NCBI GenBank assembly: GCA_902790135.1 | Contig: CADAQM010000003.1 | Coordinates: 29,761 to 86,941, forward strand | Origin: an uncultured Coriobacteriaceae bacterium | GTDB taxonomy: Bacteria; Actinomycetota; Coriobacteriia; Coriobacteriales; Atopobiaceae | Direction of reading: 5' to 3' | DNA length: 57,181 bases | Shown here: piece by piece, positions 1-57,181 of the stretch | Layout of the letters: each line of letters opens with the position of its first letter | Position numbering within the stretch: position 1 is the first letter of the stretch | Program-made: the position numbers and the translations under genes | The notes under the pieces: model-generated | What the model was told of the DNA's origin: nothing | The model's database searches: none | Seen by the model: the letters and a program-made list of their open reading frames with translations, nothing else

Positions 1-567
<567 letters not shown>

Positions 568-1809
568 CTAGCGGCCCCAGGTGAGCATCTGGATGTGGCG
601 CGGCAGGCCTCCCACAAACAGGGGCACCAGCTCGCCCTGCACCAACGGGCGCGCGTAGCGCACGAAGTCGTCGGTCACGCCCATACCGTCCTCGCGAATC
701 CAGTCGAGCGGCACCTTGCGCTCGCGATTGGCGATGTCGGCGATGTTGACGGTGATGTACTCGGTCACATAGGGCTGGTCGGAAAGGCGCCTGATGGCGG
801 GAATCACGCCACTCTGGCCTGCCAAGGCTGCCCTGACGGCAAGCCCGCCGAGGGCATAGGCCTCGTCCAGGTCGGTCGCGCTCGCAAGGTGGTTGGCGCA
901 GCGCTGCAGCGTGGAGAACTCCACGGCGCGCGTCTTGACGCCGAGCCTGTCCGCAACGACGGATGCCAGGTAGCGACTGGCACCGGAGAGGGCCGCCTCG
1001 TGCCCGAAGGCATCGAGCTTGATGGCGCTCGTGGGCGGCTCGGCCATGAGCGAGCCGTCGGGGCGGCGGGCACCCTCGGACACGGCCACGACCACGGACT
1101 TCATCTGGCCGAGAAGCTCCCCCACCCGCTCGGTCAGCGCATCCTCGGTGATGGGCGACTCGGGCAGCAGGATGAGGTCGGGGCAGATCGCGTTCTCCTG
1201 CGAGGCGAGCGCCGAAGAGCCAGCAAGCCAGCCAGTGTTACGGCCCATGATCTCCACGAAGGTCACGTTGCGGAGGTCGTACACGCTGGAGTCGCGGCCG
1301 ATCTCGGCAACCGAGGTGGCGATGAACTTGGCTGCGCTGCCGTAGCCGGGGGTGTGGTCGGTGCCCTCGAGGTCGTTGTCGATGGTCTTGGGAACGCCCA
1401 CGAAGCGGATGCTGCTGCCCTCGCGCTCGCCGTAGGCCGAGAGCTTGGAGATGGTGTCCATGCTGTCGTTGCCGCCGATGTAAAGCACCGCGGCGACGCG
1501 ATAGCGGGTAAAGAGGTCGAAGAGGCGCTCGTAGGGCTCCTCGTCCTCCTCGGGTCGAGGGAGCTTGTAGCGGCAGCTCCCGAGGTAGCTCGAGGGGGTC
1601 TGGCGCAGCTGCTGCACCTCCACAGGGCTGGAGAGCTCGGGCTCGAGGTCGAGCAGCTTCTCCTCGAAGAGGCCCTCGATGCCGTAGCGCATGCCCAGAA
1701 CGCCCGCGCCATTGGCACGAGCGGTGTCGAACACGCCTGCCAGGCTCGAGTTGATGGCCGCCGTGGGACCACCGGACTGACCGACCAGGACGTTGAAGTT
1801 GCCTACCAT
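568..1809 (-). CDS. pfp: 6-phosphofructokinase, probably diphosphate-dependent
   Basis: This 413-residue protein belongs to the phosphofructokinase family, phosphorylating fructose 6-phosphate to the 1,6-bisphosphate in glycolysis (reversibly if PPi is the donor). The sequence shows the nucleotide/PPi loop GQSGGPTAAIN near residue 10, GGNDSMDT near residue 113, the catalytic PKTIDNDL, and MGRNTGWL. Asn-Asp where ATP enzymes have Asp-Gly-Ser, and a Lys in the TIDND loop, are typical of PPi-dependent or mixed-substrate members; PPi use is an inference. The start has a GGGGGAG ribosome site about 7 nt upstream. It lies 90 bp downstream of tgt on the same strand, with a strong hairpin between them, so co-transcription is uncertain. 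Confidence 0.88.
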   Translation of the reverse strand: MVGNFNVLVGQSGGPTAAINSSLAGVFDTARANGAGVLGMRYGIEGLFEEKLLDLEPELSSPVEVQQLRQTPSSYLGSCRYKLPRPEEDEEPYERLFDLFTRYRVAAVLYIGGNDSMDTISKLSAYGEREGSSIRFVGVPKTIDNDLEGTDHTPGYGSAAKFIATSVAEIGRDSSVYDLRNVTFVEIMGRNTGWLAGSSALASQENAICPDLILLPESPITEDALTERVGELLGQMKSVVVAVSEGARRPDGSLMAEPPTSAIKLDAFGHEAALSGASRYLASVVADRLGVKTRAVEFSTLQRCANHLASATDLDEAYALGGLAVRAALAGQSGVIPAIRRLSDQPYVTEYITVNIADIANRERKVPLDWIREDGMGVTDDFVRYARPLVQGELVPLFVGGLPRHIQMLTWGR

Positions 1810-1858
1810 GAAACGCTCCCCCGTTCGTTTGACCCCAGTTCCATCACGGTAACACAGC

Positions 1859-1890
1859 TGCGGCGCAAGGGGACATGCCCTCGCGCCGCA
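1859..1890 (-). terminator. GC hairpin between tgt and the phosphofructokinase gene
   Basis: TGCGGCGC and GCGCCGCA form an 8-bp stem extended by AGGG/CCCT in the tgt-pfp gap. There is no U-tract, so it may be a weak terminator or an mRNA-stability element. Confidence 0.35.
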
Positions 1891-1899
1891 ACCCTTGCG

Positions 1900-3075
1900 C
1901 TACCAGTCCTTTGCTGCCGTCGACGCCATCCAATCGTCGAGGAACGCCCCGTAGGCTCCGGCGCAGATCGCCTCACGCGCGCGACGCATAAGATCGAGCA
2001 GGAAGTAGATGTTGTGCATGGACAGCAGGATGGAGGCTGTCATCTCCTTCTGACGCACGAGATGGTGCAGGTAGGCCCTGGTGTAGCCACCCGTGCAGAC
2101 CGGACAGGTGCATGCGGCGTCCAGCGGGCTGCCATCGTGGGCGTGGCGCGCGTGGCGCAGGTTTATGCGTCCCGTGCTGGAGAAGGCCGAGCCCATGCGC
2201 GCGGTGCGCGTGGGAAGCACGCAGTCGTACATGTCGATGCCGCAGGCGACACCGCGCACGAGCGTGGTGGGATTGCCCACGCCCATGAGGTAGCGGGGCT
2301 TGCCCTTGGGCATGTGCTCCGACACCAGCGGCGCGAGCGTCTCGAACATCACCTCGTGGCTCTCCCCCACCGAGTAGCCACCGATGCCGTAACCCGGGAA
2401 GTCCGCGATGTCCTCGAGCTGGTGCAGCGAACGCAGACGGAGCTCGAGGTCCATACCACCCTGCACGATGCCAAAGAGCGCCTGCGGGGTGCCCTGGGCA
2501 GTCAGGTGTCCCTCGGCCTCATGCGCTGCCCAGCAACGCTCTGCCCACATGCTGGAGAGCTCGACCGCACGCTCGACGAAGGGCCTAGGGCTAGGATAGC
2601 CTGGGCACTGATCGAGCTGCATGACGATGTCGGCGCCGAGCTTGCGCGCGATGTCCATATTGTCCTCGGGCGTCCAGCGCACGTAGCTGCCGTCGTAGTC
2701 GACGGCCCTGAAGGTCACGCCGTCGTTGGTGAGCTTGACGTGCTCGCCATGGCTGAAGACCTGGAAGCCGCCCGAGTCGGTGAGGATGGGGCCGTGCCAC
2801 TGCATGAACTCGTGCAGGCCGCCCATCTCGTTCACGAGGTCCGCGCCAGGACGCATCGACAGGTGGTAGGTGTTTGCCAGGAGGATCTTGGTGCCCAGCT
2901 GCTCGAGCGTGGGCGGAAGCAGACCCTTGACGGTAGCCTTCGTCCCCACGGGCATGAAGATGGGCGTGGGGATGTCGCCGTGCGGGGTGTGGAGCACGCC
3001 CGCACGCGCATGGGTCGTCGGATCCTCGGCGACGATGTCATAGGAAAATGGCTTGGTCTCGCAGTGATCACACAT
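1900..3075 (-). CDS. tgt: tRNA-guanine transglycosylase (queuine/preQ1 insertion)
   Basis: The enzyme exchanges guanine-34 of GUN-anticodon tRNAs for the queuosine precursor preQ1. The 391-residue protein has the full length of bacterial Tgt. Visible signatures are the base-binding TDSGGFQVFS (Asp100), IVQGG, the DCVLPTRTAR segment with the catalytic Asp, and the C-terminal zinc site CTCPVC with a following His. The open frame extends further upstream, but the start at MCDHC fits the family and overlaps the end of the upstream HAD gene by 8 bp, consistent with translational coupling. queA and queH elsewhere in this window supply the next two steps of the pathway. Confidence 0.95.
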   Translation of the reverse strand: MCDHCETKPFSYDIVAEDPTTHARAGVLHTPHGDIPTPIFMPVGTKATVKGLLPPTLEQLGTKILLANTYHLSMRPGADLVNEMGGLHEFMQWHGPILTDSGGFQVFSHGEHVKLTNDGVTFRAVDYDGSYVRWTPEDNMDIARKLGADIVMQLDQCPGYPSPRPFVERAVELSSMWAERCWAAHEAEGHLTAQGTPQALFGIVQGGMDLELRLRSLHQLEDIADFPGYGIGGYSVGESHEVMFETLAPLVSEHMPKGKPRYLMGVGNPTTLVRGVACGIDMYDCVLPTRTARMGSAFSSTGRINLRHARHAHDGSPLDAACTCPVCTGGYTRAYLHHLVRQKEMTASILLSMHNIYFLLDLMRRAREAICAGAYGAFLDDWMASTAAKDW

Positions 3076-4048
3076 GCTCTGCTCCGTCCGCCTCGGCCAT
3101 GGCGCGCTCAAGCCAACGAGCGACCCCGTCGTCGTAGACCGACTCGCACACGTCGTCGGCCAGACCCTTGATATACTCCTGGCTGTTGTCCATAGCGACG
3201 AAGACGCCACAGGCATCGCGAAGCGTCTCGTCGTTCTTGGAGTCGCCAAAGGCCACGGCACATGCCGGGTCAATCTTGAGATAGTCCATGAGCCAGCGTG
3301 CCGAGATGCCCTTGGTCACGCCCGCGGCCGTGATCTCGAGCTCGTGGCTGCCCATGCGTACTGCCTCGAAGCCACCGATGTGCCCGATGACCTCGAGAGC
3401 ACGGTCGCAGGCAGCAGACGTCGGCAGCGAGCAGCCCACCTTGAGGACGCCCTCGTCAGCGGCCTCAACGTACTTGCGCACCGAACGCACCTGCTCACGA
3501 CCCTCGACGTTGGTGGCTATGCGCCTGGTGGTGCGTGCCACCCTGCGCACGAAGCGCCCCATCCCGGTGTGCAGGGAACCGAGGGCCTTGACGGGGCCGC
3601 CCGCAGATGTGCTGCCGGCGGCGCGGATGCTATTGATTGAGGGAGCACGGCCAACGAGCATGTAGGAGAAGCTCCTCCACTCGAAGTAGGCCTTGTCGCC
3701 AATGAAGGCGTACCAGCCCGCATGCAGCGGCTTGAGAGCATCCATCAGGCGCAGCACCTGCTCGGAGCTCATCGTGTGCTCCAAGAGCGTGCCCCCGATG
3801 GTGTCGTAGACCGCCGCCCCGTTGGCGCAGATGAGGTAATCCATGGACTCCGGCTTTCTCAGCAGCTCAGGCACCATGGACCAAGAGCGTCCCGACGCTA
3901 CGGCAACCATGCACCCGCGCTCGCGCGCGAGGTTGATGGCGTCTACGACGCGCAGGGAGATCTTGGTTCCGTCGGCGACCACCGTGTCGTCGAGGTCGAG
4001 CAGTACGAGTCCGATCCCCTCGGGACAAAGCTTGGTTGGTCCTATCAC
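3068..4048 (-). CDS. HAD-superfamily hydrolase, Cof/type IIB sugar-phosphatase family
   Basis: This 326-residue protein has the HAD phosphatase motifs LLDLDDTVV (motif I, nucleophile Asp) near residue 16, VASGRSW (motif II region), and FGDSKNDE (motif IV) near the C-terminus, with a cap of type IIB between them. Members dephosphorylate sugar phosphates, nucleotides or flavin mononucleotide, so the substrate cannot be predicted. The start is a GTG preceded by GGGAG at about 8 nt. It is the upstream gene of an overlapping pair with tgt. A roughly 40-residue stretch rich in Ser/Gly/Arg around residues 135-170 is less conserved than the rest. Confidence 0.8.
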   Translation of the reverse strand: MIGPTKLCPEGIGLVLLDLDDTVVADGTKISLRVVDAINLARERGCMVAVASGRSWSMVPELLRKPESMDYLICANGAAVYDTIGGTLLEHTMSSEQVLRLMDALKPLHAGWYAFIGDKAYFEWRSFSYMLVGRAPSINSIRAAGSTSAGGPVKALGSLHTGMGRFVRRVARTTRRIATNVEGREQVRSVRKYVEAADEGVLKVGCSLPTSAACDRALEVIGHIGGFEAVRMGSHELEITAAGVTKGISARWLMDYLKIDPACAVAFGDSKNDETLRDACGVFVAMDNSQEYIKGLADDVCESVYDDGVARWLERAMAEADGAEHV

Positions 4049-4466
4049 AGGTTGGCTCCCGTCTCGGCGATGTCATACCCATTGAGGATAGCACGGCGGC
4101 AACGTGCCCACCCAATCGACTCAGGATGCGGGGTCTATAACGCGAGGCATGTGTCTGGCTCCGACGTTCGCGCCGCCGAACCATGCCACTGCGGGCCGAG
4201 GCCAGCCTCCACGAGCGTTTGCGGAGCCGGAGGGGCAGAATCGTTCAACTTACGACACTACTGTGTCGTCCTAGCCAGCGGTCGCCTCGAGCGAGGCGCA
4301 TCCAGGTCATTCTTTCCTGCGCTTTTGCTCCCCTGCGTCAGCCGGCGCGGCGTGAAGGCGGCGAAGCATGACACACTAGTGCGATTAGTTGAACGAATCG
4401 CGGCCTGTCGCAACGCAAACTACCTAAGAGCCACTCGATCGATGCCCCAGAAGCTCGACGCATAAC
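4049..4466. other. intergenic region holding repeat copy A
   Basis: No convincing gene lies between the HAD phosphatase and the HPr terminator. The stretch is mostly occupied by palindromic repeat copy A (4232-4401). The promoter for the HAD-tgt pair must be in the left part but no clear -35/-10 pair was recognised. Confidence 0.5.
4232..4401. repeat. palindromic intergenic element, copy A
   Basis: The left arm begins GGGGCAGAATCGTTCAACT (4232) and the right arm (4369-4401) contains AGTTGAACGAATCG, forming an imperfect long inverted repeat. Inside, CCTGCGCTTTTGC (4316-4328) and GGCGTGAA are shared with copy B at 55764-55937. In both copies the conserved 13-mer starts exactly 84 nt after the left arm begins and 53-54 nt before the right arm. 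Arm sequences differ between copies but keep pairing (CAACT/AGTTG here, CAAGAAAC/GTTTCTTG in B). Confidence 0.7.
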
Positions 4467-4497
4467 AAAAGAGCCCGGCACGTGAGATGCCGGGCTC
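4467..4497 (-). terminator. rho-independent terminator of the HPr gene
   Basis: On the minus strand a perfect 10-bp stem GAGCCCGGCA/TGCCGGGCTC with a 7-nt loop is followed by TTTTGTTAT, just downstream of the HPr stop. Confidence 0.9.
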
Positions 4498-4535
4498 TCC
4501 GAGTCGCTGTTTAGCAGCTAATGACGACGATTAGT

Positions 4536-4808
4536 CTACTCGCCGAAACCGCTGTCAACGAGGGCCACGAGGGCGTCGAGGGCGGCCTGCTCATCGGGGC
4601 CGTCGCAGGTGATCTCGACCTTGGCGCCGGTGCCGAGGCCAGCAGCGAGGATCATCATGATCGACTTGGCGCTGACGGGGGCGGTGCCCTTGTCGAGGTC
4701 CTTGATGGTGACGTTGGACTCGTACTTCTTGGCCTCGCTCACGAAGACAGAAGCGGGACGGGCATGCAGGCCGGTGGCGTTGATGATCGTCGTCTCCTTG
4801 GAAACCAT
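4536..4808 (-). CDS. ptsH: phosphocarrier protein HPr of the PTS
   Basis: The 90-residue protein is a typical HPr. It accepts phosphate from PEP via enzyme I on His15 (NATGLHARPAS) and passes it to sugar-specific EIIA domains. A second site, KSIMMILAAG with Ser49, corresponds to regulatory Ser46 that HPr kinase phosphorylates in Gram-positive bacteria, so a catabolite-control role with the nearby cre-like site is possible. The frame is open further upstream, but AAGGAGAG about 7 nt before this ATG fixes the start. Its own terminator follows and no ptsI lies beside it, so it is monocistronic here. Confidence 0.96.
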   Translation of the reverse strand: MVSKETTIINATGLHARPASVFVSEAKKYESNVTIKDLDKGTAPVSAKSIMMILAAGLGTGAKVEITCDGPDEQAALDALVALVDSGFGE

Positions 4809-5175
4809 ATTGCACTCTCCTTTTCGGTAGATGCTCCGGAGGCGGGCTGCCTCCGACGCCAGACTTTGACAATAGTACCCAAACGCCGATGTGTCTTTCC
4901 CCACTTTGTATGACTGATGGGACAAACGGCATAACGGAGTCCCACGAGCGTAAACACCCTCACAAGAGTTCTACATAGCCCCGTGCGCACAAATGCGCCG
5001 AACACCCACGTTGAGCGGGGCAGACAGGAGAAATACCGAGCTGTCAACCACTCGATGCGCCCAGTTGCCCGCGCATCAACAGGCACCGAATTTTGCATAC
5101 GGAGCCTATCGGTAAGCGGCATAATGTGAACGAGACGTACCCCACGGCGTCTTTGCGCCGTGTTGAAGGGAGACC
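4809..5175. other. intergenic region between divergent HPr and coiled-coil genes
   Basis: These 367 bp must hold the divergent promoters of ptsH and the coiled-coil gene. TACTAT (4877-4872, minus strand) is a possible -10 for ptsH without a good -35. No gene, repeat or structured RNA was recognised. Confidence 0.4.
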
Positions 5176-6579
5176 ATGATGCAGGATTCCTCGCAGCCCA
5201 ACGATATGCTGGACGAGAGCATCGATACGAGTACGACCTCCACTGAGCAAGCGGTGGACGAGCGCGTGGAGCAGGCAATGCAGAACATCTCCAGCCTGAG
5301 CGACGATTCCCCCGAGACGGACGCCGACATAGATGAGGCGCCCGAGGCAGAGGTCGAGACGCTGCCCGATGATGCGGCGCCGGTCGAGGACGATACCGAG
5401 GCAGCGGCCGAGAAGAAGCCCCTCTCCGTGGCATCGGATGCCGCACGCGGGGCCCAGGAGTCCCTCATGGCCGGCATTGCCGCCTTCAAGAGCGTGCGCG
5501 AAGCCTCCCAGATGCACTCGTCGGCGCGCGAGACGCTGCGCAGCATGAAGGAGTCGCTCGAGGATCACACGCTCATCCTGCAGCACCGCATAGAGGTCGA
5601 GCAGAACTACCCGCAGATCGTGGCCGAGCAGAATGCCGAGCTCCAGGAAGCCCAGAAGGCGCTGCTCGACGCAAACGAGCGAGCCCAGACCGCCGAGGCG
5701 GACCGCGCGGAGCTGGAGAGCAAGCTCACCATCATGAAGAACCGCCATGAGGATGAGCTCAGGCCGTATCGCAATGTCGCGGAGTCCACCAAGGGCCGCG
5801 CCGACGACATGGCTCGCGCGCTTGCCGACGCGAAGCGTGCCGTCAAGAGTGCCGAGAGCAACCTCACCGAGAAGACCAGGCAACGCGACCAGCGCATCGC
5901 CGCAGCCAACCGCGCGTCTGACACCGCACAGGAACGAGTGCGCAAGCTGCAGTCCGAGCTCGACAGCATGCAGAACTCCGAGAAGGACTCGCCAGAGGCC
6001 GTCACGAGGGTGCAGAACGAGCTGGTCTCTGCCCAGGCGCACCGCGACGCGGCCGCAGCCGACGTGCCCGTCATCACCGAGGAGATGCGCGTGGCCGTCG
6101 AGACCGCACAGACGGCCCTGTTTGACCGGCGCCAGGCGCTCACGCAGGCCGAGCACAACGCCGAGGCAGCCAAGAAGGAGGCCAACGAGCACCGCGCAGA
6201 GTACGACAAGCTGCTCAAGAAGGCCCAAGAGGAAGAGCGTGCCCTCTCCGAGCAAATTAGGCTGCGCGTTACCGCCACCGAGCAGGCGCGCAAGGACGCA
6301 AGCGAGGCCCAGACGCGCATCGACGACGCGCAGGACGTGCTCGACGACGCCGAGGAGATCCACGCCACGCCGCAGGAGACCATCGCCCTGCGCGAGCAGG
6401 TCTCACGCGAGCAGGCCGACTACGACCGCCAGCTGGACGCCGTCGAGGAGCTTGCCGAGAACGAGCGCGAGCTGCGCCGCGGCACGCTCAAGCAGCGTCT
6501 CATCCTCATTGCGGGCATCGTCTTGGTGATCGCAATAGTGGTGGCCATCATCGTGGCCATCGTGCTCAGCAGGAACTAG
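5176..6579 (+). CDS. tail-anchored coiled-coil protein of unknown function
   Basis: I do not recognise a named family. The 467 residues consist of an acidic, Ser/Thr/Glu-rich N-terminal ~90 residues, a long helical region (about 90-430) with heptad-like Ala/Glu/Lys/Arg patterns predicted to be coiled coil, and one hydrophobic segment at the very C-terminus (about 445-464, rich in Ile/Val/Ala) ending in SRN. There is no signal peptide, so the protein should be cytoplasmic with a C-terminal membrane anchor. GGGAG precedes the ATG ATG start. Its stop codon overlaps the end of convergent queA, so both genes end without room for a terminator. A role in envelope organisation or as a membrane spacer is speculation. 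Confidence 0.75.
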   Translation: MMQDSSQPNDMLDESIDTSTTSTEQAVDERVEQAMQNISSLSDDSPETDADIDEAPEAEVETLPDDAAPVEDDTEAAAEKKPLSVASDAARGAQESLMAGIAAFKSVREASQMHSSARETLRSMKESLEDHTLILQHRIEVEQNYPQIVAEQNAELQEAQKALLDANERAQTAEADRAELESKLTIMKNRHEDELRPYRNVAESTKGRADDMARALADAKRAVKSAESNLTEKTRQRDQRIAAANRASDTAQERVRKLQSELDSMQNSEKDSPEAVTRVQNELVSAQAHRDAAAADVPVITEEMRVAVETAQTALFDRRQALTQAEHNAEAAKKEANEHRAEYDKLLKKAQEEERALSEQIRLRVTATEQARKDASEAQTRIDDAQDVLDDAEEIHATPQETIALREQVSREQADYDRQLDAVEELAENERELRRGTLKQRLILIAGIVLVIAIVVAIIVAIVLSRN

Positions 6580-7736
6580 ACGATCAGCATCGCGTCGCCA
6601 AACGAGAAGAAGCGATATTCCTCATCGATGGCCGCCTGATAGGCGGCCATCACCTGTTCGCGCGTGGCAAACGCCGACACCAGCATCATGAGCGTCGAGC
6701 GTGGCACGTGGAAGTTGGTGATCATCGTGTCCACCACGTGGAAGGTCGAGCCCGGCATCAGGTAGAGGTTGGTGGTCGCGTTGACTCGCTCCACGATGTC
6801 ACCCGCGCCGCAGACGGCGGAGGCGTCGGGAGCCTCCTCGAACCCGCGCGCCACAACAGGCGGCTCAGAGACGGGCGCTGTGGCATCGTAGGCGCTCTCG
6901 AGCGAGCGGACCGAGGTGGTTCCCACGGCGACAACGCGGTGACCCTCGGCCTTTGCCCTGTGCACCGCGTCGACCACGCGCTCGGGCACGTGGTAGCGCT
7001 CGGTGTGCATCACGTGCTGGGTGGGATCGTCCTCCTCCACCAGGCGGAAGGTGTCGATGCCCACCTCGAGCTCGACCTCCTCCCAAAGCACGCCCTTGGC
7101 GCGCAGACGCTCGATGAGCTCGGGCGTGAAGTGCAGGCCAGCGGTCGGCGCAGCAGCGGAATGCTCCTCGCTCATGGCGTAGACCGTCTGGTACTTCTCG
7201 GGATCGCCCTCGTAGGAAGTGATGTAGGGAGGCAGCGGCACATGGCCGGCCTGATGGATGGCAGCATCGAGCGTCAGGCCTTCCGCAGGTGCGAAGCGGA
7301 CGAGACGCCCTCCCCTGCTGGACTCGACGTAGTCGAGGATCTCCGCCGTGAGCACTACAGGAGCCGTCACGGGACCATGCGCCCCGCCGGCGCGATACTC
7401 CACGACCGCCCCCGGCTTGAGACGCCTGCCCGGGCTCACCAGGCACTCCCAGACCGCACCCATCACGTCGAGGTCCTCGCGGCGGCGCAGAAGCAGCGTC
7501 TCGGCGAGCGCGCCAGTCGTCTTCCGGCCCACCAGACGCGCAGGCATGACCCTCGTGCGATTTGCCACTACGAGGTCGCCCGCCTCGAGGTAGTCGACGA
7601 TGTCGTAGAAGTGACGGTGCTCGACGCTGCCATCCTCGCGGTGCAGCACGAGCATGCGACAGGAGTCGCGCGGCTCGGCAGGGGCCTGGGCAATCAGCTC
7701 GTCAGGGAGCTCGTAATCGAAGTCATCGGTGCGCAC
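6576..7736 (-). CDS. queA: S-adenosylmethionine:tRNA ribosyltransferase-isomerase QueA
   Basis: QueA transfers and isomerises the ribosyl group of S-adenosylmethionine onto preQ1-modified tRNA, giving epoxyqueuosine. The 386-residue length and the family landmarks are all present: DYELPDELIAQAP at the N-terminus, RVMPARL, PLPPYI, AAPTAGLHFT, VGTTSVRSLE and TNFHVPRSTLMMLVSAF. The start is GTG with AAGGAGG about 8 nt upstream. The gene lies 121 bp downstream of queH on the same strand, and its stop overlaps that of the convergent coiled-coil gene by 4 bp. Confidence 0.97.
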   Translation of the reverse strand: MRTDDFDYELPDELIAQAPAEPRDSCRMLVLHREDGSVEHRHFYDIVDYLEAGDLVVANRTRVMPARLVGRKTTGALAETLLLRRREDLDVMGAVWECLVSPGRRLKPGAVVEYRAGGAHGPVTAPVVLTAEILDYVESSRGGRLVRFAPAEGLTLDAAIHQAGHVPLPPYITSYEGDPEKYQTVYAMSEEHSAAAPTAGLHFTPELIERLRAKGVLWEEVELEVGIDTFRLVEEDDPTQHVMHTERYHVPERVVDAVHRAKAEGHRVVAVGTTSVRSLESAYDATAPVSEPPVVARGFEEAPDASAVCGAGDIVERVNATTNLYLMPGSTFHVVDTMITNFHVPRSTLMMLVSAFATREQVMAAYQAAIDEEYRFFSFGDAMLIV

Positions 7737-7857
7737 GAGGCGACCTCCTTATGCGTGGTTTTGCTCACGAGATTGTAGGCCATACGCGCCGCTACGTCTG
7801 GCGCAAACGCGATGCGCTGCACCGTCTGCAAAACTCGCGCTAGAAGGCAGGGCGCGT

Positions 7858-8448
7858 CTAACCGATGTGCGCCTTGGCAGCCTTGCGGGCATCGCGGGCC
7901 TCATGGCGCTCGATGGCTGCCTCCGCGGCGGAGAAGCGGCAGCCGCAGTAGTTCTGCCGGTACATACCCAGCTCGCGCGAGCGCGTGGTCGCCGTGGGGT
8001 ACCAGTCGCGGAAGTCGCGCCACACCGTGGTCAGGCCATGGGCGGCAGCCAACCCCTCCAGCACCTCGTGGCAGGTGTCAAAGAGCTGGTAGGGAGACAC
8101 TACGAGTGTGGTCGAGACGTGCGAGAAGCCCAGGTCGCGGGCCGTGCGGCACGCCTCGGAGAGACGCAGCGCGTAGCAGGCCCGACAGCGCGCCTCTCGG
8201 TCGAAGCCAAAGGGCGCCACCGCACGCTCCCAGCGCTCGCGATCGTCTCCCGCAATCACCACCTCCACATGCGCCACGTCGCGCGCCCAGTCCATGAGGG
8301 TGCGCAGGCGCAGGTCATGCTCCTCGAGAGGCTGGATGTTGGGATTGGTCCAGCAGATCGTCGGCTCAAAGCCCTCCTCGCGCAGCAGCCTAAGTGGCTC
8401 GAGCGAGCAAGGCCCACAGCAGGCATGTAGCAGCAGCGGAGTTCCCAT
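7858..8448 (-). CDS. queH: epoxyqueuosine reductase QueH (DUF208)
   Basis: QueH performs the last step of queuosine synthesis, reducing epoxyqueuosine in tRNA without cobalamin (QueG is the B12-dependent alternative). The 196-residue protein shows the diagnostic Cys pattern: LHACCGPCS near residue 9, WTNPNI, CRACYALRL in the middle and QNYCGC near the C-terminus, which bind an Fe-S cluster and a second metal. The chosen ATG starts MGTPLLLHACC; longer starts would add an unrelated 17-residue tail. It begins 7 bp after the zinc-ribbon gene stop, so the two are co-transcribed. Confidence 0.92.
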   Translation of the reverse strand: MGTPLLLHACCGPCSLEPLRLLREEGFEPTICWTNPNIQPLEEHDLRLRTLMDWARDVAHVEVVIAGDDRERWERAVAPFGFDREARCRACYALRLSEACRTARDLGFSHVSTTLVVSPYQLFDTCHEVLEGLAAAHGLTTVWRDFRDWYPTATTRSRELGMYRQNYCGCRFSAAEAAIERHEARDARKAAKAHIG

Positions 8449-8455
8449 GCGATGC

Positions 8456-9715
8456 CTACAGGCAGAACCCGAAGCAGACACCAAGCTCGGTGGTCGCATC
8501 CCAGATCTCGGCGGGGTCTCCCTGCTCGCTCACGCCCCTATAGCGGCTGGTGCCACTGCACGAGGCCGAGCGCCCCCACCAGGCAACGACGCCGTCATCG
8601 CCGGAGAGCGTGAGCGCACCGTTGCTCACGAGCTGCTGGACGTTCTGCATCTGGAAGAGGGCGTACTGGCTGCCCTCGGCGGCAACCACGGAATTGTAGC
8701 CGTTGCTGTTGTCGGGGTCGGAGGGCCAGACCCAGTCGGAGGGACCGGAGAGCTCCACCATGGACGGGAGCCAGAGCATGTCGATGGTGGTAGTGACGCT
8801 CGAGGCCTCGGTGGTGTGCCCCACGTTGTTGGTGAGCTTGCCCACCGGGACGATGGAGGCGCGCAGGTCCTCGTCGAGCGTCATGAACAGCTCGGAGTTG
8901 AGCCACGCGCGCATCTCGCAGGACTCCCAGCCGCCCGTGATGTCATCGGTCGCGTTCATGCGATGCCAGATGGGAATGTTGGTGGCCATGAAGGTGAGAC
9001 CCGCCTTGCCCTCGCCGTTTGCCAGGTCGTCATGGTAAACGTCCACCAGGCGCATCTTGGCCACACCGATACCCGCAAGCGTCGCATCCTTGGTTGCCAG
9101 GGTCATGTTGCCCGCCGAGTCGACCAGGTTGTAGTCCTTGGCAATGTCGAGCGCCGCGTCGCGCGACGAGCAGCGGCTCATCTCCTTGCCGATGATCGCG
9201 AGCTCCTCCCAGCTGTATGCCTCGAGGGAGTCGCGGATCTCGGTACCTGCGGGAGTCAGCTCCTCCGTAGCAACGTCCTCGACCTCGGTAGGCTCGCCCT
9301 GCTCGACGGCAGGAGAGGTGACCTTGGGCTCGCTGTGACGACCGCCGAGGACACCGGTGACAAACAGCCCGCCGACCAGGGCAAGCATGAGAAGCGCGCC
9401 TGCGACGGCACCTATCACCAGGGTGTGGGAGCGTGCCTCCTCGGTGCCCGCCGCCGGCTCCTCGTAGCGCGGGTAATGGGTGGCGGGCAGCGTGTCGAGC
9501 GTGGTCTTGGCAGCCTTGCGCAACGGTGCGCCGCACGCGACGCAGCGTACGGTATCAGAGTCGTTGAGCGTGCCGCAGGAGGGGCAGGAGACCTGGGCCT
9601 TTCCATCGGCTTCGGCCAGGCCCGCACCGAGAAGGGTTGGGGAGCCGCAGACGCTGCAGAAACGCGCGCCAGAATCAAGCTCGGTACCACAGTTCATGCA
9701 ATAGATGGTCGCCAT
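8456..9715 (-). CDS. zinc-ribbon membrane protein with C-terminal DUF6273-like domain
   Basis: The 419-residue protein starts with two zinc ribbons, CMNCGTEL...CSVCGSP and CPSCGTL...CVACGAP (four CxxC pairs in about the first 60 residues), then a linker and a single transmembrane helix near residues 95-120. The large outer part ends in a domain with WESCEMRAWLN and SRYRGVSEQG motifs, resembling DUF6273, found on surface proteins of gut Firmicutes and Actinobacteria. Topology is cytoplasmic zinc ribbons and an extracytoplasmic C-terminal domain. Function is unknown. Sitting directly upstream of queH it may share transcription with the Q genes without sharing their job. Confidence 0.75.
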   Translation of the reverse strand: MATIYCMNCGTELDSGARFCSVCGSPTLLGAGLAEADGKAQVSCPSCGTLNDSDTVRCVACGAPLRKAAKTTLDTLPATHYPRYEEPAAGTEEARSHTLVIGAVAGALLMLALVGGLFVTGVLGGRHSEPKVTSPAVEQGEPTEVEDVATEELTPAGTEIRDSLEAYSWEELAIIGKEMSRCSSRDAALDIAKDYNLVDSAGNMTLATKDATLAGIGVAKMRLVDVYHDDLANGEGKAGLTFMATNIPIWHRMNATDDITGGWESCEMRAWLNSELFMTLDEDLRASIVPVGKLTNNVGHTTEASSVTTTIDMLWLPSMVELSGPSDWVWPSDPDNSNGYNSVVAAEGSQYALFQMQNVQQLVSNGALTLSGDDGVVAWWGRSASCSGTSRYRGVSEQGDPAEIWDATTELGVCFGFCL

Positions 9716-9781
9716 GGCATTCAGTCCTCTCAGGTGTGCCCGCAGTGCCCGGACAGGCTCCTCTTGCCTACGGTTGGCCTG

Positions 9782-10957
9782 CTACTTAGCGAGCTTGATT
9801 CCCATGAACCAACCCCAGCGCGGCGTCACCGTGGTGCTGTAGTAGTTGATCCACTCGTTCACGCTAATGGTGCGAATATAGCCGATATTGTCCATCATCA
9901 CGCCACCGCCGATATAAATGCCAATGTGGCCATAGATGCGGCCTGCGGAGGTGTGGCTATGGGTTGATACCGCAACGATCATGCCGGGCTTGAGATCCGA
10001 GCGATCCGATGAGGAGGTCCACCGGTTGTACATGTCGTTGGCGTTGCCGCTCCCGTATGCAAAGCCCGCGTTGCTGAAGACCATGGAGACCCACATGGCG
10101 CAGAGGCCTGCACCGGGGCTCGGGGTTGAGTGGCAGGCAGCGACCACGCGCGCCTGGGAGCCGGAGGTCGAGCCGTCAGCGTAGGTGCCGGTCACGTTGC
10201 CCGCATTGGCGCCCGCTGCCGCCGCAGCCTCCTCGGCTGCCTTGCGAGCCTCCTCCTCGCGCTTGCGCTGCTCCTCGCGCTCGCGCGCAAGCTGGAGCAG
10301 CTCCTCGTCACGCTTTGCGATGAGTGCCTGGACATCGTCGTCGAGCCCGTCGAGGATCGTCTGCACCTCTTCCTGCTTGGCCTGCATCTCGGAGAGCTTC
10401 TTCTCCTGCTCGGCACGCAGCTCCTCGAGCTCCGCCTTCTCGGCCTCGAGATCGGCACGATGCTGCTCGAGCTCGCCCTTGAGGCGCTCGACATCCTCGA
10501 TGAGGGTGCGGTCGTTCTCGGTAATCTTGTCGAGGTAGTAGATGTTGGAACTCAGCTCCTCGAACGACTCCGCCATGAGCAGCGCAGAGAGTGCCTCGTC
10601 CCCACCTGACTTGTAGGCGCTGCGAATGCGGCGGGAGAGGGTCTCGCGCTTCTCCGCGAGCTCCGCCTCCTTCTCCTCGATCTGCTTCTCGGTCTCGGCT
10701 ATCTGGCCGCTCACCTCGTCGATGGAGGATAGCGTCCCGGCAAGCTCCTGGGAGAGCGCCTCGTATTGCTCGGCAATCTCCTCGAGCTGCGCCTGCACCT
10801 CGTCGTACTCTGCCTGGGCAGAGGCAAGCTCCTTCTCGGTCTTGTCGATGTCACTTTGCGTGATGGCACCGGCGGGAATCGCTGGAACAAGCGTCAGCCC
10901 GGCAGCGGCCGCAAGGATCTTGAGTGCCGTTCGACGCGAATATGACGTAGGTTCCAT
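9782..10957 (-). CDS. secreted coiled-coil peptidoglycan hydrolase with CHAP/NlpC-type domain
   Basis: The 391-residue protein has a signal peptide with a twin-arginine motif (SRRTALKIL) and an AGA-type cleavage site near residue 31, suggesting Tat export. Residues ~35-260 form a coiled coil like those of PcsB/CwlO-type hydrolases. A short Gly/Ser/Thr linker leads to a C-terminal papain-like domain with catalytic-Cys segment GAGLCAMWVS and catalytic-His segment YGHIGIYIGGG, closest to CHAP or NlpC/P60. Such proteins cut peptidoglycan during division and their coiled coil usually needs FtsEX for activation. GGGAG lies about 6 nt before the chosen ATG; a longer start would bury the signal peptide. 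Confidence 0.85.
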   Translation of the reverse strand: MEPTSYSRRTALKILAAAAGLTLVPAIPAGAITQSDIDKTEKELASAQAEYDEVQAQLEEIAEQYEALSQELAGTLSSIDEVSGQIAETEKQIEEKEAELAEKRETLSRRIRSAYKSGGDEALSALLMAESFEELSSNIYYLDKITENDRTLIEDVERLKGELEQHRADLEAEKAELEELRAEQEKKLSEMQAKQEEVQTILDGLDDDVQALIAKRDEELLQLAREREEQRKREEEARKAAEEAAAAAGANAGNVTGTYADGSTSGSQARVVAACHSTPSPGAGLCAMWVSMVFSNAGFAYGSGNANDMYNRWTSSSDRSDLKPGMIVAVSTHSHTSAGRIYGHIGIYIGGGVMMDNIGYIRTISVNEWINYYSTTVTPRWGWFMGIKLAK

Positions 10958-11135
10958 CGTAGTCTCCCTGTCCGTTTTAGCTGCAATTCGAGACGAGCCC
11001 CCAACGGGGCGTCCTGGATAAGGGCCATGGTAGCACGGGACGGGCGCCAATGCTCAGATTTCGACACATTCACACGTGGAGCGGAACGAGGCGAGCACCA
11101 ACGAGCACCAACACCCCCACAACATGTGGCCTCGA

Positions 11136-12059
11136 TCAGAGTATGGGTGCGTTCCAGGCACCTGGCGTCACGCCGACGAGAAGCACCACCCAGAACGCGA
11201 TGCAGATCGCCGGGGCAAAGGGGATGACGCGCATGGGCTCCGCGATGTCCTCCTCCAGCGTGGCCCGAAGGTCACGCGACGAGGGAGCCGAGCCCTTGGC
11301 GTTGGGGTCGCGGTGCGCACCGCCCTCGACCTCGACATGTTGCAGCTTTACCGGGCTGAGCAGCCAGACGACCACCAAGAGCAGGACGCCGGCGGCCATG
11401 GCCAAAATTCCCTGCTGCCAGCCCAAGTAGAAGCCCATCACACCTGCCAGCTTGACCGTGCCCATACCGGTGATGTCGCGGTCGAGCATCGCATTGCTCA
11501 GGAACAGCGCCAGCGCGAGGGGGATGCTCATGCCCAAGGCACCAGCAACGGAGGTGATCGTCAACTGCAGCGCATCGCCACCGGTCACGAAGAGCCACAC
11601 AAGGTAGGCGATCCTGATGAGATAGGCCAGGTAGATGCAGGCGTTAGGTATCCGGTACTCCTTGAGCGTGGAGAGGGAGATCAGGAACAGCATGCAGGCG
11701 ACGCCCAGCACTTCAAGGGTTTGGACCGTGGCGCCGTAGCGCAGCACGATGCTCACGAACATGCCCGAGCAGAGCAGCTCGCTGAGGGGCCCCTCGAGGC
11801 TGATGTGCTCGCCGCAGTAGGGGCAGATGCCCTTTTGCAAGACCCAGCCCAAAAGCGGGAGCGACTCCCTGAACGTCAGGGGATGGTCGCACGAGTCGCA
11901 CCGCCTACCGCCGCCCAGGGCAGGCCTGTCCTTGGACATGCGCCAAGCCATGGCATGCAGGATGGATCCGACGAAGAGGCCGCAGACGATAGCCAAGAGG
12001 CATACGCCGAGCGTCAGCGCCGGTGACTCGAAGAATCTGACCTGATGAGCAGCAAGCAT
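11136..12059 (-). CDS. prepilin peptidase-like protein lacking both catalytic aspartates
   Basis: The 307-residue membrane protein follows the type IV prepilin peptidase (A24) plan. A first hydrophobic segment is followed by the two-CxxC zinc module (CDSCDHPLTF and CPYCGEH), which in bifunctional enzymes belongs to the N-methylation half, then about six more helices. The two aspartates that form the aspartyl protease site are both replaced: the IPN-preceding motif reads SLSTLKEYRIPN with Thr at the Asp position, and the GxGD motif reads GMGTVKL with Thr for Asp (both codons are ACG). Proteolysis is therefore unlikely. The next gene upstream encodes the complementary half, so the two may work as a pair. 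Confidence 0.82.
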   Translation of the reverse strand: MLAAHQVRFFESPALTLGVCLLAIVCGLFVGSILHAMAWRMSKDRPALGGGRRCDSCDHPLTFRESLPLLGWVLQKGICPYCGEHISLEGPLSELLCSGMFVSIVLRYGATVQTLEVLGVACMLFLISLSTLKEYRIPNACIYLAYLIRIAYLVWLFVTGGDALQLTITSVAGALGMSIPLALALFLSNAMLDRDITGMGTVKLAGVMGFYLGWQQGILAMAAGVLLLVVVWLLSPVKLQHVEVEGGAHRDPNAKGSAPSSRDLRATLEEDIAEPMRVIPFAPAICIAFWVVLLVGVTPGAWNAPIL

Positions 12060-12129
12060 GTGAACCTATCCGCCGAAATCGTCCTACTACGATACCGCAT
12101 TGAGCCGTGAGACGGGAGCTGGAACCGGC

Positions 12130-12798
12130 TCAGAACATCCACCTCACAAACCCCGCCTCCAATGGACGAGCCACCATGAGCGTAATCCAGAACGCGCAGG
12201 CGATGGCGGGGCCAAAGGCAAACGGGGCGAGCGCGTCGAGCCGACCGTGTGCCTTTGCCACTGATCCCGCCAGGCCCAGCAGGCATGCCAGCGTCAGCAG
12301 GGGCACGACCAGCCACCCCACATACATGCCAGCCGCAGTGAGCAGCTTCAGGTCTCCCCCACCCAAGCTCTCCGTGTCCAGCAGGTGGTCCAGGAGCAGC
12401 GTCAGAAGCAGGAGGGGCACGAAGGTGCAGAGAGCGCCCGCCAGCGAGCCAACCAGAAGCGTCAGGGGGTTCGCAAGACCGAGCAATCCAGCCATGGCGA
12501 TGTAGGTCACGCGTATGACGACCGCCGCCGCGATGCAGACGTTGGGGATGGTGAGCGAGGCCAAGTCGGTGAGTGACAGCGCGACCAGCACCAGCGAGAG
12601 GAGACAGAGCTCGATTGTCTCGAGGCAAGGACCGTAGGCCAAAGCCAATCCCACCCACATGAGGCCGCAGACAAGCCGCACGAGGCACGGTCTCACCGGT
12701 GGGGCAAACGCGCCTTGTGCGCAGGCCCATCGCCAAATGAGACCGCCAGAGAGGGTCCCCGCGGCAAGGAGCGCAACAGATGCAAGCGCATTCTCCAC
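12130..12798 (-). CDS. prepilin peptidase, short form with intact aspartyl site
   Basis: This 222-residue integral membrane protein has the A24 catalytic motifs LTDLASLTIPN and GGGDLKL with both aspartates, but lacks the N-terminal CxxC zinc module. It would cleave leader peptides from type IV-like pre-pseudopilins. Its neighbour 70 bp downstream has the zinc module but no aspartates. The start is a GTG preceded by GGGGAGG. No pilin, pilus ATPase or platform gene is in the window, so the substrate must be encoded elsewhere. Two TATACCCAAGCCG-like direct repeats lie just upstream. Confidence 0.85.
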   Translation of the reverse strand: MENALASVALLAAGTLSGGLIWRWACAQGAFAPPVRPCLVRLVCGLMWVGLALAYGPCLETIELCLLSLVLVALSLTDLASLTIPNVCIAAAVVIRVTYIAMAGLLGLANPLTLLVGSLAGALCTFVPLLLLTLLLDHLLDTESLGGGDLKLLTAAGMYVGWLVVPLLTLACLLGLAGSVAKAHGRLDALAPFAFGPAIACAFWITLMVARPLEAGFVRWMF

Positions 12799-12844
12799 AG
12801 GCAGCCTCCCCTTCCGTCTGGTCCTCCAGGTCGATAGCTGTGCT

Positions 12845-12878
12845 TATACCCCAAGCCGCGAAAGGTATACCCAAGCCG
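12845..12878. repeat. two direct repeats upstream of the short prepilin peptidase
   Basis: TATACCCCAAGCCG (12845) and TATACCCAAGCCG (12866) are repeated with 21 bp between starts, i.e. two helical turns, within the 85-bp gap before the peptidase gene. They look like paired protein-binding half-sites; TATAAG on the minus strand could be a -10 element. Confidence 0.4.
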
Positions 12879-12883
12879 ACGAT

Positions 12884-15800
12884 CTAGTCGATGCTCTTGA
12901 GCGACTCGACCATGTCCACGCGGTCGAGCTTATGGCGCAGGGAGAGGATCACCAAGCCCGTAAAGACCAAGGTCAGGGCAAAGGCATAGAAGAAGCTGGG
13001 CGGATGGATGGACCGCCCGAACATGACATAGTCGACCTCCGCCGTCGTCACCACAAAACGCTCGAGGAAGATGCCCAGCACCATGCCCAGCGCGTCACCC
13101 ATCACCGCGAGGATGCCGATCTCGCGGAAGATGTAGGCCTGGACCTCGGTGCGCGTGAAGCCCAGCACCTTGAGGCTCGCGATCTCGCGGATGCGCTCGC
13201 CTATGTTGATGTTGGTGAGGTTGTACAGCACGATGTAGGCCAGCGCAGCCGCACTCACGATGAGCACCACCACGATCATGTCCACCACCGACAGCATGTT
13301 GCGGTACATGTTGATGGTCTCATCGGAGAAGATGACCGTGGAGACACCCTCCATGTCATGCAGCTCGTCGGTGATGCCCTTGCGAATGGCCGCATCGGGA
13401 GTGGTGGTGGCGTAGACGGTGGAGAAGACCGGTGTCGAGGCATCCACCTGCCTCCAGGCGTCGCGGCCCACATACACGACGTTGCCCACGTAGTTCTCGG
13501 CGACGCCCGTGACGGTGAGCTCGTGGCCGTCCCCGACGGCATTGCCCACGTCATCCTGGTCGAACAGCGTGATGGCATCGCCCACCGAGAGGCCGTACTT
13601 GAGGGCGAGCTTCTCGGTAATGACCACGGAGTCGTCGGTGAGCTCGATGGGCTTGCCCGAAACCCGGTTCTTGAAGGTAATGACCTCGGCCATCGCACTC
13701 GCGTCGCGCGGGATGACCGTGTTGACCCGGATGGTCTCGTCGGTGCCTGCGGCACCCGCCTGCATGTTCTCGTTCTGCACGCGCACGATGCCGCCCACCT
13801 CGCCTGTGCTCTCGAGGTAGTCGATCGCACGCCGTACGTCCAGCTCGATGGCGTTGTCGTCCAGCCCGATGGTCGTGTCAAAGTGGATGATGGGCCCATA
13901 CTGGCGGTCGATGATGTCCCAGATGGAGTCGTGCAGGCCAAAGCCCACCAGCAGCAGGGCTGCGCAGCCAGAGATGCCGATGACCGTCATCAGGAAGCGG
14001 CGCTTGTAGCGGAAGAGGTTGCGGCAGGTGACCTTCCAGGTGAAGGAGAGGCGCTGCCATATGGGCCGCACGCGCTCGAGAAGGATGCGCTTGCCCGCAA
14101 CCGGCGCCCTCGGCAGCATGAGCGTGGCGGGGACCTCACGCAGACTCGAGACCACGGCTCCCCAGGTGGCGAGCAGGGTGACGCCCACGCCCAGGCCACC
14201 CGACATCAGCGCGATGCCCGGGGAGACGGGCAGCGGGAAGGGATGCAGGGGAATCGTGTAGATGATCGAGTAGGCACTCGTGACGATGAAGGGCAAGACC
14301 TGCGAGAGCGCCAGGATGCCGATGGTCGCACCAGCCACGCCGGCCACGCCTGCGTAGACGAGGTACTTGGACGCAATGGTGCTCGTGCCGTAGCCCAGCG
14401 CCTTGTACGTACCGATGAGCACGCGGTCGTCGTCGACCATGCGGGTCATGGTGGTGAGCGCGACCAGCGCTGCCACCAGGAAGAAGATGAAGGGGAACAC
14501 GTCGGCGATGGAGTCGATGCGCCCCGCGTCAGCATGGTAGGTCGCCGCGCCCTCGCTCTGCGTGCGGTCGAGCGCATAGACGTCGGGAAGCTCGATCTCG
14601 TCGATCTCGCGCTGGGCGTCATTGAGCTGGTCGAGGGCGTCGGAGAACTCCTCCTCAGCCTCGGCCTTGCCGTCATCGTACTCTGCCAGGCCGTCCGCAT
14701 ACTGCTCGCGGGCATCTGCCAACTGCCCGCGCGCGTCGGCAAGCTCAGCCGCGGCATCGTCGAGCTGGGCCTTTGCCTTCGCGAGCTCGCTCTCTGCCGT
14801 GCGCCTGCTCGCGGCGAGGGTCTTGCGGCCGGCATCGAGCTTTGCCTGGCCATCGTCGAGCTGTGCCTTTCCGGCATCGAGCTCGGCCTGCGACTCGTCG
14901 AGGGTCCGTTTGGCGTCTGCCAGCTCGTCCAACCCGGCAAGACCCTCGTCCACCTGGGCCCGCTGCGCCTTCAGCTCGTCGAGCTGGGTGCGCAGCCCAG
15001 GCAGCTGCTCCTGTGCCTGCTGTGCCTGGGCGAGCGCCACCTGCGCCTGCTCCAAGCCCGCCTGCGCCTGGGCGAGGCCCGCCTCAGCCTGGGCCTTGCC
15101 CGCCTCGGCTTGCTGCTTGCCCGCCTTGGCCTGGGCGATGCCCTCCTCGAGCTGAGCCCTCCCCTCAAGCGCACCTTCCACCTGGGCAAGCTGCCCCTTG
15201 AGCTGCTCGAGTTGGGCCAGCTGCTCCGAGGTCGCCTCCTCGCCCAGGGTCTCAATGGCTGCGATGGCACCCGTAAGCTGCGCCTTTGCCGTCTCGAGCT
15301 CCTCTTTTGCGGGTATCTGTGCGAGCTGCTCCTGCAGGGAGGCAATGGTCTCGTCAGCCACGGCAATCCCCTCGTCACAGGTCTCAATGGCAGCCTGCGC
15401 CTCGGCGATGGCCGCCGTGAGCTGGTCGATCGCCGCCTGCGCCTGAGCCGGCGCGGCCTCTATCTGGGCTATGCCCTCCTCGATCTGGCTGATGCCGTCG
15501 TCGAGTTGCTGCGCGCTTCCCTCGAGCATCTCGCGCGCCTCGGAAGCCGACTTGGCACCCAGCTGGCCGAGCAGCTCGTCTTCGCCCTTCTTGTAGGCCG
15601 CGCGCCCCTCCCTGAGCTGGTCTGCGCCTTTCTGCCACTCCTTCTTCTTCTCGTCGAGCGTGGCCTGGTTGGCGTCGATCTCAGCCTCGGCGTCGGCAAG
15701 CTTCTTGTAGGCGTTCCTACGCTCGGTCTCGTACTGCGCGAGTCCGTCCTGGTATTGCGCCTCACCATCCGCAAGCTCCCGCTCGCCGTCGGCTATCTGC

Positions 15801-16738
15801 TCGGCCGCATCGGTGAGCTCGGCCCATGCGTCGGCAAGCTCCTTGTCCACCTTGGCCTTCTCGTCGTAGTACTCGTCCCACTTCTCGTCGAGCTGCTCCT
15901 GCGCGTCCGCCTTGAGCTCGGCCTGACGCGCTGCGGAGAACTCGCCCTGCAGGTCCTCGAGGCGGTTCTTGGTCGCGTTGACCACCTCCTCGTAGGCCTT
16001 CGACTCGCTCAGCTCCTCGGACGCCCCCTCCACCGTGAGGTAGATCTCGGTGTAGGGCGCGTCCTCAGCAAGTGACGACGGAGCGACAAAGAGGTATTGG
16101 TCGATCATGCCCGAGCCCAGGGTCGTCGAGCCAAAAGAGCCGGTATAGGGGTAGTTTGCCGAGGTCACGGTGCCGACCACCTCGAGCTCGTCAATCGCGA
16201 GAAGGTCGTCGAGCTCCGTGGTGCCATAGAGCAGCTCGATCGTGTCCCCGATGCCAAAGTCGTCGCGCGGCACGTCGGCGCTGATCACGCACTCCCCCTT
16301 GGCGGACGGCCAGCGTCCCTCCACCAGGCGCGGCCTGTTGAGGTAGTTCTCGTCGTCGGAAGCCACCGCGTAGAGCCCGTCGTCATGGCTGGCCTCGGCC
16401 GCGTCGACGTCGAGCGAGGAGATGCGCACAGCCACCTGCTCGGTACCCAAACGGGCCATGGCATCGCAGGTAAGGGAGGGCATGAGGTGCTCGACGCCCT
16501 CGACCGCCCTTACGCGCTCCACGTCCTCGTCGCCAAAGCCCAGCGTGGAGATCAGCCGGATGTCCCAGAGGTTTGCCCCGTCGTAGAAGGCATCGGCATC
16601 GGCGCGCATGTCGGGCCCGCACATCTGGAGGCCCGCATAGAAGCCGCAGCCCAGAGCCACGATGCCCATGATGGCCAGAAAGCGCCCCAGCGAGCCACGT
16701 ATGCTGCGTAGGATGTCTTTGACGAAGGCGCTGCGCAT
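12884..16738 (-). CDS. FtsX/MacB-type ABC exporter permease with giant coiled-coil insert
   Basis: The 1284-residue permease begins with one transmembrane helix (about 16-40), a MacB-like extracytoplasmic stretch, then a very long coiled-coil region (about 250-715) composed of repeated Ala/Gln/Glu/Leu heptads. Two FtsX cores follow: three helices starting at VFPFIFFLVAALVALTTM near residue 745, a mid-domain, and the C-terminal core ending RHKLDRVDMVESLKSID. With the ATPase gene 9 bp upstream it forms a mechanotransmission-type ABC system, probably extruding lipids or peptides or acting on the envelope rather than importing. The coiled coil could reach through the cell wall. No clear ribosome site precedes the ATG, suggesting translational coupling to the ATPase gene. 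Confidence 0.85.
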   Translation of the reverse strand: MRSAFVKDILRSIRGSLGRFLAIMGIVALGCGFYAGLQMCGPDMRADADAFYDGANLWDIRLISTLGFGDEDVERVRAVEGVEHLMPSLTCDAMARLGTEQVAVRISSLDVDAAEASHDDGLYAVASDDENYLNRPRLVEGRWPSAKGECVISADVPRDDFGIGDTIELLYGTTELDDLLAIDELEVVGTVTSANYPYTGSFGSTTLGSGMIDQYLFVAPSSLAEDAPYTEIYLTVEGASEELSESKAYEEVVNATKNRLEDLQGEFSAARQAELKADAQEQLDEKWDEYYDEKAKVDKELADAWAELTDAAEQIADGERELADGEAQYQDGLAQYETERRNAYKKLADAEAEIDANQATLDEKKKEWQKGADQLREGRAAYKKGEDELLGQLGAKSASEAREMLEGSAQQLDDGISQIEEGIAQIEAAPAQAQAAIDQLTAAIAEAQAAIETCDEGIAVADETIASLQEQLAQIPAKEELETAKAQLTGAIAAIETLGEEATSEQLAQLEQLKGQLAQVEGALEGRAQLEEGIAQAKAGKQQAEAGKAQAEAGLAQAQAGLEQAQVALAQAQQAQEQLPGLRTQLDELKAQRAQVDEGLAGLDELADAKRTLDESQAELDAGKAQLDDGQAKLDAGRKTLAASRRTAESELAKAKAQLDDAAAELADARGQLADAREQYADGLAEYDDGKAEAEEEFSDALDQLNDAQREIDEIELPDVYALDRTQSEGAATYHADAGRIDSIADVFPFIFFLVAALVALTTMTRMVDDDRVLIGTYKALGYGTSTIASKYLVYAGVAGVAGATIGILALSQVLPFIVTSAYSIIYTIPLHPFPLPVSPGIALMSGGLGVGVTLLATWGAVVSSLREVPATLMLPRAPVAGKRILLERVRPIWQRLSFTWKVTCRNLFRYKRRFLMTVIGISGCAALLLVGFGLHDSIWDIIDRQYGPIIHFDTTIGLDDNAIELDVRRAIDYLESTGEVGGIVRVQNENMQAGAAGTDETIRVNTVIPRDASAMAEVITFKNRVSGKPIELTDDSVVITEKLALKYGLSVGDAITLFDQDDVGNAVGDGHELTVTGVAENYVGNVVYVGRDAWRQVDASTPVFSTVYATTTPDAAIRKGITDELHDMEGVSTVIFSDETINMYRNMLSVVDMIVVVLIVSAAALAYIVLYNLTNINIGERIREIASLKVLGFTRTEVQAYIFREIGILAVMGDALGMVLGIFLERFVVTTAEVDYVMFGRSIHPPSFFYAFALTLVFTGLVILSLRHKLDRVDMVESLKSID

Positions 16739-16747
16739 CGGAGGAGC

Positions 16748-17449
16748 CTACCACTCCACCGTGAGGGCGTCCGCAGGGTGGGCGTTGGTCAGAACGCGGC
16801 TCGCCTTGCCCTCGCGCACCTCGATCACACGGTCGGCAATCTGGGTAAAGGCGCTGTTGTGCGTGACGATGGCCACCGTGTGCCCCGTCTCGCGGCAAGT
16901 GTCCTGCAGGAGCTTGAGAATCTGCTTGCCCGTCACGTAGTCGAGCGCACCGGTCGGCTCGTCGCAGAGCAGCAGCTTGGGATTCTTGGCAAGGGCGCGA
17001 GCGATGGCAACACGCTGCTGCTCGCCACCGGAGAGCTGCGAGGGAAAGTTGTCCATACGGTCGCTGAGCCCCACCTGGGCGAGCACCTCGTCGGCTGGCA
17101 GCGGGTTTGCGCAAATCTGGCTCGCGAGCTCCACGTTCTCCAACGCGGTGAGGTTCTGCACGAGGTTGTAGAACTGGAAGACGAAGCCAATGTCGTGACG
17201 ACGGTACTGCGTGAGCTCGCGCTCCCCCAGCGCGCTGACCTTCTGCCCGTCGAGCATGATGGTGCCCGATGTGGGCGCGTCCATGCCGCCGAGCATGTTG
17301 AGCACCGTCGTCTTGCCGGCGCCAGACGGACCAACGATCACGACAAACTCGCCGCGCTCGATGACAAAGTCCATGCCATCGACGGCATGGACCTCCACGC
17401 TGCCCATCTGATAGGTCTTGCGCACGTTTATGAACTCGACAAATGACAT
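16748..17449 (-). CDS. ABC exporter ATP-binding protein (MacB/LolD type)
   Basis: The protein (233 residues from the chosen start) has all ABC ATPase motifs: Walker [11 protein letters not shown]-loop FQFYNL, signature LSGGEQQR, Walker [13 protein letters not shown] and the switch His in VTHN. The sequence is of the LolD/MacB/FtsE family that pairs with FtsX-like permeases, here the coiled-coil permease directly downstream. The ATG at 17449 (MSFVEF) has GGAG about 8 nt before it; the frame is open 14 codons further but with no ribosome site. Confidence 0.92.
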
Positions 17450-17535
17450 GCCCGTCTCCACTTCTCGAGGCATATCACTCATTGTACGCACAAACGCAGG
17501 CAGTCGCCGCCATTCGGCCGCAGGCAGCGTGATTC

Positions 17536-17742
17536 CTAATCAGAAAGCCAATCCTGACCGCGATTTGCCGCTGCCTGCTGCGCCTCAACCTTCTGCTCGC
17601 GGCGGCACAGCTCCTCCCTGAAGCCCTTGAGCGGGTCAAAGGGCGTGAAGATCTTGGCCCGCTCCGCAAGCGGCATACGCGGGTGCCCGTAATGCATGGG
17701 GTCGACGGGCTGCTCGATCTGCGCGTCACGATTAGTCGCCAC
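17536..17742 (-). CDS. YolD-like small protein paired with the Y-family polymerase
   Basis: The 68-residue protein contains RAKIFTPFDPLKGFREEL, which fits the YolD-like pattern (RA.xF.PF..LKG...) of small proteins encoded next to UmuC/DinB polymerases in Firmicutes and their phages. YolD is a suggested UmuD-like partner or regulator, so translesion synthesis is a context inference. The start is GTG with GGAGG 8 nt upstream, and the gene overlaps the end of the polymerase gene by 11 bp. Confidence 0.7.
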   Translation of the reverse strand: MATNRDAQIEQPVDPMHYGHPRMPLAERAKIFTPFDPLKGFREELCRREQKVEAQQAAANRGQDWLSD

Positions 17743-19054
17743 TGCGATGCCCTCCGATCTGGCGGTTGCGCTCGCGCGCCGTCGCGTTGGGGAGCAGGTC
17801 CATGGCACGCAGCATGGCATTCTTGCCGAACTTCTCCCGCACGGCATTCATGGCCTGTTGCCTGCGATGCTCGCGCTCCAGCTTTGCTGGGTCGGAGAAG
17901 AGGTCCATCTGCAGGCCCTGTTGGTCGTTGAATGCCACCCCATCCAGCGAGAGGGTGATGCGGTGCACGAGCCGATCATGGTCGGTAACCTCGCCAAAGA
18001 GCGTCTCCACCTCCCGGCGGATCACCTCGCTCGACGACGTATGCGACGAGAAGCCCCGCGTTCCCGTGGCAGAGAACTCGCCCCAGCGCATGCGCCTGCC
18101 ACCGCCGTCCGAGGCTGCGTCGCGCTCCTCCTGCGTTGCCCGGTAGCCGATGACGAGGGTCGCGCCACGGGCCACCTGGCCGCTTGCGACCAGCTCCTGC
18201 GCCAGTTGGTCAGCCATCTCCTTTGTGACCAACAGCGCGTCGGCAAAGGGGTAGTCGCACCCGAGCACCTGTCCCGCTGAGAGCGAGTGACTCTTGTGAC
18301 GGTAGCCCTTGATGTCGGAGATGCGCACCGGCTCGATGCCCCAGGCGTGGTCAATGAGAATCTCGGCGTCCACCCCAAAGGCACGGTAGATGGGCTCGGT
18401 CGGGCTCATCGCAAGCTGACCCATGTTGTGGATGCCCATCTCCTCCAGGCGTCGCGCCGTGCCAGATCCCACGCGCCAGAAGTCCGTGATGGGCTGGTGG
18501 GTCCAGAGCTCGGCCCGGTAGCGCTCCTCGTCGAGCTCGCCAAAGAAGCCGGGACTGTGCTTGGCGGTGATGTCGAGCGCCACCTTGGCGAGGTAGAGGT
18601 TGGTGCCCAGCCCACAGGTGGCAGGGATGCCCGTGGTTGCGACCACATCCTCGCGGATGCGCTCGCCCAGCTCCCGCGCGCTGCACCCGTAGAGGGCAAG
18701 GTAGTCCGTCACATCCATGAAGGCCTCGTCGATGGAGTACACATGGATGTCCTCTGGCGCGATGTAGCGTAGGTAGACCTCGTAGATGTCGGCGGAGCGC
18801 TCGATGTAGAGCGCCATGCGCGGCGTGGCCATGAGGTAGTCAATCGTCTTGGGAATCTCAAACACCCGGCAGCGGTTGCGCACCCCCATGGCCTTGAGGG
18901 CGGGCGAGACGGCCAGGCAGATGGTCTTCTCCGTACGGGAGGGATCAGCCACCACGAGGCGCGTGGTCATGGGGTCGAGCCCACGCTCCACGCACTCCAC
19001 GCTCGCATAAAACGACTTGAGGTCTATGCAGAGGTATTGTCGCTGGGATGACAC
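17732..19054 (-). CDS. Y-family DNA polymerase (UmuC/DinB-like)
   Basis: This 440-residue translesion polymerase begins with IDLKSFYASVECVERG (catalytic Asp, steric-gate Tyr region) and has the palm motif YSIDEAFMDVT near residue 108 with the second metal-binding Asp-Glu. Helix-hairpin-helix (VGSGTARRLEEMGI) and little-finger regions follow. QMDLF near residue 380 matches the beta-clamp binding consensus. It fits the UmuC subgroup of Gram-positive bacteria that is accompanied by a YolD-like protein, which is encoded next and overlaps it. The start is GTG; no strong ribosome site is visible, and it lies only 18 bp from the upstream DJ-1 stop, so coupling is likely. Confidence 0.92.
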   Translation of the reverse strand: MSSQRQYLCIDLKSFYASVECVERGLDPMTTRLVVADPSRTEKTICLAVSPALKAMGVRNRCRVFEIPKTIDYLMATPRMALYIERSADIYEVYLRYIAPEDIHVYSIDEAFMDVTDYLALYGCSARELGERIREDVVATTGIPATCGLGTNLYLAKVALDITAKHSPGFFGELDEERYRAELWTHQPITDFWRVGSGTARRLEEMGIHNMGQLAMSPTEPIYRAFGVDAEILIDHAWGIEPVRISDIKGYRHKSHSLSAGQVLGCDYPFADALLVTKEMADQLAQELVASGQVARGATLVIGYRATQEERDAASDGGGRRMRWGEFSATGTRGFSSHTSSSEVIRREVETLFGEVTDHDRLVHRITLSLDGVAFNDQQGLQMDLFSDPAKLEREHRRQQAMNAVREKFGKNAMLRAMDLLPNATARERNRQIGGHRSGD

Positions 19055-19072
19055 GGTATGGGCGCGTCCCGC

Positions 19073-19654
19073 CTAGCGCGCGAAGACGATCTTGCGCGCC
19101 AGGTCGTCGGCGAACTCCTGCCCGCGATAATGGGCGACGATGGCCAGGCCAAACGGGATTGCCGTGCCCATGCCCTTGCTGGTGGTGATGTTGCCGTCGA
19201 CGACGACCTCGTCCTGCTCGAGGATGGCGCCGTTGTCCACCAGGACCTGCTGCAGGTCGGGGAAGCACGTGGCATGGCGGCCCTCGAGCACGCCGAGCTT
19301 GGCGAGCACCGTGGGAGCGGCGCAGATGGCGGCCACCTGGCGACCGTCGTTGATGAAGCGGACGACCTGCTCGGTGAGGTCGTCGCACTCGCCCAGGTGC
19401 GTGGTGCCCGGCATGCCGCCCGGCAGCACGAGCATGTCGTAGTCGTCGAAGTCGAAGCGCGTGTTGGAGATCTCGGTGTCGCAGACGACAGTCACGTCGT
19501 GGGAGGAAGCCACCGCGTTGGTGTTGGTGATGGAGACCGTCTCGCAGGGGATGCCCGCACGATAGAGCAGGTCGACCACGGTCAGGGCCTCGATCTCCTC
19601 CATACCCTCGGCGATGAAGACGGCGACGTGCTTATCGGTGGCCTGGGTGAACAT
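19073..19654 (-). CDS. DJ-1/PfpI family protein
   Basis: The 193-residue protein has the class I glutamine amidotransferase-like fold of the DJ-1/YajL group: AVFIAEGMEEIEALT with the conserved Glu near residue 16-20, LVLPGGMPG, and the nucleophile elbow AAICAAP with Cys111, followed by SKGMGTA. Family members act as chaperones, glyoxalase III or debated protein deglycases and respond to oxidative or carbonyl stress. It is the first gene of a run leading to the Y-family polymerase and YolD-like genes, which would fit a damage-response unit. The start has GAGGGAG upstream. Confidence 0.9.
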   Translation of the reverse strand: MFTQATDKHVAVFIAEGMEEIEALTVVDLLYRAGIPCETVSITNTNAVASSHDVTVVCDTEISNTRFDFDDYDMLVLPGGMPGTTHLGECDDLTEQVVRFINDGRQVAAICAAPTVLAKLGVLEGRHATCFPDLQQVLVDNGAILEQDEVVVDGNITTSKGMGTAIPFGLAIVAHYRGQEFADDLARKIVFAR

Positions 19655-19771
19655 GTCTGTACTCCCTCTCTCGCGTTCGAAATGTCGAGCATCTAGGATA
19701 CCGCGTCCCGCGGACGTAAATGGGCAGACGCCCCTCTTTCGGCATCCGCGGGTCGCTGAGTTGTTGGCCGG

Positions 19772-22700
19772 CTACTCGCTGCGCAGCGCCTCCACCGGGT
19801 CGCGACGGGCGGCGGCGCTCGACGGGATGAGGCCCGCCACCAGCGTCAGCACCACGCTGATCCCCACCAGGATCACCGCGCTCTCGATAGGCAGCTGCAT
19901 GATGTTAGGCACGTCCTTCAGGCGATAGACGATCTCGTTGACCGGCACGGAGGCCGCATAGACCACCAGCACCGCCAGCACGCCGGCAAAGAAGCCCTCG
20001 ATCACCGTCTCGGCATTGAAGATGTTGGCCACGTTGAGCTTGGAAGCTCCCATGGCGCGCAGGATGCCGATCTCTTTCTTGCGCTCCAGCACCGAGATGT
20101 AGGTGATGATGCTGATCATGATCGAGCTCACCACCAGCGAGATCGACACGAATGCGATCAGCACCAGCGAGATCGTGTTGACGATGTCGGTGACCGAGCT
20201 CATCAGCACGCCGGCGATGTCGGAGTACTGGATGGTCGAGTCGTCCTTGCCCTCGGAGAGCATGAGGTCGTTGTAGTCGTCGATGATGTCGAGAACCGCC
20301 TCCTTGGCCTCGAAGTCGATCGGGAAGATCGAGATGGAGTCAGGGCTCTCGCGCTCCGCATAGCCAAGCTTGCTCAGGTTGCCCTCGTAGGTAAGCTCGT
20401 CAGCGTTCATGTAATTGGTGAGCAGCGAGGTGAGGTCCTCCTGCGTCATGTTGAACTGGATCGCGTTGGCAAAGGCATCGGCATCCACCGAGAAGCCGTT
20501 CTGCAGCGCGTCGGAGAGCTTCTCCATCTCGCCAGAGAGCTCACTTGAGATGGCGGAGCCCAGCGCGGCGCCGATCTGTCCCGATGCGGCGTTCATCTGT
20601 GCGGTGAGCTGCTCGACCAGCTGCTGCTGGATGATGTTGCCCGCCTGGACCATCATGTCGCCCAAGGCCTTCGAGAGCGTCGGTGCCAGCTTGTTGGTGA
20701 GGTAATAGCTCATGACTTGGTTGATCATCTGTTCGACCACCGACGGGGCGTCCTCGGAGACGTCAGGCTGGAAGACGTCGCTCTCAGAGAGCTCGGCAAT
20801 GACCTGCTGGACCGTCTCCTGCTGCATGTAGGCCTGCAGCGCCTCGGTGAGGTCGGTGCCCTCCGCCAACGCATCCATGCTTCCGCCGTAGCCGCCAATC
20901 TCGACCGGCGAGAGGTACCACGGCATGAACCCCTGGGCGATTCCCGCAATCCTCTCCTGTTGTTCCTCGGTCAGTGAGCTGGTCCCCAACGCTGCCTGGA
21001 TGTCCTCCTCGGTCAGGGCCAGTGCAGGATCGTTCATGATGCCCGCCATAGCCTCGGGGCTGAAGACCTCCGTGATCTGCTCGGGGTCGAGCTTAATGTT
21101 GGAGAAGTCCATCGAGCCCATGGACGAGCCGAGGTCGAGGCCAGAGGGGTCGAAGCCCTGGCCAAAGCCCTCAAGGGCGCTCGCGTCAAACGAGAAGGCG
21201 TTGCGCAGAGCGTCCTCGTCGATGGTGAAGACGGACTCCATGTCAAACTCGCGGTTCTCCTCGTCCTGCAGCTCCTCGAAGGTCTTGCCTGTGAACACGT
21301 CCACCTCGGGGCTGTCCATCTGGTCGCGGACAATCTCGGACTCGGTCGCCTCGTCCATCAGCTTGAGCGTGAGCGCGGAGGTGTAGCCGATGCCCTCGGT
21401 GACGCCGGAGGTCCCGGATCCGCCCACCTGCTGGACGACGCCCACCACATGCAGGTCGATCGCATCGTCAATCGCCTGCATCATGAACTCCTTGTCGCTG
21501 CTCATGTCGGTCCAGGTACCCTGCTCGTCGTTGCGCTGGTAGAGCCTCGAGGTGGGCACCACGGCAAAGTGCATGGCCATGGCATCGTCGAGCGTGAACT
21601 CCTTGTAGGTGTCAGGGACCTCGACCACCTCGCCATTGAGCGCCTTGGTGGTCATGTCGTCCATCACCTTGATGTCATAGAAGCCGAGACTGTAGAGGGT
21701 GTAGTCGGTGACGCTGCCATCGCGGTTGAGCACGAACACGCACTCGTCGTAGCTCTCCGGCCAACGCCCCTCCACGAGCTCGAGCGACTGCTCGAGCAGG
21801 TGGCGGTCGTCGAACAGCTCGTTGAACGAGCTCATCGAGGAGCCACCGAGAAACGCCGAGCCGGCCATCCCGTTGGTGAGCGTCTGGCCCATGCGCGACG
21901 GGTTGAGCCGGGAGATGCCCTCGGAGGTGTCGGACTTGTAGATATGCGGCGAAAGGCCGTAAGAGTATTGGATGGAGCTCACGTAGGGCTCGATCCCGGA
22001 CTCCCCGCCCCTGAGATAGGCGCCAAACGCCTTGAGGTCGTTGTTCTTGACCTGCGCAAACATGTCGGACATGATGCTTGACTGCCTGATGCGGCGGTCG
22101 TTCTGCTCGGCAGCCTCCCCCTCGCCGTCGGAGCTCACGTTGGCCATCATCATGCTCGTGAGGTCAAAGCTGCTCTTGGTGATGGTGAGCGGATAGCTCG
22201 AGAGGGCCTCCTCCTCGGTCCGGGCGATGTAGTCGTTCACGCCGTTGGAGAGCGCCAGGATGGCCGCGATGCCGATGATGCCGATCGACCCGGCGAAGGC
22301 CGTCATGAAGGTGCGGCCCTTCTTGGTCATCAGGTTGTTGAACGAGAGCGAAAGCGCCGTCAAAAAGGACATCGAGGCATGGCGCGTGGCATCGCTCACG
22401 CCCACCTCGTCCGCACGACCGTCTCGCTCGCCAGTGGCCGCATGCCGCCCCCGAGTTTGTGCCACGCCCACGGGCGCGACCCCCATCACGGGATCCTCAT
22501 CGGGGCTCAGGGGGTTGGTGTCGTCGACGATGCGCCCGTCGCGCAGCCGCACGATGCGCGTGGCATACTCCTCGGCCAGCTCGGGGTTGTGCGTAACCAT
22601 CACCACCAGGCGGTCGCGGGCGATCTCGGCGAGAAGCTCCATAACCTGGATGCCGGTGTCGGTGTCAAGGGCTCCGGTAGGCTCGTCCGCGAGGACGATC

Positions 22701-23182
22701 TCGGGGTCGTTGACCAGCGCTCGCGCGATAGCGACGCGCTGCATCTGGCCACCGGAGAGCTGGCTTGGCCGCTTGTCCGCATGCTCGGAGAGACCAACGC
22801 GCTCGAGGGCCGCCCTCGCACGGGCGCGCCTCTCGGCAGCTGGCACACCCGCCAGGGTGAGCGCCAGCTCGACGTTGGAGAGCACCGACTGGTGTGGGAT
22901 GAGGTTGTAGCTCTGGAAGATGAAGCCGACGCGATGGTTGCGGTAGGCGTCCCAGTCCTTGTCCGTGTAGTCCTTGGTGGAGACGCCATTGATGACGATG
23001 TCACCCGAGTCGGCGTGGTCGAGGCCACCCAGGATGTTGAGCATCGTGGTCTTGCCCGAGCCAGAGGGTCCGAGAATGGCCGCAAACTCGTTGTCACGGA
23101 GGGTGATCGAGACCTCATCCAAAGCCACTTGGACGAAAGCGGCGGTGGAATAGGCCTTGCGGATGTCTTTAAGCTGCAGCAT
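19772..23182 (-). CDS. fused ABC exporter: ATPase plus FtsX-type permease
   Basis: The 1136-residue protein combines an N-terminal ATPase (about 1-230; Walker [10 protein letters not shown], signature LSGGQMQR, Walker [17 protein letters not shown]) with a permease. After a linker, one transmembrane helix ([19 protein letters not shown], about 290-310) leads to a large extracytoplasmic region (about 320-970), rich in Met/Gln/Glu with alternating helices and containing hydrophobic patches, and then the three-helix FtsX core at the C-terminus (about 985-1120, with [16 protein letters not shown]). Fused MacB-like exporters of this size are common in Gram-positive gut bacteria. Substrate unknown. 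The start is ATG ([11 protein letters not shown]) close after a purine-rich site. Confidence 0.9.
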
Positions 23183-23327
23183 GGCGACCTCTAGGGAGAG
23201 CGACTAAATAGTTTGGGTACAGCCTACCCATCAGTCCATTATGTCATGTAGCAGCCCAAGGGATGCGCAGATTGTTCTCATGCTCGCGGGCATAAGCTAA
23301 AAGTGACGTTATCATAGGAAGGCAGAC

Positions 23328-25478
23328 GTGACTCTCGGGCGAAAGACCAGTATGCCAAGGCAGGATAACCTCAGACAAAGCAGCAGAAGACGCTCGTCGG
23401 CACGCAGTACCGACCGACGTCGCACGCGGACGACAGAGCGTCGCGGCGAGCCGTCAGAGCGCCGCATCAGGCGTGACGCCACGAGGCCGAGGCGCGAGGA
23501 CAGCACGCCGACATCGCGCAGCGCAGGCGGCCGCAATGCCGGCATCGACGGCTTCAGGGCCCTGGCCATTCTCGCCGTCCTGTTCTACCACCTCGACGTC
23601 TTCTGGCTCCCGAGCGGACACCTCGGCGTCGTGATGTTCCTCGTGCTGACCGGCTACCTCGTGACCTCGTCGCTGCTCAAGAGCCAGCGCGAGGGGTTGG
23701 GCTCGATCCCGCGCTTCTGGGGCCGGCGCCTCGCACGCATCTGGCCGCCCATGGCCATGATGATCCTGATCACCGTGCTCATCTGCATCGTGGCCAACCA
23801 CGTCCTGCTCACCAAGGCGCGCCCCGATGTTCTGCCAGGCCTCGCCCTCGCGGAGAACATCAGCTACATCCTGCGCAACGTGTCCTACTTCGAGCAGATC
23901 GGCGGGCCCTCCCCGCTGACCCACCTCTGGTATCTGGGCATCGATGCCCAGTTCAGCCTCGTCTGGCCGCTGCTGATGACCCTGTTTGCCGCCATCATGC
24001 CGTCCAGGTCCATAACGAGGCGCATCTGCCTCGTGCTTGCCGTGGCGTCCGCGGTGGCCATGGGTGTGCTCTACAACCCTGACACCGGCATCACACGCGT
24101 GTACTACGGACCGGACACCAGGGCCTTTGCCCCGCTCGTCGGCGCATGGCTCGCCTACCTCGTGCCACTGGGCAAGCGTCCCGCCCGCGACGTGCGCGAC
24201 CTCCTAGAGGCCAACCGCATGGTCATCGAGCTCGTTGGTCTCGTCTGCCTCGTGGCGCTCGTGGTGGCCATGGTGCTCGTGCCCGACACCTCGATCCTCC
24301 TCTATCGCGGCGGCATGATGCTCGCCGCTCTGATGAGTGCGCTCATCGTCCTCGCGATCGTGCTGCCAGGAGGCCTCATCTCGCAGGTGCTCTCGCTGCC
24401 CCCGCTCGCCTGGCTCGGGTCGCGCTCCTACGGCGTCTACCTCTGGCACTTCCCGCTCATCCAGCTGCTCGGCGCGGCAGCCAATACCGCAGCCTGGTGG
24501 AAGGCGCCCGTAGTGGTGATTGTCTCGCTGATCCTCGCCGAGCTCAGCCACCAGCTGATCGAGCGCCCACTCTCCGGCAAGGCTCCCGCGCGCAACCAGA
24601 TGCCCTCGCGTCGCCGCGACAGCGTCGGCTTCTCCACTCCCGCGATCGCCGGCATTGCAGCCTTAGCGCTGCTGGTCATTGGCGACGGCGTCGGCCTCGC
24701 CCTCATCCCCGACGAGACCCTCGTCCCCGAGGACGCCATCGTCAGCACCGGCGAGTCCGCCGACCAGGCGATGAACCTGAGCAAAAAGAAGCCCGCCGAT
24801 GACGAGAGCGCCGACGGCGAGAAGAAGCAGGAGGAGGTCGAGGCCATCCCGTCCGAGGAGAACGTCCCGGCCGAGAACGCCGTCCTGCACGCTCCTGCCG
24901 AGGAGCGCGCGGCGGGCGTCTACGACCCTGTCCTCATCGGCGACTCCGTCCCCGGCGACGCCGCAGCCTTCTGGAACGCAGCCTGCCCGGACAGCCTGCT
25001 CGACAGCTACGTGGGACGCCGGCCCGACCAGGCCATGAACGTGCTCGACCAGTACCTCGAGCAGGGCGTGGTGGGACAGGTCGTCATCATCCAGGCCTTC
25101 TCTAACACCCCCGTCTCCATCGGAGAGCTCGACCACATGGTCGCCGCCTGCGGCAAGGACCGCACGATCTACCTTGTCAACGTGCGCATTCCCGAGTCCG
25201 AGGAGACCGCCATCAACCGCACCCTCGCAGAGTGCGCGAACAACTACGACAACGTGCACCTCATCAATTGGAACGCCCTGAGCGAGGGCCAGGGCGACTG
25301 GCTCTATCCGGACGGCGAGCACCTCACCCCCACCGGCCAGCCCATCTATGTGGACATGATCGTAGGGGCCATCTACGACGAGTTCCTCGCGCGCGGCGGC
25401 ACCGTCACCAGCCGCGACAGCACCAAGACCGCCGAGAACACGGGCAAGTCGGTGGTCGTCGACAACACCGCTGGATAA
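23328..25478 (+). CDS. membrane O-acyltransferase with C-terminal SGNH domain (OatA-like)
   Basis: The 716-residue protein has an Arg/Ser-rich cytoplasmic N-terminus (~70 residues), an acyltransferase-3 domain with about ten helices starting at GIDGFRALAILAVLFYHL (conserved His of the family) and ending near residue 420, and an extracytoplasmic SGNH domain (about 525-690) with block I LIGDSV (Ser nucleophile) and the DGEHLTPTG block with the catalytic Asp-x-x-His. OatA proteins acetylate N-acetylmuramic acid of peptidoglycan and confer lysozyme resistance; other members modify surface glycans. The start is a GTG with GGAAGG 6-7 nt upstream; an in-frame ATG follows nine codons later. Confidence 0.9.
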   Translation: MTLGRKTSMPRQDNLRQSSRRRSSARSTDRRRTRTTERRGEPSERRIRRDATRPRREDSTPTSRSAGGRNAGIDGFRALAILAVLFYHLDVFWLPSGHLGVVMFLVLTGYLVTSSLLKSQREGLGSIPRFWGRRLARIWPPMAMMILITVLICIVANHVLLTKARPDVLPGLALAENISYILRNVSYFEQIGGPSPLTHLWYLGIDAQFSLVWPLLMTLFAAIMPSRSITRRICLVLAVASAVAMGVLYNPDTGITRVYYGPDTRAFAPLVGAWLAYLVPLGKRPARDVRDLLEANRMVIELVGLVCLVALVVAMVLVPDTSILLYRGGMMLAALMSALIVLAIVLPGGLISQVLSLPPLAWLGSRSYGVYLWHFPLIQLLGAAANTAAWWKAPVVVIVSLILAELSHQLIERPLSGKAPARNQMPSRRRDSVGFSTPAIAGIAALALLVIGDGVGLALIPDETLVPEDAIVSTGESADQAMNLSKKKPADDESADGEKKQEEVEAIPSEENVPAENAVLHAPAEERAAGVYDPVLIGDSVPGDAAAFWNAACPDSLLDSYVGRRPDQAMNVLDQYLEQGVVGQVVIIQAFSNTPVSIGELDHMVAACGKDRTIYLVNVRIPESEETAINRTLAECANNYDNVHLINWNALSEGQGDWLYPDGEHLTPTGQPIYVDMIVGAIYDEFLARGGTVTSRDSTKTAENTGKSVVVDNTAG

Positions 25479-25514
25479 CGAGCCCCAGCAAGGCGCCAAC
25501 AAGCATCGAAATCC

Positions 25515-25558
25515 GGGGGACCGGTCCTTATGCCAACCGCTGTAAGGGCCGGTCCCCC
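25515..25558 (+). terminator. terminator hairpin after the acyltransferase gene
   Basis: GGGGGACCGGTCCTTA pairs with TAAGGGCCGGTCCCCC around a 12-nt loop, 36 bp after the stop. The U-tract is poor (CTTCGG), so termination may be incomplete. Confidence 0.65.
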
Positions 25559-25637
25559 CTTCGGCAGGATTGACCGCATCAGTATGGCCTCAGCGCGTTA
25601 CCATGACATGAGTGTGCCCCCAAGGTGAGGAGAATCC

Positions 25638-27182
25638 ATGTCAGAACTGCTCATTCCCTTTGTTCTTGCCCTGACCCCCATCATTTGGCTCGTCATTGCC
25701 CTGATCGGCCTGAAGCAGCAGGCCTGGATGGCAAGTCTCGAGTCCATGCTGGTCGGCATCGTCGTCGCCATGGCCTATTGGCACATGAGCCCCATCAACA
25801 TGGCAACCGCCGCCCTGGAGGGCTTCCTCTTTGCGCTCTGGCCCATCGTGATCGTCATCATCGCAGCGGTCTTCACCTATAACCTCTGCGTAAGCACGGG
25901 CGCCATGGAGACCATCAAGGCTATGCTCACCTCGGTCTCATCCGACAAGCGCATCCTCACCATCCTCATCGCGTGGTGCTTCGGCAATTTCATGGAGGGC
26001 ATGGCGGGCTTCGGCACGGCCGTGGCCATCCCCGCAAGCATGCTCATGGCCCTCGAGATCGACCCGGTCACCGCCATCCTGGTGTGCCTCATCGCAAACG
26101 GCGTGCCCACCATGTTCGGCTCGGTCGGCATCCCCACCACCACGCTTGCCACCCAGACCGGCCTCGACGTGCTGCAGCTGAGCTACATGCAGGCGCTGCA
26201 GGTGGCTCCGTTTGCCATCCTCTGCCCGGTCCTGATGGTCATGGCCCTCGGCGGCGGCCCCAAGGCCCTCAAGGGAATCCTTCCCATCCCCATCGTTGCA
26301 GGCCTCACCTTCTCGCTGCCCCAGATTCTGGTGGCTCGCCTCGTCGGTGCCGAGCTCGCCGATGTCGCAGGCGCCGTGCTCTCGCTTGTCGTCACCTTCA
26401 TCGTCGCCATCCGCTACTCCTCGCGCGAGGTCCCCGAGGAGTACAAGGTCGTGCTCAAGAAGCGCATGAACGTCGACGTGCAGGGCGCGCTCATCTCGTG
26501 GAGCCCCTTCATCCTCATCTTCCTAGTGCTGCTGTGCACTTCCAAGATCGTCACGCCGATCTATGAGTTCCTGGCTCCCTTCAAGACCACCGTCAACATC
26601 TATGCGGGCAACCCCGAGGCCACCCTCACCTTCACCTGGATCAACACGCCGGGCGTCCTCATCCTCATCTGCGGCATCCTCGGCGGCCTGGCTCAGGGCG
26701 CCTACCTCGACCAGACCTTCGCGGTTCTCTACCTCACCGTCGTCCAGATGTCCAAGACCATCCTCACGATGCTCGGCATCCTCGGCCTGGCCAAGATCAT
26801 GACCTACTCCGGCATGATCGGCTCCATCGCAGCCTTCTTCGTTGGCGCGCTGGGAGGCCTGTATCCGCTCGTGGCACCGGCTCTAGGTGCGCTCGGAACC
26901 TTCGTCACCGGTTCTGGCACCTCCTCCGAGGTCCTGTTCGGCAACGTGCAGCTGAGTGCCGCCCAGAACCTCGGCATCAACGAACTGTGGCTCGTCGCCT
27001 CCAACTCGCTCGGCGTCTCCGCCGGCAAGATGCTCGCCCCGCAGAACATCGCCATCGGCTGCGCTGCCGTCGACCTTCAGGGCAAGGACGGCGAGCTGAT
27101 GAGCAAGATCGCGCCGTACGCGTTCGGCTTCCTCATCCTCATGATGATCGAGGTGTACGTGGGCACGCTTGTGGGCATCTAG
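25638..27182 (+). CDS. lctP: L-lactate permease (LctP family)
   Basis: The 514-residue integral membrane protein has the family pattern of about 12-14 helices and the conserved stretches GNFMEGMAGFGTAVAIP, NGVPTMFGSVGIPTTTLA, GTFVTGSGTSSEVLFGN and SAGKMLAPQNIAIG. It moves lactate (or glycolate) with protons across the cytoplasmic membrane. In a fermenter it may export as well as import lactate. GAGGAG lies 6 nt before the ATG, and a strong terminator follows, so the gene is transcribed alone. Confidence 0.95.
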   Translation: MSELLIPFVLALTPIIWLVIALIGLKQQAWMASLESMLVGIVVAMAYWHMSPINMATAALEGFLFALWPIVIVIIAAVFTYNLCVSTGAMETIKAMLTSVSSDKRILTILIAWCFGNFMEGMAGFGTAVAIPASMLMALEIDPVTAILVCLIANGVPTMFGSVGIPTTTLATQTGLDVLQLSYMQALQVAPFAILCPVLMVMALGGGPKALKGILPIPIVAGLTFSLPQILVARLVGAELADVAGAVLSLVVTFIVAIRYSSREVPEEYKVVLKKRMNVDVQGALISWSPFILIFLVLLCTSKIVTPIYEFLAPFKTTVNIYAGNPEATLTFTWINTPGVLILICGILGGLAQGAYLDQTFAVLYLTVVQMSKTILTMLGILGLAKIMTYSGMIGSIAAFFVGALGGLYPLVAPALGALGTFVTGSGTSSEVLFGNVQLSAAQNLGINELWLVASNSLGVSAGKMLAPQNIAIGCAAVDLQGKDGELMSKIAPYAFGFLILMMIEVYVGTLVGI

Positions 27183-27203
27183 GCGACGCATTAATCGCTC
27201 GTT

Positions 27204-27232
27204 GGCGCCCCGTCTCGACGGGGCGCCTTTTT
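27204..27232 (+). terminator. rho-independent terminator of the lactate permease gene
   Basis: GGCGCCCCGTC/GACGGGGCGCC, a perfect 11-bp stem with a 2-nt gap, is followed by TTTTT. Confidence 0.95.
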
Positions 27233-27336
27233 GTGTGTCGATGCTTCCAAAAGAAGCTTTCAGAGGAAGATTCCGACGGTCTTGGACGTTCAAATTTAGC
27301 TATTTACCTGCGGTTTCACAAGCTCTCCATGTTACC

Positions 27337-27371
27337 TTACGTAAACAATCGATTGACGTGGACTTACGTGA
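27337..27371. promoter_or_regulatory. paired TTACGTRA motifs upstream of the ferredoxin gene
   Basis: TTACGTAA (27337-27344) and TTACGTGA (27364-27371) lie 27 bp apart about 55-85 bp before the ferredoxin ATG. TTACGTGA recurs, inverted, between the -35 and -10 of the DUF1836 regulator gene (45518-45525). TTGACG at 27354 may be a -35. Confidence 0.4.
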
Positions 27372-27422
27372 TACTCTCCATGCAAGGGGAATACTGTAAA
27401 CCACCCAGGAGAGGGGTAACCC

Positions 27423-27602
27423 ATGTCTAAGCCCATTATTGATGCTGATGCCTGCATCGCCTGCGGCGCCTGCGCCGACGCTTGCCCGATGGACGTCATC
27501 GAGGTCGAGGATGTCGCTACGGTCGCTAACGAGGACGACTGCGTTGGTTGCGGCGCTTGCGCTGACACCTGCCCGGTTGGCGCCATCGAGATCGAGGACT
27601 AG
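27423..27602 (+). CDS. 2[4Fe-4S] ferredoxin, clostridial type
   Basis: The 59-residue protein has two complete CxxCxxCxxxCP cluster motifs, Cys11/14/17/21 and Cys40/43/46/50, and no other domain, as in clostridial ferredoxins. It is a low-potential one-electron carrier for pyruvate:ferredoxin oxidoreductase, hydrogenases or nitrogenase-like reductases; the NifH-like protein encoded at 42 kb could be a client, but nothing in the sequence shows this. AGGAGAGG 8 nt before the ATG is a strong ribosome site. The 240-bp upstream region is A+T-richer than its surroundings and holds the paired TTACGTRA motifs. Confidence 0.97.
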   Translation: MSKPIIDADACIACGACADACPMDVIEVEDVATVANEDDCVGCGACADTCPVGAIEIED

Positions 27603-27654
27603 TTAGGGACTCGCCCATCTCTTAGGCACCAGACAGCCACATACGGCTATCACG

Positions 27655-27685
27655 AAGGCCCCGCATCTCAAGTGCGGGGCCTTTT
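27655..27685 (+). terminator. rho-independent terminator of the ferredoxin gene
   Basis: AAGGCCCCGCA/TGCGGGGCCTT stem with a 9-nt loop followed by TTTT. Confidence 0.93.
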
Positions 27686-27866
27686 GCTATGCGTTGCAGC
27701 TGCGGACAGGAGCATGCCACCGAGCGGCCACCAGTCCGTCCGCGGAGCCGCAGCGCCAAGTGCGTCACTTCTCCATCAACCAGACAGTCGCGCAGATAGC
27801 GTCGCAGCCTTATGAGAAGATATCGGTCAGACTCCACAAAGACTCGGCACCTTGGACGTGAGCATC

Positions 27867-29498
27867 ATGCACCTGCGCGCCTCCTCTCCTCTGCACAATC
27901 TCCTCCGCTTGATGGCGGCGCTTACGCTCGTCGCGTGCGGCATTGCCCTCTCGGCCTGCTCCACCGTCACCATCTACGAGGAGGAGCCCGAGACCCCCGT
28001 CGGTCAGATCGTCCCCTCCAAGCTTGCCATCGTGCACACGGCGGGCATGGCAGACTCGTTTGACGCCACGGACACCAGCCTCGGCATAGCAGCCGTCGCC
28101 CAGCTGTCGCGCGACCTCGAGGAAGACGGATACGACGTGATGCTGCTCGACAGCGGCAACACGCTCGCCAGCCCAGAGGGCCTCGACTTCAGCGATGCGG
28201 AGGTCCCCGTGGCCTATCTCAACGCCGCCGGCTATGACGCAACCCTTGCAAGCGCGGGCGAGCTCGGCATGGGGCGCGACCTCATCCATCAAAGGTCAAA
28301 GCAGGCGAGCTTCTCCCTGCTCTCCTCCAACCTCATGGACACCACCTCGGGCGAGCTCGCACTCGCATCCACCCAGGTCGTCAAGCTAAAGGACGGCAGG
28401 AAGGTGGGCGTGTTCGCGATGACGGCGCCCGATGACCTCGAGATGATCGGCCCCTTCGAGGCAAGCGGACTCGAGGCGGACTGGGAGTCCCTCGTCGCAT
28501 CGGCCCAGAAGAACGTGGACGAGCTACGCGAGCAGGGATGCCTGCTCGTTATCTGCCTGAGCGACCTCGACCGCTCCGCCGAGGGGCCCCTCGGTCCCCA
28601 CGAGCTCGCGGGACGTGTGAGCGGCATCGACTTTGTCCTGGACGTCTCCGATTCCCAGTGGAACGAGACACGGATAACCGATGCCTCGGACGGGCACCCC
28701 CTTGTGGTTGAGACTCCCGAGGGGCTCTCGAGCGTCTCGGTCGTCACCTGGGAGCGCGGCGTCTCAGGCGCCAAGCCCATCGACGTCGGAACCTACGACG
28801 GTTCCGACGAGCAGGTCCAGGCGCTTGTCACGCAGACGGACATCGAGACCGACACCCAGCTCAAAGGCGCGCTCACCAAGAGCAGCTTTGAGCTCTCCTC
28901 AGAGGCCTCTGAGACCGGCGAGAGCGCGCTGGGCGACCTCGTGGCCGATGCCATGCTCTGGACGGCTCAGGGCGGCCCTGACAGCTCTGCAAGTGCAGCC
29001 ATCATCGACTCGGCATCGATTGCCGCCGGCCTTGGCAAGGGCAACATCACCCGCGCGGACGCGCTTGGCTGCTGCCCGCACGCAAGCACGCGGCTCTATA
29101 CGGTCGAGACGAGCGGCAGAGATCTCCAGAGCGCGCTTTCCGATCAGCTCGCAGGCGAGCAGGGCGCCTCCATCCAGGTGGCTGGCATGACCATCGAGCT
29201 CGCCGACGCGAAGAACAGCCCAAACGCCACCAGGGCCAGCATCAAGACCATCGACGGCAAAGACTTCTCCCCCACCGCAACCTATACCGTCGTCATCACG
29301 GGCAACGCCCTCTTTGGCGATTCGGCACTGGCAAAGCTTGCCGCTGACGACCTCTCCAACGTCACGTCCCTCAACACCAGTGCCGGCAAGGCACTTTGCG
29401 GTTACCTCTCGCACAAATGCAAGCCCACGGTTCCCGGCAGCTACCAGAAGTCCGAGGGGCGCATCGCGCAAGAGAAGGCGGATACGAAATCCGACTAG
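27867..29498 (+). CDS. lipoprotein related to 5'-nucleotidases, metal site degenerate
   Basis: The mature protein is a lipoprotein: a hydrophobic leader ends in the lipobox LSAC (Cys31 from this start). The rest has the two-domain plan of UshA-like 5'-nucleotidases. In the metallophosphatase half the usual metal-binding motifs are altered: IVHTAGMADS replaces the ILHTNDxHG motif, LLDSGNTL replaces DAGD, and LASAGELGMG stands where GNHEFD is expected. The C-terminal substrate-binding half is well kept (GESALGDLVADAML and TATYTVVITGNAL). Nucleotide hydrolysis is doubtful; ligand binding is possible. In-frame TTG (27852) and GTG (27858) starts exist; none has a good ribosome site, so the start is uncertain. 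Confidence 0.75.
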   Translation: MHLRASSPLHNLLRLMAALTLVACGIALSACSTVTIYEEEPETPVGQIVPSKLAIVHTAGMADSFDATDTSLGIAAVAQLSRDLEEDGYDVMLLDSGNTLASPEGLDFSDAEVPVAYLNAAGYDATLASAGELGMGRDLIHQRSKQASFSLLSSNLMDTTSGELALASTQVVKLKDGRKVGVFAMTAPDDLEMIGPFEASGLEADWESLVASAQKNVDELREQGCLLVICLSDLDRSAEGPLGPHELAGRVSGIDFVLDVSDSQWNETRITDASDGHPLVVETPEGLSSVSVVTWERGVSGAKPIDVGTYDGSDEQVQALVTQTDIETDTQLKGALTKSSFELSSEASETGESALGDLVADAMLWTAQGGPDSSASAAIIDSASIAAGLGKGNITRADALGCCPHASTRLYTVETSGRDLQSALSDQLAGEQGASIQVAGMTIELADAKNSPNATRASIKTIDGKDFSPTATYTVVITGNALFGDSALAKLAADDLSNVTSLNTSAGKALCGYLSHKCKPTVPGSYQKSEGRIAQEKADTKSD

Positions 29499-29547
29499 GT
29501 TGGCCGGCGCGGGACTGAGAGCGCTAAACCAACAGGCTTCAACGTAG

Positions 29548-30213
29548 CTACGCGCGCTTGCGCCAGGCCCCAGATACGAAGTAGCTCATGGCCGTCCAGG
29601 CAACCATCGGGTAGAAGTGACCGTGCGGATCCCGCCCAGAGACCAGCACCCGCATCACCTCGTCGTGGGTGAGCAGCTCGAAGCCGCCAAAGCGCTCCGT
29701 CCCCTCGGCACCAGGATGGGCCAGCTCGAGGGACTCCTTGCGACGCACCACGGCACAGAGCAGCGCGGTGCTCTCGTCAGTGAAGCCCGGCGTGTTGAAG
29801 AGAAACGGGCTCACTACCCAGATGTCGTCATCTGCCCCAAGCGTGATGCCACACTCCTCGGCGATCTCGCGCGTCATGGACGCGACGACGGGATCGGACG
29901 CCCCCACGTCACGGCTGTCGATCAGGCCCGAGGGGATGGAGAGCATGTACTGCCCGGTCGGGTAGCGATACTCGTAGAAGAGCACCAGGCGCGGCTCGAA
30001 TCCCTCTACCTCCAGGATCAGGCAGCAGCTCACCGCGTCGGGCAGCATCTGCGTCAGCTCCTCGGCCGGGCGCAGGGCCAGAAGCGTGTCCGCCGTGCGG
30101 CGCGAGGCGTCAAAGTAGTGCGTCCCGTCGTCGTAGGCAAGGTCGTACACCCTGATGAAGGGCGTCTCTAGGAGCTGCTTGGTCTTCTCGGTGTCAATGC
30201 GTGGCGTGGCCAT
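29548..30213 (-). CDS. NUDIX hydrolase (ADP-ribose pyrophosphatase-like)
   Basis: The 221-residue protein has a NUDIX box with SGLIDSRD, a short insertion, then REIAEECGI, the catalytic REx2EExG core. Length and the preceding LFYEYRYPTGQYMLSIPSG segment resemble ADP-ribose/ADP-sugar pyrophosphatases, which cut nucleoside diphosphate derivatives with Mg2+. The first Glu of the consensus (Gx5E) is not at the normal spacing because of the insertion. It is convergent with the lipoprotein gene, with only 49 bp between stops. Confidence 0.85.
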   Translation of the reverse strand: MATPRIDTEKTKQLLETPFIRVYDLAYDDGTHYFDASRRTADTLLALRPAEELTQMLPDAVSCCLILEVEGFEPRLVLFYEYRYPTGQYMLSIPSGLIDSRDVGASDPVVASMTREIAEECGITLGADDDIWVVSPFLFNTPGFTDESTALLCAVVRRKESLELAHPGAEGTERFGGFELLTHDEVMRVLVSGRDPHGHFYPMVAWTAMSYFVSGAWRKRA

Positions 30214-30382
30214 GGGTGCCTCCGTTCTCGTTTCCCTCCCCTACGGTAACGCAAACTCCCGACAAACGCCCGCTCGTGGCTCCATGCGCCCACGTTCCGT
30301 CTGCCCCCGAGTCGCAAACACTACACTGTGAGGCATCAGGCACCCGTTGAGGACGCCCGTCACACAAGGAGGGAGAACCACC

Positions 30383-30811
30383 ATGGCAGAGCAGTTCAAT
30401 CCCGAGCAGATCCAGCAGGTCATCGAGAACGGCATCGCGCAGGCACAGGAGCTTATGAACGACCCGACCAAGGTCGACCAGCTTCTGCAGCAGCTGCAGC
30501 AGAAGATCAAGGAGCTGCCGGCGAGCGCTGGCGAGGCGCTGGCCAACATCCCGCTGATGGCCTCGATGGTCAAGAGCTACGTCACCCGCGAGTACGCGGA
30601 GGTGTCGCCCAAAGTCGTCGCCACCGTCGTGAGCGCCTTCATGTACCTGGTGACCCAGAAGGACCTCATCGCCGACAACATGGGCGTCGTGGGTCTCATC
30701 GACGATGTCGCCGTCATCGCCCTGGTCATGAAGGTCAACGAGAAGGAGCTTGCCGCCTACAAGCAGTGGCGCGAGAACAACCAGCTCCCCGAGGCCGCCA
30801 TCGAGGTCTAG
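30383..30811 (+). CDS. DUF1232 (YkvA-type) protein
   Basis: The 142-residue protein has a Gln/Glu-rich helical N-terminus (about 1-55) and a C-terminal DUF1232 segment, AFMYLVTQKDLIADNMGVVGL-IDD, a short hydrophobic hairpin found in YkvA-like proteins. The function of the family is unknown; it is probably membrane-associated. AAGGAGGGAG precedes the ATG by about 6 nt. The gene is alone and followed by a palindrome and then a terminator. Confidence 0.75.
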   Translation: MAEQFNPEQIQQVIENGIAQAQELMNDPTKVDQLLQQLQQKIKELPASAGEALANIPLMASMVKSYVTREYAEVSPKVVATVVSAFMYLVTQKDLIADNMGVVGLIDDVAVIALVMKVNEKELAAYKQWRENNQLPEAAIEV

Positions 30812-30827
30812 GCCCGACGCGAGACAG

Positions 30828-30860
30828 TGGCACACAAGCTCCCCGGAAGTTAGTGTGTCA
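30828..30860. repeat. short imperfect palindrome of the TGACACACTA family
   Basis: TGGCACACAAGCTC and AAGTTAGTGTGTCA flank a CCGG centre, with a few mismatches. The right half matches the perfect palindrome at 46484-46522. Confidence 0.55.
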
Positions 30861-30875
30861 TCTGCTGCAAAAGGA

Positions 30876-30903
30876 AGCGCCCCGACCAAGTCGGGGCGCT
30901 TTT
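30876..30903 (+). terminator. rho-independent terminator after the DUF1232 gene
   Basis: AGCGCCCCGA/TCGGGGCGCT, a perfect 10-bp stem with a 5-nt loop followed by TTT. An AAAAGG run upstream lets it serve the convergent deacetylase gene as well. Confidence 0.9.
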
Positions 30904-30923
30904 CATGCGCTATACGAACGAGC

Positions 30924-32384
30924 CTATCCCACGTCAATCACACCGTCAGGCGCACCATAGGCGATGAGCTCGTCGACGGTGACAAAGGAGTAACCTTGCT
31001 CCACGAGCTGCGGCAATGCCATGCGCAGGCCCTCGACTGTCTGACTGCGGTCGCCACCGCCATCGTGCATGAGAATGACCTGTCCAGGCTGCACGGAAAG
31101 GATCCTCGAGGCGATCACGTCGGCACCCGGGAGGCGCCAGTCCTCGGTGTCCACGTCCCAACCAATCTCTGCGTCCACGGTGCCCCAGAGTGTGTCGATG
31201 ATCGAGCCGTAGAAGTTGCCGCCCGGCGCGCGAATGACATGCGGGGGCTCCTCGCCGATCACCTCTGCGATTGCCTGGTAGCCCCGCTTGATCTCGTCAA
31301 GCTGCTCAGCCGAACTCATGGCGGTCAGGTCGACGCCACCGCCGGAGCCACCGGCGTGGTCCCAGCTGTGCGTGCAGACCTCGCAGCCCATCTCGTGGGC
31401 GCGCTTCACCGCGTCGGGCTCCTCGGAGATCTGGTTGCCAATGGTGAAGAAGGTTGCCTTGGCATTGTTCTCCTCGAGGATGTCGAGGATCTGGTCAGTC
31501 TGCTCAGGCCAGGGACCGTCGTCGAAGGTGAGCGCGATCACCTTGTCCTTGGGCTTGGCGGTGTAGATCTTGTAGCCGGAGTCGACGGCGGGCTTGGTCA
31601 CCTCGGAGACCGTCTTCCCGGAGACCTTGCCGGTGCTCACGGTGCGCACGCCGTCCTCGCCATCGGACAGCAGGTGAATCGAGCCGGTCCAATAGTCGCC
31701 AAACTCGCGGCTGCTATCCGAGGTGCCGTAGGGAATGACCTCCTCGGTGACCTTCGCGTCCTCGGTCACGTCCTTGCCGTCGCCGATGGTGACCACCGCG
31801 CCGCGGTGCACGCGCGCGTCGATGGCCGCCGGCGTTCCGTCGATCTCGGCCGAGCAGCGATCTCCCCCACCCTCGGTCAGGATGGCCCCGTCCACCGCCA
31901 GCAGGTTTCCGGGCTTCGGGTCGGCCAGCCCCTTGTCGAGCAGCTTCTCGATGGTGGCGCCACGCCAGACCGTCGCCTTCTCTCCGTTGACCGTCACGCG
32001 GAAGCGTAGGAAGTGATGCAGGAGCAGCACCACGAGAAGCGCTGCGACACCTGCAACCACCATCATGTTGCGCGAGAGCTGGATGGGCTGACGCGGACGC
32101 TTGGCCTGGGGACGGCGACCCGCGGCGGGACGACGTCCGGAAGCGGGGCGGCGTCCATTGGTCGGGCGGCGGTTGGATGCCGGACGACGCGCACCTGCGG
32201 CAGAACTGCGCTGCGACGGAGAGCCCGGGCGAGAGCCTCTCGGACGCGAGGAGCCGCCTGCGCTGGAACGACGCGCCGACGTGCTTCGCGCCGCCGCGCT
32301 GCTTCTTTGTGCGTTGCGCCTCGTTGCTGATGGGTTGTGCCCCGCGCCTGTACGGCGGACGCGCCTGTCTTCAGAAGATGCCAT
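30924..32384 (-). CDS. membrane-anchored polysaccharide deacetylase (NodB domain)
   Basis: From the chosen ATG (MASSEDRR, with GGAG upstream) the protein has 486 residues. The first ~100 are Arg/Ser/Pro-rich low complexity and should be cytoplasmic; one helix follows (about 107-128); then an extracytoplasmic domain containing a ubiquitin-like DUF348-type piece (FRVTVNGEKATVW), and a C-terminal NodB domain. The catalytic motifs are intact: ALTFDDGPW (Asp-Asp), HSWDHA (two metal His), RAPGGNF, DVDTEDW and LMHDGGG. Such enzymes remove N- or O-acetyl groups from peptidoglycan or surface glycans. Together with the OatA-like gene it suggests cell-wall acetylation control. Confidence 0.92.
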   Translation of the reverse strand: MASSEDRRVRRTGAGHNPSATRRNAQRSSAAARSTSARRSSAGGSSRPRGSRPGSPSQRSSAAGARRPASNRRPTNGRRPASGRRPAAGRRPQAKRPRQPIQLSRNMMVVAGVAALLVVLLLHHFLRFRVTVNGEKATVWRGATIEKLLDKGLADPKPGNLLAVDGAILTEGGGDRCSAEIDGTPAAIDARVHRGAVVTIGDGKDVTEDAKVTEEVIPYGTSDSSREFGDYWTGSIHLLSDGEDGVRTVSTGKVSGKTVSEVTKPAVDSGYKIYTAKPKDKVIALTFDDGPWPEQTDQILDILEENNAKATFFTIGNQISEEPDAVKRAHEMGCEVCTHSWDHAGGSGGGVDLTAMSSAEQLDEIKRGYQAIAEVIGEEPPHVIRAPGGNFYGSIIDTLWGTVDAEIGWDVDTEDWRLPGADVIASRILSVQPGQVILMHDGGGDRSQTVEGLRMALPQLVEQGYSFVTVDELIAYGAPDGVIDVG

Positions 32385-32518
32385 GCTCCATCTCCCACAC
32401 TCTTGGTTGATTAGGGTCCATTGCCCATGGTAGCAGCCACTTTTGCCCCACAAGGGCAGAATCACCATGCATTTCTGAATTTGGGCCGAAAGCGTGCGCG
32501 AAGGTGCGCCGCGCGCGT

Positions 32519-33655
32519 CTACGCCAGCGAGCGCACGTCTATCTGGGTGGGGTCTTGTGCGGTCTTCCAACCGTTTCTACCGGAGAGCGCCTGGTGCGGG
32601 AGCGCCACAAGGCGAGTCCCCGCGCCGACGATGGGACGATAGAGCTCGTCTGCCACAATCACCTCTGCACCCAAAAGCGCCTCGGCAACGCCCTCCTCGC
32701 CCTCGACAAATGCGTCCGCAGCGCCGACGAGCTCACCTTGCGCCTCAAGCGGACAGAGCACGCGCGCGGCAACCCCCAGCTCCCGCTCCACCGCACATGC
32801 CAGGGAGCCTGCCATCACCGGCTCGCCCACCAGCGCCCACGGAGCCTCGCCGCGCTGGGCACGGGCGTCCCGATGCGGCCAGGCACACCGTCCGTCGCTC
32901 GCTGCGCGCCGCAGGGCACAGGCGAGCTCTCCAGCAAAGGCTCCTACGGGCAGTCCCGTGACGTAGGGGGTTCCAAAGCGCTCGCGCAGCACTTGCGCCG
33001 CCTTGAGACCCGTCGCCGAGACCACCAGGTTGACCTCGGCCTCAGCCGCGCGGGCAAGCTCATCGAGCGAGCTTCCCATGGCCCAGCAGGAGCTCACCTC
33101 AAACCCGGCGTCCGCCGCGAAGTCACGAAGCGTCGCGTCCGAACCCGCGATGCCCAGGTCGAGCGGCGTGGCGCCAAGGATGTTGAGCACGCCTCGCCGC
33201 ACCGGCGCCTCTTCGACAAAACGCCCAGCCACCTGCGCGAATGCGTTGCCGGCACCCACCACGTAGTCATGCATGCCATTGGTCCGCACGTAGAAGCAAG
33301 GTATGTGGCAGGCTCGCTCTACCAGCCGGCAGATGGCGGCAAAGTCGGTCCCGCTGATAAAGGGAATCGGCGAATTGCAGAGCGCAATGAAGCGTGGCGA
33401 GAGCTCACGGGCCGCATCAACCACATCCGCCACGAGCTTCTCGTCATTGCCCAGGATGGCGTCGCGCTCCACGAGCCCCGTGATGAAGATAAGGCTATCC
33501 TGGTCGTACCAGCGCGTCTCGTCATGCGTGTTGTAGGTGGAGTTGCAGCCGGAAGGGTCATGGATCACCACCATGCCGCCCAGCTCGAAGAGCGCCGAGC
33601 AGGCTCCGGAGACGTCGCCGGTGTAGGTGGGAACGATACGATTGGTCCGCCTCAT
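32519..33655 (-). CDS. nitrogenase component 1-like protein, NifK-like half of the split pair
   Basis: The 378-residue protein belongs to the nitrogenase component 1 superfamily (NifD/K/E/N, BchN/B, CfbD). Cys37 (IHDPSGCNST), Cys19 and Cys93 (IALCNSPIP) occupy positions where P-cluster or [4Fe-4S] ligands are expected. It is clearly paralogous to the C-terminal half of the 801-residue fusion in the same operon: both share LGGMVVI/LGGLVVI, RDAILGNDEKL/MDAIMGRDDKL, NPLDLG-like and GMGSS/AMGSS blocks and RFGTPY. The start ATG overlaps the stop of the preceding gene as ATGA; longer in-frame starts exist. It is the last gene of the operon. It probably forms a heterodimer with the 435-residue neighbour. 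Substrate unknown. Confidence 0.82.
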   Translation of the reverse strand: MRRTNRIVPTYTGDVSGACSALFELGGMVVIHDPSGCNSTYNTHDETRWYDQDSLIFITGLVERDAILGNDEKLVADVVDAARELSPRFIALCNSPIPFISGTDFAAICRLVERACHIPCFYVRTNGMHDYVVGAGNAFAQVAGRFVEEAPVRRGVLNILGATPLDLGIAGSDATLRDFAADAGFEVSSCWAMGSSLDELARAAEAEVNLVVSATGLKAAQVLRERFGTPYVTGLPVGAFAGELACALRRAASDGRCAWPHRDARAQRGEAPWALVGEPVMAGSLACAVERELGVAARVLCPLEAQGELVGAADAFVEGEEGVAEALLGAEVIVADELYRPIVGAGTRLVALPHQALSGRNGWKTAQDPTQIDVRSLA

Positions 33656-34959
33656 ATGCAGCTCACGCATCCTAAGCCCTTGCGCGGAACGATGTCGCGC
33701 GTGTCCTTCTCGCTCCGCCATGCCTCGCGCATGAGCCGTGCCATGCTTCGCACGCCCGCAAAGCCCCAGAGGCCTCCGCCGTACACGAGGTTGACGAAGT
33801 AGCCCGTGCCGGTGAACCAGGCCGCCTTGGGACCGATGGCCAGCGTCTTCTCCTGGCGCGTGCGCGGGGCAACCCGCAGGTCGGGCAGGATGGTGGACGA
33901 GAGTTCGAGCTCGGGCGCATGCTCGCGCAGCCAGTCGAGCGCAGCCGCCTCCTCCTCGTTCACACCATCGAGGTAGACCTCGCGCACGTTGAAGCCGTGC
34001 TCGATCAGCAGGCGGGCGAGCTCGAGCGGTCGCGGATGGACCACCGCATCGATGGCGATCGGCGCGTCGCCAACCACGGCAAGCGTCTCCGCCAGCTCCT
34101 CGTCGCAGGAGGCACGCTCAGCGGCAAAGTCCGGATAGGGCAGGCCAAAGAAGTCGAAGAGCTGCCCCTCCTGCCCCTCGATCTGCTCGTAGTCAAAGGT
34201 GGCGGGCAGGTAGAGGTGCGGGCGGCCCAGGCGCTCGGCCGTCTTGCGCGCGCCCCACTCGCCGGACGGGAAGACGCTCACGATGGTGCCCGCACGCGCG
34301 AGGCCGAGAAACTCCTCATAGGTCTTGCAGTCGTGGATAGACGCGAGACGCAGCCCGCCGGAGCGCAGGATCTTGCGCAGGTCGCTGTCCTCGTCGGGAG
34401 CGAACTCGCTGCCCAAAAGCGTCACCAGCGAGTCGTCCGGCTCCACGACAGGCAGTGGGTCATACATCACCTTGCGCAGGCGCTTGTCGGGGATGAGGCG
34501 CTTCTTGGAGATGGGGTCCATAAAGCCGCGCACGAAGTCCACCTGCGGGAACTCCGCCTCCAGCTGACGATAGACCCGGCCCATGGGCACGCCCAGAAAC
34601 AGGTGCGTGCACACCGGGAAGACGATGACGCACGGCGGCAGCTTGGGGAGCTTGTGCAGCACGTCGCGGATGCCGTCCAAGGTGATCTGCTCGACCGTGC
34701 CCCGCGTGATGTCCTCCTCCTTGAGGACCACGCAGGAGAAGCGGTCGAGCGCGCCCATCTCGGCGGCGGTGAGCACCACGCCACGCATGCAGTTGAGTGC
34801 GCAGACGTAGATCTGATGCGCCTCGGGCACCAGCATGCCGATATGCACGATGTTCCAGGTGCCGTGCACCGGCGCGTTGAACTCCAGCTTGGAGGGAAAG
34901 AGAGCCGTCGAGGTGGTCTCGCCCGCCGTGAGGGCGGACGGTCCGAGCCGTTTGAGCAT
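33652..34959 (-). CDS. nitrogenase component 1-like protein, NifD-like half of the split pair
   Basis: The 435-residue protein corresponds segment by segment to the N-terminal half of the 801-residue fusion (FNAPV/FNSPG, EEDITRG/ETDIVTG, PKLPPCVIVFPVCTH versus RPSVVMICITCVD, and the YKYLRGAGVR/LRKILRSGGLR region). Cys53, Cys57, Cys76 and Cys117 are candidate cluster ligands. It ends in an unusual GLGCVSCI tail not present in the fusion, possibly an extra metal or redox site. The ATG at 34959 has GGAGG at 8 nt; an upstream GTG overlaps that site and is rejected. It follows hypE by 62 bp and overlaps the next gene by 4 bp. Confidence 0.8.
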   Translation of the reverse strand: MLKRLGPSALTAGETTSTALFPSKLEFNAPVHGTWNIVHIGMLVPEAHQIYVCALNCMRGVVLTAAEMGALDRFSCVVLKEEDITRGTVEQITLDGIRDVLHKLPKLPPCVIVFPVCTHLFLGVPMGRVYRQLEAEFPQVDFVRGFMDPISKKRLIPDKRLRKVMYDPLPVVEPDDSLVTLLGSEFAPDEDSDLRKILRSGGLRLASIHDCKTYEEFLGLARAGTIVSVFPSGEWGARKTAERLGRPHLYLPATFDYEQIEGQEGQLFDFFGLPYPDFAAERASCDEELAETLAVVGDAPIAIDAVVHPRPLELARLLIEHGFNVREVYLDGVNEEEAAALDWLREHAPELELSSTILPDLRVAPRTRQEKTLAIGPKAAWFTGTGYFVNLVYGGGLWGFAGVRSMARLMREAWRSEKDTRDIVPRKGLGCVSCI

Positions 34960-35021
34960 GTCAGTCACCTCCTTGTCGCGGTGCGGTCAGAACGGGTGTG
35001 TGGGACGCGGTCCCGACGCCT

Positions 35022-36035
35022 CTAGCAGATGCGCGGGAGCAGCTCCCCACCAGGCTGGGGCAGAAGCGTCTCGGCACCGATCTCGGTGCGCATGACCACC
35101 CAACCGGGTCGGTCGTCGGTCACCTCGCCTATGATGGCGGCACCACCGGAGTTGGGGCAGCCACGCAGGGCCTCCACCAGCGCGGGAGCCTGCTCCTTGG
35201 GGGCGATGACCACGAGGCGCCCCTCGCAGGCGAGGTAGAGCGGCTCCAGGCCGAGCATGCGGCAGACGCCGCCCACGGCGGGGTCGACGGGCACGCTCGC
35301 GGCATCCAGGCGTACGCCCACGCCACTCTGCGAGGCGATCTCGTAGAGCACCGTGCCCACGCCACCACGCGTGGCGTCACGAATCACGTGGATGTCATTG
35401 GTCACGTCCAGCATCGCCTCGACGCTGTCCCACAGCGGCGCGCAGTCGCTCGTCACGTCCGCCTCGATGCCAAAGTCGTCACGGGCCAGAAGGATGGTGC
35501 AGCCATGGCGACCCACGTCGCCGGTCACGATGATCGCATCGCCCGGACGCGCCTTTGCGCCAGCGGGGGCCGCACCCTCGACGATCTCGCCCACGCCCGT
35601 GGTGGTGATGAACACGCCGTCGACCTGGCCCTTGCCCGCCACCTTGGTGTCGCCGGCAACCAGCGTCACACCGCAGGAGGCGGCCGTGTCCGCCATGGCC
35701 TGGGCGATCTGGGCGAGCTTGTCCAGCGGATAGCCCTCCTCGATCACAAAGCCGCAGGTCAGATACATCGGACGGGCACCCATGCAGGCAAGATCGTTGA
35801 CCGTGCCACAGATGGAGAGCTTACCGATGTTGCCACCTGGGAAGAACGACGGACTCACGATGAAGCCATCGGTCGACATGGCCATGCGTCCGCGGGGCGG
35901 CTCGAGAACCGCCGCGTCGTCCGCCGTCAGAAGCGGGCTCGCGAACCGTGCGGCAAACACCTCGTCGATCAGCTTTGCCGTCTGCTTTCCGCCGGCACCC
36001 ATGGCCAGCGTCACCTTGCCGGAAACCTCAGTCAC
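35022..36035 (-). CDS. hypE: hydrogenase maturation protein HypE (carbamoyl dehydratase)
   Basis: HypE takes the carbamoyl group from HypF onto its C-terminal Cys and dehydrates it with ATP to a thiocyanate, the source of the CN ligands of NiFe hydrogenase. The 337-residue protein has the PurM-like fold motifs STDGF, TVNDLACMGA, GDTKV, TGDVGRHG and ATRGGVG and ends in the obligatory PRIC tail, so it should be active. The start is GTG with GGAGG 9 nt upstream and overlaps hypD by 4 bp. It sits between hypD and nitrogenase-like genes in one operon. Confidence 0.97.
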   Translation of the reverse strand: MTEVSGKVTLAMGAGGKQTAKLIDEVFAARFASPLLTADDAAVLEPPRGRMAMSTDGFIVSPSFFPGGNIGKLSICGTVNDLACMGARPMYLTCGFVIEEGYPLDKLAQIAQAMADTAASCGVTLVAGDTKVAGKGQVDGVFITTTGVGEIVEGAAPAGAKARPGDAIIVTGDVGRHGCTILLARDDFGIEADVTSDCAPLWDSVEAMLDVTNDIHVIRDATRGGVGTVLYEIASQSGVGVRLDAASVPVDPAVGGVCRMLGLEPLYLACEGRLVVIAPKEQAPALVEALRGCPNSGGAAIIGEVTDDRPGWVVMRTEIGAETLLPQPGGELLPRIC

Positions 36036-37084
36036 AGCAGGTCACCTCCGTATTGGTAGTAGGCCGAGCAGGCCCCCTCCCCCGACACCATGCAGGCCCC
36101 GACCGGGCTCTGCGGCGTGCAGACCTTGCCAAACAGCGGGCAGTCCGAGGGCTTGCAGTGGCCCTGGAGCACCTCGCCGCAGCGGCAGGCAGGGTTGGCC
36201 TTGCCCTCGATGTGGGGCATGTCGAACTTCTTGCGCGCATCAAAGGCCGCATAGGCCTCGCGCAGCCGCAGGCCGGACTGCGGGATGACGCCCAGACCAC
36301 GCCACTCGGTGTCGCAGGGCTCCATCACGCGCTCGATGAGCTCCACGGCCGCAGGCGTCCCCTCGGGCCTGACCACGCGCGGGTAGGCGTTGACAAAGAA
36401 GGGCTCGCCCTCCTGCGCCTTGGTCACCGCCACGGCAAGGGCCGTGAGCAGCTCCTTTGCCGTGAAGCCCGCGAGCACGCCGCTCACGCCCTGCTCCACC
36501 AGCTCCTCGCAGAGGGAGGTTCCGGTGATGGCGTGCACGTGCCCGGGATACAGGAAGACGTCGGCGCTGCCCTTGAGCGCCGCATAGGCGTTGGGCATCG
36601 TCTTGTTGGCTACAAGCAGGGAGAAGTTCTCCACACCCTGCGCGTGTGCCTGCTCGACCGCGAGACAGGAGGCTGGCACCGTCGTCTCGAAGCCCACCGA
36701 CAGGAAGCACACCTGCTCCTCGGGATGGGCCTTCGCATACTCCAGCGCGTCGAGCGGCGAGTAGACCACCTGTACGCGGGCGCCATCGGCACGCGCAGAG
36801 GCGAGGCTGCGCGTGGTGCCCGGGACGCGCACCAGGTCACCGAAGGTGGTGATGGTCACGCCTTGGTCTGCAAGCCACAGCGCTTCGTCGATGAAGCCGA
36901 CCTGCGTCACGCAGACCGGGCAGCCCGGCCCGCTGATGAGGTCCACCTGTGGTGGCAGCAGCTTGCGGATGCCCAGGCGGAAGATCTCGTGGGTATGCGT
37001 GCCGCACACCTCCATGATGCGCAGGCGCGGACCGTCATAGTCGGCCAGCACCTGTGCGGCTGTCTTGCCCTTTGCGTCACTCAT
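36032..37084 (-). CDS. hypD: hydrogenase maturation protein HypD
   Basis: HypD is the [4Fe-4S] scaffold on which, with HypC, the Fe(CN)2CO unit is built. The 350-residue protein retains MEVCGTHTHE (iron/cyanide-binding Cys), SGPGCPVCVT (redox Cys pair), VGFETT, and the C-terminal cluster region CRCGEVL, DCPLFG, CTPQSPVGACMVS and EGACSAYY. All essential Cys are present. It overlaps hypC and hypE by 4 bp (ATGA/GTGA), typical of a tightly coupled maturation operon. Confidence 0.97.
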   Translation of the reverse strand: MSDAKGKTAAQVLADYDGPRLRIMEVCGTHTHEIFRLGIRKLLPPQVDLISGPGCPVCVTQVGFIDEALWLADQGVTITTFGDLVRVPGTTRSLASARADGARVQVVYSPLDALEYAKAHPEEQVCFLSVGFETTVPASCLAVEQAHAQGVENFSLLVANKTMPNAYAALKGSADVFLYPGHVHAITGTSLCEELVEQGVSGVLAGFTAKELLTALAVAVTKAQEGEPFFVNAYPRVVRPEGTPAAVELIERVMEPCDTEWRGLGVIPQSGLRLREAYAAFDARKKFDMPHIEGKANPACRCGEVLQGHCKPSDCPLFGKVCTPQSPVGACMVSGEGACSAYYQYGGDLL

Positions 37085-37293
37085 GCCAGCAGTTCCTCCA
37101 TGACCTCGTCGGTCTCGTGCTCGTCCTCGTCGGTGATCTTGGCGATGGCGATGCCCGCATGCACCATCACGTAGTCGCCCGGCTCGACGTCATTCAGCAG
37201 CTGGACGGATATCTCGCGCTTGGCACCCGAGGCATCCACCATGGCCATGCCGTCCGCGATGCGCACCACCTTGGCCGAAAGTCCCACACACAT
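37081..37293 (-). CDS. hypC: hydrogenase maturation chaperone HypC
   Basis: HypC (70 residues) carries iron from HypD via its N-terminal Met-Cys. An ATG four codons upstream lacks a ribosome site, whereas GGAG lies about 7 nt before the ATG that yields MCVGLSAKV. That start also gives the Cys2 required by the family, so it is chosen. PGDYVMVHAGIAIAKI matches the conserved core. In most HypC the motif is MCLAxP; here Gly-Leu-Ser replaces Ala-x-Pro. An acidic tail with EDEHETDE follows. Overlaps hypD by 4 bp. Confidence 0.95.
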   Translation of the reverse strand: MCVGLSAKVVRIADGMAMVDASGAKREISVQLLNDVEPGDYVMVHAGIAIAKITDEDEHETDEVMEELLA

Positions 37294-37338
37294 GTTTAAC
37301 TCCATTCGTCACAACGGGATGAGAGGCTCTCGTCCCGC

Positions 37339-39678
37339 CTAGTTCCTCGAAATGCTGCCGTCGCGTATCTGCGTGGCGGCCACCACTGCCTGCCCCAGCG
37401 CGATGCCCCCGTCGTTGGGCGGCACCATGCTGTGCGTGAGCACCGTGAAACCCCGCTCGCGCAGCGCGCGCACGGAGAGCTCGAGCAGCAGCTGGTTCTG
37501 GTAGCAGCCGCCCGTGAGCGCGACCGTGGTCACGCCCGTGTCCCCGCGCGCCTGCTCGCAGGCCGCCACCACAAGCTCGGAGAGTCCCCGATGGAAGGCA
37601 TAGGCAAGCTCCTCGGCCTGCCCGCCGGCAAGACGGGCGTCGACAATCCGGGCAAAGAGCGCGTCGGTTGCCAGCACGAAGGGCCCCTCCTCCGAGACGC
37701 GCACCAGCTCCTGATCCGCCCCAAAGAAGCGGGCGGGACGAGCCTCATGCGGGCAGCGCTCGGCGGCAAACTGCAGGTTGGTCGCCGCCTCGCCCTCGTA
37801 GCCCGAGGCCCTGCGCACGGAGAGCACCGCACTCACGGCGTCAAAGAGGCGCCCTGCGCTCGTGGAGGCGACGGCATTGATGCCGCGCCCCAGCATCGCA
37901 AGCACCACGCGCGCCTCAGACTCATCGCAAATCCCCAGCTCAAGGGCATCGCCACGCGCCGCATCGGCACTGCCGCGCGCCGTGCGCAGCATGTCGAGCG
38001 CCACGCGCCAGCCCTCGCGAGCGGAGAGATCCCCGCCTGCCTGCAGGAAGGGTGCGATATGGCCCAGACGCTCGAAGCCCCGGTAATCGCTGAGAAGGAT
38101 CTCGCCTCCCCAGATGCTGCCGTCCTCGCCGTAGCCCGTGCCGTCAAACGACACGCCGATGACGGGGTCCGCCACGTCGTTCTCGGCCATGCACGAGACC
38201 ACGTGCGCGTAATGGTGCTGCACGCGCACCAGCGGCACACCGCGCTCGGAGGCAAGCTCCTCCGCCACGCGCGTGGAGTTGTAGAGGGGATGCAGGTCGC
38301 AGGCGATGGCTGTCGGCTCGAGCTCCAGAAGCGACTCGAAGCGCCCGACCGTCTCCTGCAGGGCGGCAACCGTGCGCACGTCGGAGAGGTCTCCCACGTA
38401 CGAGGACGGGTAGAAGAGCTCGCCAGAACCCAGGCAGAAGGTGTTCTTGAGCTCGCCACCGATTGCCAGCACCTGCGGATAGCTCCCACCCGAGAGCATG
38501 AGCGGCAGGGGCGCCCAGCCGCGCGAGCGACGAACCATGTAGGGCTTGCCCTCAAACAGGTCGGTCACGGTGTCGTCGCAGCGCGTGCGGATAATGCGGT
38601 TGTGGCTCAGGATCGCGTCGCAGAGCGGTCCGAGCTCCGAGCGCGCCTCGTCGTCATCGCGGCAGATCGGCGCACCGCTTTCGTTTGCGCTCGTCATTAC
38701 GAGGCAGTCGGGCATGACCACCTCGTCGTCGTAGGTAAAGAGCAAAAGCTGCAGCGGCGCGTAGGGCAGCATGACGCCCTGCTTGGGATTGCCGGGCGAG
38801 CACTCCTCGCACACGAGTCCGCCCGCGCGCTTGGGGAGAAGCACGATGGGCTTCTGGTGCCCGTCGAGCAGCTCACGCGCCTCGTCGCTCACCACGCACT
38901 CACGCTCGGCGACGGCGAGGTCGCGCGCCATTACGGCGAAGGGCTTGCCGGGGCGCTTCTTGCGCTCGCGCAGCAGCTCGACAGCCGCGGGGTTGGTGGC
39001 GTCGCAGCACAGGTGGAAGCCACCGATGCCCTTGACCGCCACGATTCCGCCCGCTGCGATGATGCGCCGCGTCTCGGTGATCGCGGCACGCCCGCGCTCC
39101 GGACGGTCGAGCAGGTACTCCTCGGGCCCGCAATCGTTGCAGCAGACCGGCTGTGCGTCGTAGCGCCTGCTCGCCGGGCTGTAGTACTCGTGCGCGCAGG
39201 TGGGGCACATCGGAAACGCCTTCATGCTGGTGCGCTCGCGGTCGTAGGGCAGGCTCTCCAGGATGGTCAGGCGCGGCCCGCAGCAGGTGCAGTTGATGAA
39301 GGGGTGCAGATAGCGGCGATCGGCGGGGTCGTAGAGCTCGCGCTTGCAGTCGTCGCAGATGGCGATGTCGGGTGAGATGAAGATCTCGCCCTTGGTGCGC
39401 TCGCTCTCCACGATGGAAAAGCCCTCGTAGACGGGCGCGTCGGGCGCTGGCTTGACGTCTATCTTGAGGATGGTGGCGCGCCGGGGCGGCTGAGTGCGCA
39501 TGAGCTCGACGAAGCGGTCGATCTGCTCGGGGGTCCCTTGGGCATAGATCTCCACGTAGGGGCCCTTGTTGCACACCGTTCCCGCGATAGCCGCCGTGGT
39601 GGCATGGCGGTCGACCGTCGGCCTGAAGCCCACGCCCTGCACGATGCCATACACGCGTATGCGTCTGGTCTCGATCAT
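37339..39678 (-). CDS. hypF: hydrogenase maturation protein HypF (carbamoyltransferase)
   Basis: HypF makes carbamoyl-AMP from carbamoyl phosphate and ATP and carbamoylates HypE. The 779-residue protein has every domain: acylphosphatase (VYGIVQGVGFRP at the N-terminus), two zinc fingers (CDDCKRELYDP...CTCCGPR and CPTCAHEY...CCNDCGPE), a YrdC/Sua5 domain (GGIVAVKGIGGFHLCCDA, SANESGAPI) and a Kae1-like domain (HHYAHVVSCMAEN, FDGTGYGEDGSIWGGE, LTGGCYQN, NDGGIALGQ). GGAGG precedes the ATG by 4 nt; an earlier GTG abuts that site. The ATG overlaps the TGA of the nitrogenase-like fusion by one base, so translation is coupled to that gene. Confidence 0.97.
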   Translation of the reverse strand: MIETRRIRVYGIVQGVGFRPTVDRHATTAAIAGTVCNKGPYVEIYAQGTPEQIDRFVELMRTQPPRRATILKIDVKPAPDAPVYEGFSIVESERTKGEIFISPDIAICDDCKRELYDPADRRYLHPFINCTCCGPRLTILESLPYDRERTSMKAFPMCPTCAHEYYSPASRRYDAQPVCCNDCGPEEYLLDRPERGRAAITETRRIIAAGGIVAVKGIGGFHLCCDATNPAAVELLRERKKRPGKPFAVMARDLAVAERECVVSDEARELLDGHQKPIVLLPKRAGGLVCEECSPGNPKQGVMLPYAPLQLLLFTYDDEVVMPDCLVMTSANESGAPICRDDDEARSELGPLCDAILSHNRIIRTRCDDTVTDLFEGKPYMVRRSRGWAPLPLMLSGGSYPQVLAIGGELKNTFCLGSGELFYPSSYVGDLSDVRTVAALQETVGRFESLLELEPTAIACDLHPLYNSTRVAEELASERGVPLVRVQHHYAHVVSCMAENDVADPVIGVSFDGTGYGEDGSIWGGEILLSDYRGFERLGHIAPFLQAGGDLSAREGWRVALDMLRTARGSADAARGDALELGICDESEARVVLAMLGRGINAVASTSAGRLFDAVSAVLSVRRASGYEGEAATNLQFAAERCPHEARPARFFGADQELVRVSEEGPFVLATDALFARIVDARLAGGQAEELAYAFHRGLSELVVAACEQARGDTGVTTVALTGGCYQNQLLLELSVRALRERGFTVLTHSMVPPNDGGIALGQAVVAATQIRDGSISRN

Positions 39679-42083
39679 CACGCCTCCAGCCTTCCGGAGA
39701 CGGCAAACTGCGGCACGTCCACGAGTGTTTGCACATGGCCTTCGACCAGCGGCCAGACCGTGCGGTCGCTGACGATCACGTCAAAGCCGTCCTGCGCAAC
39801 AAGCTCAGTGAGGTCGCCCTCCTCCGCAAGGCGCACGTCGCCCGGCTCGGAGAGCTCGCGCTTCTGCATGAACCAGGTGGCACAGGTGACCGAGGTCGCC
39901 CCGCGGGCGAGCAGCTCCGCGCGCAGCGTGTTGGCGCTCACCTGCTGGTCGACGACAAGCACTCGCGCGCCGGCAACGTCGATGTCACCGGCTAGCTCGG
40001 CAGCCAGTGGGTTGCGAATCTCATAGGGGGTGCCAAAGCGCTCCTCGAGCAGGCGCGCCGCAGCCAGGCCGGACGGTGCCACCACGAGGTTGCGCTCGGC
40101 GCTCGATGCACGGCACACGTCCTCGAAGCTCGAGCCCATGCCATAGCAGACGGCCCCCGGCACCAGCTCGCGCAGGTGGTCCGACGAGGTCACGCCCAAA
40201 TCCAGCGGGTTTGCGCCGAGAACACCCACACGCCCCTTGTCGACGGGCAGGGCTTCGGTGGCAAATCGGCCCATGAGCTCGCGGTAGGCCTTCTCGGCAC
40301 CGGCGTCGTAGAGCTCCATGCCCGTGGTGTCGATCGTTATGGTGGGAATGCCGCCCCTGCGCTCGCTCATGCGCCGCAGCGCGCGGTAGTCCGTGGCGAT
40401 CACGGAGGGCACCGGCGTGCCCACCACTGCGGCAAAGTGCACGTCCATCTTGCCAGCCGCGTCGGCCAGCTCGCCCACGAGCTTGTCGTCGCGGCCCATG
40501 ATGGCGTCCATGTCGCGCAGGCCCGCGCTGAAGATGGCGCTTCTGCCCGAGGTCCAGCGCGGCTCGTCAAAGCCGCAGATGTTGCCCGTGCAGCCACCGG
40601 CATCGCAGATCACCACGAGCCCGCCAAGGTCGTAGAGCACGGCCGTGGCACCGGACTGGTCCGGCGCGAAGGGCGTCAGGTACTTGCGCAGCCCGCGCAC
40701 GCGCCGCGTCGGCGCGCCAGAGGTGGCATCGGATTGCAGGTGGAAGTGGGTGCCCTGCCCCTCCCCGCCCGTTGGAGACGGTTCCTTCTGGTCCGCGTCG
40801 CCCATCGCGCGGGCGAGCTCCTCGAAGAGGCGGCGCACGCCCGCATAGCCGTAGGGCTGAACGTCGGAGTTCCAGGGCAGGCAGATGGCCTCCGGGTGAT
40901 ACCAGCCGGCATCCTTGCCCAGCGCGACGTCGACCGGACAGTCCGTGGCGTCGTAGTGGATCATCGTGGGCTCCATGTTGGAGTACACGCGCGTGTGCGG
41001 GGAGAGCTCGGCGAGATGGCGCAGCCAGACGAAGTTCTCTCCCGTGATGGTGCCAAAGACCTCGCGCACCTCGAGACCCGCGCGCACCAGGGCAAGCGCG
41101 AGCTCGAAGGCGTCGGCGTTAAGACACTCCCCCACCGCGAAGCGCGCACTTGGCCAGCGCGTACAGAAGGCGTCTGCGGCCTGCTGGGCACGGGCGATGT
41201 CCTCGGCGTCGTCGAAACTCACGCCGAGCACCTGGCCCAAGGCCTGGTACTGGCGGTGCAGACGGTCGATCTGATAGAGGCGTGTGAGCTCGATGGAGGG
41301 CATCTGCAGGCGCTCCTGCAGGTCCGCCGCCGCAAAGCGCGCCTCCGGATGCAGCACGAGGTTGAAGTTTGCCTCGGCCATCTGCAGGAACTCGTCGAAG
41401 TCGGCGCAGCGCGAGACCTCGCGCACCGTGCGCACGCCGGCGCCGCGGAGGTACTTGTAGAGCTCGCAGTCGTCTGCGAGCGGCGCGAAGAAGCCCATCA
41501 CGTTGACCGAGGTCGCGCGCTTGGGCAGCGGCTCGAGCAGCGAGTAGAGGCTCTGGCGCACGTGCACCATGGGAGGGCGGCGCCCCTCGCGCGTGAGCGC
41601 GTACATGTAGCAGGGCCTCACGGGCAGGCCTGCCAGCTCCTCGGCACGGCGGCAGACGCGCTCCATGTCGGTGCCAAGCAGCGCGTCCACGCAGGTGATG
41701 CAGATCATCACCACAGATGGGCGCTCGGAGAGGCTCGCCACGACCTCCTGCACCGCCTGCGGAATCTTGCGCAGGTGGCGCCCCGTGACGATGTCCGTCT
41801 CGTCCATGTTGAGATAGAAGAAGCGGTTCTCGTAACCGGGAATGCGGCTGATGAGCGAGGTGTTGCGGCCGCAGCAGCCAGGGGCCACCACCAGCATGAT
41901 GGAGCCGGGGATGGCAAGGCCTGCGCGCTTGACGCCAAAGCCCTCCGCACCGGGAGAGTTGAACGCCAGCGTGGCAGGCGAGCTGTAGATGAGGTGCCGG
42001 CTGGAGACCAGCTCGTCGGGCAGATTGTCCAAGCCGCGCTCCGCGAGCTCGGCCGTGGTGAAGAAGCGCGCCTCGCGTTTCAT
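39678..42083 (-). CDS. fused NifD/NifK-like nitrogenase component 1 protein
   Basis: The 801 residues contain two nitrogenase component 1 domains in one chain. The N-half (about 25-425) has PGCCGRNTS (Cys70/71) and ICITCVDALLGTD (Cys128/131), where NifD/NifE have cluster ligands. A linker rich in Gly, Ser, Thr and Pro (about 430-462) leads to the C-half (about 465-801) with ICDAGGCTGNICGF (Cys493/498/503); the third ligand region reads AAVVGTPVP without Cys. Each half is paralogous to one of the two separate component-1 proteins at the end of the operon. It starts 2 bp after the NifH-like gene, so it is the likely electron acceptor of that protein. The reaction is unknown. Confidence 0.85.
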   Translation of the reverse strand: MKREARFFTTAELAERGLDNLPDELVSSRHLIYSSPATLAFNSPGAEGFGVKRAGLAIPGSIMLVVAPGCCGRNTSLISRIPGYENRFFYLNMDETDIVTGRHLRKIPQAVQEVVASLSERPSVVMICITCVDALLGTDMERVCRRAEELAGLPVRPCYMYALTREGRRPPMVHVRQSLYSLLEPLPKRATSVNVMGFFAPLADDCELYKYLRGAGVRTVREVSRCADFDEFLQMAEANFNLVLHPEARFAAADLQERLQMPSIELTRLYQIDRLHRQYQALGQVLGVSFDDAEDIARAQQAADAFCTRWPSARFAVGECLNADAFELALALVRAGLEVREVFGTITGENFVWLRHLAELSPHTRVYSNMEPTMIHYDATDCPVDVALGKDAGWYHPEAICLPWNSDVQPYGYAGVRRLFEELARAMGDADQKEPSPTGGEGQGTHFHLQSDATSGAPTRRVRGLRKYLTPFAPDQSGATAVLYDLGGLVVICDAGGCTGNICGFDEPRWTSGRSAIFSAGLRDMDAIMGRDDKLVGELADAAGKMDVHFAAVVGTPVPSVIATDYRALRRMSERRGGIPTITIDTTGMELYDAGAEKAYRELMGRFATEALPVDKGRVGVLGANPLDLGVTSSDHLRELVPGAVCYGMGSSFEDVCRASSAERNLVVAPSGLAAARLLEERFGTPYEIRNPLAAELAGDIDVAGARVLVVDQQVSANTLRAELLARGATSVTCATWFMQKRELSEPGDVRLAEEGDLTELVAQDGFDVIVSDRTVWPLVEGHVQTLVDVPQFAVSGRLEA

Positions 42084-42085
42084 CG

Positions 42086-42841
42086 CTACACCTGACCGTC
42101 CCAGAGGCGACGCGCGAGATCGAGGAAGCGCTCGCTCACGGGAAGCGTCTGGTCGCCCTCGATGACCGTCTTGCCCTCGTCCTCAAAGCGGTTGATGTCG
42201 TCAGAGCGCGGAATCCGGGCCACGATGGGCAGCCCATGCTCGTCGGCGAAGGCCTGCACCTTCTCGAGCTCGTCAGGCACGTTGCGGTGGTTGAGCACGA
42301 TGCCAGCCACACGCGCGTACCCGCGGTCCTCGAAGTTGGCCACTGCCGTCTGGATGTTGTTGGCCGCGTAGAGGGCCATCTTCTCGCCGGAGGTGACGAT
42401 GAGCACCTTCTCGGCATAGCCCTCGCGGATGGGAGCCGCAAAGCCACCACAGACCACGTCGCCCAGCACGTCGTAGAGCACGACGTCAGGCTGCCAGGTC
42501 TCAAAGAGGCGCAGGTCCTCGAGCAGGTTGAAGGTGGCGATGATGCCACGACCCGCGCAGCCGAGGCCAGGCGTCGGTCCGCCCGTCTCGATGCAGAGAA
42601 CCCCGCCGAAGCCTTCGCGCGAAATCTCCTCGAAGCTCTCGGGATCGGTGTCGTTCTCGCGCAGGTAGCTCATCACCGGACGGAGCAGCTCTCCGCCCAG
42701 AAGGTTGATGGTCGAGTCAGCCTTCGGATCGCAGCCGATCTGAATCACGCGATGACCCTGCACGGCAAACGCCGCCGCCAGGTTACTGGTGATGGTGGAC
42801 TTGCCGATACCGCCCTTGCCATAGATGGCTATCTTGAGCAT
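42086..42841 (-). CDS. NifH/BchL/CfbC-like iron protein (nitrogenase reductase family)
   Basis: The 251-residue protein is a complete NifH-family ATPase. It has the P-loop [10 protein letters not shown] (residues 7-16), the CDPKADST switch, both inter-subunit [4Fe-4S] ligands (Cys95 in PGLGCAGRG and Cys131 in DVVCGGFA) and YDVLGD. As a homodimer it should pass low-potential electrons to a component-1 partner with ATP hydrolysis. It is shorter than nitrogenase NifH (about 290) and similar to BchL/CfbC-like proteins. The ATG ([11 protein letters not shown]) has GGGGGAG about 8 nt upstream; the longer frame is leader RNA. First gene of the eight-gene operon. Confidence 0.9.
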
Positions 42842-43015
42842 GCCAGTCGCTCCCCCTATAGACACACGAAAGCCGCCCAGCGACAGGCTTGGCGGCAATA
42901 CGGCATAGGCGCAGACTGTGGGTCAACGCAGCCGTTCTTGCTTGGACGTATCCTTGCCGTCAAGGTTGCATCGCAAAGACGCTCTTCCGGGTGCTTCCCG
43001 TCAGATGTTCGTCTT
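42842..43015 (-). ncRNA. structured 5' leader of the nitrogenase-like/hyp operon (candidate cis-regulatory RNA)
   Basis: From the predicted start of transcription to the first ATG there are about 170 nt. Three hairpins are visible on the minus strand: AAGACG (43015-43010) pairs with CGTCTT (42981-42976) and encloses CGGG/CCCG; CCTTG pairs with CAAGG (42965-42952); GCCGCC/GGCGGC with an inner AGC/GCT (42896-42872) lies just before the ribosome site and is followed by TTTCG. I could not match it to a known riboswitch class. Confidence 0.45.
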
Positions 43016-43019
43016 GCCT

Positions 43020-43048
43020 ATCCTACCAAAGCCCGCATATGGTGACAA
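43020..43048 (-). promoter_or_regulatory. promoter of the nitrogenase-like/hyp operon
   Basis: TTGTCA (-35, 43048-43043) and TAGGAT (-10, 43025-43020) are separated by exactly 17 bp, reading toward the NifH-like gene. Transcription would start near 43013. Confidence 0.6.
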
Positions 43049-43160
43049 TTGACTGCCCGTGCTAGCTGCGACATTTCACATACTGCCGACCATCGCCAGC
43101 TCGCTTTGCCGCACCCCGTACGCTAGGATGCAGACGTAGGGCAATCGTCGAGGAGGCGCC

Positions 43161-43766
43161 ATGTGCCACAGGATCTCCCCCTTGGTCATAGCCGAGCTCA
43201 AGGCCGCGCTCGAGCAGCTCGGGATGAGCGGACACGCCCGCATACCCAGGCGGGAGCCCGGCGTGGTGGTACCCGACGTCTACCCCGGCAGGCAGCTGCC
43301 CCTCTTTGTGACCAATGGGTCGGGCGCCCTCGAGGCGGTGGAGCTTACATGGGGCTTCGACGCCCCACCCGGCACGCGGTCGAAGCTCGTCTTCAACACG
43401 CGCATCGAGACCGCCCTCTCCCAGGCACGGTCGGGCACAGGGCTCTGGGCTGCCCCCATCACACTCGGGCGCTGCCTCGTCCCCGTGCGCGGGTTCTTTG
43501 AGCACTACACCAGATCGAGTGACCGACGCGGCGAGCAGTGGCGCTTCACCTACCCTGGCCACAGCGTGTTTCTGCTGGCTGGCGTCTGGGAGAACGACCG
43601 TGTCTCGGTGGTCACCACCGTCCCCAACGCAGACGTCTCCCCCATTCACACACGCATGCCACTCGTCCTCGCTCCGGGGGAGTCGTCGGTGTGGCTGGGT
43701 CCGGACTTCGCGCGATTGGCGGACCGCTCGGCGGTGCGCCTCGTCGCCGAGAAGGAACAGGCCTAG
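43161..43766 (+). CDS. SRAP-domain protein (YedK/HMCES family)
   Basis: The 201-residue protein starts Met-Cys; Cys2, exposed after Met removal, is the residue that crosslinks to abasic sites in single-stranded DNA. Other family features are LTWGF, NTRIET, CLVPVRGFFEHY (the Glu of the active site) and SPIHTRMPLVL with the conserved His. SRAP proteins shield abasic sites and are linked to the SOS response. GAGGAGG precedes the ATG. It is divergent from the nitrogenase-like operon. Confidence 0.93.
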   Translation: MCHRISPLVIAELKAALEQLGMSGHARIPRREPGVVVPDVYPGRQLPLFVTNGSGALEAVELTWGFDAPPGTRSKLVFNTRIETALSQARSGTGLWAAPITLGRCLVPVRGFFEHYTRSSDRRGEQWRFTYPGHSVFLLAGVWENDRVSVVTTVPNADVSPIHTRMPLVLAPGESSVWLGPDFARLADRSAVRLVAEKEQA

Positions 43767-43792
43767 CAATAGGTGGGTGCCCGCCGGATGCC

Positions 43793-44206
43793 CTAGATGA
43801 TCACGCCGTTGCAGTGATCGACCTCATGCTGGATCGTCTGTGCGACAAAGCCGTCGAAGGCATCCTCGTGCGCTTGCAGACGCTCGTCGTCGTACGCCAC
43901 CACGATGCGCCTGAAGCGCTGGGCGGTGCGGATCCCCTCCAGCGATAGGCAGCCCTCCTCGGCCTCGTAGGGCCCCTCCGCCTTGACGATGCGTGGGTTG
44001 AACATCACGAGGACCTTGCCCGCGCCATCGAGCACGGCGATGATGCGTTTGCGCTCGCCGATCATGTTGGCGGCCATCCCCACGCAGTGCGCCCGATGCG
44101 CCTCGAGCGTCTCGGCGAGGTCCTCAGCAATGCCCAGGTCGTCGGCAGTTGCCGCCTCGCTCGGTTGGCGCAGGAAGAAGCGCTTGGTCATTATTGCGCG
44201 GATCAT
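43793..44206 (-). CDS. peptide deformylase, divergent type
   Basis: The 137-residue protein has the deformylase metal motifs EEGCLS (Cys ligand) and QHEVDHCNG (HExxH). The first motif, normally GxGLAAPQ, reads VGMAANMIG, so the Gln that stabilises the oxyanion is replaced by Met. It should remove N-formyl groups from new proteins, but may be a secondary, less active or specialised copy. It is convergent with the SRAP gene, with 26 bp between stops. Confidence 0.85.
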   Translation of the reverse strand: MIRAIMTKRFFLRQPSEAATADDLGIAEDLAETLEAHRAHCVGMAANMIGERKRIIAVLDGAGKVLVMFNPRIVKAEGPYEAEEGCLSLEGIRTAQRFRRIVVAYDDERLQAHEDAFDGFVAQTIQHEVDHCNGVII

Positions 44207-44435
44207 GGGGAGACCTTTCTGTGGGGACGGAGCTCAGGCACAGCTTACCGCAACCAAGACTTCCTGCCCACAGACGAGCTCCCCGCTAGAGGAGCTGCAG
44301 ACGAGTGCCTGGATCGCCTCCCCAGACGGACAAGACACCAACCAAAGGGCGTCGTTTGTCGAATAGGCAGGTCAGCGGGCACGTCCACGAGTACCATTGG
44401 GCCAACTGCATACCTTCACTTGCAAGGAGGCACCC

Positions 44436-44894
44436 ATGAGAATCGCAATGGCAAACGACCATGCCGGCACCCGTCTGAAGAACGAGATCAAGGCCTGGCT
44501 CGAGTCTGAGGGCCACGAGGTCGTCGACTTCGGCACCTACGACGAGGAGGGCTGCGACCTCTCCGACTTCATCTATCCCGCCTCCAAGGCAGTTGCCACC
44601 GGCGACTGCGAGCGCGGCATCTTCGTCGACGGCGTCGGCTATGGCTCCGCGATGATCGCCAACAAGTTCCGCGGCGTCTTTGCCTGCGTCTGCCAAGATC
44701 CCGTGTGCGCCGAGCTCGCCCGCCAGCACAACGACGCAAACGTGCTCTGCATCGGTGGAAAGATCATCGGCCCCGTGCTCGCCATGGCCATCGCAAAGAC
44801 CTGGATGGCGACCGAGCCGCTCACGGCAGAGCGCTACGCCAACCGCCGCCGCAAGGTTGCCGCCATCGACGAGGAGCGCACCGTCGCCCTGTAG
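44436..44894 (+). CDS. RpiB/LacAB-family sugar-phosphate isomerase
   Basis: The 152-residue protein matches the family in fold and length: MRIAMANDHAG with Asp8/His9, DFIYP and ARQHNDANVLCIGG with the ring-opening His98. Members interconvert ribose 5-phosphate/ribulose 5-phosphate or galactose 6-phosphate/tagatose 6-phosphate. The usual catalytic Cys of LxCGTGxG is replaced by Asp (FVDGVGYG), so either substrate or catalytic base differs from E. coli RpiB. AAGGAGG lies 6 nt before the ATG and a terminator follows, so it is monocistronic. Confidence 0.85.
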   Translation: MRIAMANDHAGTRLKNEIKAWLESEGHEVVDFGTYDEEGCDLSDFIYPASKAVATGDCERGIFVDGVGYGSAMIANKFRGVFACVCQDPVCAELARQHNDANVLCIGGKIIGPVLAMAIAKTWMATEPLTAERYANRRRKVAAIDEERTVAL

Positions 44895-44920
44895 GGCCCG
44901 TGCAGACAGACCGCACGAAC

Positions 44921-44949
44921 AAGGCCCCGACGCTGCGTCGGGGCCTTTT
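44921..44949 (+). terminator. rho-independent terminator of the isomerase gene
   Basis: AAGGCCCCGAC/GTCGGGGCCTT stem with a 5-nt loop followed by TTTT. Confidence 0.93.
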
Positions 44950-44973
44950 AACAGGCGGTAGCATGCGAGGGCG

Positions 44974-45477
44974 TCAGCTCCCCAGCTCGTCCCCATAGTG
45001 CTCGAGGCACCAGTTGAGGAAGACGATGTGCGCCGTCGACACGATGACGCTCTGCAAGACGTGCTGCTCGAAGGTGGCGCCATCCGGATAGAGCTCGGGA
45101 GTCTCGCAGTCGCCCAGCAGGTAGGCCAAGACGCTCTCGAAACGCAGGCAGAAGCTGTCGTAGGCGGCCTGGGCAGAGTAGGTCCGCTTCTGCATGTCAA
45201 AGAGCTTGCGGATGTGGTCGAGCGAAAGCACTTGCTTGTTGATGGTGAGGAAGATGAGGTAGCCGATTTGGTCGGCAAAGTACTGCTTTTTGACGGGACG
45301 GTCGATGTAGCCCTGCTTGACGTAGTTGCTGAGCATCGACGGCGTAATCGAGACACGCCCCAGAGGGGCAAGCACCTGGTTGATGTAGGTAATGGTCTGC
45401 TCGAGATAAAGTCCGAAGTCAGGGAGCTCCTCATACCGAGGAAGCCTGAAGCCATGCAGGCTGATCTGCTCGTCCAT
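44974..45477 (-). CDS. DUF1836 protein, MerR-like putative regulator
   Basis: The 167-residue protein starts MDEQISLHGF and contains the DUF1836 region: LPRYEELPDFGLYLEQ, an ITPSMLSNYVKQGYI helix-turn-helix like that of MerR proteins, a LTINKQVLSL segment and a helical C-terminus. DUF1836 genes often lie beside degV genes, as here, where degV is divergent. The ATG was chosen for GGAG 6 nt upstream. TCACGTAA inside its promoter suggests autoregulation. The ligand is unknown. Confidence 0.8.
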   Translation of the reverse strand: MDEQISLHGFRLPRYEELPDFGLYLEQTITYINQVLAPLGRVSITPSMLSNYVKQGYIDRPVKKQYFADQIGYLIFLTINKQVLSLDHIRKLFDMQKRTYSAQAAYDSFCLRFESVLAYLLGDCETPELYPDGATFEQHVLQSVIVSTAHIVFLNWCLEHYGDELGS

Positions 45478-45492
45478 GATTGCTCCATCACT

Positions 45493-45525
45493 CTTACGTC
45501 CGATACGTAGTAATATATCACGTAA
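45493..45525. promoter_or_regulatory. TTACGT operator cluster between DUF1836 and degV genes
   Basis: CTTACGTC (45493), TACGTA (45504) and TCACGTAA (45518-45525) form an inverted arrangement in the divergent promoter region. TTACGTGA also occurs before the ferredoxin gene. Likely binding site of the DUF1836 protein. Confidence 0.5.
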
Positions 45526-45537
45526 GCGGTTTATCAA
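45509..45537 (-). promoter_or_regulatory. promoter of the DUF1836 gene
   Basis: TTGATA (-35, 45537-45532) and ATTACT (-10, 45514-45509) with a 17-bp spacer; the TCACGTAA motif fills the spacer, so binding there would block transcription. Confidence 0.5.
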
Positions 45538-45585
45538 AAACCTATAAGCTGATACTAGACAACTCTGAGCACGATGGAGGCAGAA

Positions 45586-46416
45586 GTGAAGTTCAAGATC
45601 GTTGCGGACTCCGCTGCAGACATGACCGAAATGTCTGGAGACGTTCCCTTTTCGTTCGTCCCGCTGCACATCATCGTTGACGGGCGCGACTACACCGACA
45701 ACGAGGAGCTCGATACCGAAATTCTGCAAGAGGCGCTGGTGATGGGCAAGTCGTCATCGTCGGCCTGCCCCTCTCCCGAGGATTGGCTCAGCGCCTTCGA
45801 CGACGCCGAGAACGTCTACTGCGTCACCATCACGAGCGGTCTCTCCGGCTCGTATGCGTCCGCCGAGCTGGCAAAGAACATCTACGAGGAGCAGTTCCCC
45901 GGCCGCAAGGTCTACCTCATCGACTCGCTGGCCACCGGCTCCAAGATGGTCATGCTGTGCTACAAGCTGCGCGAGCTGATCTCCAAGGACCTTGACCCCG
46001 ATGAGATCTACAAGCAGGTCATGGAGTACCACAAGCAGTGCTACCTCTACTTTGCCCTCGCCAGCTTGGAGAACATGGCCAAGAACGGCCGCGTCAACCC
46101 GATCCTGGCAAAGGGCCTGCAGGTACTCGGCATCCGCATCGTGGGCACGGCGGACGAGGAGGGTCACCTCAAGCCGCTTGGCAAGAGCCGTGGCGACAAG
46201 AAGACTATCAGCGCCCTGATCGGCCACATGCGTGCCTGCTGCTACCACGGCGACCCGATCGTCATTACGCACCACAACAACGCTCCAGCCGCTGCTGCCC
46301 TGCGCGACACCATCATCAAGGAGTTCGGCACCCAGTCGGTGGAGATCCGTCCCACGCGCGGCCTGTGCAGCTACTATGCCGAGCCCGGCTCGGTTCTGGT
46401 GGGCTTTGACGTCTAG
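45586..46416 (+). CDS. DegV family fatty-acid-binding protein (FakB-like)
   Basis: The 276-residue protein has the DegV signature KIVADSAADM at the N-terminus, SSSACPSPEDW, TITSGLSGSYASA (the Ser/Thr that holds the fatty acid carboxylate), IDSLATGSKM and the GKSRGDKK region. DegV/FakB proteins bind free fatty acids and present them to the kinase FakA. The GTG start (MKFKIVADS) is preferred because GGAGG lies 5 nt before it; an ATG four codons earlier would place that site inside the gene. Divergent from the DUF1836 regulator and followed by a terminator. Confidence 0.93.
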   Translation: MKFKIVADSAADMTEMSGDVPFSFVPLHIIVDGRDYTDNEELDTEILQEALVMGKSSSSACPSPEDWLSAFDDAENVYCVTITSGLSGSYASAELAKNIYEEQFPGRKVYLIDSLATGSKMVMLCYKLRELISKDLDPDEIYKQVMEYHKQCYLYFALASLENMAKNGRVNPILAKGLQVLGIRIVGTADEEGHLKPLGKSRGDKKTISALIGHMRACCYHGDPIVITHHNNAPAAAALRDTIIKEFGTQSVEIRPTRGLCSYYAEPGSVLVGFDV

Positions 46417-46440
46417 CACGTAGATCCTCTGAAACAGCGA

Positions 46441-46479
46441 GGCGCCTCGGGTGGAGAGACTCCGCCCGAGGCGCCTTTT
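46441..46479 (+). terminator. rho-independent terminator of the degV gene
   Basis: GGCGCCTCGGGTGG pairs with CCGCCCGAGGCGCC (one G-U) around a 7-nt loop, then TTTT. Confidence 0.93.
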
Positions 46480-46483
46480 CGTC

Positions 46484-46522
46484 GCGTGACACACTAACTC
46501 CGTGGGAGTTAGTGTGTCACGC
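46484..46522. repeat. perfect 18-bp palindrome of the TGACACACTA family
   Basis: GCGTGACACACTAACTCC and its exact reverse complement are separated by GTG, directly after the degV terminator and before the acetyltransferase stop. There is no U-tract on either side. TGACACACTA is also found in the right arm of repeat copy A and, in one half, at 30851-30860. Confidence 0.75.
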
Positions 46523-46526
46523 GGGA

Positions 46527-47087
46527 TTAGCGTGTCAGGTCCATGCAGAACGTGGTGCCGGCGCCATCGTCGTAGTTCCCCAGCTTCTCGAAACCCATAT
46601 GCCGGTAGAAGCCCACGGCGCGATCGTTTGCCGACTCCACACCAAACACCACGCCACGCACTCCGTCGGCGCGGAGATGGGCGAGCAGGGCTTCCATGAG
46701 CCGGCGACCGCCCCCCTTGCCCGTGAACTCCTCGGCAATGTCGATGTGCAGATGTGCGGGATACAGGTCCGCCACGCCCTCGTAGAAGTCCAGCTCCACG
46801 GCCGCCTGACGCTCGAAGTCGGGACCCAGCCCCACGATGCGCCTGCGATACCCCTCGAAGGCGCAGCGCCACGCATGGGCGTCCTCCGCAGCCAACACGT
46901 ATCCGCGCGCAATGTCCTCGTCATCCAAAAGCATGTAGGCAACGCCCAGCTCGAGGTACGCGTCACAGTACATGAGCAGCGTAAACGCCTCCTGTGACTC
47001 GCTCGCGCGGGCCTCCTCGCCAGCCTGCTCAAGGCATACGGCACGCATCTCATCAGCATGTTCGGGCGTGTAGGGAACGACACGCAT
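46527..47087 (-). CDS. GNAT-family N-acetyltransferase
   Basis: The 186-residue protein has the GNAT acetyl-CoA binding region HLHIDIAEEFTGKGGGRRLMEAL (motif A, GxGxGxxL variant) and a C-terminal VESANDRAVGFYRHMGFE, typical of motif B. The substrate is unknown. AAGGAGAG precedes the ATG. It starts 14 bp after the ABC-F stop, so it is co-transcribed with that gene and would share its induction; antibiotic or aminoglycoside acetylation is possible but not shown. Confidence 0.88.
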   Translation of the reverse strand: MRVVPYTPEHADEMRAVCLEQAGEEARASESQEAFTLLMYCDAYLELGVAYMLLDDEDIARGYVLAAEDAHAWRCAFEGYRRRIVGLGPDFERQAAVELDFYEGVADLYPAHLHIDIAEEFTGKGGGRRLMEALLAHLRADGVRGVVFGVESANDRAVGFYRHMGFEKLGNYDDGAGTTFCMDLTR

Positions 47088-47101
47088 GCGCCTCTCCTTG
47101 T

Positions 47102-48577
47102 CTACGATACCGCCAGGACACCCCGTTCGATGCGCCACGTCACCTGCGTGATCGCCCTCAGCAGTACCTCATCGTGCGAAACGAGCAAGAGCGCTCCCGG
47201 AAACGCAGCAAGCATGCGCTGCAGGGCTTCGATGGAGCCCAGGTCCAGGTGGTTGGTCGGCTCGTCCATGATGATGAGCTCTGGGCTATCGAGAATCCCG
47301 AGGGCAAGCATGAGCTTGCGCATCTCGCCGGGACTCGTGGCATCCCCCTCGAGCAGGCGCTTGGGCTCGGAGTTGAGCTGGGCAACGATGGAGAGCACCC
47401 TCCCCCGCTCGTTGCTATGCAGTGCGCGCAGGCGCGCATATGCCTCCCGCCGCTGCTCGTCGCTCGGCTCCTGCGGGATGTAGAGCGTGGGCACGCCAGC
47501 GGGTAGATGCGCGACGAGGCGCCTGACCAGCGTCGTCTTGCCACAGCCGTTGTCTCCCATGAGCCCGATGTGGTCGCTGCGGCCCACATACAGCGGCGGC
47601 ACGCTAAGGTACCTCTCCCCCAGCGGCAAGACGCATGCCTCCAACCGCACAAGCACAGGCCGCCTGCTCGGCATTGCGTCAAGCCAGATGTTGCCGTCGT
47701 AGCGCTTCTCCACGCGCATCTGGTCGAGCCTCTCGGACGCACGCGCAAGGCGCGCCTCCATCACGCCCGCCTGCTTTGCCGCAATGCCATCGGTGCCCCA
47801 GACGATCGCAACGCGCTTCTTGTGCCGCGCGTCACTGTCATGCTTGTCGATGCCCGCAAGGCTCTTCTTGCCCTCCTTGCGCGCCGCGGCCTCACGCCGG
47901 CGTTGTGCCTCGCGCTCGATGCGCTTCTTCTCACGGCGCGCATCCTCGCGAACCCGCAAGCTGCTCTCGCGCTCGATCGCTGCCTGGCCGGCTGCCTGGG
48001 TATAACCGCCCGGCCGCATGGTGGCAGCACCGTTCGCCATAAAAAGACACTGCCCGCACAGCTCGTCGAGCAGCACGCGGTCATGCGAGATGAGGATGCC
48101 GATGCCGCCGAACCCCTCAAGCGCACGAAAGACCTCCTGGCGCGTGGTGGCGTCCACGTGGTTGGTGGGTTCGTCCATCACGAGCACGTCTGGCTCGATC
48201 CAGAGCGCGCAGGCCACCTGCAGGCGCTTCTGCTGGCCACCCGAGAGCGACTCGTAGCGCCACAGCCAGTCGTCCTTGAGGTCGAGCACCTGCCTCAGAT
48301 GTGTCGCGAGCCGATCGTAGGCCACGGCAAAGTCCTCAAGGTTAGCAGGGGCGTTGGTGGCATCCTGAGCGCAGTAGGCGCTCACCAGGTGCGGGCTCAC
48401 GCTGCCCTCATCTGGCTTGATGAGGCCACAGGCGATCTTTGCGATGGTCGTCTTCCCGCAGCCGTTGTCGCCCACGACGCCAGTCCACCCCTCTGGGAAG
48501 GTCGCCGAGACCCCACGCAGGATGGGCTCTTCCGCCTGGGGATAGCAGTATCTGATGTTTGAAAGATTGAGTTGCAT
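47102..48577 (-). CDS. ABC-F ATPase, probable ribosome-protection protein
   Basis: The 491-residue protein has two ABC domains and no transmembrane segment: Walker A GDNGCGKTT twice, signatures LSGGQQKR and a weaker SPGEMRK, and Walker B VMDEPTNH twice. The linker (about 215-290) is a basic helical stretch as in the Msr/Vga/Lsa antibiotic-resistance group, which displace drugs from the ribosome. GAGAGG lies about 6 nt before the ATG. A leader peptide and hairpins upstream (48590-48710) suggest attenuation-type induction, common in this group. Housekeeping ABC-F translation factors are the alternative, but these are longer with two intact signatures. Confidence 0.88.
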   Translation of the reverse strand: MQLNLSNIRYCYPQAEEPILRGVSATFPEGWTGVVGDNGCGKTTIAKIACGLIKPDEGSVSPHLVSAYCAQDATNAPANLEDFAVAYDRLATHLRQVLDLKDDWLWRYESLSGGQQKRLQVACALWIEPDVLVMDEPTNHVDATTRQEVFRALEGFGGIGILISHDRVLLDELCGQCLFMANGAATMRPGGYTQAAGQAAIERESSLRVREDARREKKRIEREAQRRREAAARKEGKKSLAGIDKHDSDARHKKRVAIVWGTDGIAAKQAGVMEARLARASERLDQMRVEKRYDGNIWLDAMPSRRPVLVRLEACVLPLGERYLSVPPLYVGRSDHIGLMGDNGCGKTTLVRRLVAHLPAGVPTLYIPQEPSDEQRREAYARLRALHSNERGRVLSIVAQLNSEPKRLLEGDATSPGEMRKLMLALGILDSPELIIMDEPTNHLDLGSIEALQRMLAAFPGALLLVSHDEVLLRAITQVTWRIERGVLAVS

Positions 48578-48589
48578 GAACGGTCCTCT

Positions 48590-48710
48590 CGATGCATGCC
48601 TGCCCCGAGCCTCGATGGCCCTCTGCGAACGCAGGCGGTTATCTCTGCATCGACTAAGCCCTCATGCACCAATCCCTTCTCAAGCCGGAGCTTGGCATAT
48701 GGGCTCCGGC
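48590..48710 (-). promoter_or_regulatory. attenuator-like leader of the ABC-F/GNAT operon
   Basis: Minus-strand transcripts would contain GCCGGAGC (48710-48703) pairing with GCTCCGGC (48691-48684), and CGATGCA (48652-48646) pairing with TGCATCG (48596-48590) next to the ABC-F ribosome site. A 14-codon reading frame lies across the first hairpin. Confidence 0.5.
48654..48698 (-). CDS. leader peptide of the ABC-F operon (14 residues)
   Basis: ATG with GGAG 6 nt upstream opens a frame encoding MPSSGLRRDWCMRA followed by TAG, 76 bp before the ABC-F start. The frame overlaps the right arm of the GCCGGAGC hairpin, so ribosome stalling on it would change the fold. Too short for normal gene finding; the functional call rests on position, ribosome site and hairpins. 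Confidence 0.45.
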   Translation of the reverse strand: MPSSGLRRDWCMRA

Positions 48711-48724
48711 GGTCCGTTGAGAAC

Positions 48725-48730
48725 AGTATA
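48725..48730 (-). promoter_or_regulatory. -10 element of the ABC-F leader transcript
   Basis: TATACT on the minus strand would start transcription near 48718, about 20 nt before the leader peptide ATG. No good -35 is present. Confidence 0.4.
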
Positions 48731-48804
48731 CGCCCTGCCTCCCAGCCGGGCTAGATGGTGGAAATGTGCGCTCGCGAGAGTGTGCTCCTCCACTTTGCTC
48801 TATT

Positions 48805-48825
48805 TGTTATAGTACATATATAACA
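48805..48825. promoter_or_regulatory. operator for the YtrA-type GntR regulator
   Basis: TGTTATA and TATAACA form a perfect inverted repeat with a 7-bp spacer 14 bp before the GntR ATG, placed to allow autorepression. Confidence 0.6.
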
Positions 48826-48838
48826 GATTGGAGACGAC

Positions 48839-49225
48839 ATGTTACTCGACATTGATCTTTCCTCGCAGGAGCCGATCTACCGGCAGATTCGCACGCAGAT
48901 CGTCTCAGCCATCGCAACCGGGGAGCTCTCGGCTGGCGACCAGCTGCCCAGCGTCCGTTCGCTCGCAGGTGACCTTGGGGTCAACATGCACACCGTCAAC
49001 AAGGCCTACGCGGTCCTGCGCGACGAGGGATACGTGGTCATGCGTGGCAGAAGCGGCGCCGTCATCGCCGACACCGCACGCAACGTGCCCACGTCAAAGG
49101 CACAGGAGCACAAGGTGCGCATCGCTTCCGAGCTCGCGCGGCTCGCCAGCGAGTTCAAGGCGCTCGGAGGAACGCGCCAGGAGTTCATCGACCTCGCATC
49201 GTCTCAGGTTGATACCGTCTTTTAG
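48839..49225 (+). CDS. GntR-family transcriptional regulator, YtrA subfamily
   Basis: The 128-residue protein has the GntR winged helix at residues ~8-75 (EPIYRQIRTQIVSAIATGEL, LPSVRSLAGDLGVNMHTVNKAY) and only a short C-terminal dimerisation helix, as in the YtrA subgroup, which usually controls an adjacent membrane protein or ABC operon. The next gene, 21 bp downstream, encodes a membrane protein, which is its likely target along with itself. GGAG precedes the ATG. Confidence 0.92.
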   Translation: MLLDIDLSSQEPIYRQIRTQIVSAIATGELSAGDQLPSVRSLAGDLGVNMHTVNKAYAVLRDEGYVVMRGRSGAVIADTARNVPTSKAQEHKVRIASELARLASEFKALGGTRQEFIDLASSQVDTVF

Positions 49226-49246
49226 TTCTGAAGGAAGGCGTTTCAC

Positions 49247-50353
49247 ATGACCGGAACCATCATTGGCATCATGCTTACCGTCGTGCTCGAAGGAGTGATC
49301 CTCGCCGCGACGCCGCTGATCATGCCGCCCACCGAGTGCTTTACCGTCACGGTCCCGCCCTCGGCAAAGAGCGACCCCCGCATCCGTCCGCTCTTCCGCA
49401 CGCACACCGCCATCGTGGCCGCCTGCACGCTCATCGGCATCGTCTGCGTCGCGCTCTTGCTTCCCACAGACGACGACATGCTGGCCGCCCTTGGCATGAT
49501 CATGGCGACCGTCCTGCCCAGCTTGGCATCCTTCGTCTACATGCTGCACGCCCGCAAGGTCGTCCAGGCCATCAAGTGCGAGGAGGGCTGGAAGGCATCC
49601 CCGTCGCACACGGCGGCGATCATCTCGGACGAGACCATCCCTCAGCCCATACCGCTTGCCTGGGAGCTCCTCCATCTCGTGGTCGTCCTCGCGCTGGTCG
49701 CGTTCGCGCTTCTCGCCTACGATCGCCTGCCCGACCAGATCCCCATGCACGCCGGCTTTGACGGCACGGTCACCGACTATGCCGACAAGAGCCTCCGCGT
49801 GGTAATGTTCCCCGCCTTCGTAGCCGCCTTCATGGGTGTCGCCTTTGCCTTCTCGCACTGGTCGATCATCCACTCCAAGCGCCCCGTGGACCCCGAGGCG
49901 CCGGCCACCTCGGCGCTTGCCTACGGACAGTTTGCCCGCGCCCAGAGCATCGTCATGCTCGTGGGGGGCCTGCTGCTCAGCTGCGTCATCGGTGTGGCCT
50001 TCTTCCTCTCGTCTCTGGGCAGCATCTCGCTTGGCACGGCGGGGCTGGTCGTCACGATTGCCGCACTGATCTTTGTGATTCCGGAGATCTGGGTTTCTCT
50101 GCACTACGGCCAGGCGGGAGGACGTCTTGCCAGCGAGCTGCGCAGCTCCGATGGCATCGCACGCGATGACGACAGGTACTGGGTGCTGGGCATCTTCTAC
50201 TTCAACCGCGACGATCCGAGCATCTTCGTGCCCAAGCGTTTTGGGTCTGGCTGGACCCTCAACTGCGGACTCCCTGCAGCATGGGCAGCCATTGGCCTGT
50301 TCGCGCTGGTCACGGCAGGATTTGTGGCTGCATCCGTCTTCGTTGCCGGATAG
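49247..50353 (+). CDS. membrane protein with DUF1648 and DUF5808 regions
   Basis: The 368-residue protein has about eight transmembrane segments. The central part contains LPDQIPMHAGFDGTVTDYADK, the DUF1648 pattern (P..IP.H....G.....), and the C-terminal YWVLGIFYFNRDDPSIFVPK-RFGSGWTLN matches DUF5808. Similar proteins accompany YtrA-type GntR regulators, as here with a 21-bp gap. DUF1648 also occurs in the SdpI immunity family, so a role in envelope stress or bacteriocin immunity is possible but unproven. Confidence 0.85.
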   Translation: MTGTIIGIMLTVVLEGVILAATPLIMPPTECFTVTVPPSAKSDPRIRPLFRTHTAIVAACTLIGIVCVALLLPTDDDMLAALGMIMATVLPSLASFVYMLHARKVVQAIKCEEGWKASPSHTAAIISDETIPQPIPLAWELLHLVVVLALVAFALLAYDRLPDQIPMHAGFDGTVTDYADKSLRVVMFPAFVAAFMGVAFAFSHWSIIHSKRPVDPEAPATSALAYGQFARAQSIVMLVGGLLLSCVIGVAFFLSSLGSISLGTAGLVVTIAALIFVIPEIWVSLHYGQAGGRLASELRSSDGIARDDDRYWVLGIFYFNRDDPSIFVPKRFGSGWTLNCGLPAAWAAIGLFALVTAGFVAASVFVAG

Positions 50354-50380
50354 GCAGTCGTAAAGGATAGCCGAAACGAG

Positions 50381-50413
50381 GGCGCGTCCCCAACAACGGG
50401 GATGCGCCTTTCG
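50381..50413 (+). terminator. terminator between convergent genes
   Basis: GGCGCGTCCCC and GGGGATGCGCC form an 11-bp stem with one mismatch and a short loop, followed by TTTCGCTT. Confidence 0.7.
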
Positions 50414-50414
50414 C

Positions 50415-51209
50415 TTACTCCTCTGATACGCCAATGACCTTACGGAACAGTTCCTCAAGAGGCTCCCATGACCTCGCCTCGTCTTCGGGCCAATCCGCAG
50501 GAAGCTTGGCATATCGCATGAGGGCATCGTCGATAAAGGCATCGATGGCAGGGATGCGCACTGCCTCGTCCTTCTCGTTCATCTGCGCCTTTGCCGCGAG
50601 AAGCTCGTCGATGGCCGGACGCAGACCAGCGGGCGCCGTTGCGTCCACCAGCAGGTCGAAGGCGACGGGCGGCTGCTCCCTTCGCTCCGCGATGAACTTG
50701 CAGGCCAGAAGCGGACGCAGCGCATAGAGGTACTTCTTGTAGCGCACCCGCTCTCCCTGGAGGAAGTCCCGGTTCGTGTTGTGCGCGATGCCGTAGTAGC
50801 TGTAGAGCGCCGCACGTGGCGAGAAGTACGCGCGCACTACCTCCCAGACCTCCTCCCAGGCCTCGGTGCTTCGGTACACCACCGGCGAGGTGGCCCACTC
50901 GAAGAGGAAGAGATTGCCCTTGTGCGCAAGTTGCAGCGCCTTTGAGAGGTCCCAACCGCAGATGTCGAGCGTCTCGTCCACGACCCACTCGATGGTGTCC
51001 TTGCGTCTGGGCCTCAGCGTGAGATAGTCCCTGAGCGGCCGAGCGTAGATGAACCTCACGTCGTAGTCGCTGTCGGGCGAGGCAAAGCCCCAGGCGCGGC
51101 TTCCGCTCTCGATGGCACGGAGGATCCGCACGCCCTCGCTACGCTCGATCTCGTCCAGCTTCATCTGGATAAGGTCGATCGCCTCGCCCTCGAAGTCCTC
51201 GTATCTCAT
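50415..51209 (-). CDS. RlaP-like nucleotidyltransferase (PF10127 type)
   Basis: The 264-residue protein starts with a nucleotidyltransferase site, ESGSRAWGFASPDSDYDVRFIY (GSxxWG and two metal Asp), and continues with the family-specific YLTL, DICGWDLSKAL, NLFLFEWATSPVVY and NTNRDFL segments of the RNA-repair-associated nucleotidyltransferases formerly called YcgL-like. Partners such as RtcB or ligase genes are absent here, so the RNA-repair link is family knowledge. The ATG (MRYEDF) is chosen over a GTG five codons earlier because of GGGGGAA upstream. Confidence 0.82.
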   Translation of the reverse strand: MRYEDFEGEAIDLIQMKLDEIERSEGVRILRAIESGSRAWGFASPDSDYDVRFIYARPLRDYLTLRPRRKDTIEWVVDETLDICGWDLSKALQLAHKGNLFLFEWATSPVVYRSTEAWEEVWEVVRAYFSPRAALYSYYGIAHNTNRDFLQGERVRYKKYLYALRPLLACKFIAERREQPPVAFDLLVDATAPAGLRPAIDELLAAKAQMNEKDEAVRIPAIDAFIDDALMRYAKLPADWPEDEARSWEPLEELFRKVIGVSEE

Positions 51210-51325
51210 GCGTTCCCCCAACACGTATGAATGAGATGTCGTCCTTCTGTATGGTACCTGCCCGTGGATGCCGCAAACATGGTTTATTTGGTCATGTTAT
51301 TTAGTATTTAGGTAGTATTCCTGCA

Positions 51326-51331
51326 TATAAT
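51326..51331 (+). promoter_or_regulatory. -10 element before the lipoprotein gene
   Basis: A perfect TATAAT lies 61 bp before the lipoprotein ATG in an A+T-rich stretch; no clear -35. Confidence 0.4.
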
Positions 51332-51391
51332 TGCAAAGTACGGCAGAACGGAAGGGAGTTTCCTCTCAGCCCGAGAGACAAGGATGGCGCA

Positions 51392-51955
51392 ATGAGCAGG
51401 GCAATCGCAACGATGGCAGTGGCACTCTCCATGAGCCTCGCACTCGCCGCATGCGGCGGATCTGCCGCAACTACCGACAGCTCGGGCGCGGCAGCACAAG
51501 AGGGCGGAGCGGCCGCGAAGACCGAGCAAAAGGGCAACAGCTGGATGAGCGCGGACGACCTGCAGGCAGTGCTGGAGAGCGACTACGAATACATCAACGA
51601 CAGCGAGCTTTCCAACATGGACGACGAGAACGACAAGATCCATCGCGAGAGTATCGAAAACGAGGATGGCACCGTCAGGCACTTCGTCGACATCAACTAC
51701 GATGGCAAGACCAACGAGATCACCAGCATTAGCTGGTACTACTCCATGCGGGATAGCGACATCGACTACTGGATGGAGACGCTCGGCCTGGTTGTCACCG
51801 ATCCGGACGACCAGCAGATCCTGAAGGACACGTTGTCCGAGATCGAAGACATGGAGATGCGGGACGTGGAGCTCTCCGATGCGGACTTCCACGCGTTCAG
51901 GTATGGAGAGGGTGACGACTGGCCCATCATGAACGTCAGCCTTACGAGACACTAA
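51392..51955 (+). CDS. small secreted lipoprotein of unknown function
   Basis: The 187-residue protein has a lipoprotein signal peptide with lipobox LAAC (Cys21), then an Ala/Gly/Ser linker (about 22-48) and a compact acidic domain with alternating Trp/Tyr (SWYYSMRDSDIDYW). I do not recognise a family. It should be anchored on the outer face of the membrane. GGATGG-like purines precede the ATG weakly. No operon partner. Confidence 0.75.
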   Translation: MSRAIATMAVALSMSLALAACGGSAATTDSSGAAAQEGGAAAKTEQKGNSWMSADDLQAVLESDYEYINDSELSNMDDENDKIHRESIENEDGTVRHFVDINYDGKTNEITSISWYYSMRDSDIDYWMETLGLVVTDPDDQQILKDTLSEIEDMEMRDVELSDADFHAFRYGEGDDWPIMNVSLTRH

Positions 51956-52081
51956 CCGTTAGGAGCGCGCGCCGCGGGCGCTGACGTAACAGCCGCTCTC
52001 GCCGATTGACCCCATCGTGCGACATGCGTACCGTAGAGCCAACGGCAAGGCCATCACGGGACACGAGAGAGCGAGGCAGTC

Positions 52082-52264
52082 ATGGAGGCAACAGAGCTGG
52101 TACTGCAGACAATGCGCGAGGCTGGCACCCCGCTGAACGCGGGCAAGATCGCAGAGCTGAGCGGCCTGGACCGCAAGGTCGTCGACAAGGCGATGAAGGA
52201 GCTCAAGAAGACCGGTGCCATCGTGTCGCCGGTGCGCTGCAAGTGGGAGCCCGCCGAGAAGTAG
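52082..52264 (+). CDS. small winged-helix DNA-binding-like protein
   Basis: The 60-residue protein looks like a single helix-turn-helix: TPLNAGKIAELSGLDRKVVDKAMKEL followed by a short wing KTGAIVSPVRCKW. Members annotated as transcriptional regulators are common in Coriobacteriia and methanogens. GAGG lies before the ATG and a strong terminator follows, so it is a complete small gene. Target unknown. Confidence 0.7.
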   Translation: MEATELVLQTMREAGTPLNAGKIAELSGLDRKVVDKAMKELKKTGAIVSPVRCKWEPAEK

Positions 52265-52284
52265 GCCACCGTATCAGGCAAATC

Positions 52285-52334
52285 AAAAGGAACCGTCCCC
52301 AACGGCCGGCTAGCCATTGGGGACGGTTCCTTTT
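52285..52334. terminator. bidirectional terminator between convergent genes
   Basis: AAAAGGAACCGTCCCCAA pairs with TTGGGGACGGTTCCTTTT; runs of A and T on both sides serve the helix-turn-helix gene and the Sel1 gene. Very similar hairpins often occur as dispersed repeats in anaerobe genomes. Confidence 0.9.
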
Positions 52335-52363
52335 GGTCGGATGCGACCTCGCTTTATCCCCGC

Positions 52364-53242
52364 CTACGCAAGCTCGCGCCAGCGTGCTGCCTTTTCGGGA
52401 TTGACGGGTACGTCGGGCGTACCGTTCTCGCACCAGTCGGCCAGCGCCGCCATCATCTCCTGGAACTCGTTGGACGGCAAGCTCTGTCGATACGCGGCAA
52501 GCATGCCGTCGCGGTCTTCCAGCGCCAGCTCTGCGGCGCCGTTGCCCACGGCACAGTCGAGCCAGTAGAGGGCTGCAAGATCGTTCTCCTGCAGGCCGAC
52601 GCCGGAGTTGTAAAGCACCGCAAGGTAGTACTGCGCGCGTCCATCGTTGCCAAACTCGGCCGCCGCGCGGAAGACCTTTGCCGCCTCGGCGTACGACCCC
52701 CTGTTTGCAAGCGTGCTGGCAACCGCAAAGAGCCCGCTGTTGACCTCCTTGTGCTGGTCGGACGCCTCTGGGTAGACGCGCGTCACAAACACGGCCATCT
52801 CTGCGTACAGATCCGCAGGCCTTCTCTGGTCGAGGCCCTCGAGGAGGTAGTCAAACATGCACTTGGCGCAGAGCTTACCGGCGCGTTCGTTGCCCAGAAG
52901 CTCTGCCTGATGGAACAGCCGCGCAGCCTCCACGAAGTCCTGCCTGACCCCCAGCCCACGCGCATGGAAGCTACCGAGGTTGTAGAAGGCAGCCTCGTTT
53001 GGCTCGAGCTTCAGGATGCTCGCAAAGGCCTCGACCGCAGACTCGAAGTCCCCTGCGTCTGTTGCCACCTGCCCAAGCGTGAGCAGCGACTGGACGGCCT
53101 CCTCCTGGCTTATCGGCTCCTCATGGTGGTGCGACGCATGATCGTGGCCATGGTGATGGTGCGCCTCATGCTCGTGATGGGACTCCCCCTTCACGTGGAC
53201 ATCCGCATCTGTGCGACCCTCTTGCATATCAGCCTGTCCCAT
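52364..53242 (-). CDS. Sel1/TPR-repeat protein with His-rich N-terminus
   Basis: The 292-residue protein has a striking His-rich stretch (about residues 20-45, HHEHEAHHHHGHDHASHHH) that could bind Ni, Zn or Co. Then TPR/Sel1 helices follow: VATDAGDFESAVEAFASILK, AAFYNLGSFHARGLGV, AQYYLAVLYNSGVGL, ALYWLDCAVGNG. Such solenoids mediate protein contacts. There is no signal peptide, so it is cytoplasmic. GGAGG 7 nt before the ATG fixes the start; longer in-frame starts lack a site. The protein might buffer metal or be a scaffold, both speculative. Confidence 0.8.
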   Translation of the reverse strand: MGQADMQEGRTDADVHVKGESHHEHEAHHHHGHDHASHHHEEPISQEEAVQSLLTLGQVATDAGDFESAVEAFASILKLEPNEAAFYNLGSFHARGLGVRQDFVEAARLFHQAELLGNERAGKLCAKCMFDYLLEGLDQRRPADLYAEMAVFVTRVYPEASDQHKEVNSGLFAVASTLANRGSYAEAAKVFRAAAEFGNDGRAQYYLAVLYNSGVGLQENDLAALYWLDCAVGNGAAELALEDRDGMLAAYRQSLPSNEFQEMMAALADWCENGTPDVPVNPEKAARWRELA

Positions 53243-53654
53243 GGCATTCCTCCACACCCGTTGCTTTTCTCCGTGCGTCATTATAGGCAAACCAGCCAAT
53301 CGTTCCGCTCACCCCGCAACGTGTGCTCAGTTGCCAGATTTGTCATGGATTTGCAAGGCAAACGTCAGCCCATAGACCGTTTTGGATGGAATTAATGGGC
53401 TTTCTTTTCATCAATATGCTCATGCAGCATTTAATCTGTCATAAATACCCACAGTTCAGTGCTAATTTATCGTCGTAAAACCAACCATGATGTTCTCTTT
53501 ACGATTCTTTGATTGTACTTGAGGAGCATGGTGCAGCATCCATGCCTGTATGCACTTTGGCCTTGGCTGGAGCCCCGTTAGCACGAGTGGCGAGCTTCAG
53601 CGTCCAAGGTCAGGTGAACTGGCATGTACGACACATGGGTAAAGGAGCGTTTTG
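53243..53654. other. A+T-rich intergenic region with divergent promoters
   Basis: These 412 bp between the Sel1 and DUF47 genes are clearly A+T-richer than their surroundings (53390-53530). They must contain promoters for both genes. No gene, repeat or convincing Pho-box-like tandem repeat was recognised. Confidence 0.4.
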
Positions 53655-54278
53655 ATGAGCAGAGTACGCCGCATAGAGAATCAATTCTTTGACAAGTTCG
53701 CCGAGCTGGCCCACGAGGTGGCTGCATGCGCCGAGACCTTTGACGCCCTCGTGAGGAACTGGCCCGCCTCCGTGAACGACATCTCCAAGGTGAAGGACTA
53801 CGAGGTCAAGTGCGACGCCATTATGCGCGAGACGCTCACGCTGCTGGAGAACTCCTTCATCACGCCGTTCGACCGCGAGGACATCGATCACCTGGTACGC
53901 GAACTCGACCACATCGCTGACGGCATGGACAACGTGTCCGCACGCTTCAACCTCTATGACATCGACAATATGAGGCCAGAGGCACTGCAGATGGCCGATC
54001 TCATCCTGCGCGCCTCCAAGGAGCTGTCGGAGCTCTTCGACCACTTCGAGAACTTCAAGAAGGATCCCGTCGTGCGCGAGAAGATGCACACCATCGGCAC
54101 CATCGAGGACGAGGGCGACACCGTCTCGCGCCAGGGGCTGGCCAGCCTCTTCCGTGACACCACGGATGCCATCGAGGTAATCAAGTGGAAGTCGCTCATT
54201 GACACCCTCGAGAACACGGTCGACTCCTGCAAGGCAGTCGCCAATGTAGTTCGCAGTGTGCTGGTGAAAAATGCTTAG
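53655..54278 (+). CDS. DUF47 (PhoU-like) regulator of the phosphate transporter
   Basis: The 207-residue helical protein matches the DUF47/PhoU_div family: FDKFAELAHEV at the N-terminus, YEVKCDAIMRETL, ITPFDREDIDHLVRELDHIAD (the family's metal-binding helix) and EVIKWKSLIDTLENTVDSCK. These cytoplasmic proteins accompany Pit transporters and are thought to control them. The stop overlaps the pit gene start by 8 bp. AAAGGAG precedes the ATG. Confidence 0.93.
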   Translation: MSRVRRIENQFFDKFAELAHEVAACAETFDALVRNWPASVNDISKVKDYEVKCDAIMRETLTLLENSFITPFDREDIDHLVRELDHIADGMDNVSARFNLYDIDNMRPEALQMADLILRASKELSELFDHFENFKKDPVVREKMHTIGTIEDEGDTVSRQGLASLFRDTTDAIEVIKWKSLIDTLENTVDSCKAVANVVRSVLVKNA

Positions 54279-55263
54279 CCCACTTTTGCTCTGCGTACTT
54301 GCAGCAGCCATCGTCTTCGAGTTCATCAACGGCTTCCACGACACGGCAAACGCCATCGCCACCACCGTCTACACGCGCGCACTTCCCCTGCGCGTGGCCA
54401 TCCTCATGAGTGCAACCATGAACTTCATCGGCGCCCTCATGAGCGAGAAGGTAGCCATGACCATCGCCCACGGGCTGGTCAACGTGTCGCTGGAGCTCTA
54501 CGTCATCCTCGCGGCGCTTCTTGGCGCCATCATCTGGGACCTGTTCACGTGGTGGTTCTCCATCCCCTCGAGCTCGAGCCACGCGCTCATCGGCAGTCTG
54601 ATCGGTGCCACCATAGTCTTCACCAGCAGCCTCGACACCGTCATGTGGAACGGCGTGCTCATGAAGGTCGTCATCCCCCTGTTCACCTCGCCCCTCGTGG
54701 GCATGGCCCTTGGCTTCTCGGTCATGCATCTGGTCTTCGAGCTCTTTGCCAACTGGCACCCGTCGAAGGCCAACGCCTTCTTCCACAAGGCGCAGATCTG
54801 CTCGTCGATGTTCATGGCCTACAGCCACGGCAACAATGACGCCCAGAAGACCATGGGCATCATCACGCTGGCCATGATCGGTGCGGGCTTGCTACCGGAG
54901 GGCTCGGGCGTCCCCACGTGGGTCAAGATCATGTGCGCGGCCACCATGGCGCTGGGCACCTCCATCGGTGGCCAACGCATCATGAAGACCGTGGGCAGCG
55001 GCGTGACCAAGCTCGAGCCGGTCATGGGCTTTGTCTCGGAGTTCTCATCCGCCGTAGCCATCGAGACGATGACGGCACTTGGCGCCCCCGTCTCGACGAC
55101 GCAGGTCCTCACCACCTCGGTCATGGGCACCGGCTCCGCGCGCGGCGCCAAGAAGGTCAAGTGGGGCATGGCGGGCAGCATCTTCACGGCTTGGATCGTC
55201 ACCTTGCCAGCAACAATGCTCCTCGGCGGCCTCTGCGCCTTTATCATCGGAGCGATCCTCTAA
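54271..55263 (+). CDS. pit: low-affinity inorganic phosphate transporter (Pit family)
   Basis: The 330-residue membrane protein has about ten helices and the two inverted family signatures, FINGFHDTANAIATTV near residue 18 and YSHGNNDAQKTMG near residue 185, plus PSSSSHALIG. Pit proteins co-transport metal-phosphate complexes with protons. It overlaps the DUF47 gene by 8 bp, forming a two-gene operon that ends at a terminator 40 bp downstream. Confidence 0.95.
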   Translation: MLSPLLLCVLAAAIVFEFINGFHDTANAIATTVYTRALPLRVAILMSATMNFIGALMSEKVAMTIAHGLVNVSLELYVILAALLGAIIWDLFTWWFSIPSSSSHALIGSLIGATIVFTSSLDTVMWNGVLMKVVIPLFTSPLVGMALGFSVMHLVFELFANWHPSKANAFFHKAQICSSMFMAYSHGNNDAQKTMGIITLAMIGAGLLPEGSGVPTWVKIMCAATMALGTSIGGQRIMKTVGSGVTKLEPVMGFVSEFSSAVAIETMTALGAPVSTTQVLTTSVMGTGSARGAKKVKWGMAGSIFTAWIVTLPATMLLGGLCAFIIGAIL

Positions 55264-55303
55264 CCTGGTGCGCCAACAGCACATCACAGGCTGAGACACA
55301 TAG

Positions 55304-55342
55304 GGGGCTGACCAGCAATTGGATCGCTGGCCAGCCCCTTTT
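55304..55342 (+). terminator. rho-independent terminator of the phosphate transport operon
   Basis: GGGGCTGACCAGC pairs with GCTGGCCAGCCCC (one mismatch) around a 9-nt loop, then TTTT. Confidence 0.9.
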
Positions 55343-55365
55343 CGTGGCGTCCCTATAGCGTGCGC

Positions 55366-55536
55366 CTATCTGCCGCCGTCCTTCTTGCTCTCGTGGCTGG
55401 CCATCGCCTCAAACGCGATGCCAAGCGTAATGCTGCCGTACCTGATGTAGCTCGGAGCACCCGCAAAGATTGCGACGACACCAGCCAAGATGAACAGGAT
55501 TCCGCAGATGAAGTACGTCTTTGCCTTGCCTTCTAT
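55366..55536 (-). pseudogene. small membrane protein gene without a start codon
   Basis: A minus-strand frame encodes about 56 residues with two hydrophobic segments (YFICGILFILAGVVAIFAG and ITLGIAFEAMA) and the tail SHESKKDGGR before TAG, a plausible small membrane protein. The frame has no ATG, GTG or TTG: reading back, the codon at the expected start (55536-55534, before Glu-Gly-Lys) is ATA, and a TGA stop lies a few codons further. A single ATG to ATA change would explain it; use of ATA as start, or a sequencing error, are alternatives. Confidence 0.5.
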
Positions 55537-55763
55537 AGCCCGACAATCCCCTCTCGCTACGTGTTGTCAGCAGCATATGCCGCCGTCCTTCAACTGGCAA
55601 TAAGTATACCGAGCCGCAACAATAACAGCTTCTTTGCAACGTAAACAGTCTCCTGATTGCGCGACCTTACTGAAACAATCCCCTTACACGAGATGACGTC
55701 ACATCACCAACGCGCCAGTGGATAGGGCGTGAGAGGGTGTCCAACCACATTTGCGGGGCGAGA
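55537..55763. other. A+T-rich intergenic stretch, nothing recognised
   Basis: No gene, clear promoter or repeat seen between the start-less small gene and repeat copy B. Confidence 0.4.
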
Positions 55764-55937
55764 GGGGCAGAATCGTTCAAGAAACCGCACTACTGTGTCG
55801 CGCAATGGCGCGGACACCTCAGGTGCGATACCTCCAGACTGAAGTTACCTGCGCTTTTGCCCCTCGCCATTCGTCCATGCGAGGAGGCGTGAAAGCAGTG
55901 TGACACAGTAGTGCAGTTTCTTGAACGATTCTGCCCC
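55764..55937. repeat. palindromic intergenic element, copy B
   Basis: The left arm (55764-55800) starts GGGGCAGAATCGTTCAAG and continues to ACTACTGTGTCG. The right arm (55902-55937) is its reverse complement with a single mismatch over about 36 nt. CCTGCGCTTTTGC (55848-55860) is identical in copy A at the same offset of 84 nt. It is followed within 25 bp by a plus-strand terminator, though no plus-strand gene precedes it. Confidence 0.8.
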
Positions 55938-55959
55938 CGCCGCTACGGAAACCACGTGA

Positions 55960-55994
55960 GGCGGTGCGCCGAAGTCATCGGCGCACCGCCTTTT
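55960..55994 (+). terminator. strong terminator downstream of repeat copy B
   Basis: GGCGGTGCGCCGA pairs perfectly with TCGGCGCACCGCC (13 bp, 5-nt loop), followed by TTTT on the plus strand. On the minus strand it lacks a U-tract, so it does not suit the convergent methyltransferase gene; it may end a plus-strand transcript that includes repeat B. Confidence 0.75.
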
Positions 55995-56047
55995 GACCTG
56001 CAACTACGTCGAACCATCCGAACGCAGGGGCATGCGGTTTTCGAGCC

Positions 56048-56764
56048 CTACCTGCGCCTGAGGATTACGGCAATGGTGTTTAGATAGTTAAGCGCACCCG
56101 CCTCGACGGCCGCGCGGTCACCCGCGGCGTACTCATTGTCGCAAGTAATCCAATCGTCCCACGCCTCGCGCGTGCAGGACATCTCGCGCATGCCGACGAT
56201 CTTCACACCATCGGTCTGCACGAAGTTGTCGCGCCACCAGTCAATGTCGTGCATGTAGTCGAGCTGTTCGGCAGTCCAAGACTCGAGCAGACATGCAGGC
56301 AGATCGTCATGGCAGTCATACACCATACCAGGGATGGCAAAGAGCAGCTCTCCGCCTCGCTTGACGAGCGGCAATAGGTGCTCGCTGAGGTAGTGGGGAT
56401 CGCGACCGAAATAGTTGTACGAGTCGACGCTCACAATCGCATCAAAGAAGTCGTGCGCGAAGGGAAGCGCCGTCGCGTCGGCCTTGAGCGGGACGACCTG
56501 CCAGTTGGAGAGGCCGCACCCTTCGAAGAAGCGCATGTTGTCGGAGGGATCGCTCCAGAGGTCGGCGGCATATACGGTGAAGCCGTACTCGCGCGCCATG
56601 AGGGCGCTCGTGAGCCCAGCACCGCTGCCGAGGTCAAGCACGACGGAACCCGTCGGGACACTGGCGTATCCGAGGAGCTCCTCGCAGAGCTTGAGCGGGT
56701 TTGGTCCCATGCTGCGAGCGCGCGTGGTGGATTGTGGGAAGCTTTCTGCCTTCGGGAAGTTCAT
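56048..56764 (-). CDS. class I SAM-dependent methyltransferase
   Basis: The 238-residue protein has the Rossmann motif I VLDLGSGAGLTSALMA near residue 42, an acidic loop after VYAADLWSD, motif II/IV DAIVSVDSYNYFG and KRGGELLFAIPG, typical of methyltransferase domain 11/25 proteins. The C-terminal third is Trp/Asp-rich (DDWITCDNEY). The substrate is unknown; small-molecule methyltransferases near transporters or flavoproteins often act in detoxification. It is a single gene with 387 bp of non-coding DNA upstream. Confidence 0.88.
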   Translation of the reverse strand: MNFPKAESFPQSTTRARSMGPNPLKLCEELLGYASVPTGSVVLDLGSGAGLTSALMAREYGFTVYAADLWSDPSDNMRFFEGCGLSNWQVVPLKADATALPFAHDFFDAIVSVDSYNYFGRDPHYLSEHLLPLVKRGGELLFAIPGMVYDCHDDLPACLLESWTAEQLDYMHDIDWWRDNFVQTDGVKIVGMREMSCTREAWDDWITCDNEYAAGDRAAVEAGALNYLNTIAVILRRR

Positions 56765-56951
56765 GATCTTGTCCTGTTCTGTGAGAATCCATTGCGAGCA
56801 AGGGATTCGGAACGCAACAGACCGAGGGCACCGTAAGTGCCTCTTTTCTAAGCTCGGTTGTGGCGCTCCCTACAGAACAAAGACCAAAAAGACATCCCCT
56901 TGGATGGCCGCATCCGCGAGACCCCATGCCCCGCGTGTCACCAGCATCATA

Positions 56952-57013
56952 ATGTGCCGATGCAGTTGGCTACCCTCACACGATGTGCCGATGCAGTTGG
57001 ACACTCTCACGCG
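56952..57013. repeat. two tandem 31-nt repeats
   Basis: ATGTGCCGATGCAGTTGG is repeated exactly at 56952 and 56983; the remaining 13 nt of each unit differ at four positions (CTACCCTCACACG and ACACTCTCACGCG). Confidence 0.75.
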
Positions 57014-57066
57014 GGCGCTCGGCTAACCATTCGGACGGTGCATGGCAAGGCATCGCCATTTGTGAT

Positions 57067-57095
57067 TTGTAACCGCCGCTCTTTGCTCTGATAAT
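57067..57095 (+). promoter_or_regulatory. promoter of the flavodoxin-like gene
   Basis: TTGTAA (-35) and GATAAT (-10) are separated by 17 bp, about 55 bp before the ATG at 57152. Confidence 0.55.
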
Positions 57096-57151
57096 AGAGA
57101 CATACGACACAGGGAGCGTGTTGTAGCGAGGCATTTGTGGGAGGAATCATC

Positions 57152-57181
57152 ATGATCTTTTACTTCACCGCGACCGGCAAC
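57152..57181 (+). CDS. flavodoxin-like/EFR1-type flavoprotein, first 10 codons only
   Basis: Only MIFYFTATGN is in the window. A hydrophobic beta strand followed by the FTATGN phosphate loop is the FMN-binding start of flavodoxin-domain proteins, most like the EFR1 group that adds a 2[4Fe-4S] ferredoxin domain. GGGAGG lies about 7 nt before the ATG. The assignment rests on ten residues and cannot separate flavodoxin from EFR1. Confidence 0.6.
   Translation, partial: MIFYFTATGN

What the first reader, a model, noticed from the sequence alone, without database searches (positions are those of the whole stretch)
32519..43048. Eight-gene operon joining a nitrogenase-like reductase to the HypCDEF machinery
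One minus-strand transcription unit reads: NifH-like protein, fused NifD/K-like protein, HypF, HypC, HypD, HypE, then separate NifD-like and NifK-like proteins. Junctions are overlaps of 1-4 bp or gaps of 2-62 bp, so co-expression is built in. Known nitrogenase-like systems (dark protochlorophyllide and chlorophyllide reductases, CfbCD in coenzyme F430 synthesis, methylthio-alkane reductase) are not known to me to embed hyp genes. HypCDEF builds the Fe(CN)2CO group of NiFe hydrogenase. Possible readings are a reductase that uses or matures a Hyp-type ligand set, or a nitrogenase-like complex that helps hydrogenase maturation. No structural hydrogenase gene is in the window.
Basis: partly seen in the sequence, partly recalled or inferred. 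Interest (0 to 1): 0.93.

Follow-up and report, generated by a model that had tools for sequence, protein, structure and literature searches.

The report
A nitrogenase-like substitute for HydG
A conserved gene set of gut bacteria, joining nitrogenase-like proteins to the cyanide-and-CO machinery of nickel-iron hydrogenases, keeps company with HydE and HydF, two assembly enzymes of iron-only hydrogenases, in genomes that nearly always lack the third one, HydG, and so it likely makes that hydrogenase's cyanide and carbon monoxide ligands by a second route.

Summary
The eight-gene operon is real. The order H1-D1-K1-hypF-C-D-E-[H2]-D2-K2 recurs in two phyla: rumen/gut Coriobacteriia, and Clostridia such as Blautia, Roseburia, Coprococcus. 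The hyp genes do not serve a NiFe hydrogenase in the window's family: 0 of 37 genomes have a large subunit, and HypD occurs in 15 of 17 operon genomes and 0 of 20 others. hydF and/or hydE lie beside the operon in 49 of 94 loci. HydG, which normally supplies CO and CN from tyrosine, is missing: 0 of 16 operon+HydF+ genomes, against 4 (plus one fragment) of 6 without the operon; 2 of 50 Clostridia with D2 have it. In a test predicted beforehand, all 19 Lachnospiraceae with operon-type HypD (four known before) fell in the HydE-type+/HydG- set, none among 131 HydG+ genomes; 15 of the 34 predicted lacked it. Blautia luti and B. schinkii, whose genomes here carry it without HydG, are reported to have active hydrogenase (PMC12773636; other B. 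luti strain). Best reading: a HydG replacement in which HypCDEF makes Fe-CN units and NifEN-like complexes supply CO and electrons. Replacement is well supported; the chemistry is inferred.

The parts
42086..42841 (-). H1: NifH-like Fe protein (251 aa; ORF open up to 42898)
   Evidence: PF00142 293.8 bits; below every named NifH-type cut-off in NCBIfam; Cys95 and Cys131, taken as the Fe-S ligands, in 77 of 77 rows
39678..42083 (-). D1-K1: fused nitrogenase component-1-like protein (801 aa)
   Evidence: PF00148 two stretches; D half nearest NifE; best fold match by E-value is single-chain NifEN 9i0g, with low TM-score 0.36; fused in some relatives of both phyla, separate in others
37339..39681 (-). 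HypF carbamoyltransferase (780 aa)
   Evidence: TIGR00143 721.1 bits, over cut-off; zinc-finger cysteines 109, 112, 131, 134, 159, 162, 181, 184 in 65 of 65 rows
37081..37293 (-). HypC (70 aa) with Cys2
   Evidence: TIGR00074 69.1 bits; Cys2 in 77 of 77 rows
36032..37084 (-). HypD (350 aa)
   Evidence: TIGR00075 386.5 bits; Cys27 of the CGTH motif in 76 of 78 rows, C-terminal cysteines 300, 302, 315, 322, 331, 339 in 78 of 78; operon-type clade apart from NiFe-type
35022..36035 (-). HypE (337 aa)
   Evidence: TIGR02124 409.4 bits
35025..35036 (-). C-terminal PRIC motif of HypE (cyanide-carrying cysteine)
   Evidence: Cys337 in 77 of 78 rows; role of the PRIC cysteine from the start of the abstract of PMC12130793
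33652..34959 (-). D2: NifD-like protein (435 aa), no family hit
   Evidence: model pLDDT 87.6, best fold matches NifEN, Fe- and V-nitrogenase; Cys57 and Cys117 in 89 of 89 rows
33655..33681 (-). C-terminal tail KGLGCVSCI of D2 with a CxxC pair
   Evidence: both cysteines invariant in 33 close homologues; Cys431 in 79 and Cys434 in 72 of 89 wider rows; pLDDT under 50 over residues 427-435, read as flexible
32519..33655 (-). K2: NifK-like protein (378 aa)
   Evidence: PF00148 104.9 bits; Cys37 in 81 of 82 rows; 43% identical to K1 over 244 residues

Best explanation
The operon is likely a replacement for the radical-SAM maturase HydG in [FeFe]-hydrogenase assembly: nearly all of its carriers that were searched lack HydG while keeping HydE and HydF type maturases, and it would supply the iron-bound CO and CN that HydG otherwise makes from tyrosine. 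Inferred steps: HypF and HypE turn carbamoyl phosphate into a cyanide on HypE's C-terminal cysteine; HypC-HypD builds an Fe(CN)(CO) unit; the ATP-driven Fe protein(s) and the two NifEN-like DK complexes provide very low-potential electrons, most likely to make CO (from CO2 or another one-carbon source) and to convert the two-cyanide Hyp-type unit into the one-cyanide, CO-rich units that HydE joins on the way to HydF and HydA. Shown: gene content and order, conservation of the Hyp cysteines, exclusion of HydG, the HydE/HydF neighbourhood. Not shown: any chemistry.
For: (1) Exclusion of HydG: 0 of 16 operon+HydF+ genomes of the window's family have it; of 6 HydF+ genomes without the operon 4 have it over cut-off and 1 a fragment (Fisher p 0.002, or 0.0002 with the fragment); 48 of 50 Clostridia with D2 lack it. 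(2) Prediction noted before the search: 19 of 19 genomes with operon-type HypD among 299 Lachnospiraceae fall in the 34 listed as HydE-type+/HydG-, 0 among 131 HydG+; without the four already known, 15 of 15, p 3e-13. (3) hydF and/or hydE beside the operon in 49 of 94 loci, TM1266 in 55, true hydG in 0. (4) No NiFe large subunit in 37 of 37 family genomes; [FeFe] hydrogenase domain in all 17 operon genomes of the family; no HypA or HypB over cut-off in four operon genomes at least 96% complete, one of them a single contig. (5) HydE/HydF of operon and HydG loci interleave in trees, e.g. HydF of G014 (operon) sister to G029 (HydG), 100/100; at least 6 (HydF) and 4 (HydE) label changes forced. 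(6) HypC Cys2, HypD Cys27, HypE Cys337 in 77/77, 76/78, 77/78 rows. (7) B. luti makes H2 and B. schinkii extract has about 23,000 mU/mg hydrogenase (PMC12773636, passages); their genomes here have the operon, HydE and ThiH but no HydG. (8) The anaerobic source of the Hyp CO ligand is called the most pressing open question (PMC12134894, passages).
Against: Two of 50 Clostridia (G071 Oliverpabstia, G072) have canonical hydE-hydG-hydF as well as H2-D2-K2-hydF; their contigs end at about H2, so hyp genes could not be seen. 15 of the 34 predicted HydE-type+/HydG- Lachnospiraceae lack operon-type HypD; the hits behind the 34 were sorted by score pattern, not identified one by one. G006 has HydF, no HydG and no operon (76% complete). 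G013 has the operon but no HydF (73% complete). One carrier (G083, Blautia sp. MSJ-9) gave no HydE-type hit, and G107 no hit at all. HydF and HydA were not searched genome-wide in the Clostridia, NiFe large subunits neither. Hyp makes Fe(CN)2CO, whereas the H-cluster has one CN per iron, so an exchange step must be assumed. Against CO2 as the CO source: the review says labelling ruled out added CO2 as direct source in Cupriavidus necator (PMC12134894). Several family members have HydA with H-cluster motifs and no HydF or HydG, so HydA alone proves nothing. The physiology was done on another strain of B. luti; the B. schinkii strain was not seen. No biochemistry.
Confidence: 0.76

Rival explanations
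1. HydE, HydF, Hyp and the nitrogenase-like proteins together build a new organometallic cofactor for the nitrogenase-like enzyme itself, a reductase of unknown substrate; the [FeFe] hydrogenases in these genomes are matured otherwise or not at all.
For: Two complete DK pairs with conserved cysteines, seven in D1-K1; no substrate known; some relatives keep HydA without HydF or HydG; a distant H-D-K cluster without hyp lies beside ABC transporter genes.
Against: It does not explain why HydG is missing where the operon is present; HydE/HydF of operon genomes are close kin of HydG-linked ones; Blautia luti and B. schinkii have measured hydrogenase activity (PMC12773636).
Confidence: 0.1
2. A variant of the main reading, not exclusive of it: the nitrogenase-like proteins act on the iron unit after Hyp has made it (for example cyanide removal or reduction to Fe(I)), and CO comes from elsewhere in metabolism.
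For: Closest folds are NifEN, an assembly scaffold, not a CO-making enzyme; D2 has a CxxC tail of low model confidence suited to hand-over; added CO2 was ruled out as direct CO source for Hyp in one aerobe (PMC12134894).
Against: Nothing found here excludes it; it differs only in the step assigned to the reductases.
Confidence: 0.35
3. The hyp genes serve a NiFe hydrogenase that the searches missed, and the nif-like genes are bystanders.
For: HypCDEF are classical NiFe maturases; large subunits can diverge; PF00374 was not searched in the Clostridia.
Against: 0 of 37 family genomes match PF00374 while 22 of 23 other genomes of the order do in the same search; HypA/HypB missing in several carriers; HypD tracks the nif-like genes; the B. 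luti paper names only hydABC and hydM, both [FeFe] (passage).
Confidence: 0.03
4. HydG is dispensable here: HydE and HydF scavenge free CO and CN, and the operon makes or regulates something else.
For: HydF co-produced with HydE alone activated HydA to about 1%, more with added CO or CN (passage in PMC9431212).
Against: The B. schinkii activity of about 23,000 mU/mg is not a trace; the operon holds a complete CN-making set and goes with the loss of HydG.
Confidence: 0.05

Closest known systems
HydEFG maturation of [FeFe] hydrogenase
   Same: HydE, HydF, the TM1266 gene and [FeFe] hydrogenases are present
   Different: HydG absent in 16 of 16 HydF+ carriers of the window's family and 48 of 50 Clostridia; an unrelated multi-gene cassette is there instead
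HypCDEF assembly of Fe(CN)2CO for NiFe hydrogenase
   Same: all four proteins pass curated cut-offs and keep their key cysteines
   Different: no NiFe large subunit in the window's family, HypA/HypB missing in several carriers; HypD forms its own clade at 46-51% identity to the NiFe type of the order
NifEN, nitrogenase cofactor scaffold
   Same: nearest fold and, for D1, nearest sequence; single-chain fusion also known for NifEN
   Different: 12-19% identity in the fold matches, far below the NifE cut-off (88 of 505 bits)
Methylthio-alkane reductase and dark protochlorophyllide reductase
   Same: NifH-like donor plus DK-like acceptor; D2's best solved relatives by sequence are 9fmg_A (methylthio-alkane reductase) and 9d9u_A (E 9e-6)
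   Different: weak similarity, two DK pairs, embedded hyp genes, linked to hydE/hydF
CfbCD of coenzyme F430 synthesis
   Same: nitrogenase-like ATP-dependent reductase; H1 scores 291.5 bits on CfbC
   Different: below its cut-off of 402; CfbD-type match 28.8 bits for D1-K1, cut-off 268

Membership tests
HypCDEF (Fe-CN/CO assembly) | all four proteins over curated cut-offs with HypC Cys2, HypD CGxH cysteine, HypE C-terminal Cys | tested here: met
NiFe hydrogenase maturation system | a NiFe large subunit in the genome | tested here: not met
   PF00374 0 of 37 genomes of the family; not searched in the Clostridia
NiFe hydrogenase maturation system | HypA and HypB for nickel | tested here: not met
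   absent over cut-off in G000, G002, G014, G028; present in other family members with or without the operon
HydEFG system | HydE, HydF and an [FeFe] hydrogenase with H-cluster motifs | tested here: met
   own genome HydE 557, HydF 534, HydA group A 477 (reading frame split) and group B1 595 bits; two group B motifs seen
HydEFG system | HydG | tested here: not met
   0 of 17 operon genomes of the family; 2 of 50 Clostridia
nitrogenase (NifHDK) | curated NifH/NifD scores | tested here: not met
   nifH 299.5 of 394 bits; nifD 19.4 (D1-K1) and 31 (K2) of 654 bits
nitrogenase (NifHDK) | six P-cluster cysteines | tested here: inconclusive
   D2-K2 keeps few (C57, C117 in 89/89; C37 in 81/82), but D1-K1 has seven well-kept cysteines (D1 C70, C71, C128, C131, C144; K1 C48, C53) whose match to P-cluster positions was not established
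NifEN-like scaffold | holds a metal-cofactor precursor | not testable with these tools
   fold similarity only
HydG functional replacement | supplies CO and CN for the H-cluster | not testable with these tools
   genomic exclusion only

The most novel reading that the evidence does not exclude
This would be the first role of a nitrogenase-like enzyme in hydrogenase assembly, the first non-NiFe use of HypCDEF, and a genetic lead to where CO ligands come from in anaerobes.
Probability: 0.42. Interest if true: 0.97.

Novelty: categorically new. Interest (0 to 1): 0.94.

Why it matters
All five CO and CN ligands of the H-cluster were shown to come from tyrosine in a HydEFG system (PMC3105041, abstract). 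Here three metallo-assembly worlds (nitrogenase-like reductases, NiFe Hyp proteins, FeFe Hyd proteins) appear joined in one cassette that seems to have changed places with HydG several times, in human-gut and rumen bacteria. It makes the 'most pressing' question of NiFe maturation, the anaerobic origin of CO (PMC12134894), testable: a candidate CO-making enzyme is encoded next to the Hyp genes. It would also predict which gut H2 producers make their hydrogenase without HydG's p-cresol by-product (by-product recalled), and offers a new tool for making [FeFe] hydrogenase in laboratory hosts.

Tried and rejected
NiFe hydrogenase partner: searched and absent in the family. Nickel insertion: HypA/HypB occur in many family members regardless of the operon and are missing in several carriers. 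Divergent HydG hidden in weak hits: five of five re-scanned hits of 179-192 bits are ThiH over its cut-off, five of five re-scanned weak hits are HydE; the rest were not re-scanned. 22 of 94 operon loci gave hits to a HydG query: all 55-70 bits and on the hydE gene; no HydG ORF at 75% coverage. Plasmid search: only one record covered at 80% or more, Treponema saccharophilum pTS1, without hyp. The fused D1-K1 model (pTM 0.61, linker and parts near the cysteines under 50 pLDDT) is too weak to read cluster geometry; no coordinates were examined. Cysteine counts mixed some D2/K2 rows into D1/K1; one search recounts them and corrects my first view that both pairs keep only three cysteines. Papers: nothing naming this gene set or a HydG-free replacement in the listings; subscription papers and preprints are mostly not held, so a description elsewhere cannot be excluded.

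Counts: the 94 operon loci and the alignments include nine genomes fetched twice (left out). One search was given 50 of 55 Clostridia loci (five short ones dropped: L126, L127, L132, L134, L146). One search kept 80 of 174 relatives.
Full report
What is there. The window's minus strand holds H1 (NifH-like), a fused D1-K1, hypF, hypC, hypD, hypE, D2 and K2. The four Hyp proteins pass their NCBIfam cut-offs. H1 falls short of every NifH-type cut-off (nifH 299.5 of 394 bits, CfbC 291.5 of 402, BchL 209 of 345). D1-K1 scores 88 of 505 bits on nifE. D2 has no Pfam or NCBIfam match. Junctions are 2-62 bp gaps or 4-bp overlaps.

It is conserved. Of 14 family relatives fetched, 12 show the whole order and 2 are cut by contig ends; D1 and K1 are separate in several, and G027 has a second NifH between hypE and D2. 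A scan of a collection of 84,980 species' genomes with D2 gave 174 relatives, of which 80 were kept: Coriobacteriia (Atopobiaceae, Olsenella, many from rumen) and Clostridia, among them Blautia schinkii, B. massiliensis, B. luti, Coprococcus comes, C. catus, Roseburia faecis, Eubacterium ramulus, Faecalicatena contorta. 55 of 80 loci show H1-D1-K1-hypFCDE-(H2)-D2, 67 hypFCDE-D2 and 74 any hyp. Six show none: L095, L108, L109, L126, L150 have D2 near a contig end; in L110, as in L107, D2-K2 precedes H1-D1-K1. Operon-type HypD from both phyla is one side of a branch (SH-aLRT 100, quick tree) against 19 HypD of other genomes of the order, 46-51% identical to the window's.

It does not serve NiFe hydrogenase in this family. 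Of 37 genomes of the family (own genome included), 17 have the D1-K1 protein; HypD is in 15 of these (the two misses are 73-75% complete) and in 0 of 20 others; PF00374 is in 0 of 37, but in 22 of 23 genomes of other families of the order. HypA and HypB are absent over cut-off from four carriers at least 96% complete, including G028, a single contig; other family members have them with or without the operon.

It belongs with [FeFe] hydrogenase. In B. schinkii the gap after hypE holds a TM1266-family protein (TIGR03959), and 55 of 94 loci encode one. hydF, often then hydE, follows K2 or lies upstream of H1 (hydF 46, hydE 33, either 49 of 94 loci; true hydG 0). The own genome has hydE and hydF side by side on another contig, a group A HydA (reading frame split) and a group B1 HydA. 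All 17 operon genomes of the family match PF02906, but so do most family members without HydF.

It excludes HydG. HydF over cut-off is in 22 of 60 genomes: 16 with the operon, none with HydG, and 6 without (G006, G017, G021, G029, G039, G055), of which 4 have HydG over cut-off and G021 a 110-residue fragment. Fisher p is 0.002 (0.0002 with the fragment). Of 50 Clostridia carrying D2, 2 have HydG; 48 have a HydE-type weak hit. From a HydG scan of 299 Lachnospiraceae (131 with HydG) I listed by score pattern the 34 genomes with a HydE-type hit but no HydG, and noted the prediction before searching the same genomes with the window's HypD. Operon-type HypD (62-74% identity) occurred in 19, all within the 34; none in the 131. 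Four of the 19 (G067, G079, G080, G082) were known carriers; without them it is 15 of 30 against 0 of 131, p 3e-13. 35 further genomes have only a more distant HypD (40-55%, taken as NiFe type), 12 of them with HydG. Fifteen of the 34 lack operon-type HypD; I could not see why.

Swaps. In trees of HydF (66 rows) and HydE (53 rows), operon-linked and HydG-linked proteins interleave: HydF of G014 (operon) is sister to that of G029 (HydG) at 100/100; HydE of G002 and G014 (operon) joins that of G017 and G029 (HydG) at 99/96. Well-supported branches force at least 6 and 4 changes of the operon label; two of the HydG rows are the exceptions below. HydE and HydF thus look like a common core to which either HydG or this cassette is attached. 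The exceptions, G071 and G072, carry a canonical hydE-hydG-hydF and, elsewhere, H2-D2-K2-hydF at a contig end.

Active hydrogenase without HydG. Trischler and Mueller 2026 (PMC12773636; passages and abstract) report H2 production by B. luti DSM 14534, hydrogenase activities of about 20-640 mU/mg, cite about 23,000 mU/mg for B. schinkii, and name hydABC and hydM as the hydrogenases of B. luti; HydG and maturation have 0 occurrences. The genomes here, B. luti MSK.16.34 (G081) and B. schinkii MSK.6.26 (G067), hold the operon, HydE and ThiH, but no HydG; their HydF was not searched. In Roseburia faecis (G086) hydE and hydF are neighbours.

How it may work (inference). HypC Cys2, HypD Cys27 and HypE Cys337 are kept in 77/77, 76/78 and 77/78 rows, so cyanide from carbamoyl phosphate and an Fe-CN unit on HypCD are expected. 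The two DK pairs differ: D1-K1 keeps seven cysteines (D1 C70, C71, C128, C131, C144 in 62-65 of 65 rows; K1 C48 and C53 in 66 and 62 of 68), D2-K2 keeps C57, C117 (89/89), C53 (85/89) and K2 C37 (81/82), so they may hold different clusters and do different steps. Folds point to NifEN. D2 ends in a CxxC tail of very low model confidence that could carry the iron unit. Nitrogenases can reduce CO2 (to hydrocarbons: start of the abstract of PMC10803253; to CO: recalled). A 2025 review (PMC12134894; passages) notes that CO2-to-CO on HypCD would need about -530 mV and ATP, that labelling ruled out added CO2 as direct source in C. necator, and that the anaerobic CO source is unresolved. An ATP-driven reductase encoded beside HypCD fits that gap. 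Because Hyp makes two cyanides per iron and the H-cluster has one, an exchange step is needed; that is a guess and the weakest point.

What is known. The PMC searches listed under Tried and rejected showed no description of this gene set. ProPhylo (PMC3226654; passages) lists fewer genomes for HydG (179) than for HydE (189) and HydF (200) at its profile depth, which agrees with a HydG-free minority, and notes species with hydrogenase but no maturases. PMC9431212 (passages) discusses Clostridium acetogens where hydG was not found by motif.

Noticed in passing
G019, G020, G022, G036 (loci L174, L175, L186, L185): Genomes of the window's family, 98-99% complete, with HydA-type proteins keeping H-cluster motifs but no HydF or HydG over cut-off; how these would be matured is unknown.
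   Followed up: partly
L001:11235-17531 (Treponema saccharophilum pTS1): A nitrogenase-like H-D-K trio, 30-56% identical, beside iron-type ABC transporter genes and without hyp genes.
   Followed up: no
L070, L071, L072, L073 (other families of the order): Further H-D-K clusters without hyp genes in genomes that do have NiFe hydrogenases; function unknown.
   Followed up: no
L086, L087, L091, L093: Insertions of about 1.6-4.2 kb between D2 and K2 in some Coriobacteriia.
   Followed up: no
L169:6548-7888 and upstream (G000:C15:50751-51659): The own genome's group A HydA is split over two reading frames; sequencing error or decay not decided.
   Followed up: partly
L069 (G028:C1:159281-161581): The D1-K1 gene of the single-contig genome has a local change of frame in its middle inside a long open frame.
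   Followed up: no
window 43161-43766 (+), 43793-44206 (-), 30924-32570 (-): Flanking genes are ordinary: SRAP-type SOS peptidase, peptide deformylase, polysaccharide deacetylase.
   Followed up: partly
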